NCBI RefSeq assembly: GCF_016765695.1
Contig: NZ_JAETGO010000030.1
Location: forward strand, 1 to 64,000
Direction: 5' to 3'
Length of the DNA: 64,000 nucleotides
DNA from: Sporosalibacterium faouarense
GTDB lineage: Bacteria; Bacillota; Clostridia; Tissierellales; VENL01
The notes beneath the pieces are model-generated. The model saw only the letters and a program-made list of their open reading frames with translations, was not told the DNA's origin and did not search any database. Numbering within the stretch: position 1 is the first letter of the stretch; every line of letters begins with the position of its first letter. Positions 1 through 64,000 of the stretch are shown here, piece after piece. A program made the translations under genes and the position numbers.

Positions 1-69
1 TCAGGTGGAGTGGAGTCTCCATCTGAAGCCCCGATGTTCTGCTTGAGCAGAACGAGTTCACTAAAGATT
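1..69 (-). repeat. Dispersed palindromic element, copy 1 (cut by window edge)
   Basis: Read on the - strand, this stretch matches the element at 13620-13744: a hairpin built on TTCTGCT/AGCAGAA (35-50), then a block ending in a TCACCTGA-like motif, in the same order. It abuts the stop codon of the DUF3243 gene, so it may also serve as that gene's terminator. The rest of the copy lies outside the window. The similarity was found by eye; the family is unidentified. Confidence 0.6.
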
Positions 70-337
70 ATTTTTCATCGGTTTGAACCATTTTTACAAT
101 CATTTTAGATAAAGATTTCCTATCTGTATCGTCACCTACTTTCCAGAGTTCTTGAAGCAATCTGTGCTCTCGATTTTCAGGATCGGTAGTTGCAGATAAA
201 AATGTGCCAACCTTTTCTCCAATATTTTCGATAGTATCCTCGGATAGTCCTATAGATTCTCCTAATTTAACTGCTTTTCCTACACTTTCTTTCCACTTAT
301 TCCATTCAGTAAAATTTGAATTATGTATTTCCACCAT
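68..337 (-). CDS. DUF3243 family protein (YmfJ-like)
   Basis: This 89-residue acidic, helical protein has the layout of the DUF3243 family, whose Bacillus member is YmfJ: an N-terminal WNKWKESVGKAV segment, a central LSEDTIENIGEKVGTFL segment, an ATTDPENREHRLLQELW block and a C-terminal IVKMVQ motif. The length is normal for the family. On the - strand a GGAGGTGAT ribosome site lies a few bases before the ATG. It is divergent from the DUF456 gene. The family's molecular function is not established, so I assign none. Confidence 0.85.
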   Translation of the reverse strand: MVEIHNSNFTEWNKWKESVGKAVKLGESIGLSEDTIENIGEKVGTFLSATTDPENREHRLLQELWKVGDDTDRKSLSKMIVKMVQTDEK

Positions 338-570
338 ATCACCTCCATAGAAATATTTTTTGTAATTTAGAGAAAATAATACATTGAGAAAAGTATATAT
401 TAAATTTTATACAATTTTGCAAAATTACATTTAATTTGCAAATATACAATCTCTGTCATGGTTTATTTAAAAAAATATTTATGATCTTTGGTTTTCTAAT
501 TGAAATTAATCTTTAATTAATGAAATATTGTATAATAAGATTATAGTAATTAAGAAAGTAGGTGGATGAT

Positions 571-1053
571 ATGGAAATAATTCTAATTATAGTATCACTA
601 GTAATAATGTTAATCGGTTTTATAGGGGTTTTTTTGCCAGCAATTCCTGGGACTGGGCTTATTTTTATTACTGCGTTGGTATATGGTATCATAACAAAGT
701 TTTCAGAAATAACAGTTACTATTATAGTAATATTGGGTATATTAACCGTAGTGTCCTTAGTATTGGATTACATAGCGTCTTTGATAACAACTAAAAAAGC
801 TGGGGCTTCTAGATTTGGACTTGCAGGAGCTTTAATTGGTGGAATAACTGGCTTTATTATTTTTAGTCTAGTTGGATTTTTAATAGGACAATTTTTAGGA
901 GCGATTATAGGTGAACTAATTAAAAGGACGGATACTAAAAAATCAATAAAAATAGGATTGGCAACTTTTGTTGGATATATACTAGGTGTTGTAGCTAATA
1001 GTACTATAGCTGCATCAATGATAGTTATTTTTATACTAAAGATTATTTTTTAA
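571..1053 (+). CDS. DUF456 family membrane protein
   Basis: A 160-residue, very hydrophobic protein with about four or five membrane segments and a conserved FLPAIPGTGLIF motif near the N-terminus, typical of DUF456. Gly-rich helices (LAGALIGGITGFI, GFLIGQFLGAIIGEL) follow, as in small multi-span membrane proteins. I chose ATG 571 over the upstream in-frame GTG at 562 because that GTG lies inside the AGGTGG ribosome site (560-565). Its role is unknown. The next gene follows after 12 bases, so the two are probably cotranscribed. Confidence 0.8.
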   Translation: MEIILIIVSLVIMLIGFIGVFLPAIPGTGLIFITALVYGIITKFSEITVTIIVILGILTVVSLVLDYIASLITTKKAGASRFGLAGALIGGITGFIIFSLVGFLIGQFLGAIIGELIKRTDTKKSIKIGLATFVGYILGVVANSTIAASMIVIFILKIIF

Positions 1054-1065
1054 GGAGTGAAATAT

Positions 1066-1896
1066 ATGTATATAGGAAGTCATTTATCAATTTCAAAAGG
1101 ATTTGCAAATGCAGCTGAAGAGGCAGTGGAAATTGGAGCAAATACATTTCAATTTTTCACTAGAAATCCTAGAGGTGGAAAGGCAAAAGATATTGATTCT
1201 GAAGACATTTTGAAGTTAAAGAAGATTATGAAGGAAAATAATTTTGGTCCCCTGTTAGCACATGCTCCATATACTCTTAATCTTGCTTCATACAAAGAAC
1301 ATGTATATGATTTTGCCAAAATGGCTTTTAAGGATGATTTAAATAGACTTGAGAAAATACCATGTGACTTATATAATTTCCATCCAGGTAATCATACTGG
1401 TAAAGGAGTGGAATATGGAATAGACAGAATATCAGGAATTCTAAACGAAGTTATAACAGGTAATGAAAGCACCATGGTATTATTAGAAACTATGTCAGGT
1501 AAGGGAACTGAGATTGGCAAGACATTTGAAGAACTTAAGATGATTATAGATAAGGTAAAGTATTCAGAATTGATGGGAATTTGCTTAGATACATGTCATA
1601 TTTATTCTGCAGGCTATGATATTGTAAATGACTTAGATAATGTATTAGAAAAGTTCGATAATATTATTGGGATAGATAGATTAAAGGCAATACATTTAAA
1701 TGATAGTATGAAGGAATTTGCTAGTAATAAAGATAGACATGAAAAGATAGGAGAAGGGACACTAGGATTAGAGGCACTGGTTAATTTTATCAATCATCCT
1801 CAGATAGCGAACATTCCAATTTTATTAGAAACACCTAATGAACTAGCAGGATATAAGAAGGAAATTGAGACACTTAGATCAAGCTATAATAAATAA
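1066..1896 (+). CDS. nfo: Deoxyribonuclease IV (AP endonuclease)
   Basis: Endonuclease IV cuts DNA 5' to abasic sites in base excision repair, using a trinuclear zinc centre in a TIM barrel. The 276-residue product starts [12 protein letters not shown] and contains the family's metal-ligand motifs: [44 protein letters not shown] and the DRHEKIGEG segment. ATG 1066 sits 8 bases after AAGGAG (1052-1057); the in-frame GTG at 1057 overlaps that site and is rejected. It follows the DUF456 gene closely. Length is normal for the family. Confidence 0.95.
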
Positions 1897-2197
1897 AAAG
1901 TTTTATAAGAGTGTGAGCATGGGCTGAATTGTGGAATAAGATTTTTTTATTTAGAAAAATCCACTCTAAAGTTGTTATGAAGCTAGAGATTTTGAACTTG
2001 AAAGAATATTTATGAAAAAATGCTATGGGAATGTAATTACATTCCCATAGCATTTTTTCGTCTCAATAGATTAGTTTAGTTAATTAGAGCATGAATAAGT
2101 TTAAATTAATAAAAAGATACTAATATAGGACAATATATTTTTGAGTTTTTGAGAAAATAGTATTCTCTAAACTGAAAATTTTAAAGAGGTGGAATTA
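1897..2197. other. Intergenic stretch between nfo and the ZIP transporter gene
   Basis: About 300 bases of AT-rich DNA. It holds the perfect palindrome at 2015-2058 and, at its end, the ribosome site of the transporter gene. I see no convincing -35/-10 pair, RNA gene or small gene in the rest. Confidence 0.5.
2015..2058. terminator. Bidirectional intrinsic terminator
   Basis: A perfect inverted repeat with 22-base arms, including ATGCTATGGGAATG and its complement, flanked by A6 on the left and T6 on the right. It can therefore terminate on either strand. It lies downstream of nfo. Confidence 0.9.
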
Positions 2198-2947
2198 TTG
2201 AATGGAATTCTTATAAGTATTTTAGTTGGAGCTTGTACTGGGTTGGGAGCTTTACCGTTAATATTTGTAAAGTCAATTTCTAAGGCAACAAAAAATGGAT
2301 TATTAGGATTTGCTGGAGGAATAATGGTTTTTGCAAGTTCTTTTAGTCTTATACAACCTGCAATGAGAGAAGGAAGTCTAATTAGTGTAATTAGTGGGAT
2401 AATCACTGGAACTTTATTATTAACCGCCATAGAGAAGACAATCCCCCATGCCCATGGAAATGATCTAGAGAAAAATGCAGCAGGTGAAGATAATAGAAAA
2501 GAGGTTAAAAATACCTTGCTTCTAGTATTGGCAGTGGCAATTCACAATATCCCAGAAGGACTGGCCATAGGTGTTGGTTATGGTTCTGGTAGTATAACTT
2601 CTGGATTAAATCTGGCATTGGCAATAGGAGTACAGAATATACCTGAGGGTTTAATAGTAGGTGCAACTTTGTTACAAGAAGGTAGCTCAAAGACAAAAGC
2701 TATATTAGTTTCTTTTCTGACTGGAATTGGAGAACCGATAGCGGCAACAATAGCAATTTTGACATTAAGTGCTATTAGTAATTTTATGCCTTTTATATTA
2801 TCAATGACAGCTGGAGCAATGTATTATGTAGTTTCTAATGAATTAATCCCAGAAAGCCATTGTGAGGGGAATGAACTGCTATCTACTTATGGTTTCATTT
2901 TAGGACTTATACTTATGATAGTCTTTAATATGCTAATTGGTAAATAA
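2198..2947 (+). CDS. ZIP family metal transporter
   Basis: A 249-residue integral membrane protein of the ZIP family (ZupT/GufA-like), which moves divalent metals such as zinc into the cytoplasm. The two metal-site helices are clear: HNIPEGLAIG and, about 30 residues later, GVQNIPEGLIVG. A Gln in place of His in the second helix is common in the GufA branch. A short His-containing loop (HAHGN) precedes them. The start is taken as TTG 2198, 5 bases after GAGGTGG; the upstream GTG at 2189 overlaps that site. The substrate cannot be fixed from sequence. Confidence 0.88.
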   Translation: MNGILISILVGACTGLGALPLIFVKSISKATKNGLLGFAGGIMVFASSFSLIQPAMREGSLISVISGIITGTLLLTAIEKTIPHAHGNDLEKNAAGEDNRKEVKNTLLLVLAVAIHNIPEGLAIGVGYGSGSITSGLNLALAIGVQNIPEGLIVGATLLQEGSSKTKAILVSFLTGIGEPIAATIAILTLSAISNFMPFILSMTAGAMYYVVSNELIPESHCEGNELLSTYGFILGLILMIVFNMLIGK

Positions 2948-3009
2948 GAGAATAGGACTTTAGACCTATTTTGATAAAAAAATTCAATAAATCTTAATTA
3001 ACAACAAAC

Positions 3010-3018
3010 TTCGACAAA
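3010..3018 (-). promoter_or_regulatory. Possible Spo0A box
   Basis: TTCGACAAA is the complement of TTTGTCGAA, which contains the TGTCGAA core of the Spo0A binding site. It lies about 60 bases upstream of the small gene at 3090. A single match in AT-rich DNA is weak evidence, and nothing in the window proves that the organism sporulates. Confidence 0.3.
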
Positions 3019-3089
3019 AGAGAAAAATATTATTTGATAGAATGACACTATAAATAAATTTCTTTACAGGGAAAATAGGAGGTGTGACT

Positions 3090-3158
3090 TTGACATTTAG
3101 ATATTACAGTTATAGATCCTTAACAATAAAAATAGGGCGCTATTTTTTTATGATATAA
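3090..3158 (+). CDS. Small 22-residue basic, aromatic peptide
   Basis: An excellent AGGAGGTG ribosome site (3077-3084) is followed 5 bases later by TTG and 22 codons encoding MTFRYYSYRSLTIKIGRYFF plus two residues. The peptide is rich in Arg, Lys and Tyr. Its stop is followed 30 bases later by a strong terminator, so this looks like a complete short transcription unit. I recognise no family. It could also be a leader peptide, but the next gene lies beyond the terminator. The stop overlaps a TATAAT hexamer (3154-3159), whose meaning is unclear. Confidence 0.45.
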   Translation: MTFRYYSYRSLTIKIGRYFFMI

Positions 3159-3187
3159 TGAAAAAATGTAAAAAAAAAGTGAGTGAG

Positions 3188-3226
3188 AACCTACTATGTA
3201 TGGTACAATACATAGTAGGTTTTTTT
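3188..3226 (+). terminator. Intrinsic terminator
   Basis: Inverted repeat AACCTACTATGTAT with its complement, a six-base loop and a T7 run. It closes the small gene at 3090-3158 and isolates the downstream lipoprotein gene. Confidence 0.9.
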
Positions 3227-3416
3227 ATCATTAATATATATAATTAGGAAATTACATATTGAAATTTAGATTAAATATATTTTGAAATCTAACTGTAGGT
3301 TTTCTTTAAATTAATGAAAAGTTTATATAACAAAACAAATTATTTATAATTTTAGAAGGATTTTATTACTGTTCATAGAATTAGGAAAATATGGATATAT
3401 TAGAAAGGAGAAAATT

Positions 3417-4064
3417 ATGAAAAAAATTATAGCTTTTATGGTTATTTTATCTCTATTATTACCTTTAACAGCGTGTAAAGATCGAGATTCAGTAGACGTT
3501 GACGAAAAAACTGATTATGAAGATAATCAGGGAGAGCAAGAGGATATAAAAGATTCACAAGAAGATCAATCAGAAAATAGTGACGTTGACAAAGAAGATG
3601 ATTATAGTGAAGCTGAGGATTTAAGTAACTCAAACCAGGACAGTGAAGAGGTACTTTTAGGTGAAGAAGATTTACCTATCGAAGTCAATGGAGGTTCTAT
3701 AAACTATAATATGACTAAGTCAGAAGCAATTGAAATACTTGGAGAACCTTTGGAAAAAATAACTTATGAGGATTCCGAAAGCATTGTTACTTATAAATAT
3801 GATGGCATAGATATAACTTTTATACAAGAATATATTGAAGTTATTAAAGTGATTGGTACTAATTATTCCACTCATAGAGGTATTAAGGTGGGGGATGACA
3901 CACAAAAGATTTTTGAAAGTTATGGTGAGGTTAGTCCAGTGGATATACAAGGCCACGAAAAATATTATATGTATGAATTACCCACGGATACAATAGAGAT
4001 ACAATTATTTTTTGTTACAATGGATGGTAAGATTAAAGAATACTATTTCTGTAATAGCTTATAG
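3417..4064 (+). CDS. Hypothetical lipoprotein
   Basis: A 215-residue secreted lipoprotein. The signal peptide (MKK, hydrophobic core) ends in the lipobox LTAC, with the lipidated Cys at 20. Residues 22-90 are a very acidic linker of Asp, Glu, Ser and Asn. The C-terminal domain (about 90-215) alternates Ile/Val/Tyr with polar residues and contains two similar blocks, GGSINYNMTKSEAIEILGEP and RGIKVGDDTQKIFESYG, suggesting a duplicated small beta fold. I recognise no family with certainty. A GAAAGGAG ribosome site precedes the ATG. Its stop faces the stop of the - strand gene only 4 bases away. Confidence 0.75.
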   Translation: MKKIIAFMVILSLLLPLTACKDRDSVDVDEKTDYEDNQGEQEDIKDSQEDQSENSDVDKEDDYSEAEDLSNSNQDSEEVLLGEEDLPIEVNGGSINYNMTKSEAIEILGEPLEKITYEDSESIVTYKYDGIDITFIQEYIEVIKVIGTNYSTHRGIKVGDDTQKIFESYGEVSPVDIQGHEKYYMYELPTDTIEIQLFFVTMDGKIKEYYFCNSL

Positions 4065-4068
4065 AGAA

Positions 4069-4395
4069 TTAGAAAATATCACTTAATCCACTGCCAAAGG
4101 TTTCTAGAAATACTAATAGGAAAACTAGTAAAGTGAAGTTATTACTATTTCCATTACCGAATTGACAGAAGCCACCATTAAATTCTACAAATAATACTAA
4201 TCCAATTAATAAGAAAAGCTCAAGATAATCTCTATCTCCAAAACCACAGGAATTATTGAATAGGCCACCTGAGAAACCGCCAAACAAGCCGCCAAGTATT
4301 GAGTTAGAAGACCTATTAAACAAACCTTTGGATGAATTTCCAAATAGGCTTTTGCGAGAATTATTGAATAAACCACTTGAAAAAAGATTAAGCAT
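4069..4395 (-). CDS. Gly/Asn/Phe/Leu-rich low-complexity protein
   Basis: A 108-residue protein. Its N-terminal half has repeats such as GLFNNSRKSLFGN and GLFNRSSNS, then GGLFGGFSGGLFNNS. The second half has two hydrophobic stretches (LELFLLIGLVLFVEF and FTLLVFLLVFLETF). On the - strand a GGAGG site lies about 6 bases before the ATG, so it is probably a real gene and not a shadow; no + strand gene overlaps it. The composition resembles some clostridial spore-surface or small membrane-associated proteins, but that is only a compositional guess. Confidence 0.6.
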   Translation of the reverse strand: MLNLFSSGLFNNSRKSLFGNSSKGLFNRSSNSILGGLFGGFSGGLFNNSCGFGDRDYLELFLLIGLVLFVEFNGGFCQFGNGNSNNFTLLVFLLVFLETFGSGLSDIF

Positions 4396-4479
4396 TTTAA
4401 AACCTCCAGTACTTTGTTAATATAGGATATACATTTGAGGTCTGATTTGATACTGTTTATTACAAAACGTATATATATC

Positions 4480-4533
4480 AGTTGAAATTTTCAAATAAGG
4501 AAATTGTATGAATCCTAATATGCAATTTCCTTA
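4480..4533. repeat. Dispersed hairpin element, copy 1
   Basis: GTTGAAATTTTCAAAT is followed by AAGGAAATTGTAT, a short spacer, and ATATGCAATTTCCTT, the complement of the second block. The same blocks occur in the same order at 62985-63066 with a longer interior. It lies upstream of queG. It could be a small mobile repeat or a structured RNA; no family is recognised. Confidence 0.5.
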
Positions 4534-4577
4534 AATAATAATTATGTAGTTTTTTATTTATAAAAGGATTGATGGTA

Positions 4578-5711
4578 ATGGATTTAAAAGAAGATATATT
4601 ACATAGAGCAAAAAAAATTGGAATTGATATAATTGGATTCTCTAATTGTGAGGCATTTGATGGACTTAGAGATAAATTGCTCCTTAGAAGAAGAAATAAA
4701 AAAGATACAGAGTTTGAGGAGAATGACATAGAATTAAGAACAAAACCAAAGAGACTTATGTCAAAATGTAAGTCAATAATAGCCATAGGAATTTCATATA
4801 ATGTGGATGTAAAAGACAATATAACAAGTGACGTTTTATTAAAATCTCATAAGGGAAATTTATCTAGGTCCTCTTGGGGAATAGATTATCATATTATATT
4901 AAAGAATAAATTAGAAGAATTGGCTAAAGAAATAAAGAAAGTAGTAAATTTTAATTATAAGGTATTTGTTGATACAGGACCTTTAGTTGATAGAGAGATT
5001 GCTAAAAGATCTGGCATTGGATGGTACGGAAAAAATAATTCCATTATAAACGATAAATATGGATCTTTTATTTTTATTGGTTATATGCTTACAGATATAG
5101 ATTTAGAGCCCGATAGACCAATTGATAATAAATGTGGATTCTGTACCAATTGTATAGATGCTTGTCCTACAGGGGCAATAGAAGGAAATAATATAGTTAA
5201 TGCTAGAAGATGTATTTCATATCTTACACAGACTAAAGAAAAAATTCCATATGAGTTAAGAGAAAAGATGGGAACGAAAATATACGGGTGTGATACTTGT
5301 CAATTAGTTTGCCCTATAAATAAAAAGACTGTTTTAGGGGAAAATGAAAGTTTTTATCCCAAAATAACTAATGGTAAAATAGAACTAAGAGAGCTGTTTA
5401 ACATGTCCAATAGAGAATTTAAGAAGAAGTATGGTCATATGGCAGGGAGTTGGAGAGGGAAAAATATTCTAAAGAGAAATTGTATAATAGCTATGGGTAA
5501 TATTAAGGACAAAGAGAATTTAGACTTTATAATTAAAGGCCTAGAGGACCAAAGTTCTATTATAAGAGAATATTCTGCATGGGCTTTGCTTAAAATAGAT
5601 AAAGGGTTAGGTATTAAGCTAATTAGAAAATACATTGATAAAGAAAAAGAAGTTGATGTAAAGAATGAGTTAATAAAGCTACTTAAATACTTCGAAGGTG
5701 ATAATAAATGA
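4578..5711 (+). CDS. queG: Epoxyqueuosine reductase
   Basis: QueG reduces epoxyqueuosine to queuosine in the wobble position of certain tRNAs, the last step of queuosine synthesis, using a cobalamin and two 4Fe-4S clusters. Both cluster motifs are present (CGFCTNCIDACP and CDTCQLVCP), as is the conserved VDTGPLVDREIA segment with the catalytic Asp, and RSGIGWYGKNN. A HEAT-like C-terminal region follows (REYSAWALLKI). Length, 377 residues, is normal. I chose ATG 4578 because AAAGGA (4563-4568) is 9 bases upstream; ATG 4572 would leave only 3. It overlaps the next gene by 4 bases. Confidence 0.93.
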   Translation: MDLKEDILHRAKKIGIDIIGFSNCEAFDGLRDKLLLRRRNKKDTEFEENDIELRTKPKRLMSKCKSIIAIGISYNVDVKDNITSDVLLKSHKGNLSRSSWGIDYHIILKNKLEELAKEIKKVVNFNYKVFVDTGPLVDREIAKRSGIGWYGKNNSIINDKYGSFIFIGYMLTDIDLEPDRPIDNKCGFCTNCIDACPTGAIEGNNIVNARRCISYLTQTKEKIPYELREKMGTKIYGCDTCQLVCPINKKTVLGENESFYPKITNGKIELRELFNMSNREFKKKYGHMAGSWRGKNILKRNCIIAMGNIKDKENLDFIIKGLEDQSSIIREYSAWALLKIDKGLGIKLIRKYIDKEKEVDVKNELIKLLKYFEGDNK

Positions 5712-6199
5712 GAATAGGCATAATATCAGATACTCACATAAGAAAGGATTATAGTAAAATAGATAGCTTTATAGAAAAATATTTAAAGGATTTAGATGCT
5801 ATTATTCATGTAGGAGACTATACTACCATAGATTTGATTGATAAACTTAAAAAAACAAATGACTTTGTTGGTGTGTATGGAAATGTAGATGGTCTTGAAA
5901 TTAAAGATATGTTAAAGCAAAAAGAATTTATTGAAATATTAGGACATAAAATAGGAATATTTCATGGTGATGGTAATAGAAAGACTACCATTGAAAGGGT
6001 ATATGATGAATTTAAGAATGATGATGTAGATATATTAGTTTTTGGACATAGTCATCAACCTATTATAAAAACTAAAAATCAAAGACTTATGCTGAATCCA
6101 GGCTCACCAACTGATAAAAGAAGAGAGAGATGGTTCTCATATATAGTATTAGAGCTCACTGAGGAGCTAATAAATGCTCAGCTTAGATTTTTTTCATAA
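5708..6199 (+). CDS. YfcE-type metallophosphoesterase
   Basis: A 163-residue calcineurin-like phosphoesterase of the MJ0936/YfcE family, which hydrolyses phosphodiesters with two metal ions. All motifs are visible: SDTHIR (Asp-x-His), HVGDYTT, YGNVDG, FHGDG and GHSHQP. The physiological substrate is unknown for most members. The ATG overlaps the queG stop as ATGA, so translation is coupled and the two form an operon. Confidence 0.9.
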   Translation: MRIGIISDTHIRKDYSKIDSFIEKYLKDLDAIIHVGDYTTIDLIDKLKKTNDFVGVYGNVDGLEIKDMLKQKEFIEILGHKIGIFHGDGNRKTTIERVYDEFKNDDVDILVFGHSHQPIIKTKNQRLMLNPGSPTDKRRERWFSYIVLELTEELINAQLRFFS

Positions 6200-6265
6200 A
6201 GAATCATAAAGGATATTAACAAATTTTTAATATGTAGGATAAAAAAAGAAAAATCAAATCAAATA

Positions 6266-6274
6266 TGTTATACT
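6266..6274 (+). promoter_or_regulatory. Extended -10 element upstream of kbl
   Basis: TGTTATACT is an extended -10 (TGnTATACT) about 75 bases before the kbl start. No good -35 is seen 17 bases upstream. Confidence 0.45.
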
Positions 6275-6348
6275 AATAACTGTGAAATACATATCAAGTT
6301 AATTGCAGTATATTTTCAATATAATTTTAAATTAAGGAGGTATATGTA

Positions 6349-7530
6349 ATGGGAAATAACCATAGTTTTTTAGAAGGAAAAATTCAAGACTTAAAAGACC
6401 AAGGAGTTTACAGAAAGCTACCAGTTCTAGAAGGCGCAAATGAAGCGGAAATAATTTTAGATGGACAAAAAGTAATAAACATGTCATCAAATAACTACTT
6501 AGGATTTGCTAATCACCCAAGATTAAAGAAAGCAGCTATTGAAGCTGTTGAAAAGTATGGAGTAGGGTCTGGTGCAGTAAGAACTATAGTAGGTAATATG
6601 GATATCCACGAAGAACTTGAAGAAATACTTGCTAAGTTTAAAAGAGAAGAAGCTGTAATGGTATTCCAATCAGGTTTTAATTGTAATGCTGGAACTATTC
6701 AAGCTATAACAGAAAAGGGAGATTTAATCATATCTGATGAGTTAAATCATGCTAGTATCATAGATGGAGTTAGGTTAAGTAGAGCTGATAAGGCTATATT
6801 TAAACACTCTGATATGGAAGACCTTGAAAGGGTATTAAAGGAAAAAAGAGATCAATATAATAATTGCTTAATTATAACTGATGGAGTTTTCAGTATGGAC
6901 GGAGACATAGCTAAGCTTCCAGAAATGGTTGAATTAGCAGAAAAATATAAGTGTATGACTTATGTAGACGATGCCCATGGTTCAGGCGTATTAGGTGAGA
7001 GTGGTAGAGGAACTGTCGATCATTTTGGTTTACATGGAAAGGTTGACTTTTCAATAGGAACATTATCTAAAGCTATTGGAGTTATTGGCGGATATGTTGC
7101 TACTAGTAAAGCAGGTCAAGAATGGTTAAATCACAGAGGTAGACCTATCTTGTTTAGTACTTCGTTACCACCAGCAGCAGTGGGAGCAATAATAGAAGCT
7201 GTTACTATACTTATGGAAACTACTGAGTATACCGATAAATTATGGAGTAATGCAAAATACTTTAAAGAAAAACTAGGTAAATTAGGATTTGATACTGGAA
7301 AAAGCGAAACTCCAATAACGCCAGTTATTATAGGTGATGAAGCTAAGTCTATGGAGTTCAGTAGAAAGCTTAAAGAAAATGGAGTATTTGTTTCTGCTAT
7401 TGTATTCCCAACAGTACCAAAGGGAACAGGTAGAGTTAGATGTATGGTAACAGCAGGACATACAGAAGAACAATTAGATAGAGCGGTTGCTACATTTGAA
7501 AAGGTTGGAAAGGAAATGGGAATTATATAA
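6349..7530 (+). CDS. kbl: Glycine C-acetyltransferase (2-amino-3-ketobutyrate CoA ligase)
   Basis: A PLP enzyme of the alpha-oxoamine synthase family. Kbl interconverts 2-amino-3-oxobutyrate plus CoA with glycine plus acetyl-CoA, the second step of threonine breakdown. The 393-residue protein has the Kbl-like motifs [53 protein letters not shown] and the PLP lysine in GTLSKAIG (Lys241). AGGAGG precedes the ATG. No threonine dehydrogenase gene lies next to it. A related BioF role is possible from homology alone, but the motifs favour Kbl. In this organism it could feed glycine to the reductase. Confidence 0.85.
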
Positions 7531-7545
7531 TATAGATTCCTAAGG

Positions 7546-7575
7546 GACACTGGTGATTACCGGTGTCTTTTTTTT
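7546..7575 (+). terminator. Intrinsic terminator after kbl
   Basis: GACACTGGT, a four-base loop, ACCGGTGTC (one G-T pair), then T8. Confidence 0.9.
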
Positions 7576-7669
7576 ATAAGTAAAACATAGAAGAATTATA
7601 TGGAAGTCTACTTTTTATGGTAAAATAATGATAATGTGTTTAGTATAGACATGTGAACGGAGTGATAAA

Positions 7670-7951
7670 ATGATAATAGGTGCATGCACATTAGAATTGA
7701 TGATATATGAAGCAAATTCCTTAAAGGAAAAAAGGCAGGTAATAAAGAGTATAGTTGAAAGGATCAAATCAAGATATAATGTATCCATTGCTGAAGTTGG
7801 ATTAAATGATATTTGGAGGAGTGCAGTTTTAGGTATAGCATGTGTTTCAAATGATACAATTCATGCAAAGAAAATGATATCTAGCGTCATAAAGTTTATA
7901 GATAGAGATGGAAGGGTAGAAATAATTCGTCATGAAATAGAAATACTGTAG
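7670..7951 (+). CDS. YlxP/DUF503 family protein
   Basis: A 93-residue protein matching DUF503 (YlxP): MIIGACTLELMIYEANSLKEKR at the start, the conserved SLKEKRQVIKSIVERIKSRYN helix, then IAEVGLNDIWRSAVLG. Family members are found with nusA-infB genes and are implicated in ribosome biogenesis; here the gene instead precedes nth by 15 bases. The length is typical. ATG 7670 is preceded by a weak CGGAG site. Confidence 0.88.
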   Translation: MIIGACTLELMIYEANSLKEKRQVIKSIVERIKSRYNVSIAEVGLNDIWRSAVLGIACVSNDTIHAKKMISSVIKFIDRDGRVEIIRHEIEIL

Positions 7952-7966
7952 AGAAAGGATGATATT

Positions 7967-8617
7967 ATGAAAAAGAAACTTACTAAAAAGGAAATGAAAG
8001 AAGTACTTGATATATTAAGGGAGCTTTATCCCAATGCTGAATCAGAATTGAATTTTACAAGCCCTTTTGAGCTATTAATTGCAACGATATTAGCTGCCCA
8101 GTGTACAGATGTGAGAGTTAATAAGATAACTAAGGAATTATATAAAAAATATAAAAAACCAGAAGATTTTCTCACTCTTACTCAAGATGAATTAGGAGAA
8201 TTAATTAGAAGCTGTGGTTTCTATAGAAATAAGAGTAAAAATATATTAATGACTTGTGAAATACTTGTTAATAAATATGGTGGAAAAGTACCTCAAACTA
8301 GAGAAGAGCTTGAAGAACTTCCAGGAGTAGGGAGAAAAACGGCTAATGTGGTAATTAGTAATGTATTTGATAAGCCAGCTATCGCCGTTGATACCCATGT
8401 TTTTAGGGTATCAAATAGAATTGGTCTTGCCTCAAGTGATAATGTTATGAATACTGAAAAGGATTTAATGAGAAATATTAAGAAGGAAGACTGGTCAGAT
8501 GCTCATCATTGGTTGATTTTCCATGGGAGAAGAGTTTGTAAAGCTAGAAAACCAAAATGTGAAGAGTGTTCTTTAACTGATTATTGTCTATATTTCAATC
8601 AAAATGTGAAAAAGTAA
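7967..8617 (+). CDS. nth: Endonuclease III
   Basis: A DNA glycosylase/AP lyase that removes oxidised pyrimidines. The helix-hairpin-helix LEELPGVGRKTANVV holds the catalytic Lys124, and AVDTHVFRVSNR holds the catalytic Asp142. The C-terminal cysteines CKARKPKCEECSLTDYC form the 4Fe-4S cluster (C-x6-C-x2-C-x5-C). The 216-residue length is normal. GAAAGGATG lies just before the ATG. Probably cotranscribed with the ylxP-like gene. Confidence 0.95.
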   Translation: MKKKLTKKEMKEVLDILRELYPNAESELNFTSPFELLIATILAAQCTDVRVNKITKELYKKYKKPEDFLTLTQDELGELIRSCGFYRNKSKNILMTCEILVNKYGGKVPQTREELEELPGVGRKTANVVISNVFDKPAIAVDTHVFRVSNRIGLASSDNVMNTEKDLMRNIKKEDWSDAHHWLIFHGRRVCKARKPKCEECSLTDYCLYFNQNVKK

Positions 8618-8742
8618 TTTGTTAAAAAAGTAATCACTTATTTTACTTATTAAACTTATTAAAAAAAATGTCAAATATAGAGGAAAAACTGCGTATAATA
8701 GAGAAATAAATTAATATGAAATTATTATAAAGAGGTGTTAGG

Positions 8743-10830
8743 ATGGAAACTAACAAAGTAACTAAAATGAATACTGACGAGCTAGTATTTTCTCTAGATA
8801 TAGGAACTAGAACGGTAATTGGATTAGTAGGTAAATATAAAGATAATAACCTAGAGATAGTAGAGTCAGATATAATTGAACATGATGAGAGAAATATGTA
8901 TGATGGACAGATTCATGATATCGGAGGAGTTACAGAAATCGTTAGGAAAATAAAAGACAGATTAGAAAATAAGCTTGGGCAAAAACTGGACAAGGTTTCA
9001 ATAGCTGCAGCTGGTAGGGCTCTTGAGACATATAGAGTAATAGTAGAAAAAAACATTGAAAATATGCAAGAAGTCAATAAAAGAATTATTGAAGGTCTAG
9101 AAATGGAAGCAATACAAAAAGCTCAAGGAGCTGTAGAAAATCAGTCATCTGATGGAGGATCACAATATTATTGCGTTGGATACTCAGTTGTAAACTATCT
9201 ATTAGATGGAAATATCATTGAGAATTTAGAAGGTCATAGAGGACGTAAGGTTTCAGCCGATGTTTTGGCTACTTTTCTTCCTCATACAGTTGTAGATAGT
9301 CTCTATACAGTTATGAGTAGGGTAGGTTTGGAAGTAGTAAATCTGACTTTAGAGCCTATAGCTGCTATAAATGTGGCCATTAAAAAAAGTCTTAGACTGT
9401 TGAATTTAGCTTTAGTTGATATAGGAGCTGGAACTTCAGATATCGCAATAACAAAGGATGGAACAATTATTGCTTATGCTATGGCTTCAGTGGCTGGAGA
9501 TGAGATTACAGAGAAAATAGCAAAGACGTTTTTGTTAGATTATGACATAGCAGAAAAATTAAAGATTAGTTTAAACTCCAAAGATGAGCATAAATTTTAT
9601 GATGTTGTAGGTATAGAACATAATTTAACCACAGAAGAAGTATTAGATAGGATAAATGACGCAATTGAAGATTTAGCTAGAGAAATAGGAGATAAGATAT
9701 TGAAATATAATGAGAAGGCTCCCAGTGTTATTTTCCTTATTGGTGGTGGTAGTCAGATACCAAGATTAACAAACTATATCGCTAATTATTTAAAAATGCC
9801 TGAGCCAAGAGTGGTTGTTAGAGATACATCAATTATTGAAAACGTCAAGGGTATACCTGAAGCTCTAAATGGACCTAATGCAATAACACCTATAGGTATT
9901 GCTAAAACGGCAATAGACAGTAAATATAAGGATTTTTTAGAAGTAGTTATCAATGGACAAAAGGTTAAGCTATTTAATTCAAAACAAATAAAAGTATCTA
10001 ATGCTCTTATTTTAATTGGGTATAACCCAAGAGATTTAATTCCTAAGCGCGGAGAAGACTTTACTTACTATGTCAATAGTGAAAAAAAAGTTATTAAAGG
10101 CGATGTAGGTGAACCAGCTAAAATATATGTTAATGGAAGTGAAGCTAACTTAGAATATAGACTATTAAACGGAGATAACATAAAGGTCATTAAATCTACT
10201 TCAGGAGAAAAGCCACAAGCTCCTAGGATTTATGATTGTGTAAAAATGGTGAAAAGAGTTTTATTTAATGATCATGAAGTAAAACTTATTGAATCAATAA
10301 AGGTTAATAATGAGTTAATAACAGAAGATAGAACTATAAATGAACATGATAAAATAGAGGTTAAAGAAATCGATATACTTGGAGAGCTATTTAAAGCTCA
10401 AGATTTAAGTATTACTGAATATAATGTGAGGGTAAATGGGAATGAAGTAGAGGAAAACTATTTATTGCATCATGGAGATAAAATTGTTACTAAGAAAATC
10501 AAAATGGAAAATAATGCATCAAATGAGAATAAAGAAGAAATAGCAGATAAAAACAGCAATTCTTATAACAAGGAAAATATGGATATAAAAAACAATAAGG
10601 ATATTCCAGTTAAGAAAACAATTGAATTGATAATAAATGGTAGTGCAAAGATGATAGAATACGTAAAGAAAGATCTAATATTTGTTGACTTATTTAATTA
10701 TATTGATTTTGATTTATCAAAACCAAAGGGGATTATTATCCTTAAGGTGAATGGAAAAAAAGCTGAGTTTGCTCAAAAACTAAAAGATGGTGATAATATA
10801 GAAATTTACTGGGAAAAGCCAGAAATTTAG
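8743..10830 (+). CDS. FtsA-like ATPase-fold protein with C-terminal beta-grasp-like repeats
   Basis: A 695-residue protein. Residues 12-395 are an actin/FtsA-type fold: phosphate-1 loop FSLDIGTRTVIGLVG, SHS2-like insert, phosphate-2 loop LVDIGAGTSDIAIT and adenosine motif VIFLIGGGSQIPRL. It is much longer than FtsA (about 420). Residues 396-695 contain several units of a VNGxx...L.dGDxI pattern, near 460-483, 520-543, 562-585 and 667-690, resembling ThiS/MoaD-like beta-grasp domains; a polar linker (about 590-620) separates the last. AGAGGTG is 5 bases before the ATG. No ftsZ is near, so I do not call it ftsA. A cytoskeletal, PilM-like or membrane-adaptor role is possible. Confidence 0.7.
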   Translation: METNKVTKMNTDELVFSLDIGTRTVIGLVGKYKDNNLEIVESDIIEHDERNMYDGQIHDIGGVTEIVRKIKDRLENKLGQKLDKVSIAAAGRALETYRVIVEKNIENMQEVNKRIIEGLEMEAIQKAQGAVENQSSDGGSQYYCVGYSVVNYLLDGNIIENLEGHRGRKVSADVLATFLPHTVVDSLYTVMSRVGLEVVNLTLEPIAAINVAIKKSLRLLNLALVDIGAGTSDIAITKDGTIIAYAMASVAGDEITEKIAKTFLLDYDIAEKLKISLNSKDEHKFYDVVGIEHNLTTEEVLDRINDAIEDLAREIGDKILKYNEKAPSVIFLIGGGSQIPRLTNYIANYLKMPEPRVVVRDTSIIENVKGIPEALNGPNAITPIGIAKTAIDSKYKDFLEVVINGQKVKLFNSKQIKVSNALILIGYNPRDLIPKRGEDFTYYVNSEKKVIKGDVGEPAKIYVNGSEANLEYRLLNGDNIKVIKSTSGEKPQAPRIYDCVKMVKRVLFNDHEVKLIESIKVNNELITEDRTINEHDKIEVKEIDILGELFKAQDLSITEYNVRVNGNEVEENYLLHHGDKIVTKKIKMENNASNENKEEIADKNSNSYNKENMDIKNNKDIPVKKTIELIINGSAKMIEYVKKDLIFVDLFNYIDFDLSKPKGIIILKVNGKKAEFAQKLKDGDNIEIYWEKPEI

Positions 10831-10862
10831 ATTTTCTAATGGCATTAATCGGCCTCTTATTC

Positions 10863-10934
10863 ATAAAGACAAAATTATAATAATACAATTTAGTAAGCTA
10901 ATTTTGTATTTATGCAATATGTACTTGTCTTTAT
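10863..10934. repeat. Inverted repeat upstream of vanW-like gene
   Basis: ATAAAGACAA (10863-10872) and TTGTCTTTAT (10925-10934) are perfect complements. Inside them ACAAAATTA and TAATTTTGT can also pair. The right arm ends 3 bases before the AAGGAGG ribosome site of the next gene, so folding could influence its translation. It lacks a T run, so it is not a standard terminator. Confidence 0.5.
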
Positions 10935-10951
10935 AATAAGGAGGTTAATAA

Positions 10952-12343
10952 ATGTTTGATATAAATGCCAAGAAATTTTTTCAGATAAGTATAGGAATAA
11001 TTCTAACTATTGTAGTTGCCCTTATGATTTTTTCATATATTTTACTCAATAGAACAACTATATACGAAGGAATAAATATCAGTGGTGTAGATGTTAGTAA
11101 ACTTAATAGAATGGAAGCCATTGAAAAGCTACAGAATGAATTTGAAGATGAGATTAATAAATCAGTATTGATATTGAGGTATGAAGACTATATTTATAAA
11201 GCAAAATACAGTGACCTTGGAGTAGGATATGATTACTATAAAGCTGTAGAAGATAGCTTGGCAATTGGAAGACAAAAAAGTATAATTGAAAAATTAAAAG
11301 ATATTCTCCATGTTAGAATAAATGGTGGGAATATTGGGTTAGGATTATTATATGATGATAAGAAAATAGATAGAATTATAGAGGATGTCAGAAAAGATAT
11401 ATGTATAAATAGTGAAGATGCTAAAATTGAATATATTAATGGCAGTTTTAATATTACTCCAGAAGTAATTGGACAGAAAATAAACATTGACGTTTTTAGA
11501 ATGAGAATAATTGCTGCACTTAAATCCAGTAAAGAGGTAAAGGTTCCAGTAGAAAAAGACTTACCAAAGATTACGAAGAAAATGCTAGATAAAATAAAAG
11601 CAAATGTAGGAGGGTTCAGTACGTCCTTTGGAGGAAGTAGTGAAGCCAGAAAAAATAACATACAGGTGGCAACAATGAAGATTAATGGTCAATTGATTTT
11701 ACCTGGAGAAGTTTTTTCATTTAACAAAGCTACAGGTTTTAGGAATAGAGAAACTGGATATATGATATCTAAAGTCATTGTTGATGGTAAGTTTGTTGAT
11801 GACATAGGTGGAGGAGTTTGTCAAGTGTCTACCACCTTATATAATGCAGTTTTAAGAGCTGGACTAGAAATTGTTGAAAGAACTCACCATTCGTTACCTG
11901 TTGGATATGTACCTAAGGGTGCAGATGCAACAGTATCATATGGATATCTTGACTTAAAGTTTAAAAACAATTATGATTTTCCTATCTATATTAGGGGTTT
12001 AGCTAATTCATATGCGGTTACTTTTCAGATATATGGTGGGCAAATTAGTGGTAGTAGGTCTATTGATATAGTTTCTGAAATAGAAGAAAGAGTTGAACCA
12101 GATGTTGAAAAGAGAATAGATAATAATTTAGCTCCTTGGTCAACAGAGATACTTCAGCAAGGGAGATATGGCTATAAAGTTAAAACATATAGAGTTTTTT
12201 ATGAAGATGGTGAGGTTGTAAAAAGGGAATTAATTTCAGATGATTTTTATAAACCTAAAAAATATATAATAAGAGTTGGTCCAGGTAACTCTAAAACAAG
12301 TAGCATTCAAGATAACAATTACAAAGGAAGATTAGTTCAATAG
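10952..12343 (+). CDS. VanW family protein with N-terminal anchor
   Basis: A 463-residue cell-surface protein. One membrane segment (about 10-32, FQISIGIILTIVVALMIFSY) anchors it, followed by a peptidoglycan-binding-4-like domain starting GINISGVDVSKLNRMEAIEKL. Residues about 215-370 are the VanW domain, with the hallmarks PGEVFSFNKATG, GGGVCQVSTTLYNAVLRAGL, ERTHHSLPVGYVPKGADATV and YPDFPIYI-like (NNYDFPIYI). A charged C-terminal region follows. VanW was named in vanB-type glycopeptide-resistance clusters but is widespread in clostridia; its activity is unknown. AAGGAGG lies upstream of the ATG. Confidence 0.88.
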   Translation: MFDINAKKFFQISIGIILTIVVALMIFSYILLNRTTIYEGINISGVDVSKLNRMEAIEKLQNEFEDEINKSVLILRYEDYIYKAKYSDLGVGYDYYKAVEDSLAIGRQKSIIEKLKDILHVRINGGNIGLGLLYDDKKIDRIIEDVRKDICINSEDAKIEYINGSFNITPEVIGQKINIDVFRMRIIAALKSSKEVKVPVEKDLPKITKKMLDKIKANVGGFSTSFGGSSEARKNNIQVATMKINGQLILPGEVFSFNKATGFRNRETGYMISKVIVDGKFVDDIGGGVCQVSTTLYNAVLRAGLEIVERTHHSLPVGYVPKGADATVSYGYLDLKFKNNYDFPIYIRGLANSYAVTFQIYGGQISGSRSIDIVSEIEERVEPDVEKRIDNNLAPWSTEILQQGRYGYKVKTYRVFYEDGEVVKRELISDDFYKPKKYIIRVGPGNSKTSSIQDNNYKGRLVQ

Positions 12344-12361
12344 ATAACAAGGGGGTAGCCT

Positions 12362-13039
12362 ATGGCTGTAGAAGAACTATATGACAAAAAGGTAAAGTGC
12401 CCAGTATGTGAAACCCAGTTCACATCCAAAAAAGTTAAATATTCAAAATTAAGAGTTAAAAGTAAGGATAGCGACCTATTAACCTATTATAAAGGAGAGA
12501 ATCCTTTAAAATATAATGTTTTTATATGTCCGATGTGTGGATATGCTGCAACGGAAGAAAAATATAATGATATTAGTAATGATAAAAAAGCTATAGTTAG
12601 GGATAAAATAACTTCAAGATGGAAAGAAAGAGAATTTTCTACTCCTAGAGTCATTGATGAAGCAATTATGTGCTATAAGCTGGCTCTAAATTGTGGAGAT
12701 GTTTTAGCTTTTAAGAAAGCATATAACGGGGGATTATGCCTAAGTATAGCTTGGTTATATAGGATGAAAAATGATAAGAAAAATGAAGGGAAATTTCTTG
12801 GATTCGCTCTTAACCTATTTGTTGAAGCTTATTCAACTGAATCACTGATTAACTCTTCGATTGATGAAATTACTCTAGCTTATTTAATTGGTGAAATACA
12901 AAGAAGATTAGGGAATACTGATGAAGCAATTAAATGGTTTAGTAATGTAGTTTCTCATTCGCTGATAAGCACAAAACCTAAAATTAAGAAATTAGCTAGA
13001 GAACAATGGAACTTAGTTAGAGAAAATCAAAAAGGGTGA
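12362..13039 (+). CDS. DUF2225 family protein
   Basis: A 225-residue cytoplasmic protein. The N-terminal half has two zinc-ribbon-like cysteine pairs, KVKCPVCETQF and FICPMCGYAA, as in DUF2225. The second half is helical and TPR-like (ALNCGDVLAFKKAYNGGLCL, GNTDEAIKWFSNVV). Function is not known. A GGGGG site lies before the ATG, 18 bases after the VanW gene, and its end overlaps the region of the next gene's ribosome site. Confidence 0.85.
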   Translation: MAVEELYDKKVKCPVCETQFTSKKVKYSKLRVKSKDSDLLTYYKGENPLKYNVFICPMCGYAATEEKYNDISNDKKAIVRDKITSRWKEREFSTPRVIDEAIMCYKLALNCGDVLAFKKAYNGGLCLSIAWLYRMKNDKKNEGKFLGFALNLFVEAYSTESLINSSIDEITLAYLIGEIQRRLGNTDEAIKWFSNVVSHSLISTKPKIKKLAREQWNLVRENQKG

Positions 13040-13044
13040 ATAAA

Positions 13045-13593
13045 ATGAACATATATTATGATAATTTTCCCACAGATATAGGTGAAATATGGATTGCATA
13101 TAGTCATGAGGGAATATTGAAATTAAGTTTGCCATCTGGAGACAAACAGAAGGATAAAAAAGAACTTATGGAATGGATTAAAAAGAATTTTGACAAAACT
13201 GGTAATTATAATGAAGATAAATTCTATAAAGAAAAGATAATGTCATATCTTAATGGAGTAAGAAAAGAGATAGATATACCTTTCAAGTTAGTCGGAACAG
13301 ACTTTCAAAAGAGAGTATGGAAAGCACTTACAGCAATTCCATTTGGCGAAGTTAGAACATATAAAGAAATTGCATCTGCAATTGGTAATGAAAAAGCATC
13401 CCGTGCCGTTGGTATGGCCAATAATAGAAATCATTTACCTATAGTAATACCTTGTCACAGGGTTATCGGCAGTAATGGAAACTTAGTAGGTTATGGTGGC
13501 GGATTACATACTAAGATTAAACTTTTAGAATTAGAGGGTAATAAAATCACTATAGTAGAAAAGGGAGATAAAACTGAATATTTTTTAAGATAA
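13045..13593 (+). CDS. ogt: Methylated-DNA-[protein]-cysteine S-methyltransferase
   Basis: A suicide repair protein that moves alkyl groups from O6-alkylguanine to its own cysteine. The acceptor motif IPCHRVIG is present (Cys137), preceded by the DNA-binding helix SRAVGMANNRNHLP and IPFGEVRTYKEIA, and followed by GYGGGLHTKIKLLELEG. Length is 182 residues. I start at ATG 13045; the in-frame GTG at 13036 lies within the AAAGGGTG ribosome site. It is the last gene of the run with VanW and DUF2225. Confidence 0.93.
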   Translation: MNIYYDNFPTDIGEIWIAYSHEGILKLSLPSGDKQKDKKELMEWIKKNFDKTGNYNEDKFYKEKIMSYLNGVRKEIDIPFKLVGTDFQKRVWKALTAIPFGEVRTYKEIASAIGNEKASRAVGMANNRNHLPIVIPCHRVIGSNGNLVGYGGGLHTKIKLLELEGNKITIVEKGDKTEYFLR

Positions 13594-13623
13594 ATAGATA
13601 TATGCTAAGCATATATCTATTTA
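13591..13623 (+). terminator. Palindrome after ogt, possible terminator
   Basis: TAAATAGATATATGCT and its complement meet at a single central base. The T run after it is poor (TTATCTTT), so termination efficiency is uncertain. It directly abuts the dispersed element that follows. Confidence 0.5.
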
Positions 13624-13744
13624 TCTTTCGAGTGAATTTGTTCTGCTAAAGCAGAGAACATCAGGTTTCAGATGGAGACTCTACTTCACCTGAAGGAAGT
13701 CTTATCTCCCACTTCTATAAGTGGCAGTCTTACTAAAAGATAAA
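13620..13744 (+). repeat. Dispersed palindromic element, copy 2 (complete)
   Basis: A 125-base unit closed by TTTATCTTT (13620-13628) and its complement AAAGATAAA (13736-13744). Inside are a TCTGCT/AGCAGA hairpin, a TCAGGT...ACCTGA pair and a CCACTT/AAGTGG hairpin. The first two-thirds match 1-69 on the opposite strand. The ordered set of hairpins suggests either a small non-autonomous mobile repeat or a structured RNA. No transposase is in the window. Confidence 0.6.
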
Positions 13745-14026
13745 TATTCTGACAATTCATAAAATTGTAACTGTTTTACAATTGGTTAAATACTACAAAA
13801 AACTATCCGTATATTAGAAGAAAAAAGGTAGAATTTTGTATGATTTACCAAAAACACAAATAAAATCTAGTCTTATAGTAAATTATAGTTTCTAATTTAA
13901 TAGATATAGATTATGTAAAACTTGAATTGTTTAGTCAAAACATACAAAGGGATTTTAAAAGTTTGATGGAATTAATTAGTGTAATGCAATTTAGTTTCAT
14001 CATTAAATATAAAATGGAGGGGTAAG
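13745..14026. other. Intergenic leader of the nucleobase permease gene
   Basis: About 280 AT-rich bases. A small AATTGTAA/TTACAATT hairpin lies near 13762-13783. I looked for a purine or PRPP riboswitch, as expected before such permeases, and saw no match. No clear promoter. Confidence 0.4.
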
Positions 14027-15361
14027 ATGGATAGTGGAGGAAAGATCGTGAACACAGAGGTAGAGCAAAAGGATGAGCTATTATATCATATTAATGATAA
14101 GCCTTCATTAGCAGTTGCTATACCGTTGGCAATCCAAAATATTGTTGCAGCTTTTAGTGGCATTATTGCAGTTCCACTGGTAGTAGGTTCAGCAATCGGA
14201 CTAACACCAGAACAAATGACGTTTATCGTTAATGCAACCTTATTTATGGCAGGAGTAGCAACTTTTATTCAAGCATATGGAATAGGACCTATTGGTTCGA
14301 AATTACCATGTATTATGGGTACTGACTTTACTTTTGTTGGACCATCAATCGCTGTTGGTAGTACTATGGGATTACCGGGGATTTTTGGAGCAACAATACT
14401 AGGTTCTTTTGTAGAAATCATCTTAAGTAGATTTATTAAGCCATTAATGAGGTTCTTCCCACCGGTTGTTACTGGGACAGTTGTTTCTCTAATAGGGCTA
14501 ACAATTATGCCAGTTGCAGTTGATTGGGCTGCAGGTGGAACTGGAGCGTCTGATTATGGTAGCTTGGAAAACATTTTCCTTGCATTAGTGGTTATGGCAA
14601 TAATAGTTGTATTAAATCAATGGGGGAAAGGATTCACTCGTGCAGGGGCAATATTAATAGGTATAATTGTTGGCTATTTTGTTTCGTATTTCATGGGAAA
14701 ATTAGACTTTAGTCAAGTTACAAATGCTAGTTGGGTGTCATTCCCGACTCCATTTAAATATGGTGTTAAATTTAGTCTTCCAGCACTATTAGCTTTTATA
14801 CCAGCTTATTTAGTTACTACAGTTGAAAGTATAGGTGACCTTTTAGCAGTAGGAGAAGCCAGTCAACATGATGTTTCTGGTGAAGAGCTAGGTGGAGGAT
14901 TATTAGCAGATGGTGTAGGTAGCTTCTTTGCAGGTATATTTAATGCTGGACCAAATACTTCTTTTAGCCAAAATGTTGGGATTATTCCTGTTACTGGAGT
15001 TGCAAGTAGATTTGTAATTATAATTGCAGGAGTAATTCTAATGATTTCTGGGCTATTACCTAAATTAGGAGCTCTAATTGCGATAATGCCAAATGCAGTG
15101 CTTGGGGGAGCAGGAATTATTATGTTTGGTATGATAGCAGTAGGAGGATTCAAGATTCTTCAAAAAGTTAATTTTACAAGAAGAAATAGTCTTGTTGTAG
15201 CAATATCTATAGGATTAGGTATGGCAGTGGTTGTTAGACCCGATGTATTAAGTCATTTACCAAATGGATTACAAGTAGTTCTTAGCTCTGGTATAGCGAC
15301 AGGAACAATAACTGCGTTACTTTTAAACTTAATATTACCTAATACAAAGGTAGCAGAATAA
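14027..15361 (+). CDS. NCS2 family uracil/xanthine permease
   Basis: A 444-residue membrane transporter of the nucleobase:cation symporter-2 family with about 14 membrane segments. It imports uracil or purine bases with protons. Family motifs are visible: IPLAIQNIVAAFSGIIAVPL, FIQAYGIGPIGSKLPCIMGTDFTFVGP, the TTVESIGDLLAVGEAS helix with the substrate-binding Glu, and the NAGPNTSFSQNVGIIPVTGV motif. Those motifs are closest to the xanthine/uric acid branch, but the substrate is not certain. GGAGGGG is 4 bases before the ATG. It is a single-gene unit ending in a terminator. Confidence 0.9.
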   Translation: MDSGGKIVNTEVEQKDELLYHINDKPSLAVAIPLAIQNIVAAFSGIIAVPLVVGSAIGLTPEQMTFIVNATLFMAGVATFIQAYGIGPIGSKLPCIMGTDFTFVGPSIAVGSTMGLPGIFGATILGSFVEIILSRFIKPLMRFFPPVVTGTVVSLIGLTIMPVAVDWAAGGTGASDYGSLENIFLALVVMAIIVVLNQWGKGFTRAGAILIGIIVGYFVSYFMGKLDFSQVTNASWVSFPTPFKYGVKFSLPALLAFIPAYLVTTVESIGDLLAVGEASQHDVSGEELGGGLLADGVGSFFAGIFNAGPNTSFSQNVGIIPVTGVASRFVIIIAGVILMISGLLPKLGALIAIMPNAVLGGAGIIMFGMIAVGGFKILQKVNFTRRNSLVVAISIGLGMAVVVRPDVLSHLPNGLQVVLSSGIATGTITALLLNLILPNTKVAE

Positions 15362-15372
15362 GTTCATCACTA

Positions 15373-15398
15373 AAGACCCTTTTAAGGGTCTTTTTTTT
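15373..15398 (+). terminator. Intrinsic terminator after the permease gene
   Basis: AAGACCCTT, a two-base centre, AAGGGTCTT, then T8. Confidence 0.92.
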
Positions 15399-15469
15399 AT
15401 CTCCCGAAAAGGCTACATAAGCATATTATATAATAAATAATTTTGTAGCTTTTAAGGGGTGTGGTAATT

Positions 15470-16756
15470 ATGGATTATCCAATTGTATTTATACCAGGGA
15501 TTTTATCTTCAATGGGAAATGAAATAATCCCAGGTACAGGGAACTTGGGTTTCGGTTTGGCTGAACCAGTATATAGACCTATGCTAGATAATTTAAAATC
15601 ATTGGGATATAAGCTTGATGAAGACTTGTATGTATGTTTCTATGATTGGAAAAAAGAAAATCAATATAGTGTCCAGCAATATCTGATTCCAATGATTGAA
15701 AAAGTGAAGAAACAGACTAAAAAGAAAAAGGTGAATTTGCTTTGCCATAGTATGGGAGGATTAATGGCAAGGGCATATATCCAGGGAAATTCGTATAAAT
15801 ATGATGTTGATAAGCTAATAATGCTGGGAACGCCTAATCATGGTTCAGTAAGCTCTTACTTCTTTTGGGAGGGAGGACAGCTACCCTATGAAAGAGTAAA
15901 CAAAAATATATTTTTTAGATTATTATGGGAGGGCTTTGTCTGGATATTAAAAAATATCAAGGGAATGAAAAGTGATCTTATTACTCTTAGAGAAATGTTT
16001 CCTTCTATAAAGCAACTAATGCCAAGCTATGAATATGGCAACTATCTATATAGTAAGGATGAAGATGGAGTCAATAGGTTTATACCTATCAATAGAATGA
16101 AGGTTCAAAATGACTTCCTAAATAATCTAAATAAGAGTTCATCACTTATTCATATGAGAGGAGTAAATGCGTATTCCATCATTGGAGAAGGAAATAAGAC
16201 AGAAATGTATATTGGAGTTGATAGAAAAAAAACAGATAGTATGCTATGGGAGGATGGTATACCTAAATATGTTTCAAATACTTATAAAGGTGATGGCACT
16301 GTAACTACCAAGAGTTGTGCTGGTGTGTTTGAAAGAAATTATTATATTAATGAAAGTCACACAGGAATATTAGAGAATAGTAAAGAAGTTCTTGGCAAAA
16401 TTCTAAATAGAGAAGTTGTTCAGTATAGAGATATAAGATACATGGAAGAAAACAAAAATCTAAATATGATACTTGTGAAAGGAATAGCAGAATTATATAT
16501 CCATAAAGGAAGAAAGAGGTTAAAAGTAAATGGCGATATTAGAACATATGATGATAGACTAATTATTAAGAAAATAGATGAGAATAGCTACTGGATGGTA
16601 TATGATCCTGAATATCTTGCTAGAACAATAATTAGAATAATACCATTAAGTGAAACCAAGGGGAAACTAATAATTTTAAGGGGAAATGAAGATAGTAATC
16701 ATGAAGAAAAGACAGAAATAGAGATAGAAGAAACCTATATTTTGAGCATAAGATAG
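15470..16756 (+). CDS. Alpha/beta hydrolase, lipase/acyltransferase-like
   Basis: A 428-residue alpha/beta hydrolase. It has an oxyanion-type start (VFIPGILSSMGN), the nucleophile elbow LLCHSMGGLMARAYIQG and a DKLIMLGTPNHGS strand, as in LCAT/PGAP1-like lipases that act on membrane or triacyl lipids. Candidate acid and His residues lie around GDGTVTTKSC and NESHTGIL (typical of these lipases). The last 100 residues form an extra beta-rich tail. No signal peptide is seen, so a cytoplasmic location is likely. ATG 15470 is preferred; the in-frame GTG 15461 crowds the AAGGGG site. Substrate unknown. Confidence 0.78.
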   Translation: MDYPIVFIPGILSSMGNEIIPGTGNLGFGLAEPVYRPMLDNLKSLGYKLDEDLYVCFYDWKKENQYSVQQYLIPMIEKVKKQTKKKKVNLLCHSMGGLMARAYIQGNSYKYDVDKLIMLGTPNHGSVSSYFFWEGGQLPYERVNKNIFFRLLWEGFVWILKNIKGMKSDLITLREMFPSIKQLMPSYEYGNYLYSKDEDGVNRFIPINRMKVQNDFLNNLNKSSSLIHMRGVNAYSIIGEGNKTEMYIGVDRKKTDSMLWEDGIPKYVSNTYKGDGTVTTKSCAGVFERNYYINESHTGILENSKEVLGKILNREVVQYRDIRYMEENKNLNMILVKGIAELYIHKGRKRLKVNGDIRTYDDRLIIKKIDENSYWMVYDPEYLARTIIRIIPLSETKGKLIILRGNEDSNHEEKTEIEIEETYILSIR

Positions 16757-16866
16757 AATATAAAGAGTATTGAAGGTTAGAAATTTATCTGTTATTATTT
16801 TTATAGATACAGTATGTTATAATATTGATGTACCATAACAATAAAGGATAATGGAGGAATGATAAA

Positions 16867-17829
16867 GTGAACATAAGAAGAAACAAAGTATTACTACTAT
16901 TATTATCTTTACTATTAATTACATCCTTAATTTCAGGGTGCGTTAGGGTTAAAGAAGAGTATAGAGAAAAAGATCAAGATAATGATGATTTATCAAAGAT
17001 TGAGTTGCCAGATTCTGTATATCCAATGGAGATAGAAGACGGCTTTGGTAATAAGGTTACTTTAGATGGTAAGCCTTGGAGAATAATTTCATTAGCTCCA
17101 AATCATACAGAGATTCTCTTTAAACTAGGACTTGGAAATAGGATTGTTGGTGTTGACAGCTACTCTGATTATCCTGCTGAAGCTAAAGAAATTGAAAAAG
17201 TAGGAGACTCTGAAACAATTAATATTGAAAAAATAATTGAGCTTGATCCAGATTTAGTAATACAGTATGGACCTGGTGCTGAGGATGTAAACAAAAGTCT
17301 TAGAGATGCAGGAATAACACTATTAAGCTATGAGCCAGAATCAATTGATGATGTTATTAATCTCATAACAGAGTTAGGGAAAATTACTGATACTATGAGA
17401 ACTGCTAAGATGGAAACAGTTGTTATGCAAAGTAAGCTTGAATATATTACTCAGGTAGTAGAAGATGCAGAGAAAACAAAAGTATTTTATGAAGTATGGA
17501 ACGATCCTTTAATGACAGCTGGACCAGGAACATTTTTAAATGAACTTATTACTTTGGCTGGTGGAGAAAATATTGCTGCAGATGCTGAAGAAGGATATCC
17601 ACTTTTTGATACGGAACAATTAATTGAAAAGAATCCAGATGTATATATAGCTACAAAAGACAGCGATAAGGAAGAAATAATCAATAGACCTGGTTATGAT
17701 GAAATTAATGCCATTAATAATGACCGTATTTATTTACTTGAACCAAATATTATCTCAAGACCGGGACCTAGAATTGTAGATGGTTTAGAACTTATGGCTA
17801 AGACATTACACCCAGAGCTATTTGAGTAA
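16867..17829 (+). CDS. Iron-complex/cobalamin-type ABC transporter substrate-binding lipoprotein
   Basis: A 320-residue lipoprotein of the periplasmic-binding-protein-2 (BtuF/FhuD/FecB) family, the receptor for vitamin B12 or iron chelates. The lipobox is LISGC (Cys25). The mature protein shows PWRIISLAPNHTEILFKLGLG, VGVDSYSDYPAEA, the NIEKIIELDPDLVI hinge and the C-lobe with IEKNPDVYIAT and RPGPRIVDGLE. Translation starts at GTG, 8 bases after GGAGGA. It is followed after 14 bases by its permease gene. The ligand is not identifiable, and no B12 riboswitch or iron box was seen upstream. Confidence 0.88.
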   Translation: MNIRRNKVLLLLLSLLLITSLISGCVRVKEEYREKDQDNDDLSKIELPDSVYPMEIEDGFGNKVTLDGKPWRIISLAPNHTEILFKLGLGNRIVGVDSYSDYPAEAKEIEKVGDSETINIEKIIELDPDLVIQYGPGAEDVNKSLRDAGITLLSYEPESIDDVINLITELGKITDTMRTAKMETVVMQSKLEYITQVVEDAEKTKVFYEVWNDPLMTAGPGTFLNELITLAGGENIAADAEEGYPLFDTEQLIEKNPDVYIATKDSDKEEIINRPGYDEINAINNDRIYLLEPNIISRPGPRIVDGLELMAKTLHPELFE

Positions 17830-17843
17830 TAAAGAGCTGAGAT

Positions 17844-18896
17844 ATGGTGAGTTACTTAAAGAAAAAAAATAAATGGATAGTATCCATATCATTTCTTATA
17901 ATTTTTTTAGTTGTGAGTATAGCAGTATTTGTGACTATTGGTTCAGCAAGTATTACAGTACTCGATACAGTTAAAATTATAATATCAAAGATTCCAGTTT
18001 TGAAGAATCTAGTAGACATAAATGATTTACCTAGATCTTCAGCAGTAATAGTATTGAATATAAGGATACCTAGGGTTTTACTTGGAGTGTTAGTTGGAGC
18101 AGCTCTATCTACTGTAGGGGCTGCTTTTCAAGGTATGTTTAAGAACCCTATGGCAGATCCCTATGTTATTGGGATTTCGTCAGGGGCTGCATTAGGAGCT
18201 ACATTAGCTATAATTGGAAACGTGAGCTTTTTAATTTTAGGTATATCAGAGACTTCTCTTGGAGCATTTATTGGAGCTATAACTTCGACTTTTGTTGTAT
18301 ATATGATTTCTAGAGTAAAAAACAAAATTCCTGTTACTGTATTATTACTCTCAGGAATTGCAATAGGACAGTTCTTCACAGCCATAATGTCCTTTATTAT
18401 GGTTATTCATAGTAATGATTTAGATAAAATAATATACTGGACCTTGGGAAGTTTTTCAGGGAAAGGATGGGACCAGCTTATTTCTGTAGCTGTTCCAATT
18501 ATTATATCAATAGTTGTACTCAATTTTTTTGCTAGAGATTTGAATGCTATGTTAACAGGAGAAGAAACTGCTCAGAATTTAGGCATTGAAGTAGAAAAGG
18601 TAAAACTAATAATATTAATTATAGGAGCATTTCTTACGGCAATGGCTGTTTCTGTAAGTGGGATAATCGGATTTGTTGGACTAATTATTCCCCATATTGT
18701 TAGATTAATTGTAGGATCTGACCATAGAATTTTAATGCCAGCGTCAGCAATGGTTGGTGGAATCTTTATGATATTTGCAGATACTTTAGCAAGAACTATG
18801 ATTTCTCCCACTGAAATACCCGTTGGTATTATAACAGCAATGTTTGGAGGTCCTTTCTTTATCTATTTATTAAGAAAAAAGAGAAAAAGTATTTAA
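17844..18896 (+). CDS. FecCD family ABC transporter permease
   Basis: A 350-residue membrane protein of the BtuC/FecCD family with about nine or ten membrane segments, forming the channel for iron-chelate or cobalamin import. Family motifs include NIRIPRVLLGVLVGAALSTVG, FQGMFKNPMADPYVIGISSGAALGA, the ATPase-contact helix AQNLGIEVEKVK, and the GIIGFVGLIIPHIVRLIVG segment. The ribosome site is weak (AAGAGCTGAG). No gene for the required ATPase follows: the next feature is a terminator and a MoxR operon. The partner ATPase must come from elsewhere or be missing. Confidence 0.9.
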   Translation: MVSYLKKKNKWIVSISFLIIFLVVSIAVFVTIGSASITVLDTVKIIISKIPVLKNLVDINDLPRSSAVIVLNIRIPRVLLGVLVGAALSTVGAAFQGMFKNPMADPYVIGISSGAALGATLAIIGNVSFLILGISETSLGAFIGAITSTFVVYMISRVKNKIPVTVLLLSGIAIGQFFTAIMSFIMVIHSNDLDKIIYWTLGSFSGKGWDQLISVAVPIIISIVVLNFFARDLNAMLTGEETAQNLGIEVEKVKLIILIIGAFLTAMAVSVSGIIGFVGLIIPHIVRLIVGSDHRILMPASAMVGGIFMIFADTLARTMISPTEIPVGIITAMFGGPFFIYLLRKKRKSI

Positions 18897-18932
18897 AAAG
18901 TGATGGATATTTTATTTCATTACTTTTTTTTT
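18895..18932 (+). terminator. Intrinsic terminator after the permease gene
   Basis: AAAAAGTGATG pairs with CATTACTTTTT around a 12-base loop, followed by a T9 run. It begins within the stop codon. Confidence 0.85.
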
Positions 18933-19132
18933 ATAAAAAACACCATTGATTGTTGTAATTCACAGATTCTTGGAGAATGTTAAAAAAAGTTATTATTTAA
19001 AACGTTCAATGTTACGTAAAGTTAATAAAATTCGGAAGGTAAATCTAATAAATATATAGAAATGGATAATAAAGAATATTTTGAAAATTTAAAAAATTAA
19101 CCAAACAAAAAGTATATTGGGGAGGAATATTT

Positions 19133-20074
19133 ATGAAAGAAAATGTGAGGGTGTTATTAGATAGTATTAATAAGGTCATAGTAGGAAAGGAAGAAACTAT
19201 AAAAAAAATACTTGTTTGTCTATTAAGTAGGGGACATATACTGTTAGAAGATGTCCCTGGAGTAGGAAAGACTACAATTGTTAATACTCTAGCAAAATCC
19301 CTTAATATGTCTTTTAATAGGATACAATTCACTCCAGACTTACTGCCATCAGACGTTACAGGAATATCAATATTTAATCAGCAATCAAATGTATTCGAAT
19401 TTAAAAAAGGTCCTATCTACAATAACGTTGTTTTAGCTGATGAAATAAATAGAACCTCACCTAAAACCCAGTCAAGTTTATTAGAAGTAATGCAAGAAGG
19501 GCAATTAACTGTGGATGGAGTAACTTATATTCTACCCAAACCTTTTATAGTATTGGCAACTCAAAATCCAATCGAATATGAAGGTACATTTCCACTACCT
19601 GAAGCACAGCTAGATAGATTTATGATGAAAATATCCATAGGATATCCAGATAGACTTAGTGAGAAGGAAATAATAAGGCGTTTTAGCAGTAACAATCCTT
19701 TAGAAACAATTGAATCGGTTTTGAAATCTGAAGACATTATAAATATGCAAAAAGAAGTAGATAAAATCCATGTTGATTCTTCTATTGAAGACTATATTGT
19801 TGATATAATTACTAAAACAAGAAAAGATAAAAATGTAAGATTAGGGGTAAGTCCTAGAGGTGGTATAGCTTTATATAGAGCAGCTAAGGCTTTTGCTTAT
19901 ATAAGTGACAGAAGTTACGTATTACCCGACGATATAAAAAATTTAGCAGAAGAGGTATTATCCCATAGGATAATCTTAAGACCAGAATCTAAGGTTCAAG
20001 GAGCCACCGAAAAAGATACACTAAATAGTATATTAGAAACTACTAAAGTTCCAGTGGTGAAAGGGAATGAATAA
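19133..20074 (+). CDS. MoxR family AAA+ ATPase
   Basis: A 313-residue MoxR-type AAA+ chaperone-like ATPase. Walker A is VPGVGKTT (42-49), Walker B is VVLADEINRTSPKTQ, sensor 1 is VLATQNPIEYEGTFPLPEAQLDRF, and sensor 2 is VRLGVSPRGGIALYRAAKA. MoxR proteins help mature or insert partners; paired DUF58 genes are their usual companions. GGGGAGG lies about 9 bases before the ATG. It overlaps the DUF58 gene by 8 bases, so it is the first gene of a three-gene operon. Confidence 0.93.
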   Translation: MKENVRVLLDSINKVIVGKEETIKKILVCLLSRGHILLEDVPGVGKTTIVNTLAKSLNMSFNRIQFTPDLLPSDVTGISIFNQQSNVFEFKKGPIYNNVVLADEINRTSPKTQSSLLEVMQEGQLTVDGVTYILPKPFIVLATQNPIEYEGTFPLPEAQLDRFMMKISIGYPDRLSEKEIIRRFSSNNPLETIESVLKSEDIINMQKEVDKIHVDSSIEDYIVDIITKTRKDKNVRLGVSPRGGIALYRAAKAFAYISDRSYVLPDDIKNLAEEVLSHRIILRPESKVQGATEKDTLNSILETTKVPVVKGNE

Positions 20075-21251
20075 AAGGTTAATTTTGAGTATTATATTTT
20101 TAATCGTTTTAATCTTATTTGCTTTACTAGTTGGTGGCAGTTTTCCATACCTTTTACTTTTTTTAGTAGTATTTATATATGGATATTCGATTTTATCCCA
20201 TAGAAAAATAAAAAAAGATTTAATAGCAGTTTTTTGGTCAGATAAAGACTTGGTAGAAAAAGGAGATATAGTTGAAATCAATTATAAACTATACAATAGT
20301 TCCTTATTACCACTTGTTTATGCAGAGGTTAATGATAACATTTCAGAAAGACTTAATAATCAAGAGAGAAAAACAAATGTTTATTTTATGACTCCATTTG
20401 ATACTATTAATATTATTAGAAAAATAAAATGTCAACATAGAGGGATTTATGATGTAGGTAAATTGGAAGTTGTAACAGGTGATATATTTGGATTGAAAGA
20501 TACTAAATTACTAATTAAAGACCCTCTAGACTTAACCGTATATCCTAAGGTATATAATTTGAAGCAATTTAATATTTCTGGCAGTGAGTCCTTTGGTTCA
20601 GTAACTACAACTCAAAAATTTAATGAAGATTATTCAAGTATAAAGAATATTAGAAAATATCAGCAGGGTGATAGTATTAAGAGAGTTAACTGGAAGGTAA
20701 CTGCAAGAAAAGGAGAATTGTTTGTCAAAAATTATGATGTATCTACAAATGTAGAGCTACAATTATTTATGGATTTTCAATCTGACAAGTATAGTAAAGA
20801 CTTTGATGGATTAATAGAAGAAAAAATAGTGGAATGTGCAATTAGTATAGTGCGATATGCTCTCTATAGAAAGGTAAGCACAAACTTTGTGACCTATACT
20901 CATAAGAAAATTGAACTAAGAGGAAAAGATATCGTATCCTTTAGAAAGTTTTTGGAACTAAGTGCTAGAATTAGGCCTACCAATAATATAAATCTAGGAG
21001 ATATTATAGTTAATGAGTCGAGAACATTTTCTCCTGTCACCACTGTAATTATTGTCACACCGAAGGTAGAAAAGAAGCTTATATCATCCATATTAATTCT
21101 TAAGAAAATGGGATATAACATAATGCTCATTCTAGCAAATGATTTTCAAAAGAATAAAAGCTTAGAAAAAGATATAAATATACTTGAGAAATCAGGTGTA
21201 GATATTTATAAAGTAGATCTTGAAGATGATATTAGGTATGCATTGGGGTGA
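20067..21251 (+). CDS. DUF58 domain protein
   Basis: A 394-residue protein with two N-terminal membrane segments (about 5-45), an immunoglobulin-like middle, and the DUF58 signature IRKYQQGDSIKRVNWKVTARKG followed by a degenerate von Willebrand A-type fold (LQLFMDFQSDKY). Such proteins are the standard partner of MoxR and transglutaminase-like membrane proteins; their exact task is unknown. The ATG overlaps the end of moxR by 8 bases; the next gene begins 4 bases after its stop. Confidence 0.9.
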   Translation: MNKRLILSIIFLIVLILFALLVGGSFPYLLLFLVVFIYGYSILSHRKIKKDLIAVFWSDKDLVEKGDIVEINYKLYNSSLLPLVYAEVNDNISERLNNQERKTNVYFMTPFDTINIIRKIKCQHRGIYDVGKLEVVTGDIFGLKDTKLLIKDPLDLTVYPKVYNLKQFNISGSESFGSVTTTQKFNEDYSSIKNIRKYQQGDSIKRVNWKVTARKGELFVKNYDVSTNVELQLFMDFQSDKYSKDFDGLIEEKIVECAISIVRYALYRKVSTNFVTYTHKKIELRGKDIVSFRKFLELSARIRPTNNINLGDIIVNESRTFSPVTTVIIVTPKVEKKLISSILILKKMGYNIMLILANDFQKNKSLEKDINILEKSGVDIYKVDLEDDIRYALG

Positions 21252-21255
21252 TTAG

Positions 21256-23529
21256 ATGAAAGCTAAAAATTGGTTTTTAAAAATTTCTTATAGAGGATTA
21301 ATTAATGTACTAGTAAACTATTTTTTTATTATGCTTTTTATAAACGCTTTAGATTTAGAAGTGGATTTCAATTTAATATTAATAATTATTTGCGTATCAA
21401 TATTATCAATAAGCTTTTGGAGAGTAGTATTTAGAAAGCCTCTGATTTTAATTATTATTTTTGTAATTGCATTAATTGTATTAGCATATATGAATTTTTA
21501 TCAGTATGAGCTATATTTAGAGTTATTAGAGAAATTCGATGACTTTGTTACTTGGTCCTATAGGTTTATTGCAGGGCTAACATTCTTGCACAAATTATTT
21601 TTTAATATCCTGTTGAGTGTAGCTATTTTTATATTATCACTATTTACAAGTGCTCTAACCTATAAACAAAAAGGAGTTTATATATTACTTTTTCTAGGGA
21701 CACTCATATTTGTAGTTAGATGGTTTCAATTTTCTGACATAGCTATAGTCTATGGAATATTCTATATAGGATTCGTACTGATGCTATTGGCTTTTAATAT
21801 ATATATTAGTAAAGAAAAGCATTGGGAAGAAGACGGAAAGATAATAAAAACAAATATTATTAGAAACTGGATAATATATTCTACAATAGTTTGTATTCTA
21901 ATTGTATTTATAGCTGCAGCAATACCTAAAAACTTCAGTCCAATAACATGGAGATGGCTAGATGATAAGCTTCAGGGAAGATTTGATCATTTTGCAAATT
22001 GGAGGAACTCTAGAAAAACATCATTTAGTTATGGAAATAAAATGAAATTTGATTTAACACTAACTGATTTCCAAGGAGAATATAAAAGACTTGGGGGTCC
22101 TGTTAATCAAAAGGACATATTAATAATGACTGTAAAGAGTGACGAGCCGTTATATTTAAAAGGAAGAGTTAAAGATTTTTATACCGGCTCTTATTGGAAA
22201 TCAAGTGACAGCTCATATAAACAAGAGTTAAAAGGTATAGCAAATAGTTCCTATGATAAGAATATTTTAGGTAAAGAGATTAGATATACAATTACACATA
22301 AGAATATTGTAACATCTTCATTATTCAATGCTTATATTCCAAAAACCTTTAATTTAGCTAGTAGTTATTATTATTTAACAAAGGAGAATGAAGCTTTTAC
22401 TGATCAGTTAGTATTGAAAGACAAATCATATACTGTGACATCAGTAAAACCATATATTTATCCAAAATCTTTAGATTATTCCATGTATATTCCAAAGAAA
22501 GATTTTGAGAAATATTTGCAGTTACCAACATCTATCCCTTCTAGTGTTGATGATATAGCTTATAAATTAACTAGAGGATTAACTAATGATTATGTGAAAG
22601 CTGTAGCAATAAAGACCTATCTTAGAAATAATTTTGAGTACACTTTACAACCACCTGAGACACCCTATAATAAAGATTTTGTAGATTATTTTCTAAATGA
22701 TTTAAAAAGGGGATATTGTACCTATTTTGCATCCTCTATGGTTGTTCTTGCTCGTTCAGCTGGTATTCCTGCTAGATATGTGGAAGGGTTTAAAGCATCA
22801 AATGAAAATGTAAATGAGGATGGACAATATCTAGTCTATAGTAGCAATGCCCATGCTTGGGCAGAAGTATATATTGAAGGCAATGGATGGATGATATTTG
22901 AAGCTACACCTAGATATTCCAATGTATCATATGAAGAAAAGGAAATAGAAAATGAAGAGGAAGCAATTGATGGAGAAATTGATACTGATTTGGATGCAAT
23001 TGATAGGAACTTACAAGATATGATGGAACCTGCTATGGAAGAAGAATTACTTATCGAAGGAGAACTATTACAACAAGAGGAAGAATCAAAAGGCATAATA
23101 TTATTTAAAATAATTATGTATATAATAATAACAGTATTAGCATTAGTTCTTCTTAAAACTTTAATTAATATTTTTAAAATCAAAAAGCTATTTAGAAGAG
23201 TTAATAATAAAGAAGACAGAGATAAGATATTAGATTATTATAAGTATATTGTGAATCTTTTAGATAAGGTGGATAAAGGGAAAAATGAGTATGAGACAAC
23301 AATTGAGTATAGTAGTAGATTAAAGCTAGACGTTTGGGAAGTGGATTATAAATTTAATGAAGTAACAGATATTTTTAATAAAGCTAGATACAGTGAAGAG
23401 GAGATTTTAAAGAATGAAGTAAATCAAGTAATAGGATATTACTATAAGACGGAAAACAAGATAAAAAATAATCTGGGCCGTATTAAATTCTTCTTATACA
23501 AATACTTTCTAATGGAGATATACAAGTGA
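21256..23529 (+). CDS. TgpA-type membrane transglutaminase-like protein
   Basis: A 757-residue membrane protein. About six or seven N-terminal membrane segments (15-225) are followed by an extracellular part with a transglutaminase-like core: Cys in LKRGYCTYFASSMVVLARS, His in YSSNAHAWAEVYIEG and Asp/Glu in MIFEATP (family triad Cys-His-Asp; here the third position reads FEATP). A highly acidic linker, one more membrane segment (about 615-637) and a cytoplasmic DUF4129-like tail end the protein. TgpA proteins are thought to act on the cell envelope. Third gene of the MoxR-DUF58 operon. Confidence 0.88.
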   Translation: MKAKNWFLKISYRGLINVLVNYFFIMLFINALDLEVDFNLILIIICVSILSISFWRVVFRKPLILIIIFVIALIVLAYMNFYQYELYLELLEKFDDFVTWSYRFIAGLTFLHKLFFNILLSVAIFILSLFTSALTYKQKGVYILLFLGTLIFVVRWFQFSDIAIVYGIFYIGFVLMLLAFNIYISKEKHWEEDGKIIKTNIIRNWIIYSTIVCILIVFIAAAIPKNFSPITWRWLDDKLQGRFDHFANWRNSRKTSFSYGNKMKFDLTLTDFQGEYKRLGGPVNQKDILIMTVKSDEPLYLKGRVKDFYTGSYWKSSDSSYKQELKGIANSSYDKNILGKEIRYTITHKNIVTSSLFNAYIPKTFNLASSYYYLTKENEAFTDQLVLKDKSYTVTSVKPYIYPKSLDYSMYIPKKDFEKYLQLPTSIPSSVDDIAYKLTRGLTNDYVKAVAIKTYLRNNFEYTLQPPETPYNKDFVDYFLNDLKRGYCTYFASSMVVLARSAGIPARYVEGFKASNENVNEDGQYLVYSSNAHAWAEVYIEGNGWMIFEATPRYSNVSYEEKEIENEEEAIDGEIDTDLDAIDRNLQDMMEPAMEEELLIEGELLQQEEESKGIILFKIIMYIIITVLALVLLKTLINIFKIKKLFRRVNNKEDRDKILDYYKYIVNLLDKVDKGKNEYETTIEYSSRLKLDVWEVDYKFNEVTDIFNKARYSEEEILKNEVNQVIGYYYKTENKIKNNLGRIKFFLYKYFLMEIYK

Positions 23530-23567
23530 TGAAATTCCTTAAGAGAAAATATAAAAGTATTAGTAAT

Positions 23568-23609
23568 AATAAAGCTGAAGCATGTATAAACCTATGCTTC
23601 AGCTTTATT
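23568..23609 (+). terminator. Intrinsic terminator after the MoxR operon
   Basis: AATAAAGCTGAAGCAT pairs with ATGCTTCAGCTTTATT around a ten-base loop, followed by GTTGTT. Strong stem, weak T run. Confidence 0.8.
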
Positions 23610-23722
23610 GTTGTTAGATTACGACAATGACTTTTGTATTGAATGATTGAATAATCTATTGATATAAGGGATTTAAGTGGGTATTATAGTATTGAGACAA
23701 AACTGTAAAGGTAGGTGATAAA

Positions 23723-24547
23723 ATGAACTATAAGCTTGTTGCCATAGATATGGATGGAACTTTACTTGATAGCAATAATCAAATAAGTGATAAAAATAAA
23801 AATGTATTGAAGGCCGTAAATGAAAAAGGTATTCAAGTTGTTATCTGTACTGGTCGTTTATTTGCTTCTGCAAGATATTATGCTAAGCTTCTTGGTCTAA
23901 TTACTCCAATAATTGCATGTAATGGGGCTTATGTTTGTGAATACCATAGGAATAATGTTCTATATGAAAGCGCCTTAGAATTAATTGATTACAAAAAGGT
24001 TGTAAAGGTTCTTGAGGAAAATAATATGTATTATCATTTTTATGATAATGAGAACTTCTATACTAAGGAGTTAAATTATAATTCTCTTAAATATTACAGA
24101 TGGAATGAGGATCAAAAGGCAGGAGATAGGATAAATATTGAAGTTATTGAAGATGCAATTGAATTCATTGATGAAAGAAAACCAAAAGTGTATAAGATAG
24201 TTGTTATGGATAAAGATGACAATAAACTAAATACTGTAGTTAATCAGCTAAGGGAAAACAAACATATAGAGATTGTTAGCTCTATGACCCAAAGCTTTGA
24301 TATTATGAATAAAGGAGTTTCAAAGGGAGAAGCATTGAAAATATTAACAAGAAAATTAGGTGTTGATAAAAGTGAAGTTATAGCCATAGGAGATAACTTC
24401 AATGATATTCCTATGTTTGATTTTGCGGGAAAATCTGTTGCCATGGGTAATGGAGAAGAAAAAGCAAAAAAAATAGCAGATATAATAACTGACACAAATG
24501 ACAATAATGGAGTTGCAAATGCTTTAGAAAAACTGATACTTACTTAG
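23723..24547 (+). CDS. Cof-type HAD phosphatase
   Basis: A 274-residue haloacid-dehalogenase hydrolase of the Cof (IIB) subfamily, usually dephosphorylating sugar phosphates or flavin mononucleotide. Motif I is DMDGTLLDSNN near the N-terminus, motif II is VICTGR, motif III Lys lies in SKGEALKIL, and motif IV is AIGDNFNDIPMFDFAG. The length and large cap match the subfamily. GTAGGTGATAA precedes the ATG. The substrate cannot be told from sequence. It is flanked by a terminator upstream. Confidence 0.9.
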   Translation: MNYKLVAIDMDGTLLDSNNQISDKNKNVLKAVNEKGIQVVICTGRLFASARYYAKLLGLITPIIACNGAYVCEYHRNNVLYESALELIDYKKVVKVLEENNMYYHFYDNENFYTKELNYNSLKYYRWNEDQKAGDRINIEVIEDAIEFIDERKPKVYKIVVMDKDDNKLNTVVNQLRENKHIEIVSSMTQSFDIMNKGVSKGEALKILTRKLGVDKSEVIAIGDNFNDIPMFDFAGKSVAMGNGEEKAKKIADIITDTNDNNGVANALEKLILT

Positions 24548-24669
24548 TGGATTATATTAGTAATGAATCATTAAGACATAGGAGTTATCCTGTATAAAAG
24601 AAATAGGGATAAACAATAATAGAATATAGATATTTAGTAGTATCAATTATTCTAGAAAGGATGATTTCT

Positions 24670-25599
24670 ATGAGAGAAAGAAAAGTGAAAGAACCTATTG
24701 TATCAATCTCTAAAAATGAAAGTGAAGAAAAGTCATTAATGGAGTGTTTACACAATCTTCCATTGGACAAAATTATAAAAGAAGGAGATAGAGTAGTTAT
24801 AACTCCTAATTGGGTTAAAGCTAAGCTTCCGGAAACCGCCACAGTTGTAGGGCCAAATACATTAGATACATTAATTCAAATTGTTAAGAACTATAATCCC
24901 TTAGAAATTATCATTGCTACTGGCTCAGGAGGCGATCCTACTGATAAGGTTATGAATTATGTAGGATATGATAAAGTTATTGAAAAGCATAACCTTAAGT
25001 TTGTGGATTTGAACTATGGTCCATATATTGAAATAGAATTAAATCATGAGGTTCCATCTAAAACTAAGATAAATAAATTGTTTGATGAAATGGATGTTCT
25101 TATATCTTTTACACAGTTAAAAGTACATGAAGAAGCGACAATAAGCGCGGGTATGAAGAATATAGCTTTAGGATGGCCGCCTGCTGAAATCCATGGGTTT
25201 CCTAAAAAGGACCTTGGAATTCATGAGGATTTACATAATTTTATTGTAGCAATGATGGAAAAGATACCAATTGATTTAACAATCATAAGTGCAGATAAAA
25301 CAATGGTTGGTACAGGACCATCATCAGGTAAGGCTGTAGATACTCCTGGATTAATAATAGCGGGAACTGATCCAGTGGCATGTGATACTACTGGAGCAAG
25401 GTTGTTAGGGTTTTTACCTCAAGCTGTTCATTATATATATGAATCTTATAAAAGAGGATTAGGTGAAGGAAAGCTAGAAAATGTGAGATTTAAGGGAATT
25501 TCATTAAAAGAAGCAGAAGAGATATTTAGTATAAAAGCATATAATCAAAAAGTTGTATTAGATAGTAAAGGGATAAAAGGATTTCATGGAAATCAATAA
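24670..25599 (+). CDS. DUF362 domain protein
   Basis: A 309-residue protein of the DUF362 family: VVITPNWVKA near the start, IIATGSGGDPTDKV, DVLISFTQLKVHEEATISAGMKNIALG, and the ending TPGLIIAGTDPVACDTTGARLLGF. Many DUF362 proteins carry a ferredoxin domain; this one has none. Members occur with corrinoid or iron-sulfur systems but the function is undefined. I prefer ATG 24670, 9 bases after AGAAAGG; ATG 24661 overlaps that site. Confidence 0.85.
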   Translation: MRERKVKEPIVSISKNESEEKSLMECLHNLPLDKIIKEGDRVVITPNWVKAKLPETATVVGPNTLDTLIQIVKNYNPLEIIIATGSGGDPTDKVMNYVGYDKVIEKHNLKFVDLNYGPYIEIELNHEVPSKTKINKLFDEMDVLISFTQLKVHEEATISAGMKNIALGWPPAEIHGFPKKDLGIHEDLHNFIVAMMEKIPIDLTIISADKTMVGTGPSSGKAVDTPGLIIAGTDPVACDTTGARLLGFLPQAVHYIYESYKRGLGEGKLENVRFKGISLKEAEEIFSIKAYNQKVVLDSKGIKGFHGNQ

Positions 25600-25703
25600 T
25601 TTACTGATTTTTTTAAAAGAATTATTAAAATGATAATATTAATATGGTATACTGTTTGAGGTGTTGCTTATGTTACTTAAAGAATGAAGAAAGGGTGTTG
25701 CGG

Positions 25704-26168
25704 ATGAATTTTGAACTAGTAGGTCCATTTTCAAAATCCAGTAAAGATATTTTTGCTCAAGTAGGAAATATTCAGATGGAAGTAGAAGATGCTTATGAAA
25801 AAAGAGAAGTAGAATTAAAGAATAATATTGGAATAGTAGTAGGGTTAACTGGATCGTTGAAGGGACAGGTTATTATAGATATTCCGTCAGAAGTTGGGAA
25901 AAAAATTGCTTCTAATATGATGGGTGGTATGCCTATAGCAACCCTAGATGATATTGCAAAAAGCGCCATATGCGAAATGGGTAATATGATAATGGGTAGT
26001 GCAGCTACTAACTTATATGATTTAGGATTAACAATTGATATCACTCCACCTAGTATTATTTCAGGTAGAGAAATCAAAATGAAAACAGTCGAAGATCAAG
26101 TGCTGTGCATACCCTTTAAGAGTGAGGAAGATATTATAGAAATTAATATTTCTGTTAAGGAAAAATAA
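25704..26168 (+). CDS. cheX: CheX-type chemotaxis phosphatase
   Basis: A 154-residue CheC/CheX/FliY-family protein. The helix AICEMGNMIMGSAATNL carries the Glu-x-x-Asn phosphatase motif, and GQVIIDIPSEVGKKIASNMMGG forms the conserved beta strand and helix. CheX removes phosphate from CheY to end a motor signal. No other chemotaxis gene is in the window, so the organism is probably motile with its main cluster elsewhere. The start is ATG 25704, about 8 bases after AAAGGG; longer in-frame readings give an unlikely Cys-rich leader. Confidence 0.85.
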   Translation: MNFELVGPFSKSSKDIFAQVGNIQMEVEDAYEKREVELKNNIGIVVGLTGSLKGQVIIDIPSEVGKKIASNMMGGMPIATLDDIAKSAICEMGNMIMGSAATNLYDLGLTIDITPPSIISGREIKMKTVEDQVLCIPFKSEEDIIEINISVKEK

Positions 26169-26193
26169 GTATAATTTAAAAAGAGGTGATATT

Positions 26194-26664
26194 TTGGGAA
26201 TTAATATTGTTCTTGTAGAACCTGAAATCCCACAGAATACTGGAAATATAGCAAGAACCTGTGCAGCAACTGGTTCTTCATTACATTTAGTTAAACCTTT
26301 GGGATTCTCTGTAAATAGTAAGTATTTAAAGCGAGCAGGATTAGATTATTGGGATTTACTTGATATTAGTTATTATGATTCCTTCGAGGAATTAGTTTCA
26401 AAGTATCCTAATAGCAAATTCTTTTATTCAACGACAAAGGCCAGAAATACATATACGGATATGAAATTTGAAGATGATTGTTTCCTTGTCTTTGGAAAGG
26501 AAACAGCTGGATTACCTGAAGAGCTACTTAATGCCAACAAAGAAACAGCAATGAGAATTCCAATGATTCAAAATAAGGATGCTAGATCATTGAATTTATC
26601 AAATGCTGTTGCGATAATAGCTTACGAAGCATTAAGGCAAATTGGATTTACCAACCTTGTGTAG
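26194..26664 (+). CDS. trmL: tRNA (cytidine(34)-2'-O)-methyltransferase
   Basis: A SpoU-class (knotted) methyltransferase of 156 residues that 2'-O-methylates the wobble base of leucine tRNAs using SAM. Motif 1 is PEIPQNTGNIARTCAATG, motif 2 is VFGKETAGLPEELL and motif 3 is IPMIQNKDARSLNLSNAVAI. The TTG start at 26194 is supported by AAGAGGTGAT ending 3 bases upstream. It follows cheX by 25 bases and is probably cotranscribed with it. Confidence 0.93.
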   Translation: MGINIVLVEPEIPQNTGNIARTCAATGSSLHLVKPLGFSVNSKYLKRAGLDYWDLLDISYYDSFEELVSKYPNSKFFYSTTKARNTYTDMKFEDDCFLVFGKETAGLPEELLNANKETAMRIPMIQNKDARSLNLSNAVAIIAYEALRQIGFTNLV

Positions 26665-26676
26665 TTTTACCTAAAA

Positions 26677-26733
26677 TTAACATAAACTTAATGAAAAAAA
26701 TGATATCTTAACATATTTAACATAGATTTAACA
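26677..26733 (+). promoter_or_regulatory. PhoP-box-like TTAACA repeats
   Basis: TTAACA at 26677, TTAATG at 26688, then TTAACA at 26708, 26717 and 26728. Two pairs (26677/26688 and 26717/26728) are 11 bases apart, the spacing of PhoP half-sites (TTAACA-like) known from Bacillus. They lie 80-140 bases before a Na/Pi transporter gene, which fits phosphate-starvation control. Inference by eye; no PhoP is in the window. Confidence 0.45.
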
Positions 26734-26815
26734 CAAACATAAAGGTAATGTTGTAACATAATAAATGGACGAGCTGGTATAGCAGAAAGATAAAAAGATA
26801 TGAGGAGGATTTATA

Positions 26816-28420
26816 ATGGAAATAGCCTTTGGAGTTTTAGGAGGATTAGGTCTATTCCTGTACGGAATGAATTTAATGGGAGCTGGTCTCCAAAAAGTAG
26901 CAGGTGACAGACTAAAAAGCCTTATTGGGATTTTAACTAAGAACAGAGTTATGGGAGTCTTCGTAGGTGCTATTGTCACCATGTTAGTTCAAAGCAGTAG
27001 TGCCACAACAGTTATGGTTGTTGGATTTGTAAATGCAGGAATAATGAACTTAACTCAGGCCATTGGAGTTATAATGGGAGCCAATATCGGTACCACTATA
27101 ACTGCCCAACTTATAGCCTTTAAGTTAACGGATATAGCTCCAATGGTTATTGCTATAGGTGTTGCCATTTGGCTTTTTACATCAAAGAAAAGACATAAGG
27201 AAATTGCTGAGGTATTAATTGGTTTCGGTATACTGTTTTTAGGAATGTCTCTTATGAGTGACCAGTTAAAGCCTTTAAGTGATTCTCAAATGTTTGAAAA
27301 CTTAATTACAAGCCTTGATAACCCCTTACTTGGTATCTTAGTAGGATTTGTTATTACAGTAGCAGTTCAAAGTAGTAGTGCTTCTATGGGACTTTTACTA
27401 GCAGTTACTGCATCTGGACTCATTAATTTAGACATAGCCTTTCCAATTTTATTTGGTCAAAACATAGGTACATGTGTAACAGCACTTTTATCTAGTATAG
27501 GAGCTAATAAGACTGCTAAAAGAGCAGCAGTAATGCACTTATTATTTAATCTTATTGGTACAACAATATTTATGATTTTAATTTACTTGACTCCTATGAA
27601 GTCACTTATAATACAATTAAGTCCTGGAAAAATAGAAAGACAAATTGCAAATGCACATACAATATTTAATATATTTAATGTTTTGATACAATTACCATTT
27701 GCAGGATTTATCGTGTTAGCTGTTAAAAAATTAGTACCTGGAGAAGTTGAAGAGACAACAGGACTTAAATATTTAGATGATAGGATAATGGAAACTCCAT
27801 CAATAGCAGTTGGGCAAGCTTCTAAGGAAGTTTTAAGAATGGGTAGACTAGTTCAAGAAAACCTAAAAACTTCTATTGAAGGATTTATGAAAAAGGATGA
27901 AAAACTAACTCATAGAGTATTTGCTGAAGAGAAAGTAATTAATGAATTAGAGAAAGACATTACACAGTACTTGATAAAACTATCTAAAGAATCTTTAAGT
28001 GATGAAGAAAGTATCACTGTATCAACATTATTCCATACAATTAATGACCTTGAGCGAATTGGAGATCATGCTGATAACATAGCAGAATTAGCACAATATA
28101 GGATTGACAATAAGCTATACTTTACTGATCAAGCTTTAGAAGAATTACAGTTAATGTTTGATAAAGTTAGGGAATCATTTAAAGAATCTTTATGGGCATT
28201 TAAAACAGCAAATGCTGAAACTGCAAAAAGAGTTATTGCTTACGAAAAAGATATTGATTTATTAGAAAAGCAATATAGAGCAAATCACATAAAGAGATTA
28301 AATGAATCTCAATGTCATCCAAGTTCAGGCATAGTTTTTCTTGATACTATTAGCAATCTTGAAAGGGTAGCTGACCATTCATCAAACATTGCTATTTCAA
28401 TTATAGAGGCAGTAGAGTAA
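26816..28420 (+). CDS. Na+/phosphate cotransporter with PhoU-like domain
   Basis: A 534-residue fusion of a type II Na/Pi cotransporter and a cytoplasmic PhoU-like domain, like YjbB/NptA. The duplicated transporter repeats carry the QSSSATT motif (MLVQSSSATTVMVVG) and AVQSSSASMGLLLAV, with GANIGTTITAQ and GQNIGTCVTALL following each. Residues about 340-534 are helical with PhoU motifs HTINDLERIGDHADNIAELA and DTISNLERVADHSSNIA. It moves phosphate across the membrane coupled to sodium. GAGGAGG lies before the ATG. TTAACA repeats upstream suggest phosphate control. Confidence 0.92.
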   Translation: MEIAFGVLGGLGLFLYGMNLMGAGLQKVAGDRLKSLIGILTKNRVMGVFVGAIVTMLVQSSSATTVMVVGFVNAGIMNLTQAIGVIMGANIGTTITAQLIAFKLTDIAPMVIAIGVAIWLFTSKKRHKEIAEVLIGFGILFLGMSLMSDQLKPLSDSQMFENLITSLDNPLLGILVGFVITVAVQSSSASMGLLLAVTASGLINLDIAFPILFGQNIGTCVTALLSSIGANKTAKRAAVMHLLFNLIGTTIFMILIYLTPMKSLIIQLSPGKIERQIANAHTIFNIFNVLIQLPFAGFIVLAVKKLVPGEVEETTGLKYLDDRIMETPSIAVGQASKEVLRMGRLVQENLKTSIEGFMKKDEKLTHRVFAEEKVINELEKDITQYLIKLSKESLSDEESITVSTLFHTINDLERIGDHADNIAELAQYRIDNKLYFTDQALEELQLMFDKVRESFKESLWAFKTANAETAKRVIAYEKDIDLLEKQYRANHIKRLNESQCHPSSGIVFLDTISNLERVADHSSNIAISIIEAVE

Positions 28421-28460
28421 TCTAAAGTAAGAATTTCTATATTTTATATATGAGTAGGAA

Positions 28461-28499
28461 GCAATAATATCAATAAATTGATATTATTGCTTTTTTTTT
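28461..28499 (+). terminator. Intrinsic terminator after the Na/Pi transporter gene
   Basis: GCAATAATATCAAT, a two-base centre and its complement, then T9. Confidence 0.92.
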
Positions 28500-28528
28500 G
28501 AGCAATAAATAACCAAAAATGTAAATAC

Positions 28529-28557
28529 TTGAAAGTAAAAAAAATATCATATAAAAT
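28529..28557 (+). promoter_or_regulatory. Possible sigma-A promoter
   Basis: TTGAAA (28529-28534) followed by TATAAAAT (28550-28557); the spacer is 15 to 17 bases depending on the -10 register. It lies about 40 bases before the peptidase lipoprotein gene. Confidence 0.4.
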
Positions 28558-28595
28558 ATATTAGTAAAGATAAAAAACTATTTGGGGGGGTAAGA

Positions 28596-30614
28596 ATGAG
28601 AAAAATAGGAATGGTACGATTAATCAGCATACTTATAAGTCTATTATTCTTAATAAGCTGTACAGAGGAGACTGTTAGGAATAATAATGATTACTCTATT
28701 GAAGAAACATGTGAATATTTGGCATCAAATGAACTAGAGGGGAGATTAACAGGTACTAAAGGTAATGAAATGGCAATGGAATATATTGAACAATATTTTG
28801 ATTATTTAGGCTTGGATAAATTCGAAAATAATAGTTTTAGGCAAGAATACACCCATGAATTTTATAATCCTGATAGTCAAAAGTACAATATTACTTTCAA
28901 AGATAATAATAGAGTTATAAAAAAAGGAATTTATGGGAAAGATTTTCTTCCTCAAATGGTTGATGGAGATATAAATACCACATATCCAATTACGTTTAAT
29001 ATTGATGATAAAAATATTGAAAATTCCGCAATTGTAATTGATAACCAAAAAGATTTTCAAAAGGTTTTTAATAAAGCAAAATTAATTTTATCCAAAAAAG
29101 AAAATTTCAAAAAATATCTTATTAATAATCTAATAAATAATAGAGAACAAAAAGTAATACAAATTAGTGAAGAATTATATGACTTATTAAAGGAAGAGCA
29201 AGGGAGCATAACAGTAGAATTTAAATTAGATAAAGAAGAAATTATAGATAATAATCTAGTGGGTCTAATTAAGGGGAATGATGGCAAAAATGCCATAGTA
29301 TTATCAGCACATTTTGACCATGTTGGTGCTATTGATGATAAGGTCTTTAATGGAGCATTAGATAATAGTTCAGGTGTTTCATCACTTTTGTCTATTGCAA
29401 AACAACTGAAGGAATACTCAAATGATAACTCTTTTAGTAATGATATTATTATTTGTGCATTTAATGGAGAGGAATCAGGATTACAAGGGAGTAAAAGCTT
29501 TGTTAATAAAATAAAAAATAAATATGAAAAGATATTAAATATTAATATTGATTGTATAGGAGGAAAAAATGCAAAGCAAATAGATATAAGTTCTGATACA
29601 GATATTTCAGGTATATTGCAAGGGGAGTTAATAACTTATTTTAATAATGTAGGTTATGATTGTGATATATCCTATGGAATGAGTGACCATGCATCATTTG
29701 ATAGTGATAATATGATAGCGATTAGTGTAATACAACGAGATTTAGATGTAATACATACTGATAAAGATACCAGCGAAAAATTAGACTATGAGAGCATATT
29801 GGATATTAGTAAAAGAATTTCAAACTATATTATAGAAAATGAAAAAGATATCTTTGAAAATTTATATAACCTTTACAATGAACAAGCAAAGGATAGAAAA
29901 AATTCAGTCGAAGATAATCATGAAGAAGTTTACGATATTATTGAAAAAGAAAAACAAGAGTTAAAACTTAATCAATATAAGTTAATAGAAATAAACGGAG
30001 ATAAACAATTGATTACCAATGGTATAGCAGAATTTGACAATGTAGATGAAATGAAAAAATATTTTACTAATATGAACATTCTAAGAAATATAGATGGCCA
30101 CTCATTTTATAAATCTACTGTTTTTGTTGATAATAGTGAGAAACTTATCGACGAAAAAACTAATATTGAAAAAATGAAAGTAAATGAAGTGTATGAATTT
30201 GAAAAATTATCAAAAGATAATATAGGATTTCTTGTCTTAGAATATATAAATTCTGATCATAATAATGAAATATTAGAATTCAATATTAATGTTGAGAGAA
30301 AAGACTTTGATAAAGAAAGTATATTAAACAATAATGACCTTATAAGAAAAACTATTAACATAGACGGTCAACAGTATTATTTAGTGAGTACCAAGAAAAA
30401 AGGACAGATTCTTAGGGTGGAGACTGAATATGCAAGCAACAACAGACAGTACTATGTAGCAATATTAAAAAAGCATTCTAGAATAAGAATAATAGATGGG
30501 AAAGAGAGAGAAGCATATTTGCCACTATGGCTTGATGTTAGTGAAGATGAAATAATTGAGTATATAAGAGAAAGTGACATGAATAATGTAATAGGTGAAA
30601 TTCTAAATTATTAG
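28596..30614 (+). CDS. M28 family metallopeptidase lipoprotein
   Basis: A 672-residue exported lipoprotein (lipobox LISC, Cys22). Residues about 215-430 match M28 zinc aminopeptidases: SAHFDHVG (His239), GALDNSSG (Asp256), CAFNGEESG with the catalytic Glu pair, INIDCIGG and the last ligand in DVIHTDKDT. An inserted segment precedes the catalytic core. The C-terminal 240 residues are Lys/Glu/Asn-rich with no family I know, and are a large addition to M28. GGGGGG precedes the ATG. Its low complexity and Asn-rich composition differ from neighbours. It probably digests peptides outside the membrane. Confidence 0.85.
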   Translation: MRKIGMVRLISILISLLFLISCTEETVRNNNDYSIEETCEYLASNELEGRLTGTKGNEMAMEYIEQYFDYLGLDKFENNSFRQEYTHEFYNPDSQKYNITFKDNNRVIKKGIYGKDFLPQMVDGDINTTYPITFNIDDKNIENSAIVIDNQKDFQKVFNKAKLILSKKENFKKYLINNLINNREQKVIQISEELYDLLKEEQGSITVEFKLDKEEIIDNNLVGLIKGNDGKNAIVLSAHFDHVGAIDDKVFNGALDNSSGVSSLLSIAKQLKEYSNDNSFSNDIIICAFNGEESGLQGSKSFVNKIKNKYEKILNINIDCIGGKNAKQIDISSDTDISGILQGELITYFNNVGYDCDISYGMSDHASFDSDNMIAISVIQRDLDVIHTDKDTSEKLDYESILDISKRISNYIIENEKDIFENLYNLYNEQAKDRKNSVEDNHEEVYDIIEKEKQELKLNQYKLIEINGDKQLITNGIAEFDNVDEMKKYFTNMNILRNIDGHSFYKSTVFVDNSEKLIDEKTNIEKMKVNEVYEFEKLSKDNIGFLVLEYINSDHNNEILEFNINVERKDFDKESILNNNDLIRKTINIDGQQYYLVSTKKKGQILRVETEYASNNRQYYVAILKKHSRIRIIDGKEREAYLPLWLDVSEDEIIEYIRESDMNNVIGEILNY

Positions 30615-30695
30615 GTTGATTATTCTTTTTATAGTAAGCAAAATAAATTCCATAACTATTAATTTAAACATATATAAATATAAAGTAAATTATTT

Positions 30696-30726
30696 CAAGG
30701 AAGCAAATAATAATGCTTCCTTGTTT
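30696..30726 (+). terminator. Intrinsic terminator after the M28 gene
   Basis: CAAGGAAGCA pairs with TGCTTCCTTG around an eight-base loop, followed by TTTC. Moderate T run. Confidence 0.7.
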
Positions 30727-30824
30727 CTATTTCATTAGTTGTACAAAATATGTATTAAATATATAATTAAATAAGAAATAATAAAATATTCAATATATTA
30801 ATATTGTATATAGGGGTGGAAATA

Positions 30825-31679
30825 ATGGATAAGATAAAGATAATAACAGACAGTGTGTCAGATATTCCAGTATCCATAGCTAAAGACCTGGATATAGATA
30901 TAGTTCCATTAACTATTAATTTTGAAGATGGAAGCTATAGGGATGGGATAGAAATAACCAATGAAGAATTTTACAAAAAGCTTTCTGAATGTGACAAATT
31001 ACCAACAACATCTCAAGTAACACTAGGAGAATTTTTAGAGGTTTATAAGAAATATATAAATGAGTATGATCATATAATAGTTATTACTATGTCATTTGAA
31101 CTAAGTGGTACATATCAGTCTGCTATTACTGCTGCTGAAATTGGGGAAATCGAAGATAAAGTAACTGTAATAGACTCAAAAGGGATAACATTAGGACAAG
31201 GTCTGATGGTATTGGAAGCAGCAAGAATGGCAAAAAGAGGAGAGAGTAAGGATAAAATTGTTGATAGAGTACAACAAATGATAAGAAGTATAGAGTATAT
31301 ATTTGTAGTTGATACCCTAGAAAACTTAAAAAAAGGTGGGAGATTATCAGCGACAAAAGCCTATGTTGGTGAAAAGCTTAAAATCAAACCAGTTCTTACC
31401 ATGGAAAAGGGTAAGCTTATAATGACAGGAAAAGTAAGGGGTAGAAAAAAAGTTATTAATTGGCTTATTAAAGAAATCAAGAAGAAAGATATTGATTTTT
31501 CAAACCAGACAATAGCAATAAATCATACTGATTGCAAAGATTTTGCCATTGAGTTATATGAACAGGTTCAAAAACATTTTTCTCCCAAGGAAATTATTAT
31601 GGGAGAAGTAGGAGCAACGGTTGGAACCCATGCAGGGACTGGGGCAGTGGCAATCTATTTTGAAAGTATTAAGAGTTAG
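30825..31679 (+). CDS. DegV family fatty-acid-binding protein
   Basis: A 284-residue DegV protein. The N-terminal DSVSDIPVSIAKDLDIDIVPL, the TSQVTLGEFLEVYKKY and MSFELSGTYQSA segments, and the C-terminal GATVGTHAGTGAVAIYF are family landmarks. DegV (FakB-like) proteins bind a fatty acid and can present it to a kinase for incorporation into phospholipid; no FakA is near. The start is ATG 30825, 5 bases after AGGGGTGG; the upstream in-frame TTG lies before that site. Confidence 0.9.
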   Translation: MDKIKIITDSVSDIPVSIAKDLDIDIVPLTINFEDGSYRDGIEITNEEFYKKLSECDKLPTTSQVTLGEFLEVYKKYINEYDHIIVITMSFELSGTYQSAITAAEIGEIEDKVTVIDSKGITLGQGLMVLEAARMAKRGESKDKIVDRVQQMIRSIEYIFVVDTLENLKKGGRLSATKAYVGEKLKIKPVLTMEKGKLIMTGKVRGRKKVINWLIKEIKKKDIDFSNQTIAINHTDCKDFAIELYEQVQKHFSPKEIIMGEVGATVGTHAGTGAVAIYFESIKS

Positions 31680-31922
31680 CGACTTATTATTCTAAAAGGG
31701 TTATTGAGGTATAGTTTAGAAGAGTAAGTTTAGTCTAGAAAAAGATTAATTTTAGGAGTGCATAATTGTGTCGAAGGAAAAAGAATATTAGAATAAGGAT
31801 AAAAATGGGATTAAAAAGCAGGGATTATGAGTTGAATGGGGGATAATAACGACAATAAATGCAATGAAATTTGGAGAAAATTGCTAAAATTAATTATAGA
31901 TGAAAAAAATAATAAAATAGTA
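31680..31922. other. Intergenic stretch before the glycine reductase promoter
   Basis: About 240 AT-rich bases. I see no terminator with a good T run after the DegV gene and no convincing gene. A TGTCGAA core (near 31768) is probably chance. Confidence 0.4.
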
Positions 31923-31951
31923 TTGTATAAGTAAAATTTATATATTATAAT
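31923..31951 (+). promoter_or_regulatory. Sigma-A promoter of the glycine reductase operon
   Basis: TTGTAT (31923-31928), a 17-base spacer and a perfect TATAAT (31946-31951). It lies about 70 bases before the first glycine aptamer, the normal layout for a riboswitch-controlled operon. Confidence 0.8.
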
Positions 31952-32019
31952 ATGAGTGAGAAAGGGGTTGTGGAATAATTAACAATCTTTTAACCTTTTT
32001 TTTACAAATAAATATTGCA

Positions 32020-32207
32020 GTAGCTGAGTGATAAATGCGGAAGAGACCATTTTTATGGCGCCGAAGGAGTAAGTCGTAAGAAAATGCCGTTTTACGATGA
32101 AACTCTCAGGCAAAAGGACCGTATTTTGACAGCTCTCTGGAAAGCTTATAGCACCGAAGGAGCAATTCTTGAAAAAGAGGAATCTCTCAGGTTTAGAACA
32201 GAGTAGA
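32020..32207 (+). ncRNA. Tandem glycine riboswitch
   Basis: Two glycine aptamers in series. The first has GCGGAAGAGACC, GCCGAAGGAGTAAG and AACTCTCAGGCAAAAGGACCG (32036-32121). The second has CTCTGGAAAG, CACCGAAGGAGCAA and AATCTCTCAGG (32128-32200). These are the conserved blocks of the gcvT class. The linker between them is very short, as is usual for tandem forms. It lies upstream of grdX and the glycine reductase genes, so glycine probably turns the operon on. I see no clear expression platform beyond it. Confidence 0.97.
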
Positions 32208-32299
32208 AAGGCACATACTAATTTTAGTTGTGTTTTCTAATCTGTTTTTTTTGTCACTATATTTATTGTTATAAAGGTCGAGTAATGGGAGTGAATACT

Positions 32300-32677
32300 T
32301 TGAAAACATTGCTAATAACAAATAATCCTTTGGTTAAGGAAGAATTATCAGAAAAAATTACAGTTAAATATTATGAAGTCGATTACCTAGAAATTTTAGA
32401 AGTAGTTAGAGATGAAATCCATAAAGGGAGTAAACTTCTAACTCATCCTCTATCTGGAAGTGTTAAGCCTTATGAGACTCCATATAAGTCAATAATCATA
32501 GAAGAAAAACAAGGTGAATTGGATATGGATTCATTGATGATTATTGAGCAAAGTATAGATACCACTAAAAAATTCATTAAAGGTAAAGAAGTTACTGAGT
32601 GGACTTCAGAAATTAAAGAAGATTTTCAAGTGATAGATTTATCAATCATTAATAATGCTTTAAGTAGCATAAAATAA
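32300..32677 (+). CDS. grdX: GrdX family protein
   Basis: A 125-residue protein with the GrdX pattern: MKTLLITNNPLVKEEL at the N-terminus, HKGSKLLTHPLSGSVKPYETPYKSII in the middle, then a helical tail. GrdX is the small protein of unknown function encoded at the head of many glycine reductase operons. I take TTG 32300, a few bases after GGGAGTG, as the start. GTG 32291 or ATG 32285 in the same frame are alternatives and add only 3 to 5 residues. First gene after the riboswitch. Confidence 0.85.
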   Translation: MKTLLITNNPLVKEELSEKITVKYYEVDYLEILEVVRDEIHKGSKLLTHPLSGSVKPYETPYKSIIIEEKQGELDMDSLMIIEQSIDTTKKFIKGKEVTEWTSEIKEDFQVIDLSIINNALSSIK

Positions 32678-32823
32678 GGATTTGTAGAATAAAATAGGTT
32701 GTTAATGGGTATTGTTACAATGAAAACACAGTGAAAAAAATATGAGTTTTTGTAGAATTTGTAAAATATATCTATATACAATATCAATTAAAAAATAAAA
32801 AATAATAATTAGGGGTGATTTTA

Positions 32824-33768
32824 ATGGCAAATATTTATGACGTAGTAATAATTGGGTCTGGACCTGCTGGATTAGCAGCTGGATTGTATGCTGCTAGAGC
32901 TAACATGAAGACTTTGATTCTTGAAAAAGAAAAAGCAGGTGGTCAGATTGTTACAACTGAGGAAGTTGCGAACTATCCAGGATCAATTGAAGATGCAACT
33001 GGACCAAGTCTTGTAGCAAGAATGGTAGAACAGGCAGAAGGATTTGGAGCTGAAAAAGTTTTAGATGAAGTAAAGGAAATCAATCTTCAAGACAAGATTA
33101 AAGTTATCAAAGGAGAGAAAGCAGAATATCAAGCAAAGGCAGTTATAATTGCTACTGGAGCTAAGCCAAGATTACTTGGTGCACCTGGAGAAAAGAAATT
33201 AACAGGTAAAGGAGTATCTTACTGTGCAACTTGTGATGGAGCTTTCTTTGAAGATTTAGAAGTATATGTAATTGGTGGAGGAGACTCAGCAGTTGAAGAA
33301 GCTATGTTCCTTACTAAATTTGCTAGGAAGGTTACTATAGTACATAGAAGAGATACCTTAAGGGCTGCTAAATCAATTCAGGAAAAGGCTTTCAAGAATG
33401 ACAAAATAGATTTCATATGGAATTCTGAAATCAAAGAGTTAAGAGGAGATGGAATATTAGAATCTATGACTCTAAAAAACAGAGAAACAGGAGAAGAAAC
33501 TGAAATAGTTGCTGATGAAGAAGATGGAACATTTGGTGTATTCGTATTTGTTGGTTATTTACCTCAAACTAGTCTATTTGAAGAAATGGTAGATATGGAA
33601 AGAGGATATATAAAAACTGATGATAATATGAAGACTAACATTGATGGTGTATTCGCAGCAGGAGATTGTAGAGTTAAATCGTTAAGACAGGTAGTAACAG
33701 CAACTGCTGATGGAGCTATTGCAGCAGTGCAAGCTGAGAAATATATTGAGAATAATTTTGAAGAATAA
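32824..33768 (+). CDS. trxB: Thioredoxin reductase
   Basis: A 314-residue NADPH flavoenzyme that reduces thioredoxin, supplying electrons to glycine reductase. FAD motif IIGSGPAGLAAGLYAARA, redox disulfide SYCATCDG (Cys134, Cys137), NADPH motif VIGGGDSAVEEA, and C-terminal FAD motif GVFAAGDCR are present. ATG 32824 follows AGGGGTGA; the in-frame GTG 32815 lies in that site. It is the second gene of the operon, 146 bases after grdX. Confidence 0.95.
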   Translation: MANIYDVVIIGSGPAGLAAGLYAARANMKTLILEKEKAGGQIVTTEEVANYPGSIEDATGPSLVARMVEQAEGFGAEKVLDEVKEINLQDKIKVIKGEKAEYQAKAVIIATGAKPRLLGAPGEKKLTGKGVSYCATCDGAFFEDLEVYVIGGGDSAVEEAMFLTKFARKVTIVHRRDTLRAAKSIQEKAFKNDKIDFIWNSEIKELRGDGILESMTLKNRETGEETEIVADEEDGTFGVFVFVGYLPQTSLFEEMVDMERGYIKTDDNMKTNIDGVFAAGDCRVKSLRQVVTATADGAIAAVQAEKYIENNFEE

Positions 33769-33829
33769 GTAAAATTAGTTAGCATAATGATTAAATTTAA
33801 AAAAATAATAAAAAGTGGAGGGGATTTTA

Positions 33830-34147
33830 ATGTTAGCAGTAGATAAGAAGACTTTTGAAGAAGAAGTATTAAATGCAGAGGGATATGTTCTAGTTGATTT
33901 CTGGAGTGAAGGATGCGAGCCTTGTAAAGCATTAATGCCACATATTGAAGAATTAGAAGGTCAATACGGTGAGCAACTTAAATTCTGTAAATTAGATACT
34001 ACAAAAGCAAGAAGATTAGCAATAAAACAAAAAATATTAGGATTACCTGTTATAGCTATCTATAAAGATGGCGAAAAAGTAGATGAAAAAGTTAAAGAAG
34101 ACGCTACAAGAGCAAATGTTGAAGAAATGATTAAAAAGTATATCTAA
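33830..34147 (+). CDS. trxA: Thioredoxin of the glycine reductase system
   Basis: A 105-residue thioredoxin. The active site reads [14 protein letters not shown] (Cys29, Cys32), so the canonical Trp-Cys-Gly-Pro-Cys is replaced by Gly-Cys-Glu-Pro-Cys with Trp three residues earlier. The cis-proline is in [13 protein letters not shown]. Such non-canonical thioredoxins are encoded with trxB in glycine reductase operons and carry electrons to the selenoproteins. ATG 33830 follows GGAGGGG. It lies between trxB and grdE. Confidence 0.92.
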
Positions 34148-34223
34148 TTTTACTTTTTTATAGTAACTATTTAAATAAGGTTTAGCTAATAGCTTACTAA
34201 TCTAATAAACAAAATATGGCTTT

Positions 34224-34255
34224 AAGTATATAAATGCGCAAGCATTTATATACTT
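34224..34255 (+). terminator. Stem-loop between trxA and grdE
   Basis: AAGTATATAAATGC, loop GCAA, and its complement. The following T run is only TTT, so it may be a partial terminator or an mRNA-processing or stability hairpin separating trxBA from grdE. Confidence 0.5.
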
Positions 34256-34316
34256 TGCATATAATATGTAACATTTTATTTTAACAAAAGTGGAAATATC
34301 AAGAGGAGGTGAACCT

Positions 34317-35603
34317 ATGCGCTTAGAATTAGGAAACATTCTAATTAAGGATGTTCAATTTGGCGATGTGACAAAAGTAGAAAACAACACTTTATTTGTT
34401 AATAAAGAAGAATTGATTAACTTAATATGTGAAGATGAAAACATTAAAAGTGTTGAAGTTGAATTAGCAAAGCCTGGTGAAAGCACAAGAATTACACCTG
34501 TAAAGGATGTAATCGAGCCTAGAGTTAAAGTTGAAGGACCAGGAGGGATATTCCCTGGAGTACTTTCTAAGGTAGATACAGTTGGGTCAGGAAAGACTCA
34601 TGTATTAAAGGGCGCAGCAGTAGTTACAACTGGTAAAGTGGTTGGTTTCCAGGAAGGTATTGTAGATATGACTGGACCTGGTGCTGAGTACACACCATTT
34701 TCAAAGCTAAACAATGTTGTATTAGTATGTCAACCAAAGGATGGGTTAAAGCAACATGAGCATGAAAAAGCTTTAAGAATGGCTGGGTTAAAGTCAGCTG
34801 CGTATTTAGGAGAAGCTGGTAAGGATGTAACACCAGATGAGGTTAAGGAGTATGAGTCATTACCTCTTCTAAAGAGCGTTGAAAAATATCCTAACCTTCC
34901 AAAGGTAGCATATGTTCAAATGCTTCAAAGTCAAGGGTTATTACATGATACGTATGTATATGGAGTAGATGCTAAACAAACACTATCTACTTTAATAAAC
35001 CCAACTGAAATTATGGATGGAGCTATAATAAGTGGTAACTGTGTTTCTGCTTGTGATAAAAACACAACTTATCACCATTTAAATAATCCAATTATCCATG
35101 ACTTATTTGAGAAGCATGGTAAAGAGGTAAACTTCGTAGGTATGATAATTACTAATGAAAATGTTTACCTTGCCGATAAAGAAAGATCATCAAACTGGGC
35201 AGCTAAATTATCTGAATACCTAGGAGTAGATGGAGTAGTTATATCTCAAGAAGGTTTTGGTAACCCAGATACTGATCTAATTATGAACTGCGTAAAGATT
35301 GAGAAAAAAGGTATAAAAACTGTAATTGTTACAGATGAGTATGCTGGTAGAGATGGAGCATCTCAATCATTAGCAGATGCAGACTCATTAGCAAACGCAG
35401 TTGTTACTGGCGGTAATGCTAACGAAGTTATTGAGTTACCACCTATGGATAAGATTATTGGATATACACAACCAGTTAATAGTATAGCTGGTGGTTTTGA
35501 TGGTAGTTTAAAAGAGGATGGTTCAATTGTAGTTGAGCTTCAAGCTATTACTGGAGCCACAAATGAACTAGGATTTAATAAGCTAACAGCAAAAGGATAT
35601 TAA
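34317..35603 (+). CDS. grdE: Glycine reductase component B proprotein subunit GrdE
   Basis: The 428-residue precursor of the two non-selenium subunits of substrate-specific component B. GrdE is cleaved at a Cys to give a pyruvoyl group that binds the amino group of glycine as a Schiff base. The cleavage site SGNCVSACDKN is intact with Cys242. ATG 34317 is 4 bases after AAGAGGAGGTGA, an exceptionally strong site. It is followed after 32 bases by grdA. Confidence 0.96.
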   Translation: MRLELGNILIKDVQFGDVTKVENNTLFVNKEELINLICEDENIKSVEVELAKPGESTRITPVKDVIEPRVKVEGPGGIFPGVLSKVDTVGSGKTHVLKGAAVVTTGKVVGFQEGIVDMTGPGAEYTPFSKLNNVVLVCQPKDGLKQHEHEKALRMAGLKSAAYLGEAGKDVTPDEVKEYESLPLLKSVEKYPNLPKVAYVQMLQSQGLLHDTYVYGVDAKQTLSTLINPTEIMDGAIISGNCVSACDKNTTYHHLNNPIIHDLFEKHGKEVNFVGMIITNENVYLADKERSSNWAAKLSEYLGVDGVVISQEGFGNPDTDLIMNCVKIEKKGIKTVIVTDEYAGRDGASQSLADADSLANAVVTGGNANEVIELPPMDKIIGYTQPVNSIAGGFDGSLKEDGSIVVELQAITGATNELGFNKLTAKGY

Positions 35604-35635
35604 TATAAAATAAAAAACTGAAAGGATGTGCGAAA

Positions 35636-36112
35636 ATGGGACGTTATGATGGCAAAAAAGTTATCATTATTGGAGATAGAGATGGAATACCAGGTCCAGC
35701 TATTGAAGAATGTTTAAAGTCTACAGAAGCAGAAGTTGTTTTCTCATCAACTGAGTGTTTTGTCTGAACGGCTGCAGGAGCAATGGACTTAGAAAATCAA
35801 CAAAGGGTTAAAGATTTAACAGAGAAGCATGGCGCTGAGAACATAGTTGTTCTTTTAGGTGCAGCTGAAGGAGAGGCTGCTGGTTTAGCGGCTGAAACTG
35901 TTACAGCAGGAGACCCTACGTTTGCAGGTCCATTAGCAGGAGTCCAGTTAGGACTTAGAGTTTTCCACGTAGTAGAGCCAGAATTCAAGGATGAAGTAGA
36001 TGCTGAAGTTTATGACGAGCAAATTGGTATGATGGAAATGGTTCTTGATGTAGATGAAATCATTGAAGAAATGACAGATATTAGAGACGAATTCTGTAAA
36101 TTTAACGACTAA
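35636..36112 (+). CDS. grdA: Glycine reductase selenoprotein A
   Basis: A small (158-residue) selenoprotein that carries the carboxymethyl group as a selenoether and passes it to component C. The reading frame crosses an in-frame TGA at 35765-35767, which decodes as selenocysteine 44 in the Cys-x-x-Sec motif ECFVUTAAGA (Cys41). A short stem-loop directly follows the TGA. Downstream the sequence reads on without frameshift to FCKFND. AAAGGATG precedes the ATG. A standard gene finder would split it; translation needs SelB and tRNA-Sec, not encoded here. Confidence 0.97.
35768..35790 (+). promoter_or_regulatory. Candidate SECIS element of grdA
   Basis: Just after the UGA, GCTGCAGGAGCA can form a short stem-loop (TGC/GCA around AGGA). 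Bacterial SECIS elements lie at this position and overlap coding sequence. The stem is short, so this assignment rests mostly on position. Confidence 0.5.
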
Positions 36113-36174
36113 TGAAGAATATGACTTTAAAATAACAAATACTAAACCCAAAAACCTAGAGAGGGGGGAAACTA

Positions 36175-37485
36175 ATGAGTAAAATTAAAGTAGTTCACTA
36201 TATAAATCAGTTCTTCGCTGGAATTGGTGGAGAAGAAAAAGCTGACTACAAGCCAGAAGTAAGAGAAGGTATAGTTGGTCCAGGTATGGAGTTTAACAAG
36301 AGATTCGGTGACGAAGCAGAAATAGTAGCAACTGTTATCTGTGGAGACTCTTACTTTAATGAAAACTTAGAAGAAGCACAAGCAGAAGTAATCGAAATGG
36401 TTAAGAAATACAATCCTGATATTTTCGTAGCAGGACCAGCATTTAATGCCGGGAGATATGGTGTTGCTTGTGGAACTATAGCTGATGCAGTACAAAATGA
36501 ATTAGGTATCCCTGTTTTAACTGGTATGTACGAAGAAAACCCTGGAGCAGATATGTTCAAGAAGAGTGTATACATTATATCAACTAAGAACAGTGCAGCA
36601 GGTATGAGAAAAGCTGTTAAAGCAATGGCTCCATTTGCTATTAAGTTAGCTAAAGGTGAAGAAATCGGAGCACCAGATGAAGAAGGATACTTCTCAAGAG
36701 GTATAAGAAAGAACTATTTTGCAGAAAAAAGAGGTGCTGCAAGAGCTGTTGACATGCTTGTTAAGAAACTAACGGGCCAGGACTTCACTACAGAATTCCC
36801 AATGCCTGACTTTGACAGAGTAGATCCAAATCCAGCTGTTAAAGATATTTCTAAGGCAAAAATAGCTTTGGTTACTTCTGGAGGTATTGTACCAAAGGGT
36901 AACCCAGATCATATAGAATCTTCAAGTGCTTCAAAGTATGGTAAGTACGATATTGATGGTGTTATGGATTTAACAGAAGAGACCTATGAAACAGCTCATG
37001 GTGGGTACGACCCAACATATGCTAACAATGATTCAGATAGAGTACTTCCTGTTGATGTACTAAGAGATATGGAAAAAGAAGGTAAGATTGGAGAATTATA
37101 TAAGTACTTCTATACTACAACTGGTAACGGTACTGCTGTTGCAAGCTCAAAAGCATTTGCAGCAGAATTTGCTAAAGAACTAGTTGCAGATGGAGTAGAT
37201 GCAGTTATATTAACATCTACCTGAGGCACTTGTACACGTTGCGGTGCAACAATGGTAAAAGAAATAGAACGTGCAGGAATTCCTGTAGTTCATATGTGTA
37301 CAGTAGTACCTATCTCATTAACAGTAGGTGCAAATAGAATAGTTCCAACTATTGCTATTCCTCATCCACTTGGAAACCCAAGCTTAGATGCAGCTGAAGA
37401 AAAAACCTTAAGAAGAAAATTAGTTGAGAAAGCTTTAGTAGCTTTAGAAACTGAAGTTGATACTCAAACTGTTTTTGACAAGTAA
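36175..37485 (+). CDS. grdB: Glycine reductase selenoprotein B
   Basis: The 436-residue selenium subunit of substrate-specific component B. An in-frame TGA at 37222-37224 is selenocysteine 350, in the conserved Sec-x-x-Cys-x-x-Cys motif UGTCTRCGAT. The selenol attacks the glycine Schiff base held by GrdE. Reading continues without frameshift for 86 residues to VDTQTVFDK. The segment GTRMxxGDxx-type N-terminus (KIKVVHYINQFFAGIGGEEKAD) is typical. GAGAGGGGG precedes the ATG. A conventional gene finder would report it as two pieces. Confidence 0.97.
37225..37255 (+). promoter_or_regulatory. Candidate SECIS element of grdB
   Basis: Downstream of the UGA, GTTGCGGTGCAAC (37238-37250) forms a perfect five-pair stem around GGT. 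An outer GCAC/GTGC pairing is possible. Its distance from the UGA is right for a bacterial SECIS. Confidence 0.65.
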
Positions 37486-37536
37486 TTAAAGTGGCTATAT
37501 GCTATAAGCTTTAGCTAGCTAACTTTTAAATCATAG

Positions 37537-37561
37537 AGGGTGATGGCAACATCACCCTTTT
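37537..37561 (+). terminator. Terminator-like hairpin between grdB and grdC
   Basis: AGGGTGATG, loop GCAA, CATCACCCT then TTTT. It may cause partial termination so that component C genes are expressed less than A and B. Confidence 0.75.
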
Positions 37562-37698
37562 AAAAGTAATAATAAACTTTCATAAACTAGGGGTATGTTT
37601 GAATGAATATATGAAATACTTAGTAAAAATCGGTGACTTTTTTGATATGTTCATTTAAACTACTTTAACTTTTTTTAAAATTTTCGGAGGTGAATATA

Positions 37699-39237
37699 AT
37701 GGCATTTTCTGTAGTAAAGGGAGCTGGATATGTATTAGTACATACGCCAGACATGATAATTCATAATGGAACAACACAAACATCTGAGAGAATAGTTAAT
37801 CCAGAGTCAGAGTATTTAAAAAAATTACCTGAGCATTTAAGAAGTTTTGAAGAAGTAGTAAGTTATCCACCAAACCAAACATATATTGGAAACATAACCC
37901 CAGGAGATTTATCTGAGTATAAGATGCCTTGGTATGATAAAAAGATAGATGATGCAGGTAGATTTGGTAAATTTGGTGAGATAATGCCACAGGATGAATT
38001 TATAGGACTTCTAAAAATAGTAGATGTATTTGATCTTGTAAAGCTTAATAATGAAATCACAAAAGTCGCTAAAGAAAAGCTAGAGAACCATCCTTTAATT
38101 ACTGATGAAATGGTTGCTAAACTTAAAGAAGGCGACGAGATGGAAGATATAAATAAAGCAATAAATGAGCTTCACGCTGAGCCAATATATAATAATAATA
38201 AAATAGTTGGTTGTGTCAAAAGAGCTCATGAAATTGACATTAACTTAAATGCACATACAATATTTGAGAATCTAGTAGTAAAGGCTTCTGGTGTACTAGC
38301 TATGCTAAACCTTATTAATAAAAATGATATAAACCCAGAAGATATTGGCTATGTAATAGAGTGTTCAGAGGAAGCATGTGGAGATATGAACCAAAGAGGC
38401 GGAGGTAACTTTGCAAAATCTATCGCAGAGGTAGCAGGTTGTGTAAATGCCACTGGTTCAGATACAAGAGGTTTCTGTGCAGCACCTACCCACGCTTTAA
38501 TTGAAGCATCTGCATTAGTTCAAGCTGGAGTATATGAAAATGTAGTGATTGTTGCTGGTGGAGCAACTGCAAAGCTAGGAATGAATGGTAAAGACCACGT
38601 TAAAAAAGAAATGCCAGTCCTTGAAGATGTTTTAGGGGGATTTGCTGTACTAGTGAGCAAAAACGATGGAGTTAACCCAGTATTAAGAACTGATTTAGTA
38701 GGTCGTCATACAGTAGGTACTGGTTCATCACCTCAAGCAGTAATTACTGCTTTAATTACTGCACCACTAGATAAAGGTGATTTAAAGATTACAGATATAG
38801 ATAAATACTCAGTAGAAATGCAAAATCCAGATATAACTAAGCCAGCAGGAGCAGGAGATGTTCCAACATCTAACTATAAGATGATAGCTGCTCTTGGAGT
38901 TAAGAGAAAGGAATTAGACAGAAAAGAATTACCTAATTTTGTTAAAGAACATGGTATGCCAGGTTGGGCGCCAACTCAAGGACATATACCTTCGGGAATT
39001 CCTTATGCAGGATTTGCTAGAGAAGCAATGGCAAAGGGTGAAATCAGTAGAGCTATGATAGTTGGTAAAGGAAGTCTTTTCCTTGGACGTATGACTAATC
39101 TATTTGATGGTGTATCTATAGTATTAGAAAAAAATAGTGGAAAAGTTGACGAAGGAAAAGGTGTGTCAGAAGCAGAAGTTAAGGGATTAGTAGCAGAGGC
39201 GATGAAAGAATTTGCGTCACATCTATTAGGAAATTAG
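37699..39237 (+). CDS. grdC: Glycine reductase component C, beta subunit
   Basis: The 512-residue beta subunit of component C, related to beta-ketoacyl synthase III. With GrdD it takes the acetyl group from the GrdA selenoether, via an acetyl-thioester, and releases acetyl phosphate. Features: VKGAGYVLVHTPDMIIHNGTTQ start, and a ketoacyl-synthase-like core with VNATGSDTRGFCAAPTHALIEA and the GHIPSGIPYAGFAREA segment. ATG 37699 is right after CGGAGGTGA; the GTG 37690 lies within that site. It is 12 bases from grdD. Confidence 0.95.
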   Translation: MAFSVVKGAGYVLVHTPDMIIHNGTTQTSERIVNPESEYLKKLPEHLRSFEEVVSYPPNQTYIGNITPGDLSEYKMPWYDKKIDDAGRFGKFGEIMPQDEFIGLLKIVDVFDLVKLNNEITKVAKEKLENHPLITDEMVAKLKEGDEMEDINKAINELHAEPIYNNNKIVGCVKRAHEIDINLNAHTIFENLVVKASGVLAMLNLINKNDINPEDIGYVIECSEEACGDMNQRGGGNFAKSIAEVAGCVNATGSDTRGFCAAPTHALIEASALVQAGVYENVVIVAGGATAKLGMNGKDHVKKEMPVLEDVLGGFAVLVSKNDGVNPVLRTDLVGRHTVGTGSSPQAVITALITAPLDKGDLKITDIDKYSVEMQNPDITKPAGAGDVPTSNYKMIAALGVKRKELDRKELPNFVKEHGMPGWAPTQGHIPSGIPYAGFAREAMAKGEISRAMIVGKGSLFLGRMTNLFDGVSIVLEKNSGKVDEGKGVSEAEVKGLVAEAMKEFASHLLGN

Positions 39238-39249
39238 AGGTGATATAAA

Positions 39250-40434
39250 ATGGCAGATAATAATGTAAAACAAATGATTGGGAAAGTATTTAATGATATT
39301 GCTGAAGGTTTGGAGACAGGTCAGTTTGGAGAAAAAGTCAGAGTAGGTATTACAATTTTAGGAAGTGAGCATGGTGTAGAAAACCTTGTTAAAGGTGCAG
39401 AGATGGCTCAAAAAAGAAATAGTACAATGGAAGTTGTTCTAATAGGACCTAAAGTAGATACTGACTTAAAAATAGTTGAAGCTAATACTGAAGAAGAGCA
39501 ACATAAAAAAATGGAAGAGCTATTAGACAGTGGAGAAATCCAAAGTGCTGTAACTATGCACTATAACTTCCCCATAGGAGTATCAACAATAGGAAGAGTC
39601 GTTACTCCAGGTGTTGGGAAAGAAATGTTTATAGCTACTACAACAGGAACATCATCACCTCATAGAGTGGAAGGTATGGTCAAAAATGGTGTATACGGTA
39701 TAATAACTGCAAAATCTATGGGCATTGAAAATCCAACTGTAGGAATTTTAAATGTTGATGGAGCAAGACAAGTAGAAAGAGCATTAAAAGAACTTAAAAC
39801 AAATGGATATGATATAAACTTCTCAGAATCAATGAGGGCTGACGGTGGATCAGTAATGAGAGGGAATGACCTACTAACAGGAACTCCAGATGTAATGATT
39901 ACTGATTCATTAACAGGAAATCTCTTAATGAAGATATTCTCTTCATATACAACAGGTGGAAGTTATGAAGCTATGGGCTTTGGATATGGACCAGGAATTG
40001 GTGAAGGATATGAAAGAACAATATTAATCCTTTCTAGGGCATCAGGGGTACCAGTTGTAGCAAATGCTATTGAGTATGCTGGGGAACTTGCCAAGAATAA
40101 AGTAAATGAAATATGCAAAGCTGAATTTAAAAAGGCAAATAAGTCTAAGCTACAAGATATTCTAAAAGGACTTAAGAAAGACAATAAGAAATCTGAAGGT
40201 GAAGATGAAGAAATAACTGCACCACCAAAAGAAGTTGTAACAGGTTCAGTTTCGGGTATAGATATAATGGATCTTGAAGATGCAGTTAAGGTCTTATGGA
40301 AAAATGGAATCTATGCTGAAAGTGGAATGGGTTGTACAGGTCCTATCGTAATGGTAAATGAAGAAAAATTAGATAAGGCTGTTGGAATACTTGCTAAAGC
40401 AGGATACGTAGCTCAAGAATCAGATCCTTGTTAA
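39250..40434 (+). CDS. grdD: Glycine reductase component C, alpha subunit
   Basis: The 394-residue alpha subunit of component C, a PlsX/phosphotransacetylase-like protein that helps release acetyl phosphate. It shows GITILGSEHGVENLVKGAEMA, GFGYGPGIGEGYERTILIL, and the C-terminal GMGCTGPIVMVNE motif with a conserved Cys. The last gene of the operon. The ribosome site AGAGGTGA overlaps the grdC stop region. Confidence 0.95.
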   Translation: MADNNVKQMIGKVFNDIAEGLETGQFGEKVRVGITILGSEHGVENLVKGAEMAQKRNSTMEVVLIGPKVDTDLKIVEANTEEEQHKKMEELLDSGEIQSAVTMHYNFPIGVSTIGRVVTPGVGKEMFIATTTGTSSPHRVEGMVKNGVYGIITAKSMGIENPTVGILNVDGARQVERALKELKTNGYDINFSESMRADGGSVMRGNDLLTGTPDVMITDSLTGNLLMKIFSSYTTGGSYEAMGFGYGPGIGEGYERTILILSRASGVPVVANAIEYAGELAKNKVNEICKAEFKKANKSKLQDILKGLKKDNKKSEGEDEEITAPPKEVVTGSVSGIDIMDLEDAVKVLWKNGIYAESGMGCTGPIVMVNEEKLDKAVGILAKAGYVAQESDPC

Positions 40435-40691
40435 GTTTTAAGGTAATAGTTCTAAAATAAATTTTGAGACAATTACTCGTCATAAAATTTATATAAGTTA
40501 ATTAAAAAAAACCATGATTTTCATTTTGGTTTTCACATTATATGAAAAATAAGTAATAATTGTAGCGAAGCCTGCAGAGTTTTTTAGAATCCGCAAAGCT
40601 TCGCTCAATTGTTTACTGTCGTATTTTGTATTTATCATAATTACTTTGCTGATTGATATTATTACAAATAATCCCGTAGAGAAAATTGAAG
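40435..40691. other. Intergenic region after the glycine reductase operon
   Basis: It holds a weak terminator-like hairpin (40508-40533) and a longer stem-loop (40564-40605, AGCGAAGC/GCTTCGCT with an inner TGC/GCA pair). I found no purine riboswitch, although the next genes encode a probable nucleoside transporter. Confidence 0.45.
40508..40533 (+). terminator. Probable terminator of the glycine reductase operon
   Basis: AAAACCA pairs with TGGTTTT, with TGA/TCA inside the loop. The stem is short and no long T run follows the stem. Confidence 0.5.
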
Positions 40692-40720
40692 TTGTAATTA
40701 TTCTTTTAAAAGGGTATAAT
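40692..40720 (+). promoter_or_regulatory. Sigma-A promoter of the BMP transporter operon
   Basis: TTGTAA (40692-40697), a 17-base spacer and TATAAT (40715-40720), 40 bases before the lipoprotein gene. Confidence 0.8.
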
Positions 40721-40759
40721 ATCATTGAGGTTGTTTGATTAAATAAAGGAGGGGCAAAA

Positions 40760-41896
40760 ATGAAAAAATTATTAACTATTTCTTTAGTAGCTTTATTATT
40801 AGTTACGAGTCTAGCAGGATGTGCTGGAAGTGATAAAGGTGCTGAAATAGCACTTATTACTGACAAAGGTAATATTGATGACAAATCATTTAATCAAGGT
40901 GCTTGGGAGGGTGTAGTTGCTTTTGCTGAGAAAGAAGATATTTCACATACATATATAAAGCCTGAAGAGGCGTCAGATGCAGGCTATTTAGCAGCTATTG
41001 ACCTTGCAGTTACAGGTGGTGCAGAGGTAGTTGTAACGCCAGGATTTTTATTTGAGGTTCCAGTTTATGAAGCTCAAACAAAATACCCTGAGGTTAAGTT
41101 TATACTTCTTGATGGAACACCACATACAGCAGACTATGCATCAAATGAAATCAAAGATAATGTTGCAAGTATAATGTACAAAGAAGAACAGTCAGGATTC
41201 TTAGCTGGATATGCAGCTGTTATGGACGGAATGACTGACCTTGGATTTATGGGTGGTATGGCTGTACCAGCTGTTCAAGCGTTTGGATATGGATTCCTTC
41301 AAGGGGCTGAAGATGCTGCTACTGAGTTGGGATTAGATGATGGAACAATCAAAGTGACATACCATTATACAGGAAACTTTGACGAGAACGATACTAATAA
41401 AGCAACAGCAAAAACTATGTATCAAGAAGGTGTAGAAGTAATTTTTGCTGCTGGTGGATCAGTTGGTAAGAGTGTTATGTCAGCAGCTAGTGAGTCAGAT
41501 GCAAAAGTTATTGGCGTTGATGTTGACCAAAGATATGACAGTGAAACTGTTATGACTTCAGCTACAAAAGGTTTATCAGCTTCTGTAGAAAGTGTACTTG
41601 ATTCTATTTACAATACAGATAGTTGGGATACTTATGCTGGTAAAACAACATATTTTGATGCTTCAAATGATGGAGTTGGACTTCCAACAGTTGTATTAGG
41701 TGAAAGCAACGGAGACGCATTTGATAGATTTGAGAGCTTTGATGAGCAAGCATATAATGAAGTGTTTGCTGAATTAGCAGATGGAAGTGTTTCAGTTACA
41801 CGTCAAATAGAAGTTGAAGATCCAACAGGATATGCTACAGCTGAAGAGCTTACGAATTCATTAAATCTTGAAAAGGTTAATGTTACTACAAGGTAA
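40760..41896 (+). CDS. BMP family nucleoside-binding lipoprotein
   Basis: A 378-residue basic-membrane-protein (PnrA/BmpA) family receptor, lipidated at Cys21 (SLAGC). BMP proteins bind purine nucleosides for ABC import. Seen: AEIALITDKGNIDDKSFNQGAWEG, DAGYLAAIDLAVTGGAEVVV, MTDLGFMGGMAVPAVQAFGYGFLQG, AAGGSVGKSVMSAA and VIGVDVDQRY, all family landmarks. AAAGGAGGGG is before the ATG. The transporter genes follow after a terminator, so the receptor can be made in excess. Confidence 0.92.
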   Translation: MKKLLTISLVALLLVTSLAGCAGSDKGAEIALITDKGNIDDKSFNQGAWEGVVAFAEKEDISHTYIKPEEASDAGYLAAIDLAVTGGAEVVVTPGFLFEVPVYEAQTKYPEVKFILLDGTPHTADYASNEIKDNVASIMYKEEQSGFLAGYAAVMDGMTDLGFMGGMAVPAVQAFGYGFLQGAEDAATELGLDDGTIKVTYHYTGNFDENDTNKATAKTMYQEGVEVIFAAGGSVGKSVMSAASESDAKVIGVDVDQRYDSETVMTSATKGLSASVESVLDSIYNTDSWDTYAGKTTYFDASNDGVGLPTVVLGESNGDAFDRFESFDEQAYNEVFAELADGSVSVTRQIEVEDPTGYATAEELTNSLNLEKVNVTTR

Positions 41897-41955
41897 TAGA
41901 ATGATTTTAATATAAATCTAAGCTAAGCCTTATGAAATTGAAATTGTTATGTTAC

Positions 41956-41991
41956 AAAATGGAGGAAGGCAAATGTTTTCCTCCATTTTTT
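41956..41991 (+). terminator. Internal terminator between receptor and ATPase genes
   Basis: AAAATGGAGGAA pairs with TTCCTCCATTTT around a ten-base loop, followed by T6. Read-through would reduce ATPase and permease expression relative to the receptor. Confidence 0.85.
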
Positions 41992-42044
41992 ATATAGGAA
42001 GTTGATGCGAAGTAAAAAAATAATTATAATGGGAAGAGGTTAAC

Positions 42045-43592
42045 GTGGAAAATTATATTGTTGAAATGCTTAATATTACAAAAAAATTTCCTGGTATTAT
42101 TGCTAATGACAATATTACCTTAAGATTAAAAAAAGGAGAAATACATGCACTATTAGGTGAAAATGGTGCTGGTAAATCTACTCTTATGAGTGTGCTATTT
42201 GGTCTTTATCAACCAGAAGGTGGAGAAATAAAAAAGAATGGGAAGATTGTTAATATTAGTAATCCTAATGATGCTAATGCACTTGGCATTGGAATGGTCC
42301 ATCAGCACTTTAAGCTTGTAGAGATTTTTACTGTACTTGAAAATATAATTCTAGGAGTTGAACCTAATAAGATGGGTTTTCTCCAACAAAAAGAGGCAAG
42401 AGAAAAAGTTATGGACTTAAGTGAGAAGTATGGTTTAAAAATAGATCCAGATGCTTTAATAGAAAATATTACAGTGGGAATGCAGCAAAGGGTTGAAATT
42501 CTTAAAATGCTTTACAGAGATAATGAAATTTTAATTTTTGATGAGCCTACAGCTGTTTTAACTCCACAGGAAATTAAAGAACTTCTTCATATTATGAAAG
42601 AATTTGCTAATGAAGGTAAGTCCATTCTTTTTATCACTCATAAGCTTAATGAAATAATGGAGGTTGCAGATCAGTGTACAGTACTTCGTAAGGGTAAGTA
42701 CATTGGAACAGTAGATGTCAAGAATACAACAAAAGAAGAGCTTTCAAAGATGATGGTAGGACGTGATATAAGTTTTAAAGTAGATAAAAAGGAACCAGAG
42801 GTTGGAGATGTAGTTCTCTCTGTGAAAAATCTTACTGTACCTTCTAAAACTCATAAAAATAATGCAGTAAAGGATGTATCCTTCGATGTTAGAGCAGGAG
42901 AGGTGGTTTGTCTTGCAGGGATTGAGGGGAATGGTCAGTCAGAGTTTGTAAATGCCTTGACAGGATTGGAAAAACCAAGTTCAGGAGTTATTAATCTTTG
43001 TGGAAAAGATATAACTAAATCTTCGATTAGACAGCGCTCTATAGATGGTATGAGTCATATTCCAGAAGATAGGCATAAGCATGGTCTAGTTTTGGATTAT
43101 AAATTAGAAGAAAATTTGGTTCTTCAAAGATATTGGCAACCAGAGTTTCAAAACAGTGGATTTATTAAATTTAATGAAGTAAGAAAATATGCAGAAAGAC
43201 TTATAGATGAATATGATATTAGAAGTGGTAAAGGGTCAGAAACTATTACAAGAAGTATGTCTGGAGGAAATCAACAGAAGGCAATTATAGCAAGAGAAAT
43301 TGATAAAGAGCACGAACTTCTTATAGCTGTACAACCCACAAGAGGGCTAGATGTAGGTGCTATAGAGTATGTTCATAAACAGCTTATTGCAAGACGTGAT
43401 GCTGGTAAGGCAGTATTTTTAGTATCATTAGAGCTTGAGGAAGTAATGAATGTAAGTGATCGTATTTTAGTTATATATGAAGGAGAAATTGTTGGTGAAC
43501 TTGATCCAAAGACAACAACTGTACAGGAACTTGGACTTTACATGTCAGGAGCAAAACGTGATGGCATAAAGGAGAATAAAGATGGAGAATAG
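42045..43592 (+). CDS. Nucleoside ABC transporter, double ATP-binding protein
   Basis: A 515-residue protein with two ABC ATPase domains, as in sugar and nucleoside (NupO/RbsA-type) transporters. Domain 1 has Walker A GENGAGKST, a signature region TVGMQQRVEILK and Walker B EILIFDEPTAVLTP. Domain 2 (from about residue 250) has a degenerate loop GIEGNGQSEF in place of Walker A, signature MSGGNQQKA and Walker B ELLIAVQPTRGLD; this asymmetry is normal for the family. It starts at GTG after AAGAGG. The stop overlaps the first permease gene by 11 bases. Confidence 0.93.
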   Translation: MENYIVEMLNITKKFPGIIANDNITLRLKKGEIHALLGENGAGKSTLMSVLFGLYQPEGGEIKKNGKIVNISNPNDANALGIGMVHQHFKLVEIFTVLENIILGVEPNKMGFLQQKEAREKVMDLSEKYGLKIDPDALIENITVGMQQRVEILKMLYRDNEILIFDEPTAVLTPQEIKELLHIMKEFANEGKSILFITHKLNEIMEVADQCTVLRKGKYIGTVDVKNTTKEELSKMMVGRDISFKVDKKEPEVGDVVLSVKNLTVPSKTHKNNAVKDVSFDVRAGEVVCLAGIEGNGQSEFVNALTGLEKPSSGVINLCGKDITKSSIRQRSIDGMSHIPEDRHKHGLVLDYKLEENLVLQRYWQPEFQNSGFIKFNEVRKYAERLIDEYDIRSGKGSETITRSMSGGNQQKAIIAREIDKEHELLIAVQPTRGLDVGAIEYVHKQLIARRDAGKAVFLVSLELEEVMNVSDRILVIYEGEIVGELDPKTTTVQELGLYMSGAKRDGIKENKDGE

Positions 43593-44772
43593 AAATATTT
43601 TAAAAAATAGAATTAGTTTTAAAAATATAACTCAAAGCAGCGGATTTTCTTCATTCTCATCTGCAGGTATGGCAATTTTACTTGGTTTGATTTTTGGCTT
43701 TTTTGTAATGCTGTTTGCTATACCAGGGAACGCATTAGCGGGATTTAGATACGTACTTTTGGGAGGATTCAGTCGCTTTGGTGATGTTTTTTATTTTGCA
43801 ACTCCGATTTTGATGACAGGTCTATCGGTAGGCTTTGCATTTAAAATGGGACTATTTAATATAGGGGCATCAGGACAGTATACAATGGGAATGTTTTTTG
43901 CCCTATATGTAGGATTTATGTGGGAATTACCTAGTAGTGTTCACTGGATTGTAGCAGTTATAGCTGGTATGGTAGGAGGAATGTTATTAGGATTGATTCC
44001 AGGTATTTTTAAAGCACTTTTAAATGTAAATGAAGTTATAACAACAATAATGCTCAATTATATAGGAATGTATTTAGTAGATATGTTGGTTCAAGGCAAT
44101 TCTGTTATGTATATATCTACTAAAACGAGAACAAACTACTTACCCAGTGATGTACAACTACCTTCCCTTGGAATTACGGGTTCTAATGTGAACGTGGGTA
44201 TTATTCTTGCTATAATTATTGGGATTATTCTTTATATCGTACTTCAGAAGACTACCTTTGGTTATGAATTGAAGGCAACAGGTCTTAACAAGCATGCTAG
44301 TGAGTATGCAGGAATGAAAGGAAAAACAAATATAATTATTACAATGGTAATTGCTGGAGGCCTTTCAGGACTTGGAGGAGCATTTGCGATATTGGCACCG
44401 TCTGCAATAGCTGGTAGTAGTATGACATATGAACCTATTAATATTATTGCAGCTAATGGATTCAATGGTATTGCAGTTGCACTTTTAGGTAATTCACATC
44501 CTATAGGTATTATTTTATCCTCATTATTTATTTCTCATATTCAAAGAGGAGGTACTTTGGCAAGTCTTGTAGGATATAAGCCGGAAATAATAGATGTTGT
44601 TATAGCTGTTATTATATACTTCTCTGCCTTTGCTATGATAATGAATGCAGCAATAACTAAATTTATTAAGAAGAAGTTTAGAACAAAAAGCTATCAACAG
44701 GAAGTATCAGCAAATACAGAAGAGATTGATACTAATGAAACATCTGATAACGATACAAAGGAGGCAGAATAA
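43582..44772 (+). CDS. Nucleoside ABC transporter permease 1
   Basis: A 396-residue membrane permease of the BPD_transp_2 (NupP/YufP-like) family with about ten membrane segments. Landmarks: FATPILMTGLSVGFAFKMGLFNIGASGQYTMG, the NEVITTIMLNYIGMYL helix, ATGLNKHASEYAGMKG coupling helix that contacts the ATPase, and AGGLSGLGGAFAIL. A charged C-terminal tail ends it. It overlaps the ATPase gene by 11 bases and the next gene by one base. Confidence 0.93.
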   Translation: MENRNILKNRISFKNITQSSGFSSFSSAGMAILLGLIFGFFVMLFAIPGNALAGFRYVLLGGFSRFGDVFYFATPILMTGLSVGFAFKMGLFNIGASGQYTMGMFFALYVGFMWELPSSVHWIVAVIAGMVGGMLLGLIPGIFKALLNVNEVITTIMLNYIGMYLVDMLVQGNSVMYISTKTRTNYLPSDVQLPSLGITGSNVNVGIILAIIIGIILYIVLQKTTFGYELKATGLNKHASEYAGMKGKTNIIITMVIAGGLSGLGGAFAILAPSAIAGSSMTYEPINIIAANGFNGIAVALLGNSHPIGIILSSLFISHIQRGGTLASLVGYKPEIIDVVIAVIIYFSAFAMIMNAAITKFIKKKFRTKSYQQEVSANTEEIDTNETSDNDTKEAE

Positions 44773-45737
44773 TGGATACTATATATTATTTGATACAAAA
44801 TATGCTTCCCGTAGCAATACCACTACTTTTAGTTGCATTAGGTGGTATGTACAGTGAAACTAGTGGTATTATCAATATTGCACTTGAGGGAATAATGCTT
44901 TTTGGAGCTTTTTTCGGTGCACTATTTGTTTTCATCGTACAAAATTCAGGCATGGAACCTCAAACTATTTTACTCTTGGGGATGTTAATTGCAGCGATTT
45001 CAGGGTCAATATACTCGTTGTTATTATCTTTTGCATCGGTTAATATGAAGGCTAATCAAGTTATTACTGGTACTTCTCTTAATATGCTTATTCCAGCAGT
45101 TATATTGCTATTCTCAAAGATGTTCTTTAATAGTGATGGTATAACTACAAATATGAATTTTTATATCAAGGAAATACCTATTTTGTCTAAGATTCCGGTA
45201 TTGGGAGAGATGTTTTTCCAAAGAACATATCTTACAGTAATGATAGGATTTGCTTTTCTTATAGTTGCTGTTATCGTATTCTATAAAACTAAATTTGGGT
45301 TGAGACTTCGTGCGTGTGGCGAACATCCTCATGCTGCTGACTCAGTAGGTATTAATGTTTATAAAATGAGATATGCAGGGGTAACGATCTCAGGTATTTT
45401 AGCTGGAATAGGAGGATTTTTCTATTCCGTTGGTGTAATGGACGGAAATGTAAGTGGTCATACTGGAGTAGCAGGATTTGGTTTTTTAGCTTTAGCTGTA
45501 ATGATTTTTGGGCAATGGAATCCTATTAAGATTCTATTTGCAGCTCTATTCTTTGCTTTCCTTAGAACATTGGCATATTCTATTTCTCTGATACCATTCT
45601 TGGATAATTTAGGAATAGATCAGACATATTATAAAATGCTACCATATATTGCTACCTTGATAGTACTTGCATTTACATCAAAGAGATCGAGAGCACCAAA
45701 GGCAGAAGGTATACCATATGATAAATCTAAGAGATAG
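44772..45737 (+). CDS. Nucleoside ABC transporter permease 2
   Basis: A 321-residue partner permease (NupQ/YufQ-like) with about eight or nine membrane segments. It begins in the TAATG overlap with the previous gene. Landmarks: LVALGGMYSETSGIINIALEGIMLFGAFFGALF, MKANQVITGTSLNMLIPA, the coupling helix ACGEHPHAADSVGINVYKMRY, and FGFLALAVMIFGQWNPIKIL. It completes a receptor-ATPase-two-permease importer. Confidence 0.93.
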   Translation: MDTIYYLIQNMLPVAIPLLLVALGGMYSETSGIINIALEGIMLFGAFFGALFVFIVQNSGMEPQTILLLGMLIAAISGSIYSLLLSFASVNMKANQVITGTSLNMLIPAVILLFSKMFFNSDGITTNMNFYIKEIPILSKIPVLGEMFFQRTYLTVMIGFAFLIVAVIVFYKTKFGLRLRACGEHPHAADSVGINVYKMRYAGVTISGILAGIGGFFYSVGVMDGNVSGHTGVAGFGFLALAVMIFGQWNPIKILFAALFFAFLRTLAYSISLIPFLDNLGIDQTYYKMLPYIATLIVLAFTSKRSRAPKAEGIPYDKSKR

Positions 45738-45790
45738 ATGGGTATATTAGTTGTGGAATTATGTTTGAATTGAAAATATAAAATAGTATG

Positions 45791-45838
45791 ATAGTTAAGT
45801 AAGGAAAGAAATATTTTTCTTATTTAGCTATTTTTTTT
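45791..45838 (+). terminator. Intrinsic terminator after the nucleoside transporter
   Basis: ATAGTTAAGTAAG pairs with CTTATTTAGCTAT (G-T pairs included), then T8. Confidence 0.85.
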
Positions 45839-45878
45839 GTTCCTTTTATGTAAAGAATGTCTTTTAAATAACATTACT

Positions 45879-45906
45879 TTTGTAATAGCACTATTTTTGG
45901 TATAAT
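45879..45906 (+). promoter_or_regulatory. Possible sigma-A promoter of rpoN
   Basis: TTTGTA (45879-45884), a 16-base spacer and TATAAT (45901-45906), about 130 bases before the rpoN start. Confidence 0.45.
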
Positions 45907-46034
45907 AAAATAGAAAGATTCATATGTTTATAGTAAGTGATAGAAAATTGGTGAATACAGGAAATGACATTAATGACAACGTTTTCCTTTATTGCTAATG
46001 TTTAAAAATATTTATAATAGTGGGAGTGAAAAAT

Positions 46035-47417
46035 ATGAGGCTTGGTTTTGAATTAAACCTAGAGCAATCCCAAAAGTTAATAATGACTCCAGAGCTTAGA
46101 CAAGCTATTCAAATGCTACAGTTCACCAGTCAAGAATTGTATCAGTTTATAGAAACTGAGATGGAAATAAATCCATTGCTCGAAATGGAAAATAAAAACA
46201 ATAAGACAGAAAATATTGATGATTATAAAGATAAGAATGAAGATATAGACTGGAAGGAATATTTAGGGAAATATGATGATATAAGTTACAAAGGAAGTAT
46301 AAAAAGACAAAAAAATGAAAGCCAAGGATTTGAAAGCTATTTATCTTCAAAGGTAACACTTAGGGAACATCTGTTATTCCAACTCAATTTAACGGTATTT
46401 TCCGATATAGAGAGAGAAGTAGGAGAGTTAATTATTGAGAGTATTAATAAAAATGGGTATTTGAATACAAATATAGAAGAAATAGCATCACAAGTATCTG
46501 TAGAAATTGATAAGGTAGAAAATGTATTAAAAGTGATACAAACCTTTGATCCTATTGGAGTTGCAAGTAGAACCCTTCAAGAGTGCCTTTTAGTCCAATT
46601 GGAGATAAAAAAACAGTTAAATGATAATATTAAAAATGTCATTAACAATCACTTAGGAGATGTAGCTAAAAATAGGATATCTAATATATCTAAAGAATTA
46701 AATATTCAGAAAAAAGAAGCTCAAGGAATCTGTGATTTAATAAAGACATTAGAGCCTAAGCCTGGAAGGGGATTTGCTAGTGATGAGGATGATATTAAAT
46801 TTATAACACCAGATTTAACTCTTGAATTTATTGATGGTGAGTATATCATTATTCTAAACGATTCTACAGCACCTAGACTGAATATCAATAAGTATTATAA
46901 GCAGTTACTATCAAAATCAAAGGAAGAAAATATTTCTCAATTTTTAAATGATAAATTAAATTCAGCAATGTGGATTATTAGAAGTATTGAGCAGAGAAGA
47001 ATGACAATTTATAATGTTGCAAAGTCAATTGTAAAGTTTCAGAAGGATTTCTTTGATATGGGTAAAAAGCATTTAAAACCTCTAACATTGAAGGAAGTAG
47101 CAGAAGATATTGATGTACATGAATCTACAGTAAGCAGAGCAACTACTGGTAAGTATATTCAAACCCCTAGAGGAATATTTGAGTTAAAGTTTTTCTTTAC
47201 TAGTGGTGTAGAAGGTCAGGGTGGTGGAGTTTCTTCTACTAGTATTAAATCAATGATAGAAGAATTAATAGAAAAAGAAAAACCCGAAAAACCCTTAAGT
47301 GATCAAAGTATTGCTAACTTACTAAAGGAAAAAAATATAAAAATATCTAGAAGAACTGTTGCTAAATATCGAGATGAGTTAAGAATACCTTCTTCTTCTG
47401 GAAGAAGAAGATATTAA
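46035..47417 (+). CDS. rpoN: RNA polymerase sigma-54 factor
   Basis: The 460-residue alternative sigma factor that recognises -24/-12 promoters and needs an AAA+ activator. Region I is glutamine-rich (LEQSQKLIMTPELRQAIQMLQF), an acidic region II follows, then the core-binding domain (LQECLLVQLEI), the helix-turn-helix LTLKEVAEDIDVHESTVSRA and the C-terminal RpoN box SRRTVAKYRDEL. ATG 46035 follows GGGAGTG; the GTG at 46020 is too early. I saw no clear -24/-12 (TGGCAC/TTGC) site in the window, so its targets are elsewhere. Its terminator holds the cggR promoter. Confidence 0.95.
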   Translation: MRLGFELNLEQSQKLIMTPELRQAIQMLQFTSQELYQFIETEMEINPLLEMENKNNKTENIDDYKDKNEDIDWKEYLGKYDDISYKGSIKRQKNESQGFESYLSSKVTLREHLLFQLNLTVFSDIEREVGELIIESINKNGYLNTNIEEIASQVSVEIDKVENVLKVIQTFDPIGVASRTLQECLLVQLEIKKQLNDNIKNVINNHLGDVAKNRISNISKELNIQKKEAQGICDLIKTLEPKPGRGFASDEDDIKFITPDLTLEFIDGEYIIILNDSTAPRLNINKYYKQLLSKSKEENISQFLNDKLNSAMWIIRSIEQRRMTIYNVAKSIVKFQKDFFDMGKKHLKPLTLKEVAEDIDVHESTVSRATTGKYIQTPRGIFELKFFFTSGVEGQGGGVSSTSIKSMIEELIEKEKPEKPLSDQSIANLLKEKNIKISRRTVAKYRDELRIPSSSGRRRY

Positions 47418-47438
47418 AAAAATATTTTTCTAATTTAC

Positions 47439-47467
47439 TTGAAATATCCTTTACTCTAACCTATAAT
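47439..47467 (+). promoter_or_regulatory. Consensus promoter of the cggR glycolytic operon
   Basis: TTGAAA (47439-47444), a 17-base spacer and a perfect TATAAT (47462-47467). The spacer and -10 lie inside the rpoN terminator hairpin. The operator for CggR begins 31 bases downstream of the -10. Confidence 0.8.
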
Positions 47468-47489
47468 AAGAGTGTAAGGATATTTTTTT
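47444..47489 (+). terminator. Intrinsic terminator of rpoN
   Basis: ATATCCTTTACTCT pairs with AGAGTGTAAGGATAT (one bulged base), followed by T7. It overlaps the cggR promoter. Confidence 0.8.
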
Positions 47490-47497
47490 GAGCATAA

Positions 47498-47533
47498 CGG
47501 GACGCCAATGGCATATGCGGGACATTTAATGTC
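47498..47533 (+). promoter_or_regulatory. CggR operator
   Basis: The sequence CGGGAC-N6-GGCA-N4-CGGGAC-N6-TGTC matches the B. subtilis CggR operator CGGGACN6TGTCN4CGGGACN6TGTC; the second half is perfect and only the first TGTC deviates. It lies downstream of the promoter and upstream of cggR, so CggR would block elongating polymerase. An imperfect inverted repeat (AATGGCATA / TATGCCATT) spans 47507-47576. Confidence 0.85.
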
Positions 47534-47700
47534 CCTTAGACAAGTTTTCTACTCAATAAACATATGCTATGCCATTTTACATTTGTATTTTAATAATGTC
47601 AATATTTAGTTTCATAATTTTATGGTATTTGGGTAAATAAATACTGGGTAGATAAAAATTGTAGCATATGTTTGTAATCCATATAAAGGAGAGTTTTATA

Positions 47701-48726
47701 ATGGATGAAATACTTGAATTGCAGAAGAAAATTCTTCCTGAATTAACTGAAATTCTTGAGAAAAGATATAACATTTTAAGAAATATTTACTATAATCAAC
47801 CAGTAGGAAGACGTACCTTAGCAAATAAAATAGGTATAGGTGAAAGAGTAATTAGAACTGAAGTGAATGTCCTTAGAGAACAAAATCTAGTTGAAATTAA
47901 TCCCCTTGGAATGACAGTAACAGATGAGGGACAGATAATAGTAGACAAACTAAAGGATTTCATACACAGTCTGAAGGATTTGAAAAGCTTAGAGAGTAAA
48001 CTAGAAAAGGTTCTAAATATTAAGAAGATTCTAGTTGTTCCTGGAAGTTTTGATGAAGATGAATATATATTAAAGGATGTAGGAAAGACATCTTCTTTAT
48101 GTATTAAGACAATGCTAAAGGATAATAATATTATTGGGATAACTGGTGGTAGCACAATGGCCCAAGTTGCCAATGAGATGCCTAAACAAGATATACATAG
48201 TAATATTTTAGTTATACCTGCAAGAGGTGGTTTAGGAAAGAATTTTGAAAGCCAAGCAAATAATGTGGCTGTTAACTTAGCTAAAAAGTTGGGAGGAAGC
48301 TATAAGCTCCTTCATGTACCAGATAGTTTAGATAAGGAAGCATTGGATACCATTATACAGATACCTGAGGTTAAGGAATTGAAGAACTTAATTAAAAAAA
48401 TTGATGTGTTAGTATTTGGTCTAGGTAATGCTGAAGAAATGGCAAATAGAAGAATGATTCCTGATGATAAAATAAAAGAAATTTTAGAAAAAGGTGCTGT
48501 AGCTGAAGCTTTCGGGTATTATTTTAATACTAAAGGTGAACAGGTATGGGAATCTAGTACTGTAGGGTTATCACTTGATGACTTTAAGAAAGTAAAAAAT
48601 GTAGTAGGAGTGGCATGTGGTAAAAAGAAAGCAGAAGCTATCATAGCTATTTCATCTTTAAAAAAGGATATGACATTAATTATGGATGAAGGAGTAGCTA
48701 GAGAAATAATAGAGATAGTGAAATAA
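47701..48726 (+). CDS. cggR: Central glycolytic genes regulator
   Basis: A 341-residue SorC/DeoR-type repressor of the lower glycolytic operon, released by fructose-1,6-bisphosphate in Bacillus. N-terminal winged helix: VGRRTLANKIGIGERVIRTEV; then the effector domain with GITGGSTMAQVANEM, VIPARGGLGKNFESQANNVA, and DVLVFGLGNAEEMANRR. ATG 47701 has AAAGGAG upstream; the longer in-frame reading lacks a ribosome site. It is the first gene of a six-gene glycolytic operon and its operator lies just upstream. Confidence 0.95.
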   Translation: MDEILELQKKILPELTEILEKRYNILRNIYYNQPVGRRTLANKIGIGERVIRTEVNVLREQNLVEINPLGMTVTDEGQIIVDKLKDFIHSLKDLKSLESKLEKVLNIKKILVVPGSFDEDEYILKDVGKTSSLCIKTMLKDNNIIGITGGSTMAQVANEMPKQDIHSNILVIPARGGLGKNFESQANNVAVNLAKKLGGSYKLLHVPDSLDKEALDTIIQIPEVKELKNLIKKIDVLVFGLGNAEEMANRRMIPDDKIKEILEKGAVAEAFGYYFNTKGEQVWESSTVGLSLDDFKKVKNVVGVACGKKKAEAIIAISSLKKDMTLIMDEGVAREIIEIVK

Positions 48727-48768
48727 GCTGAACAAATCAGCTAAATATAAATTTTAGGAGGTATATTA

Positions 48769-49782
48769 ATGACTATGAAAGTTGCTGTTAATGGATTTGG
48801 AAGAATTGGGAGAAACGTGTTAAGATACGCTATGGAAAGTAATGTGACTGACTTTGAAGTGGTTGCTATAAACAATCCTGGTAAAGTGGAAGATTTGGCA
48901 CATCTATTTAAGTACGACTCATGCTTTGGCAGATTTGAAGGTACAGTTGAAGTTGATAATAATGATTTAATCATTAATGGAAAAAGAATTAAAGTTCTAG
49001 GAGAGAGAAATCCAGAGGCATTGCCTTGGGGAGAATTAGGAGTAGAACTAGTAATAGAATCTACAGGTATATTCAGAGATAAAGAAGGCGCATCTAAGCA
49101 TATTACTGCTGGAGCTAAGAAGGTACTAATAAGTGCTCCTGCAAAAGGTGAAGATGTTACAGTAGTTATGGGAGTTAATGAAGGAGATTATGATCCTAAG
49201 AACCATAACATTATATCAAATGCATCTTGCACAACAAACTGCTTAGCTCCATTTGCTAAGGTTATTTTAGATAACTTTGGAATTAAAAGAGGACTTATGA
49301 CTACTGTTCACTCTTATACAAATGACCAAAGAATCTTAGATGGTACTCATAATAAAGATTTAAGAAGAGCAAGAGCTGCAGCAGAATCAATAATACCAAC
49401 TACAACAGGAGCAGCTAAAGCAGTTGCACTAGTTATACCTGAACTAAAAGGTAAACTTAATGGTATGGCAATGAGAGTTCCTACTCCTACTGTATCAGTT
49501 GTTGACGTAGTATTTGAAACTGAGAAAGAAGCAACTACAGAAGAAATAAACAAAGTATTAAAAGAAGCTGCTGAAGGAGAATTAAAAGGTATTTTAGGAT
49601 TCTCAGAAGAGCCATTAGTTTCTGTTGATTATAAAAAAGACTCTCATTCATCCATAGTTGACGGATTATCTACAATGGGTATTGGAAACATGATTAAGAT
49701 AGTATCTTGGTATGATAATGAGTGGGGATACTCATCTAGAGTTGTAGATTTAGCTAAATATATTGCTCAAAAAGGGTTATAG
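48769..49782 (+). CDS. gap: Glyceraldehyde-3-phosphate dehydrogenase
   Basis: The 337-residue NAD-dependent glycolytic enzyme that makes 1,3-bisphosphoglycerate. The NAD motif is [13 protein letters not shown], the catalytic Cys154 is in [12 protein letters not shown], the catalytic His is in [10 protein letters not shown], and the C-terminal [15 protein letters not shown] is typical. GAGGAGG-type site (AGGAGG, 48756) precedes ATG 48769; ATG 48775 would be an alternative start two codons later. Second gene of the operon. Confidence 0.97.
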
Positions 49783-49807
49783 TAAGTATATAAAATAAAT
49801 ATGTATG

Positions 49808-49843
49808 AGAATCCAGAGAGAGTTTGCTTCTTTGCTGGATTCT
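49808..49843 (+). repeat. Stem-loop in the gap-pgk junction
   Basis: AGAATCCAG pairs with CTGGATTCT around an 18-base interior. It lies 25 bases after the gap stop and before the pgk ribosome site. It lacks a good T run, so an mRNA processing or stability hairpin is more likely than a terminator. Confidence 0.6.
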
Positions 49844-49867
49844 TATATTTTCATTAGGAGGGTTAAA

Positions 49868-51061
49868 ATGTTAAATAAAAAAATTGTGTCTGATTTAGAG
49901 CTTGAAGGAAAAAAGGTTCTTGTTAGATGTGACTTTAACGTGCCTATGGATGAAAACGGAAATATAACCGACGATAGAAGAATTAAAAGTGCACTTCCTA
50001 CTATAGAGTACATAATCGAAAAGGGCGGGAAGGTTATATTAATGTCTCACCTAGGAAGACCAAAGGGAGAAGCAAATCCAAAATACAGTCTAGCTCCAGT
50101 GGCACAAAGGTTAGCTAATCTATTAAACAAAGAAGTCAAATTTATTGATGAATCGGAAGTAGTAAATGATGTAGCTATAATGGCTACTAATGGTATGAAA
50201 AATGGAGATGTAATCCTATTACAAAACACTAGATTTAGAAAAGAAGAAAAGAAAAACAATCCTGATTTTGCAAAGAACTTAGCTTCTTTAGCTGATGTAT
50301 TTATCAACGATGCATTTGGTACAGCTCATAGGGCCCATGCTTCTAATGTAGGAGTATCTGAGTATTTACCTTCAGCAGTAGGATTTTTAGTAAATAAAGA
50401 GATTGAAATAATGGGTAAAGCTATGTCAAATCCTGAAAGACCATTTATAGCTATTCTAGGAGGAGCAAAAGTTTCAGATAAGATAAGTGTAATAGAAAAC
50501 TTAATTGATAAGGTAGATAGCTTACTTATAGGTGGCGGAATGATGTTTACCTTCTTAAAGGCTCAAGGTTATGGGATTGGTAAATCTCTTTTGGAAGAGG
50601 ATAAAATTGATTTAGCTAAAAGCTTATTAGAGAAGGCTGAAGCAAAGGGAGTTAAATTATTACTTCCTATAGATGTTGTAGTTGCCAAAGAATTTAAAAA
50701 TGATACAGATATTAAAACAGTAAGTATAGACGATATTCCAGAAGATATGATGGGACTTGATGTCGGAGAAGAAACAAGAAGTATCTTTGGTAAAGAGATA
50801 AAATCAGGGAAAACAATCATATGGAATGGACCAATGGGAGTTTTTGAAATGGAGAACTTCGCAAAGGGTACAGAAGCAATTGCTGAAGCAATGTCACAAA
50901 CTGGAGGAGTAACAATAATAGGTGGTGGCGATAGTGCCTTAGCAGTTGAAAAAACTGGATTATCAGATAAAATGAGTCATATATCTACTGGTGGAGGTGC
51001 TTCTTTAGAGTTCTTTGAAGGAAAAACTTTGCCAGGAATAGAATCAATAGATGATAAGTAA
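49868..51061 (+). CDS. pgk: Phosphoglycerate kinase
   Basis: The 397-residue kinase that makes ATP from 1,3-bisphosphoglycerate. N-domain: [19 protein letters not shown], then [10 protein letters not shown] and the [12 protein letters not shown] signature; C-domain: [36 protein letters not shown], and [16 protein letters not shown] 49868 follows TTAGGAGGG; an upstream start at 49805 would run through the gap-pgk stem-loop and lacks support. Third gene of the operon. Confidence 0.97.
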
Positions 51062-51072
51062 GGAGGGATTTT

Positions 51073-51819
51073 GTGAGAATACCAATTATAGCAGGAAATT
51101 GGAAAATGAACAAAACCATAGGAGAGGCAATAGAACTAGTAAATCAGATTAAAGATGAAACTAATAAAACAGATGTTGAAGTAGTAGTTTGCTCTCCTTC
51201 TGTAGGATTAAGTGCAATAAAAAAAGAAGTAGAGGGCACTAAATTAAAAATTGGTGCTCAAAACATGCATTGGGAAGACAACGGAGCCTATACAGGAGAG
51301 ATATCACCAGTTATGCTAAAGGATATTGGGGTTGACTATGTAATTATAGGTCATTCTGAGAGAAGACAATACTTTAATGAAACTGATGAAACAGTAAACA
51401 AAAAAGTAAAAGCGGCATTAAATTATGATATTAATCCAATAATCTGCGTTGGAGAAACTTTAGACGAAAGAGAAAATGGAAAAGCTAAAGATAAGGTTAA
51501 CACTCAGATTATTAAAGCATTAGAAGATATTGATTCAAAAAATATGTTAAAGGTTGTTATAGCTTATGAACCAATATGGGCAATAGGAACTGGCAAAACA
51601 GCTTCTAGTGATGATGCAAATGACATGATTTCTTACATTAGAGAAATAATTGAAGAAAAATATGGTGTAGATATTTCTGAAGAAGTTAGAATTCAATATG
51701 GCGGAAGTGTAAAGCCTAATAATGCGACAGAGATAATGAACCAGTCAGATATTGATGGTGCTCTAGTAGGTGGAGCTAGCTTAAAAGCTAAAGATTTTCT
51801 TGATATAGTTAATTTTTAA
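51073..51819 (+). CDS. tpiA: Triosephosphate isomerase
   Basis: The 248-residue TIM-barrel isomerase of glyceraldehyde-3-phosphate and dihydroxyacetone phosphate. Active-site residues: Asn/Lys in AGNWKMNKT, His in YVIIGHSERRQYF, catalytic Glu in VIAYEPIWAIGTGK, and the phosphate-binding IQYGGSVKPNNA. It begins at GTG after AAGGAGGG, 11 bases after pgk. Confidence 0.97.
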   Translation: MRIPIIAGNWKMNKTIGEAIELVNQIKDETNKTDVEVVVCSPSVGLSAIKKEVEGTKLKIGAQNMHWEDNGAYTGEISPVMLKDIGVDYVIIGHSERRQYFNETDETVNKKVKAALNYDINPIICVGETLDERENGKAKDKVNTQIIKALEDIDSKNMLKVVIAYEPIWAIGTGKTASSDDANDMISYIREIIEEKYGVDISEEVRIQYGGSVKPNNATEIMNQSDIDGALVGGASLKAKDFLDIVNF

Positions 51820-51833
51820 TAAGGGGTGTTTTC

Positions 51834-53366
51834 ATGCCAAAAAAAATGACTGCACTAGTTATTCTTGATGGATGGGGACTAGGTGAAAAGTATGAGGGGA
51901 ATGCTGTTACGGCAGCAAGTACCCCCAACTTTAAACGATTAAACCAAGAGTACCCATCCACTACTCTTACAGCAAGTGGGTCGTCAGTAGGCCTACCCGA
52001 CGGGCAGATGGGAAACTCAGAAGTTGGTCATCTAAATATAGGTGCTGGAAGAATTGTATATCAGGAACTCACAAGGATAACTAAAGCAATAGAGAATAAA
52101 GAATTTCATAAGAAAAAAGAATTAGTTGAAGCAGTACAATATGCCAAAAAGAATAATACTAAACTTCATTTGATGGGACTTCTTTCCGATGGAGGAGTAC
52201 ATAGTCATAATAGACATCTTTATGCTCTTTTAGAATTAGCTAAAGAGAATGATTTTGAAGACGTATATGTACATTGTTTTCTTGATGGAAGAGATGTGCC
52301 ACCAACAAGTGCAAAAGGGTATTTGGAAGAGTTAGAAAGCATGATGAAAGAAATTGGAGTCGGAAAGATTGCCACTATAGCAGGAAGATATTATGCTATG
52401 GACAGAGATAAGAGATGGCAAAGAACTAAGCTGGCTTATGACGCAATGACAATGGGTACGGGTATGGAAGGCGGTTCGTCTACTGAAATTATTAATCGTG
52501 CATACGGTGAGGATGAAACAGATGAGTTTGTTAAGCCTTCAGTTGTATTTAAAAATGACAAGCCAGTTGGATTAGTAGAATCAAAAGATTCAATAATTTT
52601 CTTTAATTTCAGGCCTGATAGAGCTAGACAAATAACGAGAGCATTTGTGGACAAGGATTTTGAGGGATTTGATAGAAAGAAAAAGGTAGATGTTCATTTT
52701 GTTTGTATGACTCAATACGACAAAACTATTGAGGGGGTAGATGTAGCATATAAACCTCAAAAATATTCAAATACTCTTGGAGAGTTTATAAGTAAAGAAG
52801 GATTGTCCCAGCTAAGGATAGCAGAAACTGAAAAATATGCTCATGTTACTTTCTTCTTTAATGGTGGAGTGGAAGAACCAAATCCTAATGAAGAAAGGGT
52901 GCTTATACCATCTCCAAAGGTTGCAACATATGATATGAAGCCAGAGATGAGTGCAATAGAAGTGAAAAACCAAGTATTAGAAAAAATTAGAGAAGATAAG
53001 TACGACTTTATGGTACTTAATTTTGCTAATGCCGATATGGTTGGACATACTGGTGATATTGGTGCAGCTAAAAAGGCAATCGAAACAGTAGATGAATGTC
53101 TGGGTGAAGTTATTGATGAAATAGTAAAAACTGGAGGAAATGCCTTGATTACAGCAGATCATGGAAATGCTGAAGAGATGCTTGATAAGGAGTCTGGCAA
53201 GACGTTGACAGCTCATACTACAAATAAAGTACCATGTATAGTTGTTGGTGAAGGTGATTTGAAATTACGCGAAGGAATTTTAGCAGATATAGCACCTACT
53301 TTACTCGAAATGTTAAACTTGAATATTCCCCAGGAAATGACAGGAGAATCATTAATTATTAAATAA
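51834..53366 (+). CDS. gpmI: 2,3-bisphosphoglycerate-independent phosphoglycerate mutase
   Basis: The 510-residue manganese-dependent mutase of the alkaline-phosphatase superfamily. N-terminal metal motif LVILDGWGLGEK, catalytic Ser in GQMGNSEVGHLNIGAGR, VHSHNRHLYALL, and the C-terminal NFANADMVGHTGD and ITADHGNAEEM metal sites. AAGGGGTG precedes the ATG. It is 14 bases from tpiA and precedes eno, completing the lower glycolytic path. Confidence 0.97.
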   Translation: MPKKMTALVILDGWGLGEKYEGNAVTAASTPNFKRLNQEYPSTTLTASGSSVGLPDGQMGNSEVGHLNIGAGRIVYQELTRITKAIENKEFHKKKELVEAVQYAKKNNTKLHLMGLLSDGGVHSHNRHLYALLELAKENDFEDVYVHCFLDGRDVPPTSAKGYLEELESMMKEIGVGKIATIAGRYYAMDRDKRWQRTKLAYDAMTMGTGMEGGSSTEIINRAYGEDETDEFVKPSVVFKNDKPVGLVESKDSIIFFNFRPDRARQITRAFVDKDFEGFDRKKKVDVHFVCMTQYDKTIEGVDVAYKPQKYSNTLGEFISKEGLSQLRIAETEKYAHVTFFFNGGVEEPNPNEERVLIPSPKVATYDMKPEMSAIEVKNQVLEKIREDKYDFMVLNFANADMVGHTGDIGAAKKAIETVDECLGEVIDEIVKTGGNALITADHGNAEEMLDKESGKTLTAHTTNKVPCIVVGEGDLKLREGILADIAPTLLEMLNLNIPQEMTGESLIIK

Positions 53367-53430
53367 ACATAGAGGCTAAGCTACATCTAAATAATAGCTT
53401 AATCTATGATGTTGTTATAAAATAAATGAG

Positions 53431-53464
53431 GAAGCTCTAACGCATAAATGCGTGTGGTTTCTTC
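53431..53464 (+). repeat. Structured leader before eno
   Basis: GAAG pairs with CTTC outside a perfect ACGCAT/ATGCGT stem. It lies in the gpmI-eno gap, about 15 bases before the AAGGAGG ribosome site. Role unknown; RNA stability or partial attenuation is possible. Confidence 0.45.
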
Positions 53465-53479
53465 AATATAAAAATTTAA

Positions 53480-54781
<1,302 letters not shown>

Positions 54782-54815
54782 GTGAGATAAGACTGAATAA
54801 AAAGCATATTTCATC

Positions 54816-54850
54816 AAATAATAAGGGAGAGAATTCTCCCTTATTATTTT
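54816..54850 (+). terminator. Intrinsic terminator after eno
   Basis: AAATAATAAGGGAGA, a GAAT loop, TCTCCCTTATTATTT. The strong stem ends in TTTT. Confidence 0.88.
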
Positions 54851-55089
54851 AAATAAGAAATAATAACATATAATTTAATTATTTTTAGTAATTGTAAATT
54901 ATTAAAAGAATTCTAGTTTTAAAGATTTAAAATTGAATTTAATGGAAATAATTTTAGTGAGAATCCTATAAGAAAAATTAATCAAGTACAGCATTGATAT
55001 ATAGTAGATTAATAGATTTTCAGTAGAAATTTTAACTAATAACTGCTAGAAATAACATTATTAATAAGCTTATGGATAAGAAATAAATA
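54851..55089. other. AT-rich intergenic region
   Basis: About 240 bases, nearly all A and T, between the eno terminator and the secG promoter. I see no gene, RNA or convincing motif. Confidence 0.4.
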
Positions 55090-55118
55090 TTGCTTTTATC
55101 GTATTCCTGTGTTAAAAT
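55090..55118 (+). promoter_or_regulatory. Promoter of secG
   Basis: TTGCTT (55090-55095), a 17-base spacer ending in an extended TGT, and TAAAAT (55113-55118), 33 bases before the secG start. Confidence 0.7.
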
Positions 55119-55151
55119 ATTGATGTTTACTAGAAATCGGGAGGTGGAAAA

Positions 55152-55382
55152 ATGGGAACGTTCTTAAAAATTTTAATTTTAATACCAAGTTTGATTCTTA
55201 TAATTAGTATCTTACTACAGTCTGGAAAAAGTGCTGGACTTTCAGGCTCTATCGCAGGTGGGGCAGAAAGTTTATGGGGTAAGAATAAAGGAAGAAGCTA
55301 TGAAGGTATACTTAGTAAAGTTACGGCAGTAGCAGCAATAGCATTCGTAGTTTGCGCACTAATATTAGTAGCAGTTCAATAA
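55152..55382 (+). CDS. secG: Preprotein translocase subunit SecG
   Basis: The 76-residue SecG subunit of the SecYEG channel. Two membrane segments (about 3-21 and 54-75) flank the conserved [28 protein letters not shown] loop. AAATCGGGAGGTGG precedes the ATG. In many Firmicutes secG begins a set with an esterase (yvaK) and rnr; here four other genes sit between. Confidence 0.93.
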
Positions 55383-55408
55383 AACTGAATACAAAGGAGG
55401 ATAAGAAA

Positions 55409-57424
55409 TTGGAACTACTGTACTTAGCACCGGTAGTTGGTGTCATCGCATTATTATTCGCATTATATAAAGCTTCTACTATTAATAAAGTAGCTGTAGG
55501 GAACGAAAGAATGAAAGAAATTTCTTCTCATATCCAAGAGGGAGCAATGGCTTTCCTTTCAAGAGAATACAAATCATTGGCAATATTCGTAATTGTACTT
55601 TTCATTATATTAGGATTTGGAATTGATTGGGGAACATCCATATCATTCCTAGTAGGGGCTATCTTCTCAGCTTTAGCAGGTTTCTTTGGAATGAAAGTAG
55701 CTACTAAGGCAAACGTTAGGACAGCAAATGCTGCAAAGGAATCAGGAATCAACAAAGCTTTAAGTGTTGCTTTTTCTGGTGGAGCAGTAATGGGTATGTC
55801 TGTTGTGGGTCTAGGACTTTTAGGAATAGGAACACTCTATTTCATATTTACAAGGGATGTTGAAGGTGTAGAAGGACTAAGAGATGCAGCAAAAACTATA
55901 ACAGGATTTGGACTAGGAGCTTCATCAATTGCATTATTTGGACGTGTTGGTGGAGGTATTTACACTAAGGCAGCTGACGTAGGGGCTGATCTTGTTGGAA
56001 AAGTTGAAGCTGGAATACCTGAAGATGATCCACGAAATCCAGCAGTTATTGCTGACAATGTAGGAGACAACGTAGGAGACGTAGCTGGAATGGGAGCTGA
56101 CCTATTCGAATCTTATGTAGGTTCAATCATTTCTGCTATAACATTAGGTTTATTAGAATTTCAAGCAGATGGTGCTTTATTCCCACTATTACTTGCTGCA
56201 ACTGGGATTTTAGCATCTATTATTGGTACTTTCTTTGTGAGAGCAAAAGAAGGCGCTGATCCTCAAAAGTCATTAGACTTAGGTACATTTGTAAGTGCAG
56301 GAATTACTGTCATCGTTGCATTTATATTAAGTAGACAAATATTAGAGTCATTAAACCCGTTTTGGGCTATCACAGCTGGTTTAGTAGTTGGGCTAGTAAT
56401 TGCTAAAATTACTGAGTACTACACAGCTACTGAGTATAAGCCAGTTCAAAGAATTGCTGATGAATCAGAAACTGGAAGTTCAACTAATATAATAAGTGGT
56501 CTTTCAGTTGGTATGGCTTCAACAGCATTACCAATATTAGTTATTGCTGTAGGTATTTTATTTGCTTATAATATAGCAGGTTTATATGGTATTGCTCTAG
56601 CAGCAGTAGGTATGTTATCAACAGCTGGAATGACAGTTGCTGTAGATGCATATGGACCGATTGCTGATAACGCTGGTGGTATAGCAGAAATGTGTGAATT
56701 GCCAGGTAATGTTAGAAAGATAACTGATAAATTAGATGCTGTAGGAAATACAACAGCTGCTATAGGTAAAGGTTTTGCTATTGGTTCAGCTGCTTTAACA
56801 GCTCTGGCATTATTTGCTTCTTATACTCAGGCTGTTGGACTATTAGAAAATGGAATTGATTTAACTAAACCGACTGTAATAGTAGGTTTATTAATAGGTG
56901 GTATGTTACCATTCTTATTCTCAGCTATTACTATGCAAGCAGTTGGTAAAGCTGCATTTAGTATGATTGAAGAGGTTAGAAGACAATTTAAATCAATACC
57001 TGGAATTATGGAAGGTAAAGCTAAACCAGAATATAAAAGATGTGTTGATATAAGTACTGCAGCTGCTTTAAGAGAAATGATTATACCAGGTGTGCTTGCA
57101 GTATTAGCACCAGTTGCTACAGGATTAATTCTTGGTACTGAGGCTTTAGGAGGCTTACTTGCTGGAGCACTTGTTACTGGAGTTCTTATGGCTATCTTTA
57201 TGGCTAATGCAGGTGGAGCTTGGGATAATGCTAAGAAGTATATAGAAGAAGGAAATCATGGTGGTAAAGGTAGTGAAGCTCACAAAGCTGCTGTTGTTGG
57301 TGACACTGTTGGTGATCCTTTCAAGGATACATCAGGACCTTCTATTAATATATTAATTAAGCTTATGACAATAGTTTCATTAGTATTTGCTCCATTATTT
57401 GTTAAGTTTGGGGGTCTATTCTAG
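55409..57424 (+). CDS. hppA: K+-dependent membrane pyrophosphatase
   Basis: A 671-residue membrane pyrophosphatase with about 16 membrane segments. It hydrolyses pyrophosphate and pumps H+ or Na+. The substrate motifs are [37 protein letters not shown] and [19 protein letters not shown]. The segment [10 protein letters not shown] has Ala where K+-independent enzymes have Lys, placing it in the K+-dependent class, which includes Na+ pumps. The start is TTG 55409, a few bases after AAAGGAGG, 26 bases after secG. It may share the secG promoter. Confidence 0.95.
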
Positions 57425-57481
57425 AAACTATTTCAAATAAGATAAATAGTTGAATATGATTAATTAGTTTTACAATATATT

Positions 57482-57516
57482 AAAAAAGCTCTTCTCTTTT
57501 GAGATGAGCTTTTTTA
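57482..57516 (+). terminator. Intrinsic terminator after hppA
   Basis: AAAAAAGCTC and TTCTC pair with GAGAT GAGCTTTTTT around a TTTT loop. Confidence 0.88.
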
Positions 57517-57838
57517 AATGCAAAAAAATTATATTTATACTTTAAATTGCCCAATAAAAATATCACAAGAATTCTTTAACAAAGTAACTCTTTTCATAAA
57601 TTTAATTATATTACAAAACTATTAAAACACTTAGATATATGATATAATTTATTAGTGTGTGGTTATAATCATACATGTCTAAAGAATAATAATTATTACA
57701 TACTTTTAATTAGAAAATATTAAATTAAAAAATAGAGGTTAGTTTCACGAAAGCTTTTTTAATAAATATTATGATAATATAAAGTTCTTAAAAAGAAATT
57801 GTATTTGTTCATAATTAAATTTTGATGAGGATGATAAA
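57517..57838. other. Intergenic region before the hydrolase/Mur ligase/Ddl genes
   Basis: About 320 AT-rich bases. A TATAAT (57643-57648) is followed by the near-palindrome TGTGTGGTTATAATCATACA (57656-57675), which could be an operator. No small gene or riboswitch was recognised. Confidence 0.45.
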
Positions 57839-58606
57839 ATGATAGAAAATATAAATGGATTAAATATTAATTACATATGTGAAGGAGAAGGAAAAAATAT
57901 TTTATTACTTCATGGATGGGGAGCCAGTATCGAAACAGTTCTACCTATATTTAATCATTTAAAAGACCGTTTTAAAGTATATGCAGTAGATTTGCCTGGG
58001 TTTGGAAAAAGTGATGAACCTAAAGAAGTTTGGGGAACTCTAGATTATGCTGAATGTATTAGAGGGTTCATAAGAAAAATGAATATGAAAAAAGTCACAC
58101 TTATTGGACACTCCCATGGAGGAAGAGTATCAATATTCTTAGGGAATGAATATCCTAATATAATAGACAAAATTATTTTAGTTGATAGTGCTGGATTAAT
58201 TCCAAAACGACATTTAAAATACTACTTTAAGGTTTATACTTTTAAGACTCTTAAGAAACTATATACTACTTTTTATTTTGGATCAAATAAAGAAGAAAGA
58301 ATGGAAAAATTTTATAGAAAATTTGGGTCAACAGATTATAAGAATTCACCTGGAATAATGAGAAAAGTAATGGTTAAGGTATTAAGTGAGAACTTAAGGC
58401 CTCTTTTAAGTGGTATAAAAGCGCCAACTCTTTTAATTTGGGGTAGTAATGATGAAGACACTCCTGTTTACATGGGTGAAATCATGGAAAAGGAAATACC
58501 AGATAGTGGATTAGTAGTATTAGACAATGCTGGACATTATTCATATTTAGATAAGTTTAATCATTTTAAAGTGATAATAGATAATTTTTTAGAAGGAAGT
58601 GAATAG
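57839..58606 (+). CDS. Alpha/beta hydrolase
   Basis: A 255-residue alpha/beta hydrolase. The HGWGASIETVLPIF oxyanion region, nucleophile LIGHSHGGRVSIFLG, acid in LLIWGSNDEDTPV and His in DNAGHYSYLDKFN form a standard triad. No signal peptide. Such proteins range from esterases to C-C hydrolases. The stop is one base before the Mur ligase ATG, so the two are translationally coupled and probably act together. Confidence 0.85.
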   Translation: MIENINGLNINYICEGEGKNILLLHGWGASIETVLPIFNHLKDRFKVYAVDLPGFGKSDEPKEVWGTLDYAECIRGFIRKMNMKKVTLIGHSHGGRVSIFLGNEYPNIIDKIILVDSAGLIPKRHLKYYFKVYTFKTLKKLYTTFYFGSNKEERMEKFYRKFGSTDYKNSPGIMRKVMVKVLSENLRPLLSGIKAPTLLIWGSNDEDTPVYMGEIMEKEIPDSGLVVLDNAGHYSYLDKFNHFKVIIDNFLEGSE

Positions 58607-58607
58607 C

Positions 58608-60266
58608 ATGTTGAATACAGAGAGTATATTATTTGTCCTGGGTCTTTTAATTACATTTGGAATTTGGGGGTTAGGAACTTTTATAAGAGGTAGATTTTTT
58701 CTTCATATGATTCAATTAGAAGAGTACAATAATATCAATTATTTGAATTGGATAAAAGAGTATAACTATAGAGCTTATTCAAAAAAGACGATGTTTTCTT
58801 TTAGTCTTATTGCAATTATATCATCAATTTATTTAATACTGTCATTCTTTATACAAAACTATATAATGCTTATAATCTATGTATTAATTTGGACTATGGC
58901 TTTATTATCAGGAATTAACTTTAAAAAAGAAGAGGCAAAGAAAGATTTAGTTTTTACAGCAAGGGCTAAAAGACTTTTTGCTGGTTATTTTGTTTCATGT
59001 GGAATTGAATTGCTTGTAATTTTAGCCATATATCTGTTAGTTTCAAGTCAAATTATTTTTTATTATCCAGTGATGCTATTTACCATGGCATTAATATATT
59101 TCTATGCACCGTATAATATGTATTTTGGCAATTTATTAGATATTCCTATAGAAAAAAGAATTCATAGACATTATTATGAAATGGCATATAATAAGATTAG
59201 AAAGTTTGAAGATTTAAAAATCGTTGGGATAACCGGAAGCTATGGAAAAACAAGTACAAAGTTTATTACATCAACTATCTTAGAAGAAAAATTTAAGAAT
59301 TTAAAAACTCCAGCAAGTTATAATACTCCAATGGGTATTAGTAAAGTAATAAATGATACTTTAACTGCTGATTATGAAACCTTTGTAGTGGAAATGGGTG
59401 CAAGAAGAATTGGTGAGATTGAAGAAGTTGCTAAACTAGCTAATCCACAGATTGGTGTAATTACTTCGATAGGTCCTACTCATCTAGAGACATATAAAAA
59501 CATAGAAAATATAATAAAAACTAAGTATGAGTTAATAGAAGAGCTACCACCAGATGGAATTGCTATTTTTAATTATGATAATGATTATGTTAAAAGATTG
59601 GCCGATAAAACTTTTAAGGAAAAGATACTATATGGTATGGAAGATATAGAAAATTTAGATCTTTATGCAGAAAATATTGAAATCTCCGAAGCAGGATCTA
59701 CATTTATACTGAAAGATAAAGAAGGAAATAGTGTGGAGTGTAGATCAAAATTACTTGGTAGACACAATATATCAAATCTTCTAGCAGGAGCAGCCATTGC
59801 CAAATCAATAGGAATGACCTTTGAAGAGATAGCTAAAGGTATCGTAAAAATTCAACCAGTTCCCCATAGATTACAACTAATGAACCCTGGTACAGGTGTG
59901 ATTGTAATAGATGATACATATAATTCTAATCCTGTTAGTTCTAAAGCAGCTCTAGAGGTATTAGATCAATTTAAAGAAGGTAATAAGGTGATTATAACTC
60001 CAGGTATGGTAGAACTAGGAGATAAGGAAGAAGAGGAAAATAAAATACTTGGGAAAAACATTGCAAAGACATGTGATTACATTATTTTGGTTGGAAAGAA
60101 AAAAACTAAGCCAATTTATGAAGGAATAATGGAAGAAGGTTTTTCTAAGGACAAAGTATTCGTTGTAAATAGTATAGATGATGCTACAAAAACATTGCAG
60201 ACTTTTGTAAAGCCTAAGGATATTGTTTTATTTGAAAATGACTTACCTGATACATTCAATGAATAG
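58608..60266 (+). CDS. Membrane-anchored Mur ligase (MurF-like)
   Basis: A 552-residue Mur ligase. Residues 1-175 hold five probable membrane segments (about 7-25, 62-80, 85-103, 125-145, 150-168), unusual for MurF. From about 205 the ligase domain has ATP loop ITGSYGKTS (208-216), VVEMGARRIGEIEEVAKLANP, GRHNISNLLAGAAIA and VPHRLQLMNPGTGVIVIDDTYNSNP, as in MurF. The C-terminus reads VLFENDLPDTFNE. It may add a dipeptide to a muropeptide, like MurF, but at the membrane. Start ATG 58608 after AAGGAAGTGA; GTG 58599 is inside that site. Gap to ddl: 20 bases. Confidence 0.85.
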   Translation: MLNTESILFVLGLLITFGIWGLGTFIRGRFFLHMIQLEEYNNINYLNWIKEYNYRAYSKKTMFSFSLIAIISSIYLILSFFIQNYIMLIIYVLIWTMALLSGINFKKEEAKKDLVFTARAKRLFAGYFVSCGIELLVILAIYLLVSSQIIFYYPVMLFTMALIYFYAPYNMYFGNLLDIPIEKRIHRHYYEMAYNKIRKFEDLKIVGITGSYGKTSTKFITSTILEEKFKNLKTPASYNTPMGISKVINDTLTADYETFVVEMGARRIGEIEEVAKLANPQIGVITSIGPTHLETYKNIENIIKTKYELIEELPPDGIAIFNYDNDYVKRLADKTFKEKILYGMEDIENLDLYAENIEISEAGSTFILKDKEGNSVECRSKLLGRHNISNLLAGAAIAKSIGMTFEEIAKGIVKIQPVPHRLQLMNPGTGVIVIDDTYNSNPVSSKAALEVLDQFKEGNKVIITPGMVELGDKEEEENKILGKNIAKTCDYIILVGKKKTKPIYEGIMEEGFSKDKVFVVNSIDDATKTLQTFVKPKDIVLFENDLPDTFNE

Positions 60267-60286
60267 AAAAGATTGGAGGTTTATGA

Positions 60287-61462
60287 GTGAAAAAGAGAGT
60301 AGGAGTAATTTTTGGAGGAAGAAGTGTAGAACATGAGGTTTCAGTAATTACAGCCCTCCAGGCAATGGAGAACATTGATAAATCAAAATTTGAAGCAGTA
60401 CCAATTTTTATTAATAAAGAAGGTAAATGGTTTACGGGAGAGTCATTAAAGGATATTAAGAATTTTAAAAACAACAATTTAAATAATCTAAAAGAAATAG
60501 TTCTAACGCCTTATTATAGAGATTCTAAGCTATATATTCATCCAGAGAAGAAAGGATTATTTGGGAAAAAAGAAATAGATAATATAGATGTGTTTTTGCC
60601 ATTAGTACATGGTACAAATGGTGAGGATGGAACACTCCAGGGACTGTTAGAGCTTGCAAATATTCCTTTTGTTGGTGCAGGAGTTTTAGCTTCCTCAGTT
60701 GGAATGGATAAAGTACTTATGAAAGATGTCTTCAAATCCTATAATCTACCTATGGTTGAATATATGTGGTTCTTTAGAAGAAGATGGCTTGAAGAAAGAG
60801 ATTCTATTATAAAAGAAGTAGAAGAAAAACTAAGTTATCCTGTTTTCGTTAAGCCTGCAAACTTAGGTTCTAGTGTAGGCATTACCAAGGCTAAGGATAC
60901 TAATGAGCTTATAGCAGCTATAGAAATTGCTATAAGATATGATAGAAAAATAATAATTGAGCAAGGTATAGATAAGCCTAGGGAAATCAATATAGCAGTA
61001 ATGGGATATGATGATAAGGTTAAAACATCTCTTTGTGAGGAGCCATTAGGATGGCAAGATTTTCTCTCTTATGAAGATAAATATATTAAAGGAGATAGTA
61101 AGAGTGGAGAAAAAAATAGTAATTCAAAAAGACAGATACCTGCTAATATTGATGAGGACCAAACTAAGAGTATAGGAAATATTGCTAAAGAAGCATTTAT
61201 GTCAATAGATTGTAAAGGAAATGCAAGGATTGACTTTTTAATGGATAATGAAGGAAATATATATATAAATGAAATTAATACTATTCCAGGGTCTATGGCT
61301 TTTTACTTATGGGAACCAGCAGGAACTACTTTTACAGAACTTATTACTGAGTTAATAAATATAGCAGAGAAAACTCATTCAGATAAGAGTGAAAACATGT
61401 ATTCCTATGACGTTGACTTATTTAAGAGAAAAGACTTAGCAAATCAAGCTACTAAATTATAG
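60287..61462 (+). CDS. D-alanine-D-alanine ligase family protein, divergent
   Basis: A 391-residue ATP-grasp ligase of the Ddl family. Conserved: GVIFGGRSVEHEVSVITA (Glu15 region), LPLVHGTNGEDGTLQG, FVKPANLGSSVGITKA, the FLSYEDKYIKGD omega loop, and GNARIDFLMD. The last motif reads NEINTIPGSMAFYLWEP (329-344), where the usual form is NTxPGxTxxS..P; the Ser/Thr that helps bind the second amino acid is not obvious. It starts at GTG after GGAGG, 20 bases after the Mur ligase. It probably joins two amino acids; the second substrate may not be D-Ala. Confidence 0.87.
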   Translation: MKKRVGVIFGGRSVEHEVSVITALQAMENIDKSKFEAVPIFINKEGKWFTGESLKDIKNFKNNNLNNLKEIVLTPYYRDSKLYIHPEKKGLFGKKEIDNIDVFLPLVHGTNGEDGTLQGLLELANIPFVGAGVLASSVGMDKVLMKDVFKSYNLPMVEYMWFFRRRWLEERDSIIKEVEEKLSYPVFVKPANLGSSVGITKAKDTNELIAAIEIAIRYDRKIIIEQGIDKPREINIAVMGYDDKVKTSLCEEPLGWQDFLSYEDKYIKGDSKSGEKNSNSKRQIPANIDEDQTKSIGNIAKEAFMSIDCKGNARIDFLMDNEGNIYINEINTIPGSMAFYLWEPAGTTFTELITELINIAEKTHSDKSENMYSYDVDLFKRKDLANQATKL

Positions 61463-61490
61463 AACAGTATAACTAATCTAACATTCATAC

Positions 61491-61523
61491 AACGTATAAG
61501 TCATTTGACTTATGCGTTTTGTG
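61491..61523 (+). terminator. Intrinsic terminator after the Ddl-like gene
   Basis: ACGTATAAGTCA pairs with TGACTTATGCGT (one G-T pair), then TTTTG. Ends the hydrolase-Mur ligase-Ddl unit. Confidence 0.75.
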
Positions 61524-61598
61524 TTATAAGGCTATAAATCATATATAAATATGTTATAATATGGTATAAAGATATTATTAGAATAGAAGGTGATTCGG

Positions 61599-62342
61599 TT
61601 GAAATATATTCACGAAAATGCTAAGCCCTTTTATTTTAAAGGGGATAGCAGGGGGTGTCTTCTAATCCATGGCTTTACAGGTTGTCCTGCAGAAATGAGA
61701 CTCCTTGGAGAGCATTTAAAGGATTTAGGATATACAGTAAGAGGTTTACAACTAAAGGGGCATGGTACAAGTATTGAGGATATGGAAAAAAGTGATTGGA
61801 GAAAATGGTTAGATTCTGCAGAAGAAGAGCTACGTCAGCTCATGACCAACTGTGATGAAATTGTTATAATTGGCTTATCAATGGGTGGAATTATATCATT
61901 AATATTATCGTCAAAGTATGATGTTAAAGGAATAGTTAGCTTATCTTCACCTATTAAAATTACAAATAAGAAAGCATATTACTCTCCTATTATGAAATAT
62001 TTTAAAAAGTATACTCCTAAGGAAGTAAGTACAAATACTAAATATGTTGAAGAATACTGCATAAGCTATGATAAAACTCCTGTTAGTAAGGTGCCAGATT
62101 TACTAGCATTAATTAGAAAAGCAAAAAGAAATCTAAAGAAAATTTACTCACCTATACTTATTATTCAATCAAAAGATGACAATACTGTAAAATATGAAAG
62201 TGCAGAGATTATTTTTAAGAAAATAAGATCTAAATTCAAGAAGTTAATATACTTGAAAGAAAGTGGACATGTAATTACTTTAGGAAAAGAAAGAGAAAAG
62301 GTTTTTAAAGAGATAGATGCTTTTCTGGAACAAGTTTTTTAA
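61599..62342 (+). CDS. Carboxylesterase of the Est/YvaK type
   Basis: A 247-residue alpha/beta hydrolase. It has LLIHGFTGCPAEMRLLGEHL, the nucleophile elbow VIIGLSMGGIISLIL, acid in LIIQSKDDNTV and His in LKESGHVITLGKERE. That set and its place upstream of rnr match the carboxylesterase encoded between secG and rnr in Bacillus. The start is TTG 61599, 5 bases after AGAAGGTGAT; the in-frame GTG at 61590 overlaps that site. An extended -10 (TGTTATAAT, 61552-61560) lies upstream. Confidence 0.85.
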   Translation: MKYIHENAKPFYFKGDSRGCLLIHGFTGCPAEMRLLGEHLKDLGYTVRGLQLKGHGTSIEDMEKSDWRKWLDSAEEELRQLMTNCDEIVIIGLSMGGIISLILSSKYDVKGIVSLSSPIKITNKKAYYSPIMKYFKKYTPKEVSTNTKYVEEYCISYDKTPVSKVPDLLALIRKAKRNLKKIYSPILIIQSKDDNTVKYESAEIIFKKIRSKFKKLIYLKESGHVITLGKEREKVFKEIDAFLEQVF

Positions 62343-62394
62343 AGGCATAAAAATTAAGCTTAATATAGATTAAATAATGTGAGGAGGGAAATTA

Positions 62395-62946
62395 ATGACA
62401 AGAGAAGAGGCTTTAAAGCATGTAAAAGCAAATATTAAGAATAAAAATTTATTTAAGCATATGCTTGCTACAGAAGCTATAATGCAGGGATTGGCAGAGA
62501 AGTTTGATGAAGATGTGCATAAATGGGGTATTGCTGGTTTAGTGCATGACATAGATTATGATGAAACAGCTGACGATCCCCATAGACATAGTATAGTAGG
62601 GGCTGAAATCCTTGAGGAATTAGGTTATGACGAAGATATTGTATATTCAGTTAAAGTTCATAATGATGCCCATGGGCTTGAAAGAAAAACCACTATGGAT
62701 AAAGCTTTATATTCAAGTGATCCATTAACGGGATTAATAGTAGCAGCTGCTCTTATATCTCCAGATAAGAAACTTAGTAAAATAGATGAGGATTTCATAC
62801 TAAGACGTTTTGACGAAAAAGCTTTTGCAAGGGGAGCAAATAGAGAACAAATAAGGGCGTGTAGTGAAATGGGGCTAGAATTAAATGACTTTATCAGTAT
62901 AGGTCTTAATTCTATGAGAAATATTTCTAAGGAATTAGGATTATAG
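62395..62946 (+). CDS. HD domain phosphohydrolase
   Basis: A 183-residue HDIG-type HD domain protein. Metal-ligand residues are seen in HMLATEAIMQGL, LVHDIDYDE (the HD pair), RHSIVGAEIL and VKVHNDAHG; the later SSDPLTGLIVAAALISPDKK segment is typical of small HDIG hydrolases. Such proteins hydrolyse nucleotides or other phosphoesters. A GAGGAGGGAA site precedes the ATG. It is between the esterase and rnr and may be cotranscribed. Substrate unknown. Confidence 0.85.
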   Translation: MTREEALKHVKANIKNKNLFKHMLATEAIMQGLAEKFDEDVHKWGIAGLVHDIDYDETADDPHRHSIVGAEILEELGYDEDIVYSVKVHNDAHGLERKTTMDKALYSSDPLTGLIVAAALISPDKKLSKIDEDFILRRFDEKAFARGANREQIRACSEMGLELNDFISIGLNSMRNISKELGL

Positions 62947-62984
62947 TAGTTTATATTTTCTCTAAATTCTTAAATTTTTCAATA

Positions 62985-63066
62985 TTGAAACTTTCATATG
63001 ATTGAGGAAATTGTATATTTATAAATTAAGTATATTTTTTCATGAAATTTGAATATGCAATTTCCT
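62985..63066. repeat. Dispersed hairpin element, copy 2
   Basis: TTGAAACTTTCATAT, GAGGAAATTGTAT, an AT-rich interior of about 37 bases, and ATATGCAATTTCCTT. The outer arms pair. The order and sequence match 4480-4533, but the interior is longer. Confidence 0.5.
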
Positions 63067-63097
63067 TGATTAATTATATAATACAAAATGCTATAAC

Positions 63098-63139
63098 TTT
63101 TAAGTATTGGGGTATCATAAATATAACCAATACTTTTAA
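63098..63139 (+). repeat. Inverted repeat before rnr
   Basis: TTTTAAGTATTGG (63098-63110) is complementary to CCAATACTT followed by TTAAAA (63127-63141). It ends just before the GGAGG ribosome site of rnr. It may be a regulatory hairpin or operator. Confidence 0.5.
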
Positions 63140-63155
63140 AATTGGAGGAATATAA

Positions 63156-64000
63156 ATGAGTACTAAGGAAAAATTAGTGGAATTTATGAAAGAACAGGCG
63201 TACAAACCTATGTCTAAAGGAGAGCTTACTAAAATCTTTAGTCTTAATAAAGATGAAGAAAAAGAATTTCATAAGCTATTAGACGATATGGAAAAAGAAG
63301 GATTAATTATAAAAACAGGTAAAAAGAGATACGGAATACCAGAGAAGATGAATTTAGTAGTTGGAAGGCTTCAAGGTAACGAAAGGGGCTTTGGATTTGT
63401 AATACCTGATAATAAGGATATTAAGGATATTTTTATTCCTGCTGCCGATTTAAATGGTGCTTTACACGGCGATAAGGTGGTAGCTAAAATCACCTCCCAA
63501 GGAAGAGAGTCTAAGAAACAAGAAGGGGAAATAATAAGGATTCTAGAGAGAGTGAATCAAACAATAGTAGGTACATATGAAAATAGTAAAAACTTTGGTT
63601 TTGTTGTTGCTGATGATACTAGAATTAGTATGGATATATTTGTTCCCAAATCAGAGAAAAATGGAGCTAAGACAGATCAAAAAGTTGTTGTAGAGATAAC
63701 TAAATGGCCTGTAAAAAGAAGGAATCCAGAAGGTAAGATAATCGAAATTTTAGGATATAAAAATGATGTGGGGACAGATATAAAATCAATTATTAAACAG
63801 TTTAAGCTACCTGAAGAATTTCCACAAAATGTTGTTAACCAAGCAGAGGAAATACCAGAAGAGATTCCTGAAAGCGAAATAAATAGAAGACTTGATTTAA
63901 GAGACAAAACTATATTCACAATAGACGGAGCAGATGCAAAGGACCTAGATGATGCTATATCTATTGAGAAGCTTGAAAATGGTAATTTTAAGCTTGGAGT
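63156..64000 (+). CDS. rnr: Ribonuclease R, N-terminal part
   Basis: The gene is cut by the window end, so only about 281 codons are seen and no stop. The product begins MSTKEKLVEFMKEQAYKPMS, a winged-helix-like domain, then two cold-shock domains (RGFGFVIPDNKDIKDIFIP, then GFVVADDTRISMDIFVP), and reaches the catalytic RNB domain at DLRDKTIFTIDGADAKDLDDAI, with the active-site Asp cluster. RNase R degrades structured RNA 3' to 5' and works with tmRNA. TTGGAGGAA precedes the ATG. Confidence 0.93.
   Translation, partial: MSTKEKLVEFMKEQAYKPMSKGELTKIFSLNKDEEKEFHKLLDDMEKEGLIIKTGKKRYGIPEKMNLVVGRLQGNERGFGFVIPDNKDIKDIFIPAADLNGALHGDKVVAKITSQGRESKKQEGEIIRILERVNQTIVGTYENSKNFGFVVADDTRISMDIFVPKSEKNGAKTDQKVVVEITKWPVKRRNPEGKIIEILGYKNDVGTDIKSIIKQFKLPEEFPQNVVNQAEEIPEEIPESEINRRLDLRDKTIFTIDGADAKDLDDAISIEKLENGNFKLG

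Follow-up and report, generated by a model that had tools for sequence, protein, structure and literature searches.

An actin-fold protein of the FtsA/PilM superfamily with a predicted beta-grasp tail and a possible link to the flagellar apparatus

FtsA and PilM are related actin-fold proteins with partners of their own: FtsA pairs with FtsN, and PilM pairs with PilN. We take arginine 300 of E. coli FtsA to be the residue that binds the FtsZ peptide, and PilM presumably carries no beta-grasp tail. Among the small beta-grasp proteins, a terminal GG is needed for sulfur transfer or conjugation. The accessible text of one paper treats ftsA as part of the dcw cluster (PMC8871954), that of another lists it among the genes missing from some non-spore-formers (PMC3533761), and in the accessible parts of two more C. 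difficile is described as lacking FtsA (PMC10693644, PMC12548448).

The gene that we analysed lies in a stretch of 64,000 nucleotides from Sporosalibacterium faouarense (contig NZ_JAETGO010000030.1, positions 1 to 64,000; the window). An earlier note, made from the letters of this DNA, had described the product as an FtsA-like protein followed by a chain of ThiS/MoaD-like beta-grasp repeats. The reading that we prefer, at roughly even odds (about 0.5), is that this long protein represents a distinct family of the FtsA/PilM superfamily which serves the flagellar-chemotaxis apparatus and not cell division, as a flagellum-linked, ATP-dependent scaffold.

The family is already in databases under superfamily names. 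In the open-access literature that we searched, we found no description of the architecture, of its separateness from FtsA or of a flagellar link, and likewise no known family that combines this architecture with a defined role, which the earlier note had named as the finding that would undo its proposal. We know of no one who has assigned such a part to the motility apparatus. Two surveys of the beta-grasp fold, in the portions accessible (PMC1949818, PMC1779556), note no fusion with actin, MreB, PilM or HSP70, and the name FtsA occurs in neither survey.

The gene and its predicted domains

The open reading frame was found exactly where the earlier note had put it, with the strand, length and start codon given in Table 1, and an AGAGGTG stretch lies just 5' of the ATG.

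Table 1. Features of the long-protein gene and its neighbours (positions in the window).
Feature	Position	Strand	Basis
Whole gene, 695 aa	8743..10830	+	ORF call; ATG start
FtsA/PilM-type actin-fold ATPase head, residues 1-394, with FtsA-type extra subdomain	8743..9924	+	Pfam, AlphaFold model, Foldseek, VIA
Predicted beta-grasp domain 1, residues 396-485, TGS/MoaD-like, inserted hairpin, motif at 463	9928..10197	+	Tail model, VIA
Predicted beta-grasp domain 2, residues 500-590, Mth1743/TtuB-like, motifs at 521 and 564	10240..10512	+	Tail model, VIA
Linker, residues 591-621, low confidence, poorly conserved	10513..10605	+	pLDDT <50 at 589-622
Predicted beta-grasp domain 3, residues 622-692	10606..10818	+	Conservation, tail model, VIA
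nth (endonuclease III-like, recognised by eye), upstream neighbour	7967..8617	+	
VanW protein, downstream neighbour: one N-terminal hydrophobic segment, PG_binding_4, VanW, G5	10952..12343	+	Pfam, hydropathy
DUF2225 neighbour	12362..13039	+	Pfam

The head is recognised by the FtsA model of Pfam (PF14450), which matches residues 223-359 with 49.7 bits against a cut-off of 31.8, and the MreB and PilM models also barely exceed their own cut-offs (PilM_2: 29.9 bits against 27). When we searched with the head in Foldseek, the first 18 solved structures were all FtsA (best E = 1.7e-29, for 7q6i), followed by PilM, EutJ and MreB. VIA placed the head on FtsA 7q6g with Z 42.0 over 367 residues (rmsd 2.3, 22% identity), on PilM with Z 32.7, on EutJ with 26.1 and on MreB with about 25. 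A sequence search of the PDB gave partial matches to FtsA, PilM, EutJ and MreB and a few weak unrelated ones. The FtsA/actin-type motifs that had been read from the N-terminal part also held up: across an alignment of 30 orthologs, DIGT and DIGAGTSDIA show little or no variation, and from these kept nucleotide motifs it is likely that the head binds ATP. The AlphaFold2 model of the whole protein, built from the 30 orthologs, has a mean pLDDT of 82.1 and a pTM of 0.56.

The tail carries a VNG...GDxI motif that had been noted near residues 460, 520, 562 and 667, and we observed it at 463, 521, 564 and 669, with one further match in the head. When the tail was shuffled 5000 times, a count of four was never reached (mean 0.09), a figure that serves as a guide only, since the pattern was composed with the sequence already known. 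In profile comparisons of tail segments from 81 orthologs, which give an independent test, the motif-bearing segments M1b, M2, M3 and M4 matched one another with 95-98% probability in all six pairs and segment M1a matched the others with 13-85%, while ten comparisons with column-shuffled controls all stayed below 3%. The 81-tail alignment omits some near-identical or cut loci, and seven of the 80 named loci described further on (L062, L065, L082, L084, L093, L099 and L110) are absent both from it and from the C-terminus counts given below.

Modelled alone from the 81 tails, the tail reaches a mean pLDDT of 90.9, with the folded modules near 98, and terminates in a beta strand. Motifs two and three share one predicted domain (tail 107-197). 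The last domain, which contains many of the most conserved columns of the tail (FVDIFxYIDFD ... GDxIxIxW), has a disordered linker in front of it. VIA matched TGS 3hvz to tail 4-93 (Z 8.6, 62 residues), Mth1743 1ryj to 107-197 (Z 8.5), TtuB 5gha to 112-195 (Z 8.4), Urm1-like 1wgk to 223-302 (Z 7.7) and ThiS 1zud to 235-302 (Z 7.3). These Z values are modest, yet they agree with the sequence evidence. From the fold matches and the mutual homology of the motif-bearing segments, we read the tail as three beta-grasp domains in which the motif occurs four times. All three are confidently predicted by the model and resemble TGS, ThiS/MoaD, TtuB and Urm1. The ThiS/MoaD-like chain of the earlier note thus stands as to fold, Pfam matches and internal homology, with three folded domains instead of four; a fold without beta-grasp modules, the outcome that would have spoken against it, did not appear in the predicted structure.

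Over the 81 tails, the Pfam model ThiS matched 67, TGS 62, Ub-Mut7C 54 and S4 17. In the 695-aa protein itself Ub-Mut7C passes (33.8 bits against a cut-off of 23) and S4 falls just short (21.8 against 22.8), so of the families that the earlier note had listed for a profile search, ThiS was found and the similarity to S4 is weak. The matches in this protein span the last strands of each profile only and no single stretch of the tail passes alone, so it is the fold evidence that carries the beta-grasp claim.

A Foldseek search with the tail returned linear tetra-ubiquitin and bacterial multi-ubiquitin as top matches. Together with the resemblance of the single domains to ThiS, MoaD, TtuB and Urm1, this could indicate that the protein is the precursor of a ubiquitin-like modifier or sulfur carrier joined to an ATPase. 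We consider that highly improbable. A C-terminal GG was found in 0 of 94 distinct long proteins, which makes sulfur carriage or conjugation unlikely, and 92 of 99 long proteins have a tryptophan within their last 14 residues.

Relation to FtsA and PilM

The separate ftsA-ftsZ pair raised as a check in the earlier note is present: a canonical ftsA (415 aa) adjoins ftsZ on contig C80, whereas the long-protein gene is on contig C88. Against the FtsA equivalog TIGR01174 (NCBIfam), the canonical ftsA scores 389.4 bits and the long protein 99.9, short of the cut-off of 175.85. The column that we equated with R300 of E. coli FtsA, placed through a separate alignment that included the E. coli protein and through its motif, holds arginine in 16/16 canonical clostridial FtsAs and in 0/26 long proteins (the L093 row left out of the count). 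An amphipathic C-terminal stretch is present in most of the 16 clostridial FtsAs. Their C-terminal hydrophobic moment has a median of 0.67 (minimum 0.48), against 0.435 in 94 long proteins (maximum 0.66), although the two ranges overlap. We conclude that the long protein is not the usual cell-division FtsA, because a separate ftsA stands beside ftsZ, the equivalog cut-off is missed, the tail ends in a strand and the arginine is absent.

It could still be a second FtsA of the divisome, one that tethers or tunes the Z-ring and perhaps substitutes where the canonical protein is absent. The nearest solved structures of the head would fit this, and so would the tally for the 77 carriers of the long protein among 293 genomes of the class: 29 have a canonical FtsA, and in 48 none can be recognised. 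Canonical FtsA was over the cut-off in 67 of the 293 genomes and near it, in a short open reading frame, in at least 22, a class judged by eye in a count that may miss very divergent FtsAs. There is no complementarity, however, as 156 of the 293 genomes have neither protein (Fisher p 0.11), and we rejected replacement of the canonical FtsA on these grounds. A second divisome FtsA would also have to do without the arginine, without a clear C-terminal amphipathic helix and without a place next to ftsZ, and a role in FtsZ-based division leaves the flagellar nesting described below unexplained. We regard it as unlikely.

In a 45-row tree, which omits L093 and four long-branch FtsA rows, the long proteins fall together (88/92) and group with PilM (95/83); the tree test does not reject a clade of long proteins and FtsA (p-AU 0.34), and to that extent the tree also tolerates the divisome reading. 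Since the family is its own group and joins PilM in the best tree, the label "FtsA-like" is valid at the superfamily level only.

The tree grouping raises the question of a second PilM for type IV pili, with the head binding a PilN-like peptide and the tail extending the platform. One Bacilli copy (Anoxybacillus) is recorded as "pilus assembly protein PilM", the PilM_2 cut-off is passed as described above, and in the class sample PilT occurs in 74/77 carriers and 98/216 other genomes. Within the genomes that have FlhA, however, PilT is found in 73/76 carriers and 40/43 others (p 0.67), so that the link with type IV pili, strong when taken alone, vanishes given FlhA, and we rejected it. The NCBIfam pilM model is not reached by the long protein (47.7 bits against 133), and the genome has a separate PilM-like gene on contig C68, about 2.6 kb from PilT, with the long-protein gene sitting outside this pilus cluster. 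We think a second PilM decidedly unlikely. The PilM-like gene on C68 is flanked by prepilin peptidase-like and pilus-like open reading frames (the PilM, peptidase and pilus labels were given by eye).

Distribution and gene neighbourhood

Orthologs are present in 33 of 60 relatives in an order-level sample (own genome included), in 77 of 293 genomes in the class sample (completeness of at least 95%; we name the class Clostridia after its named relatives) and in 118 of 199 genomes in a phylum sample, a few as fragments. In a scan of named genomes, at least 585 of 596 stretches encode a relative. The 80 named loci that we chose come mostly from Clostridia and their MAGs, with two from Paenibacillus (L093, L110) and one from a Bacillales MAG (L099). 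Locus L116, near Clostridium ragsdalei, has the gene. PHROGs gave no match to the long protein, and 12 records of a plasmid collection match it, two of them covering at least 80% of its length.

The flagellar protein FlhA tracks the gene closely. FlhA was detected in 119 of the 293 class genomes, in 76/77 carriers and 43/216 others (Fisher p 8e-38, a value that ignores shared ancestry, with lifestyle possibly accounting for part of the link, and with two of the 76 matches, in G162 and G178, being fragments under the family cut-off). The association holds within genomes that have PilT (73/74 carriers, 40/98 others); for contrast, FlhA occurs in 44 of the 67 genomes with a canonical FtsA. The order-level sample gave 32/33 carriers and 11/27 others, and the phylum sample 113/118 and 57/81, or 110/115 and 56/77 after removal of the 7 genomes that it shares with the class sample. 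Conditioned on family in the class sample, where five families are informative (f24, f40, f50, f55, f69; labels taken from the tables except that of G322), the exact one-sided p is 0.0019. Most of this signal comes from f40, where all 13 carriers have FlhA and the 2 non-carriers lack it, and f24 trends the opposite way.

Carriers without FlhA number seven over the three samples (G117, G003, G351, G364, G471, G493, G514), and one of them, G003, is a 280-contig assembly. Of the five from the phylum sample, three (G351, G471, G493) belong to f100, one to f113 and one to f177. Because the gene is nearly restricted to flagellated bacteria in the sampled genomes, a connection between the long protein and the swimming apparatus is probable. 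Many flagellated genomes do without it (43 in the class sample), so it must be accessory. We saw no enrichment of sigma-D-like promoters at a score of at least 10 (7/103 upstream regions against 43/793 in the background).

In three genomes the gene sits inside a flagellar-chemotaxis cluster. G053, G058 and L115 share the order FliK-like ORF, FlhB C-terminal-like ORF, long-protein gene, PilZ, where the FliK-like label is by resemblance and Pfam gave no FliK match. In G053 and G058 the ORF just 5' of the gene has 96 aa, and in G058 it carries an FlhB C-terminal domain (Pfam Bac_export_2, 62.9 bits). On one side in G058 are MotAB, FliM, FliY, FliP, FliR, FlhB, FlhA, an FlgG-like protein, CheC and CheD, and on the opposite side CheA, CheR, CheB and FliD; these labels are mostly by eye, with FlhA, CheC, CheA-type domains, FliD, PilZ and ComFB confirmed by Pfam. 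L115 has CheA, CheR, CheB, CheC and CheD around the gene, and the reading frames overlap at longest-ORF starts. G053 and G058 belong to one genus, with one copy each, 64% identical; the three proteins are 61-66% identical to one another and 38-40% identical to P0001. Of the 80 named loci, L115 alone has the gene within a flagellar cluster, and most copies seen have no flagellar genes nearby. CheX lies within the examined flanks of 7/80.

Other neighbours recur more often. The commonest upstream one is nth, immediately 5' in 48/80 named loci, and this is probably mere synteny. VanW is the commonest downstream (immediately 3' in 26/80), and DUF2225 is directly 3' in 11/80 and present in 37/80. 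The commonest of the other downstream gene clusters occurs at 13/80 loci, and the two members that we ran through Pfam both have GAF and GGDEF domains. The VanW protein is a possible partner. As pointers to function, we set nth, VanW and DUF2225 aside; no clear function follows from them.

The VanW neighbour can also be taken to mean that the long protein is a general envelope or developmental scaffold, for instance alongside the peptidoglycan protein VanW or during sporulation, and that the flagellar link reflects lifestyle only. The seven carriers without FlhA fit such a role, as does SpoIVA, present in 65/77 carriers and 149/216 others. That last association is weak, and twelve carriers have no SpoIVA over the cut-off; we therefore rejected sporulation as the main function. 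Against a general scaffold as a whole, the gene goes with FlhA far more strongly than with PilT or SpoIVA, and the place that it takes inside a gene cluster, in three genomes, points specifically to motility. We find this account rather unlikely.

Proposed role and comparison with known systems

Under the preferred reading of a flagellum-linked scaffold, the soluble head would bind ATP and hold a membrane protein by its short cytoplasmic peptide, by analogy with FtsA-FtsN and PilM-PilN. The ubiquitin-like tail may serve as a multivalent arm on which cytoplasmic parts are brought together at the flagellar base, with the export gate, the switch and c-di-GMP effectors such as PilZ as candidate cargo, and ATP would switch the scaffold between free and assembled states. 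More tentatively, and with the odds somewhat against it, the protein could be an undescribed actin-fold part of the flagellum in Gram-positive bacteria, a "flagellar PilM" in which the three ubiquitin-like domains make up a docking arm at the base, and which more than half of the genomes in the phylum sample possess. It may have escaped notice because Bacillus subtilis, the model organism, appears, as we take it, to lack the long protein.

Should the link with flagella be a causal one, motility in a large branch of flagellated bacteria involves an actin homologue that binds ATP and bears a poly-ubiquitin-like arm. This would explain a gene that is labelled by superfamily similarity only, as with pilM in Anoxybacillus, and would call for caution against reading the long protein as a division or pilus gene. 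In bacteria without a canonical FtsA, such as C. difficile according to the accessible parts of PMC10693644 and PMC12548448, it would be misleading to count a long homologue as FtsA.

Bacterial multi-ubiquitin (9cd2, 9d5a) and linear tetra-ubiquitin (7yui) share with the tail a beads-on-a-string chain of beta-grasp domains. Only the order of folds is common, however: whole-chain TM is 0.16-0.17 by query length, and the tail has no conjugation signal. ThiS, MoaD, TtuB, Urm1 and TGS resemble the tail domains in fold and in Pfam matches, but in the long protein the domains are in tandem, have inserted hairpins, do not end in GG and are fused to an actin-fold ATPase. PilM (2ych, 3jc8) belongs to the same superfamily as the head and groups with it in the tree, and it differs in three ways: the long-protein gene is outside the pilus cluster, its association with PilT is explained by FlhA, and the beta-grasp tail is a feature of the long protein and presumably not of PilM. 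FtsA (7q6g, 7q6i, 4a2a) can be aligned over the whole head, and the long protein keeps its nucleotide motifs. FtsA has a conserved arginine, at what we presume to be the FtsZ site, that the long protein lacks, and its gene lies beside ftsZ, whereas the long-protein gene is elsewhere, scores below the equivalog cut-off and falls in a separate tree group. Where FtsA ends in a membrane helix, the long protein has a 300-residue beta-grasp tail instead.

Canonical FtsA, and a full-length relative of the long protein

Only about 89 of the 293 genomes in the class sample carry a recognisable canonical FtsA, the usual division protein (67 above the cut-off and 22 near it among the matches listed), so in most of the class members sampled the usual tether of the Z-ring appears to be absent. 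A match from the plasmid collection is a full-length relative of the long protein, which joins an FtsA/PilM-type head to a predicted beta-grasp tail. It lies on NZ_CP154629.1 (Acetoanaerobium noterae), which is labelled a plasmid in its record and has just 4 annotated features. Because this sequence is 2.6 Mb in size, it is probably a chromosome rather than a plasmid.

Neighbouring genes and other loci

In the window, a CheX gene lies about 15 kb downstream of the long gene, and we noticed no flagellar cluster around it. Among the 80 named loci that carry the long gene, 7 also have CheX close to it. The long gene of G058 sits inside a flagellar-chemotaxis cluster, where nearby ComFB and PilZ genes hint at second-messenger control.

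Coordinates of genes and loci discussed in this part
Feature	Location	Strand	Basis
CheX-type chemotaxis phosphatase gene	window 25644-26168	+	Pfam CheX, 74.8 bits
ComFB and PilZ genes	L141 (G058 locus) 15161-15427 and 17232-17861		
Genes resembling a glycine/betaine/sarcosine reductase operon	window 34290-40434	+	by eye
Actin-like protein resembling plasmid segregation ParM	L007 (own genome, contig C20) 970-1968		by eye

In the reductase-like locus, the ORF ending at 37224 may continue past an in-frame TGA that would be read as selenocysteine. The ParM-like protein is a further actin-like protein of the own genome; its gene adjoins a replication-initiator-like ORF (recognised by eye), and the locus is possibly a plasmid or an integrated element.

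The long gene without FlhA

In family f100 of the phylum sample, the long gene is present and the flagellar marker FlhA absent in all three members seen (G351, G471 and G493), making them a natural test case for other roles of the long protein.
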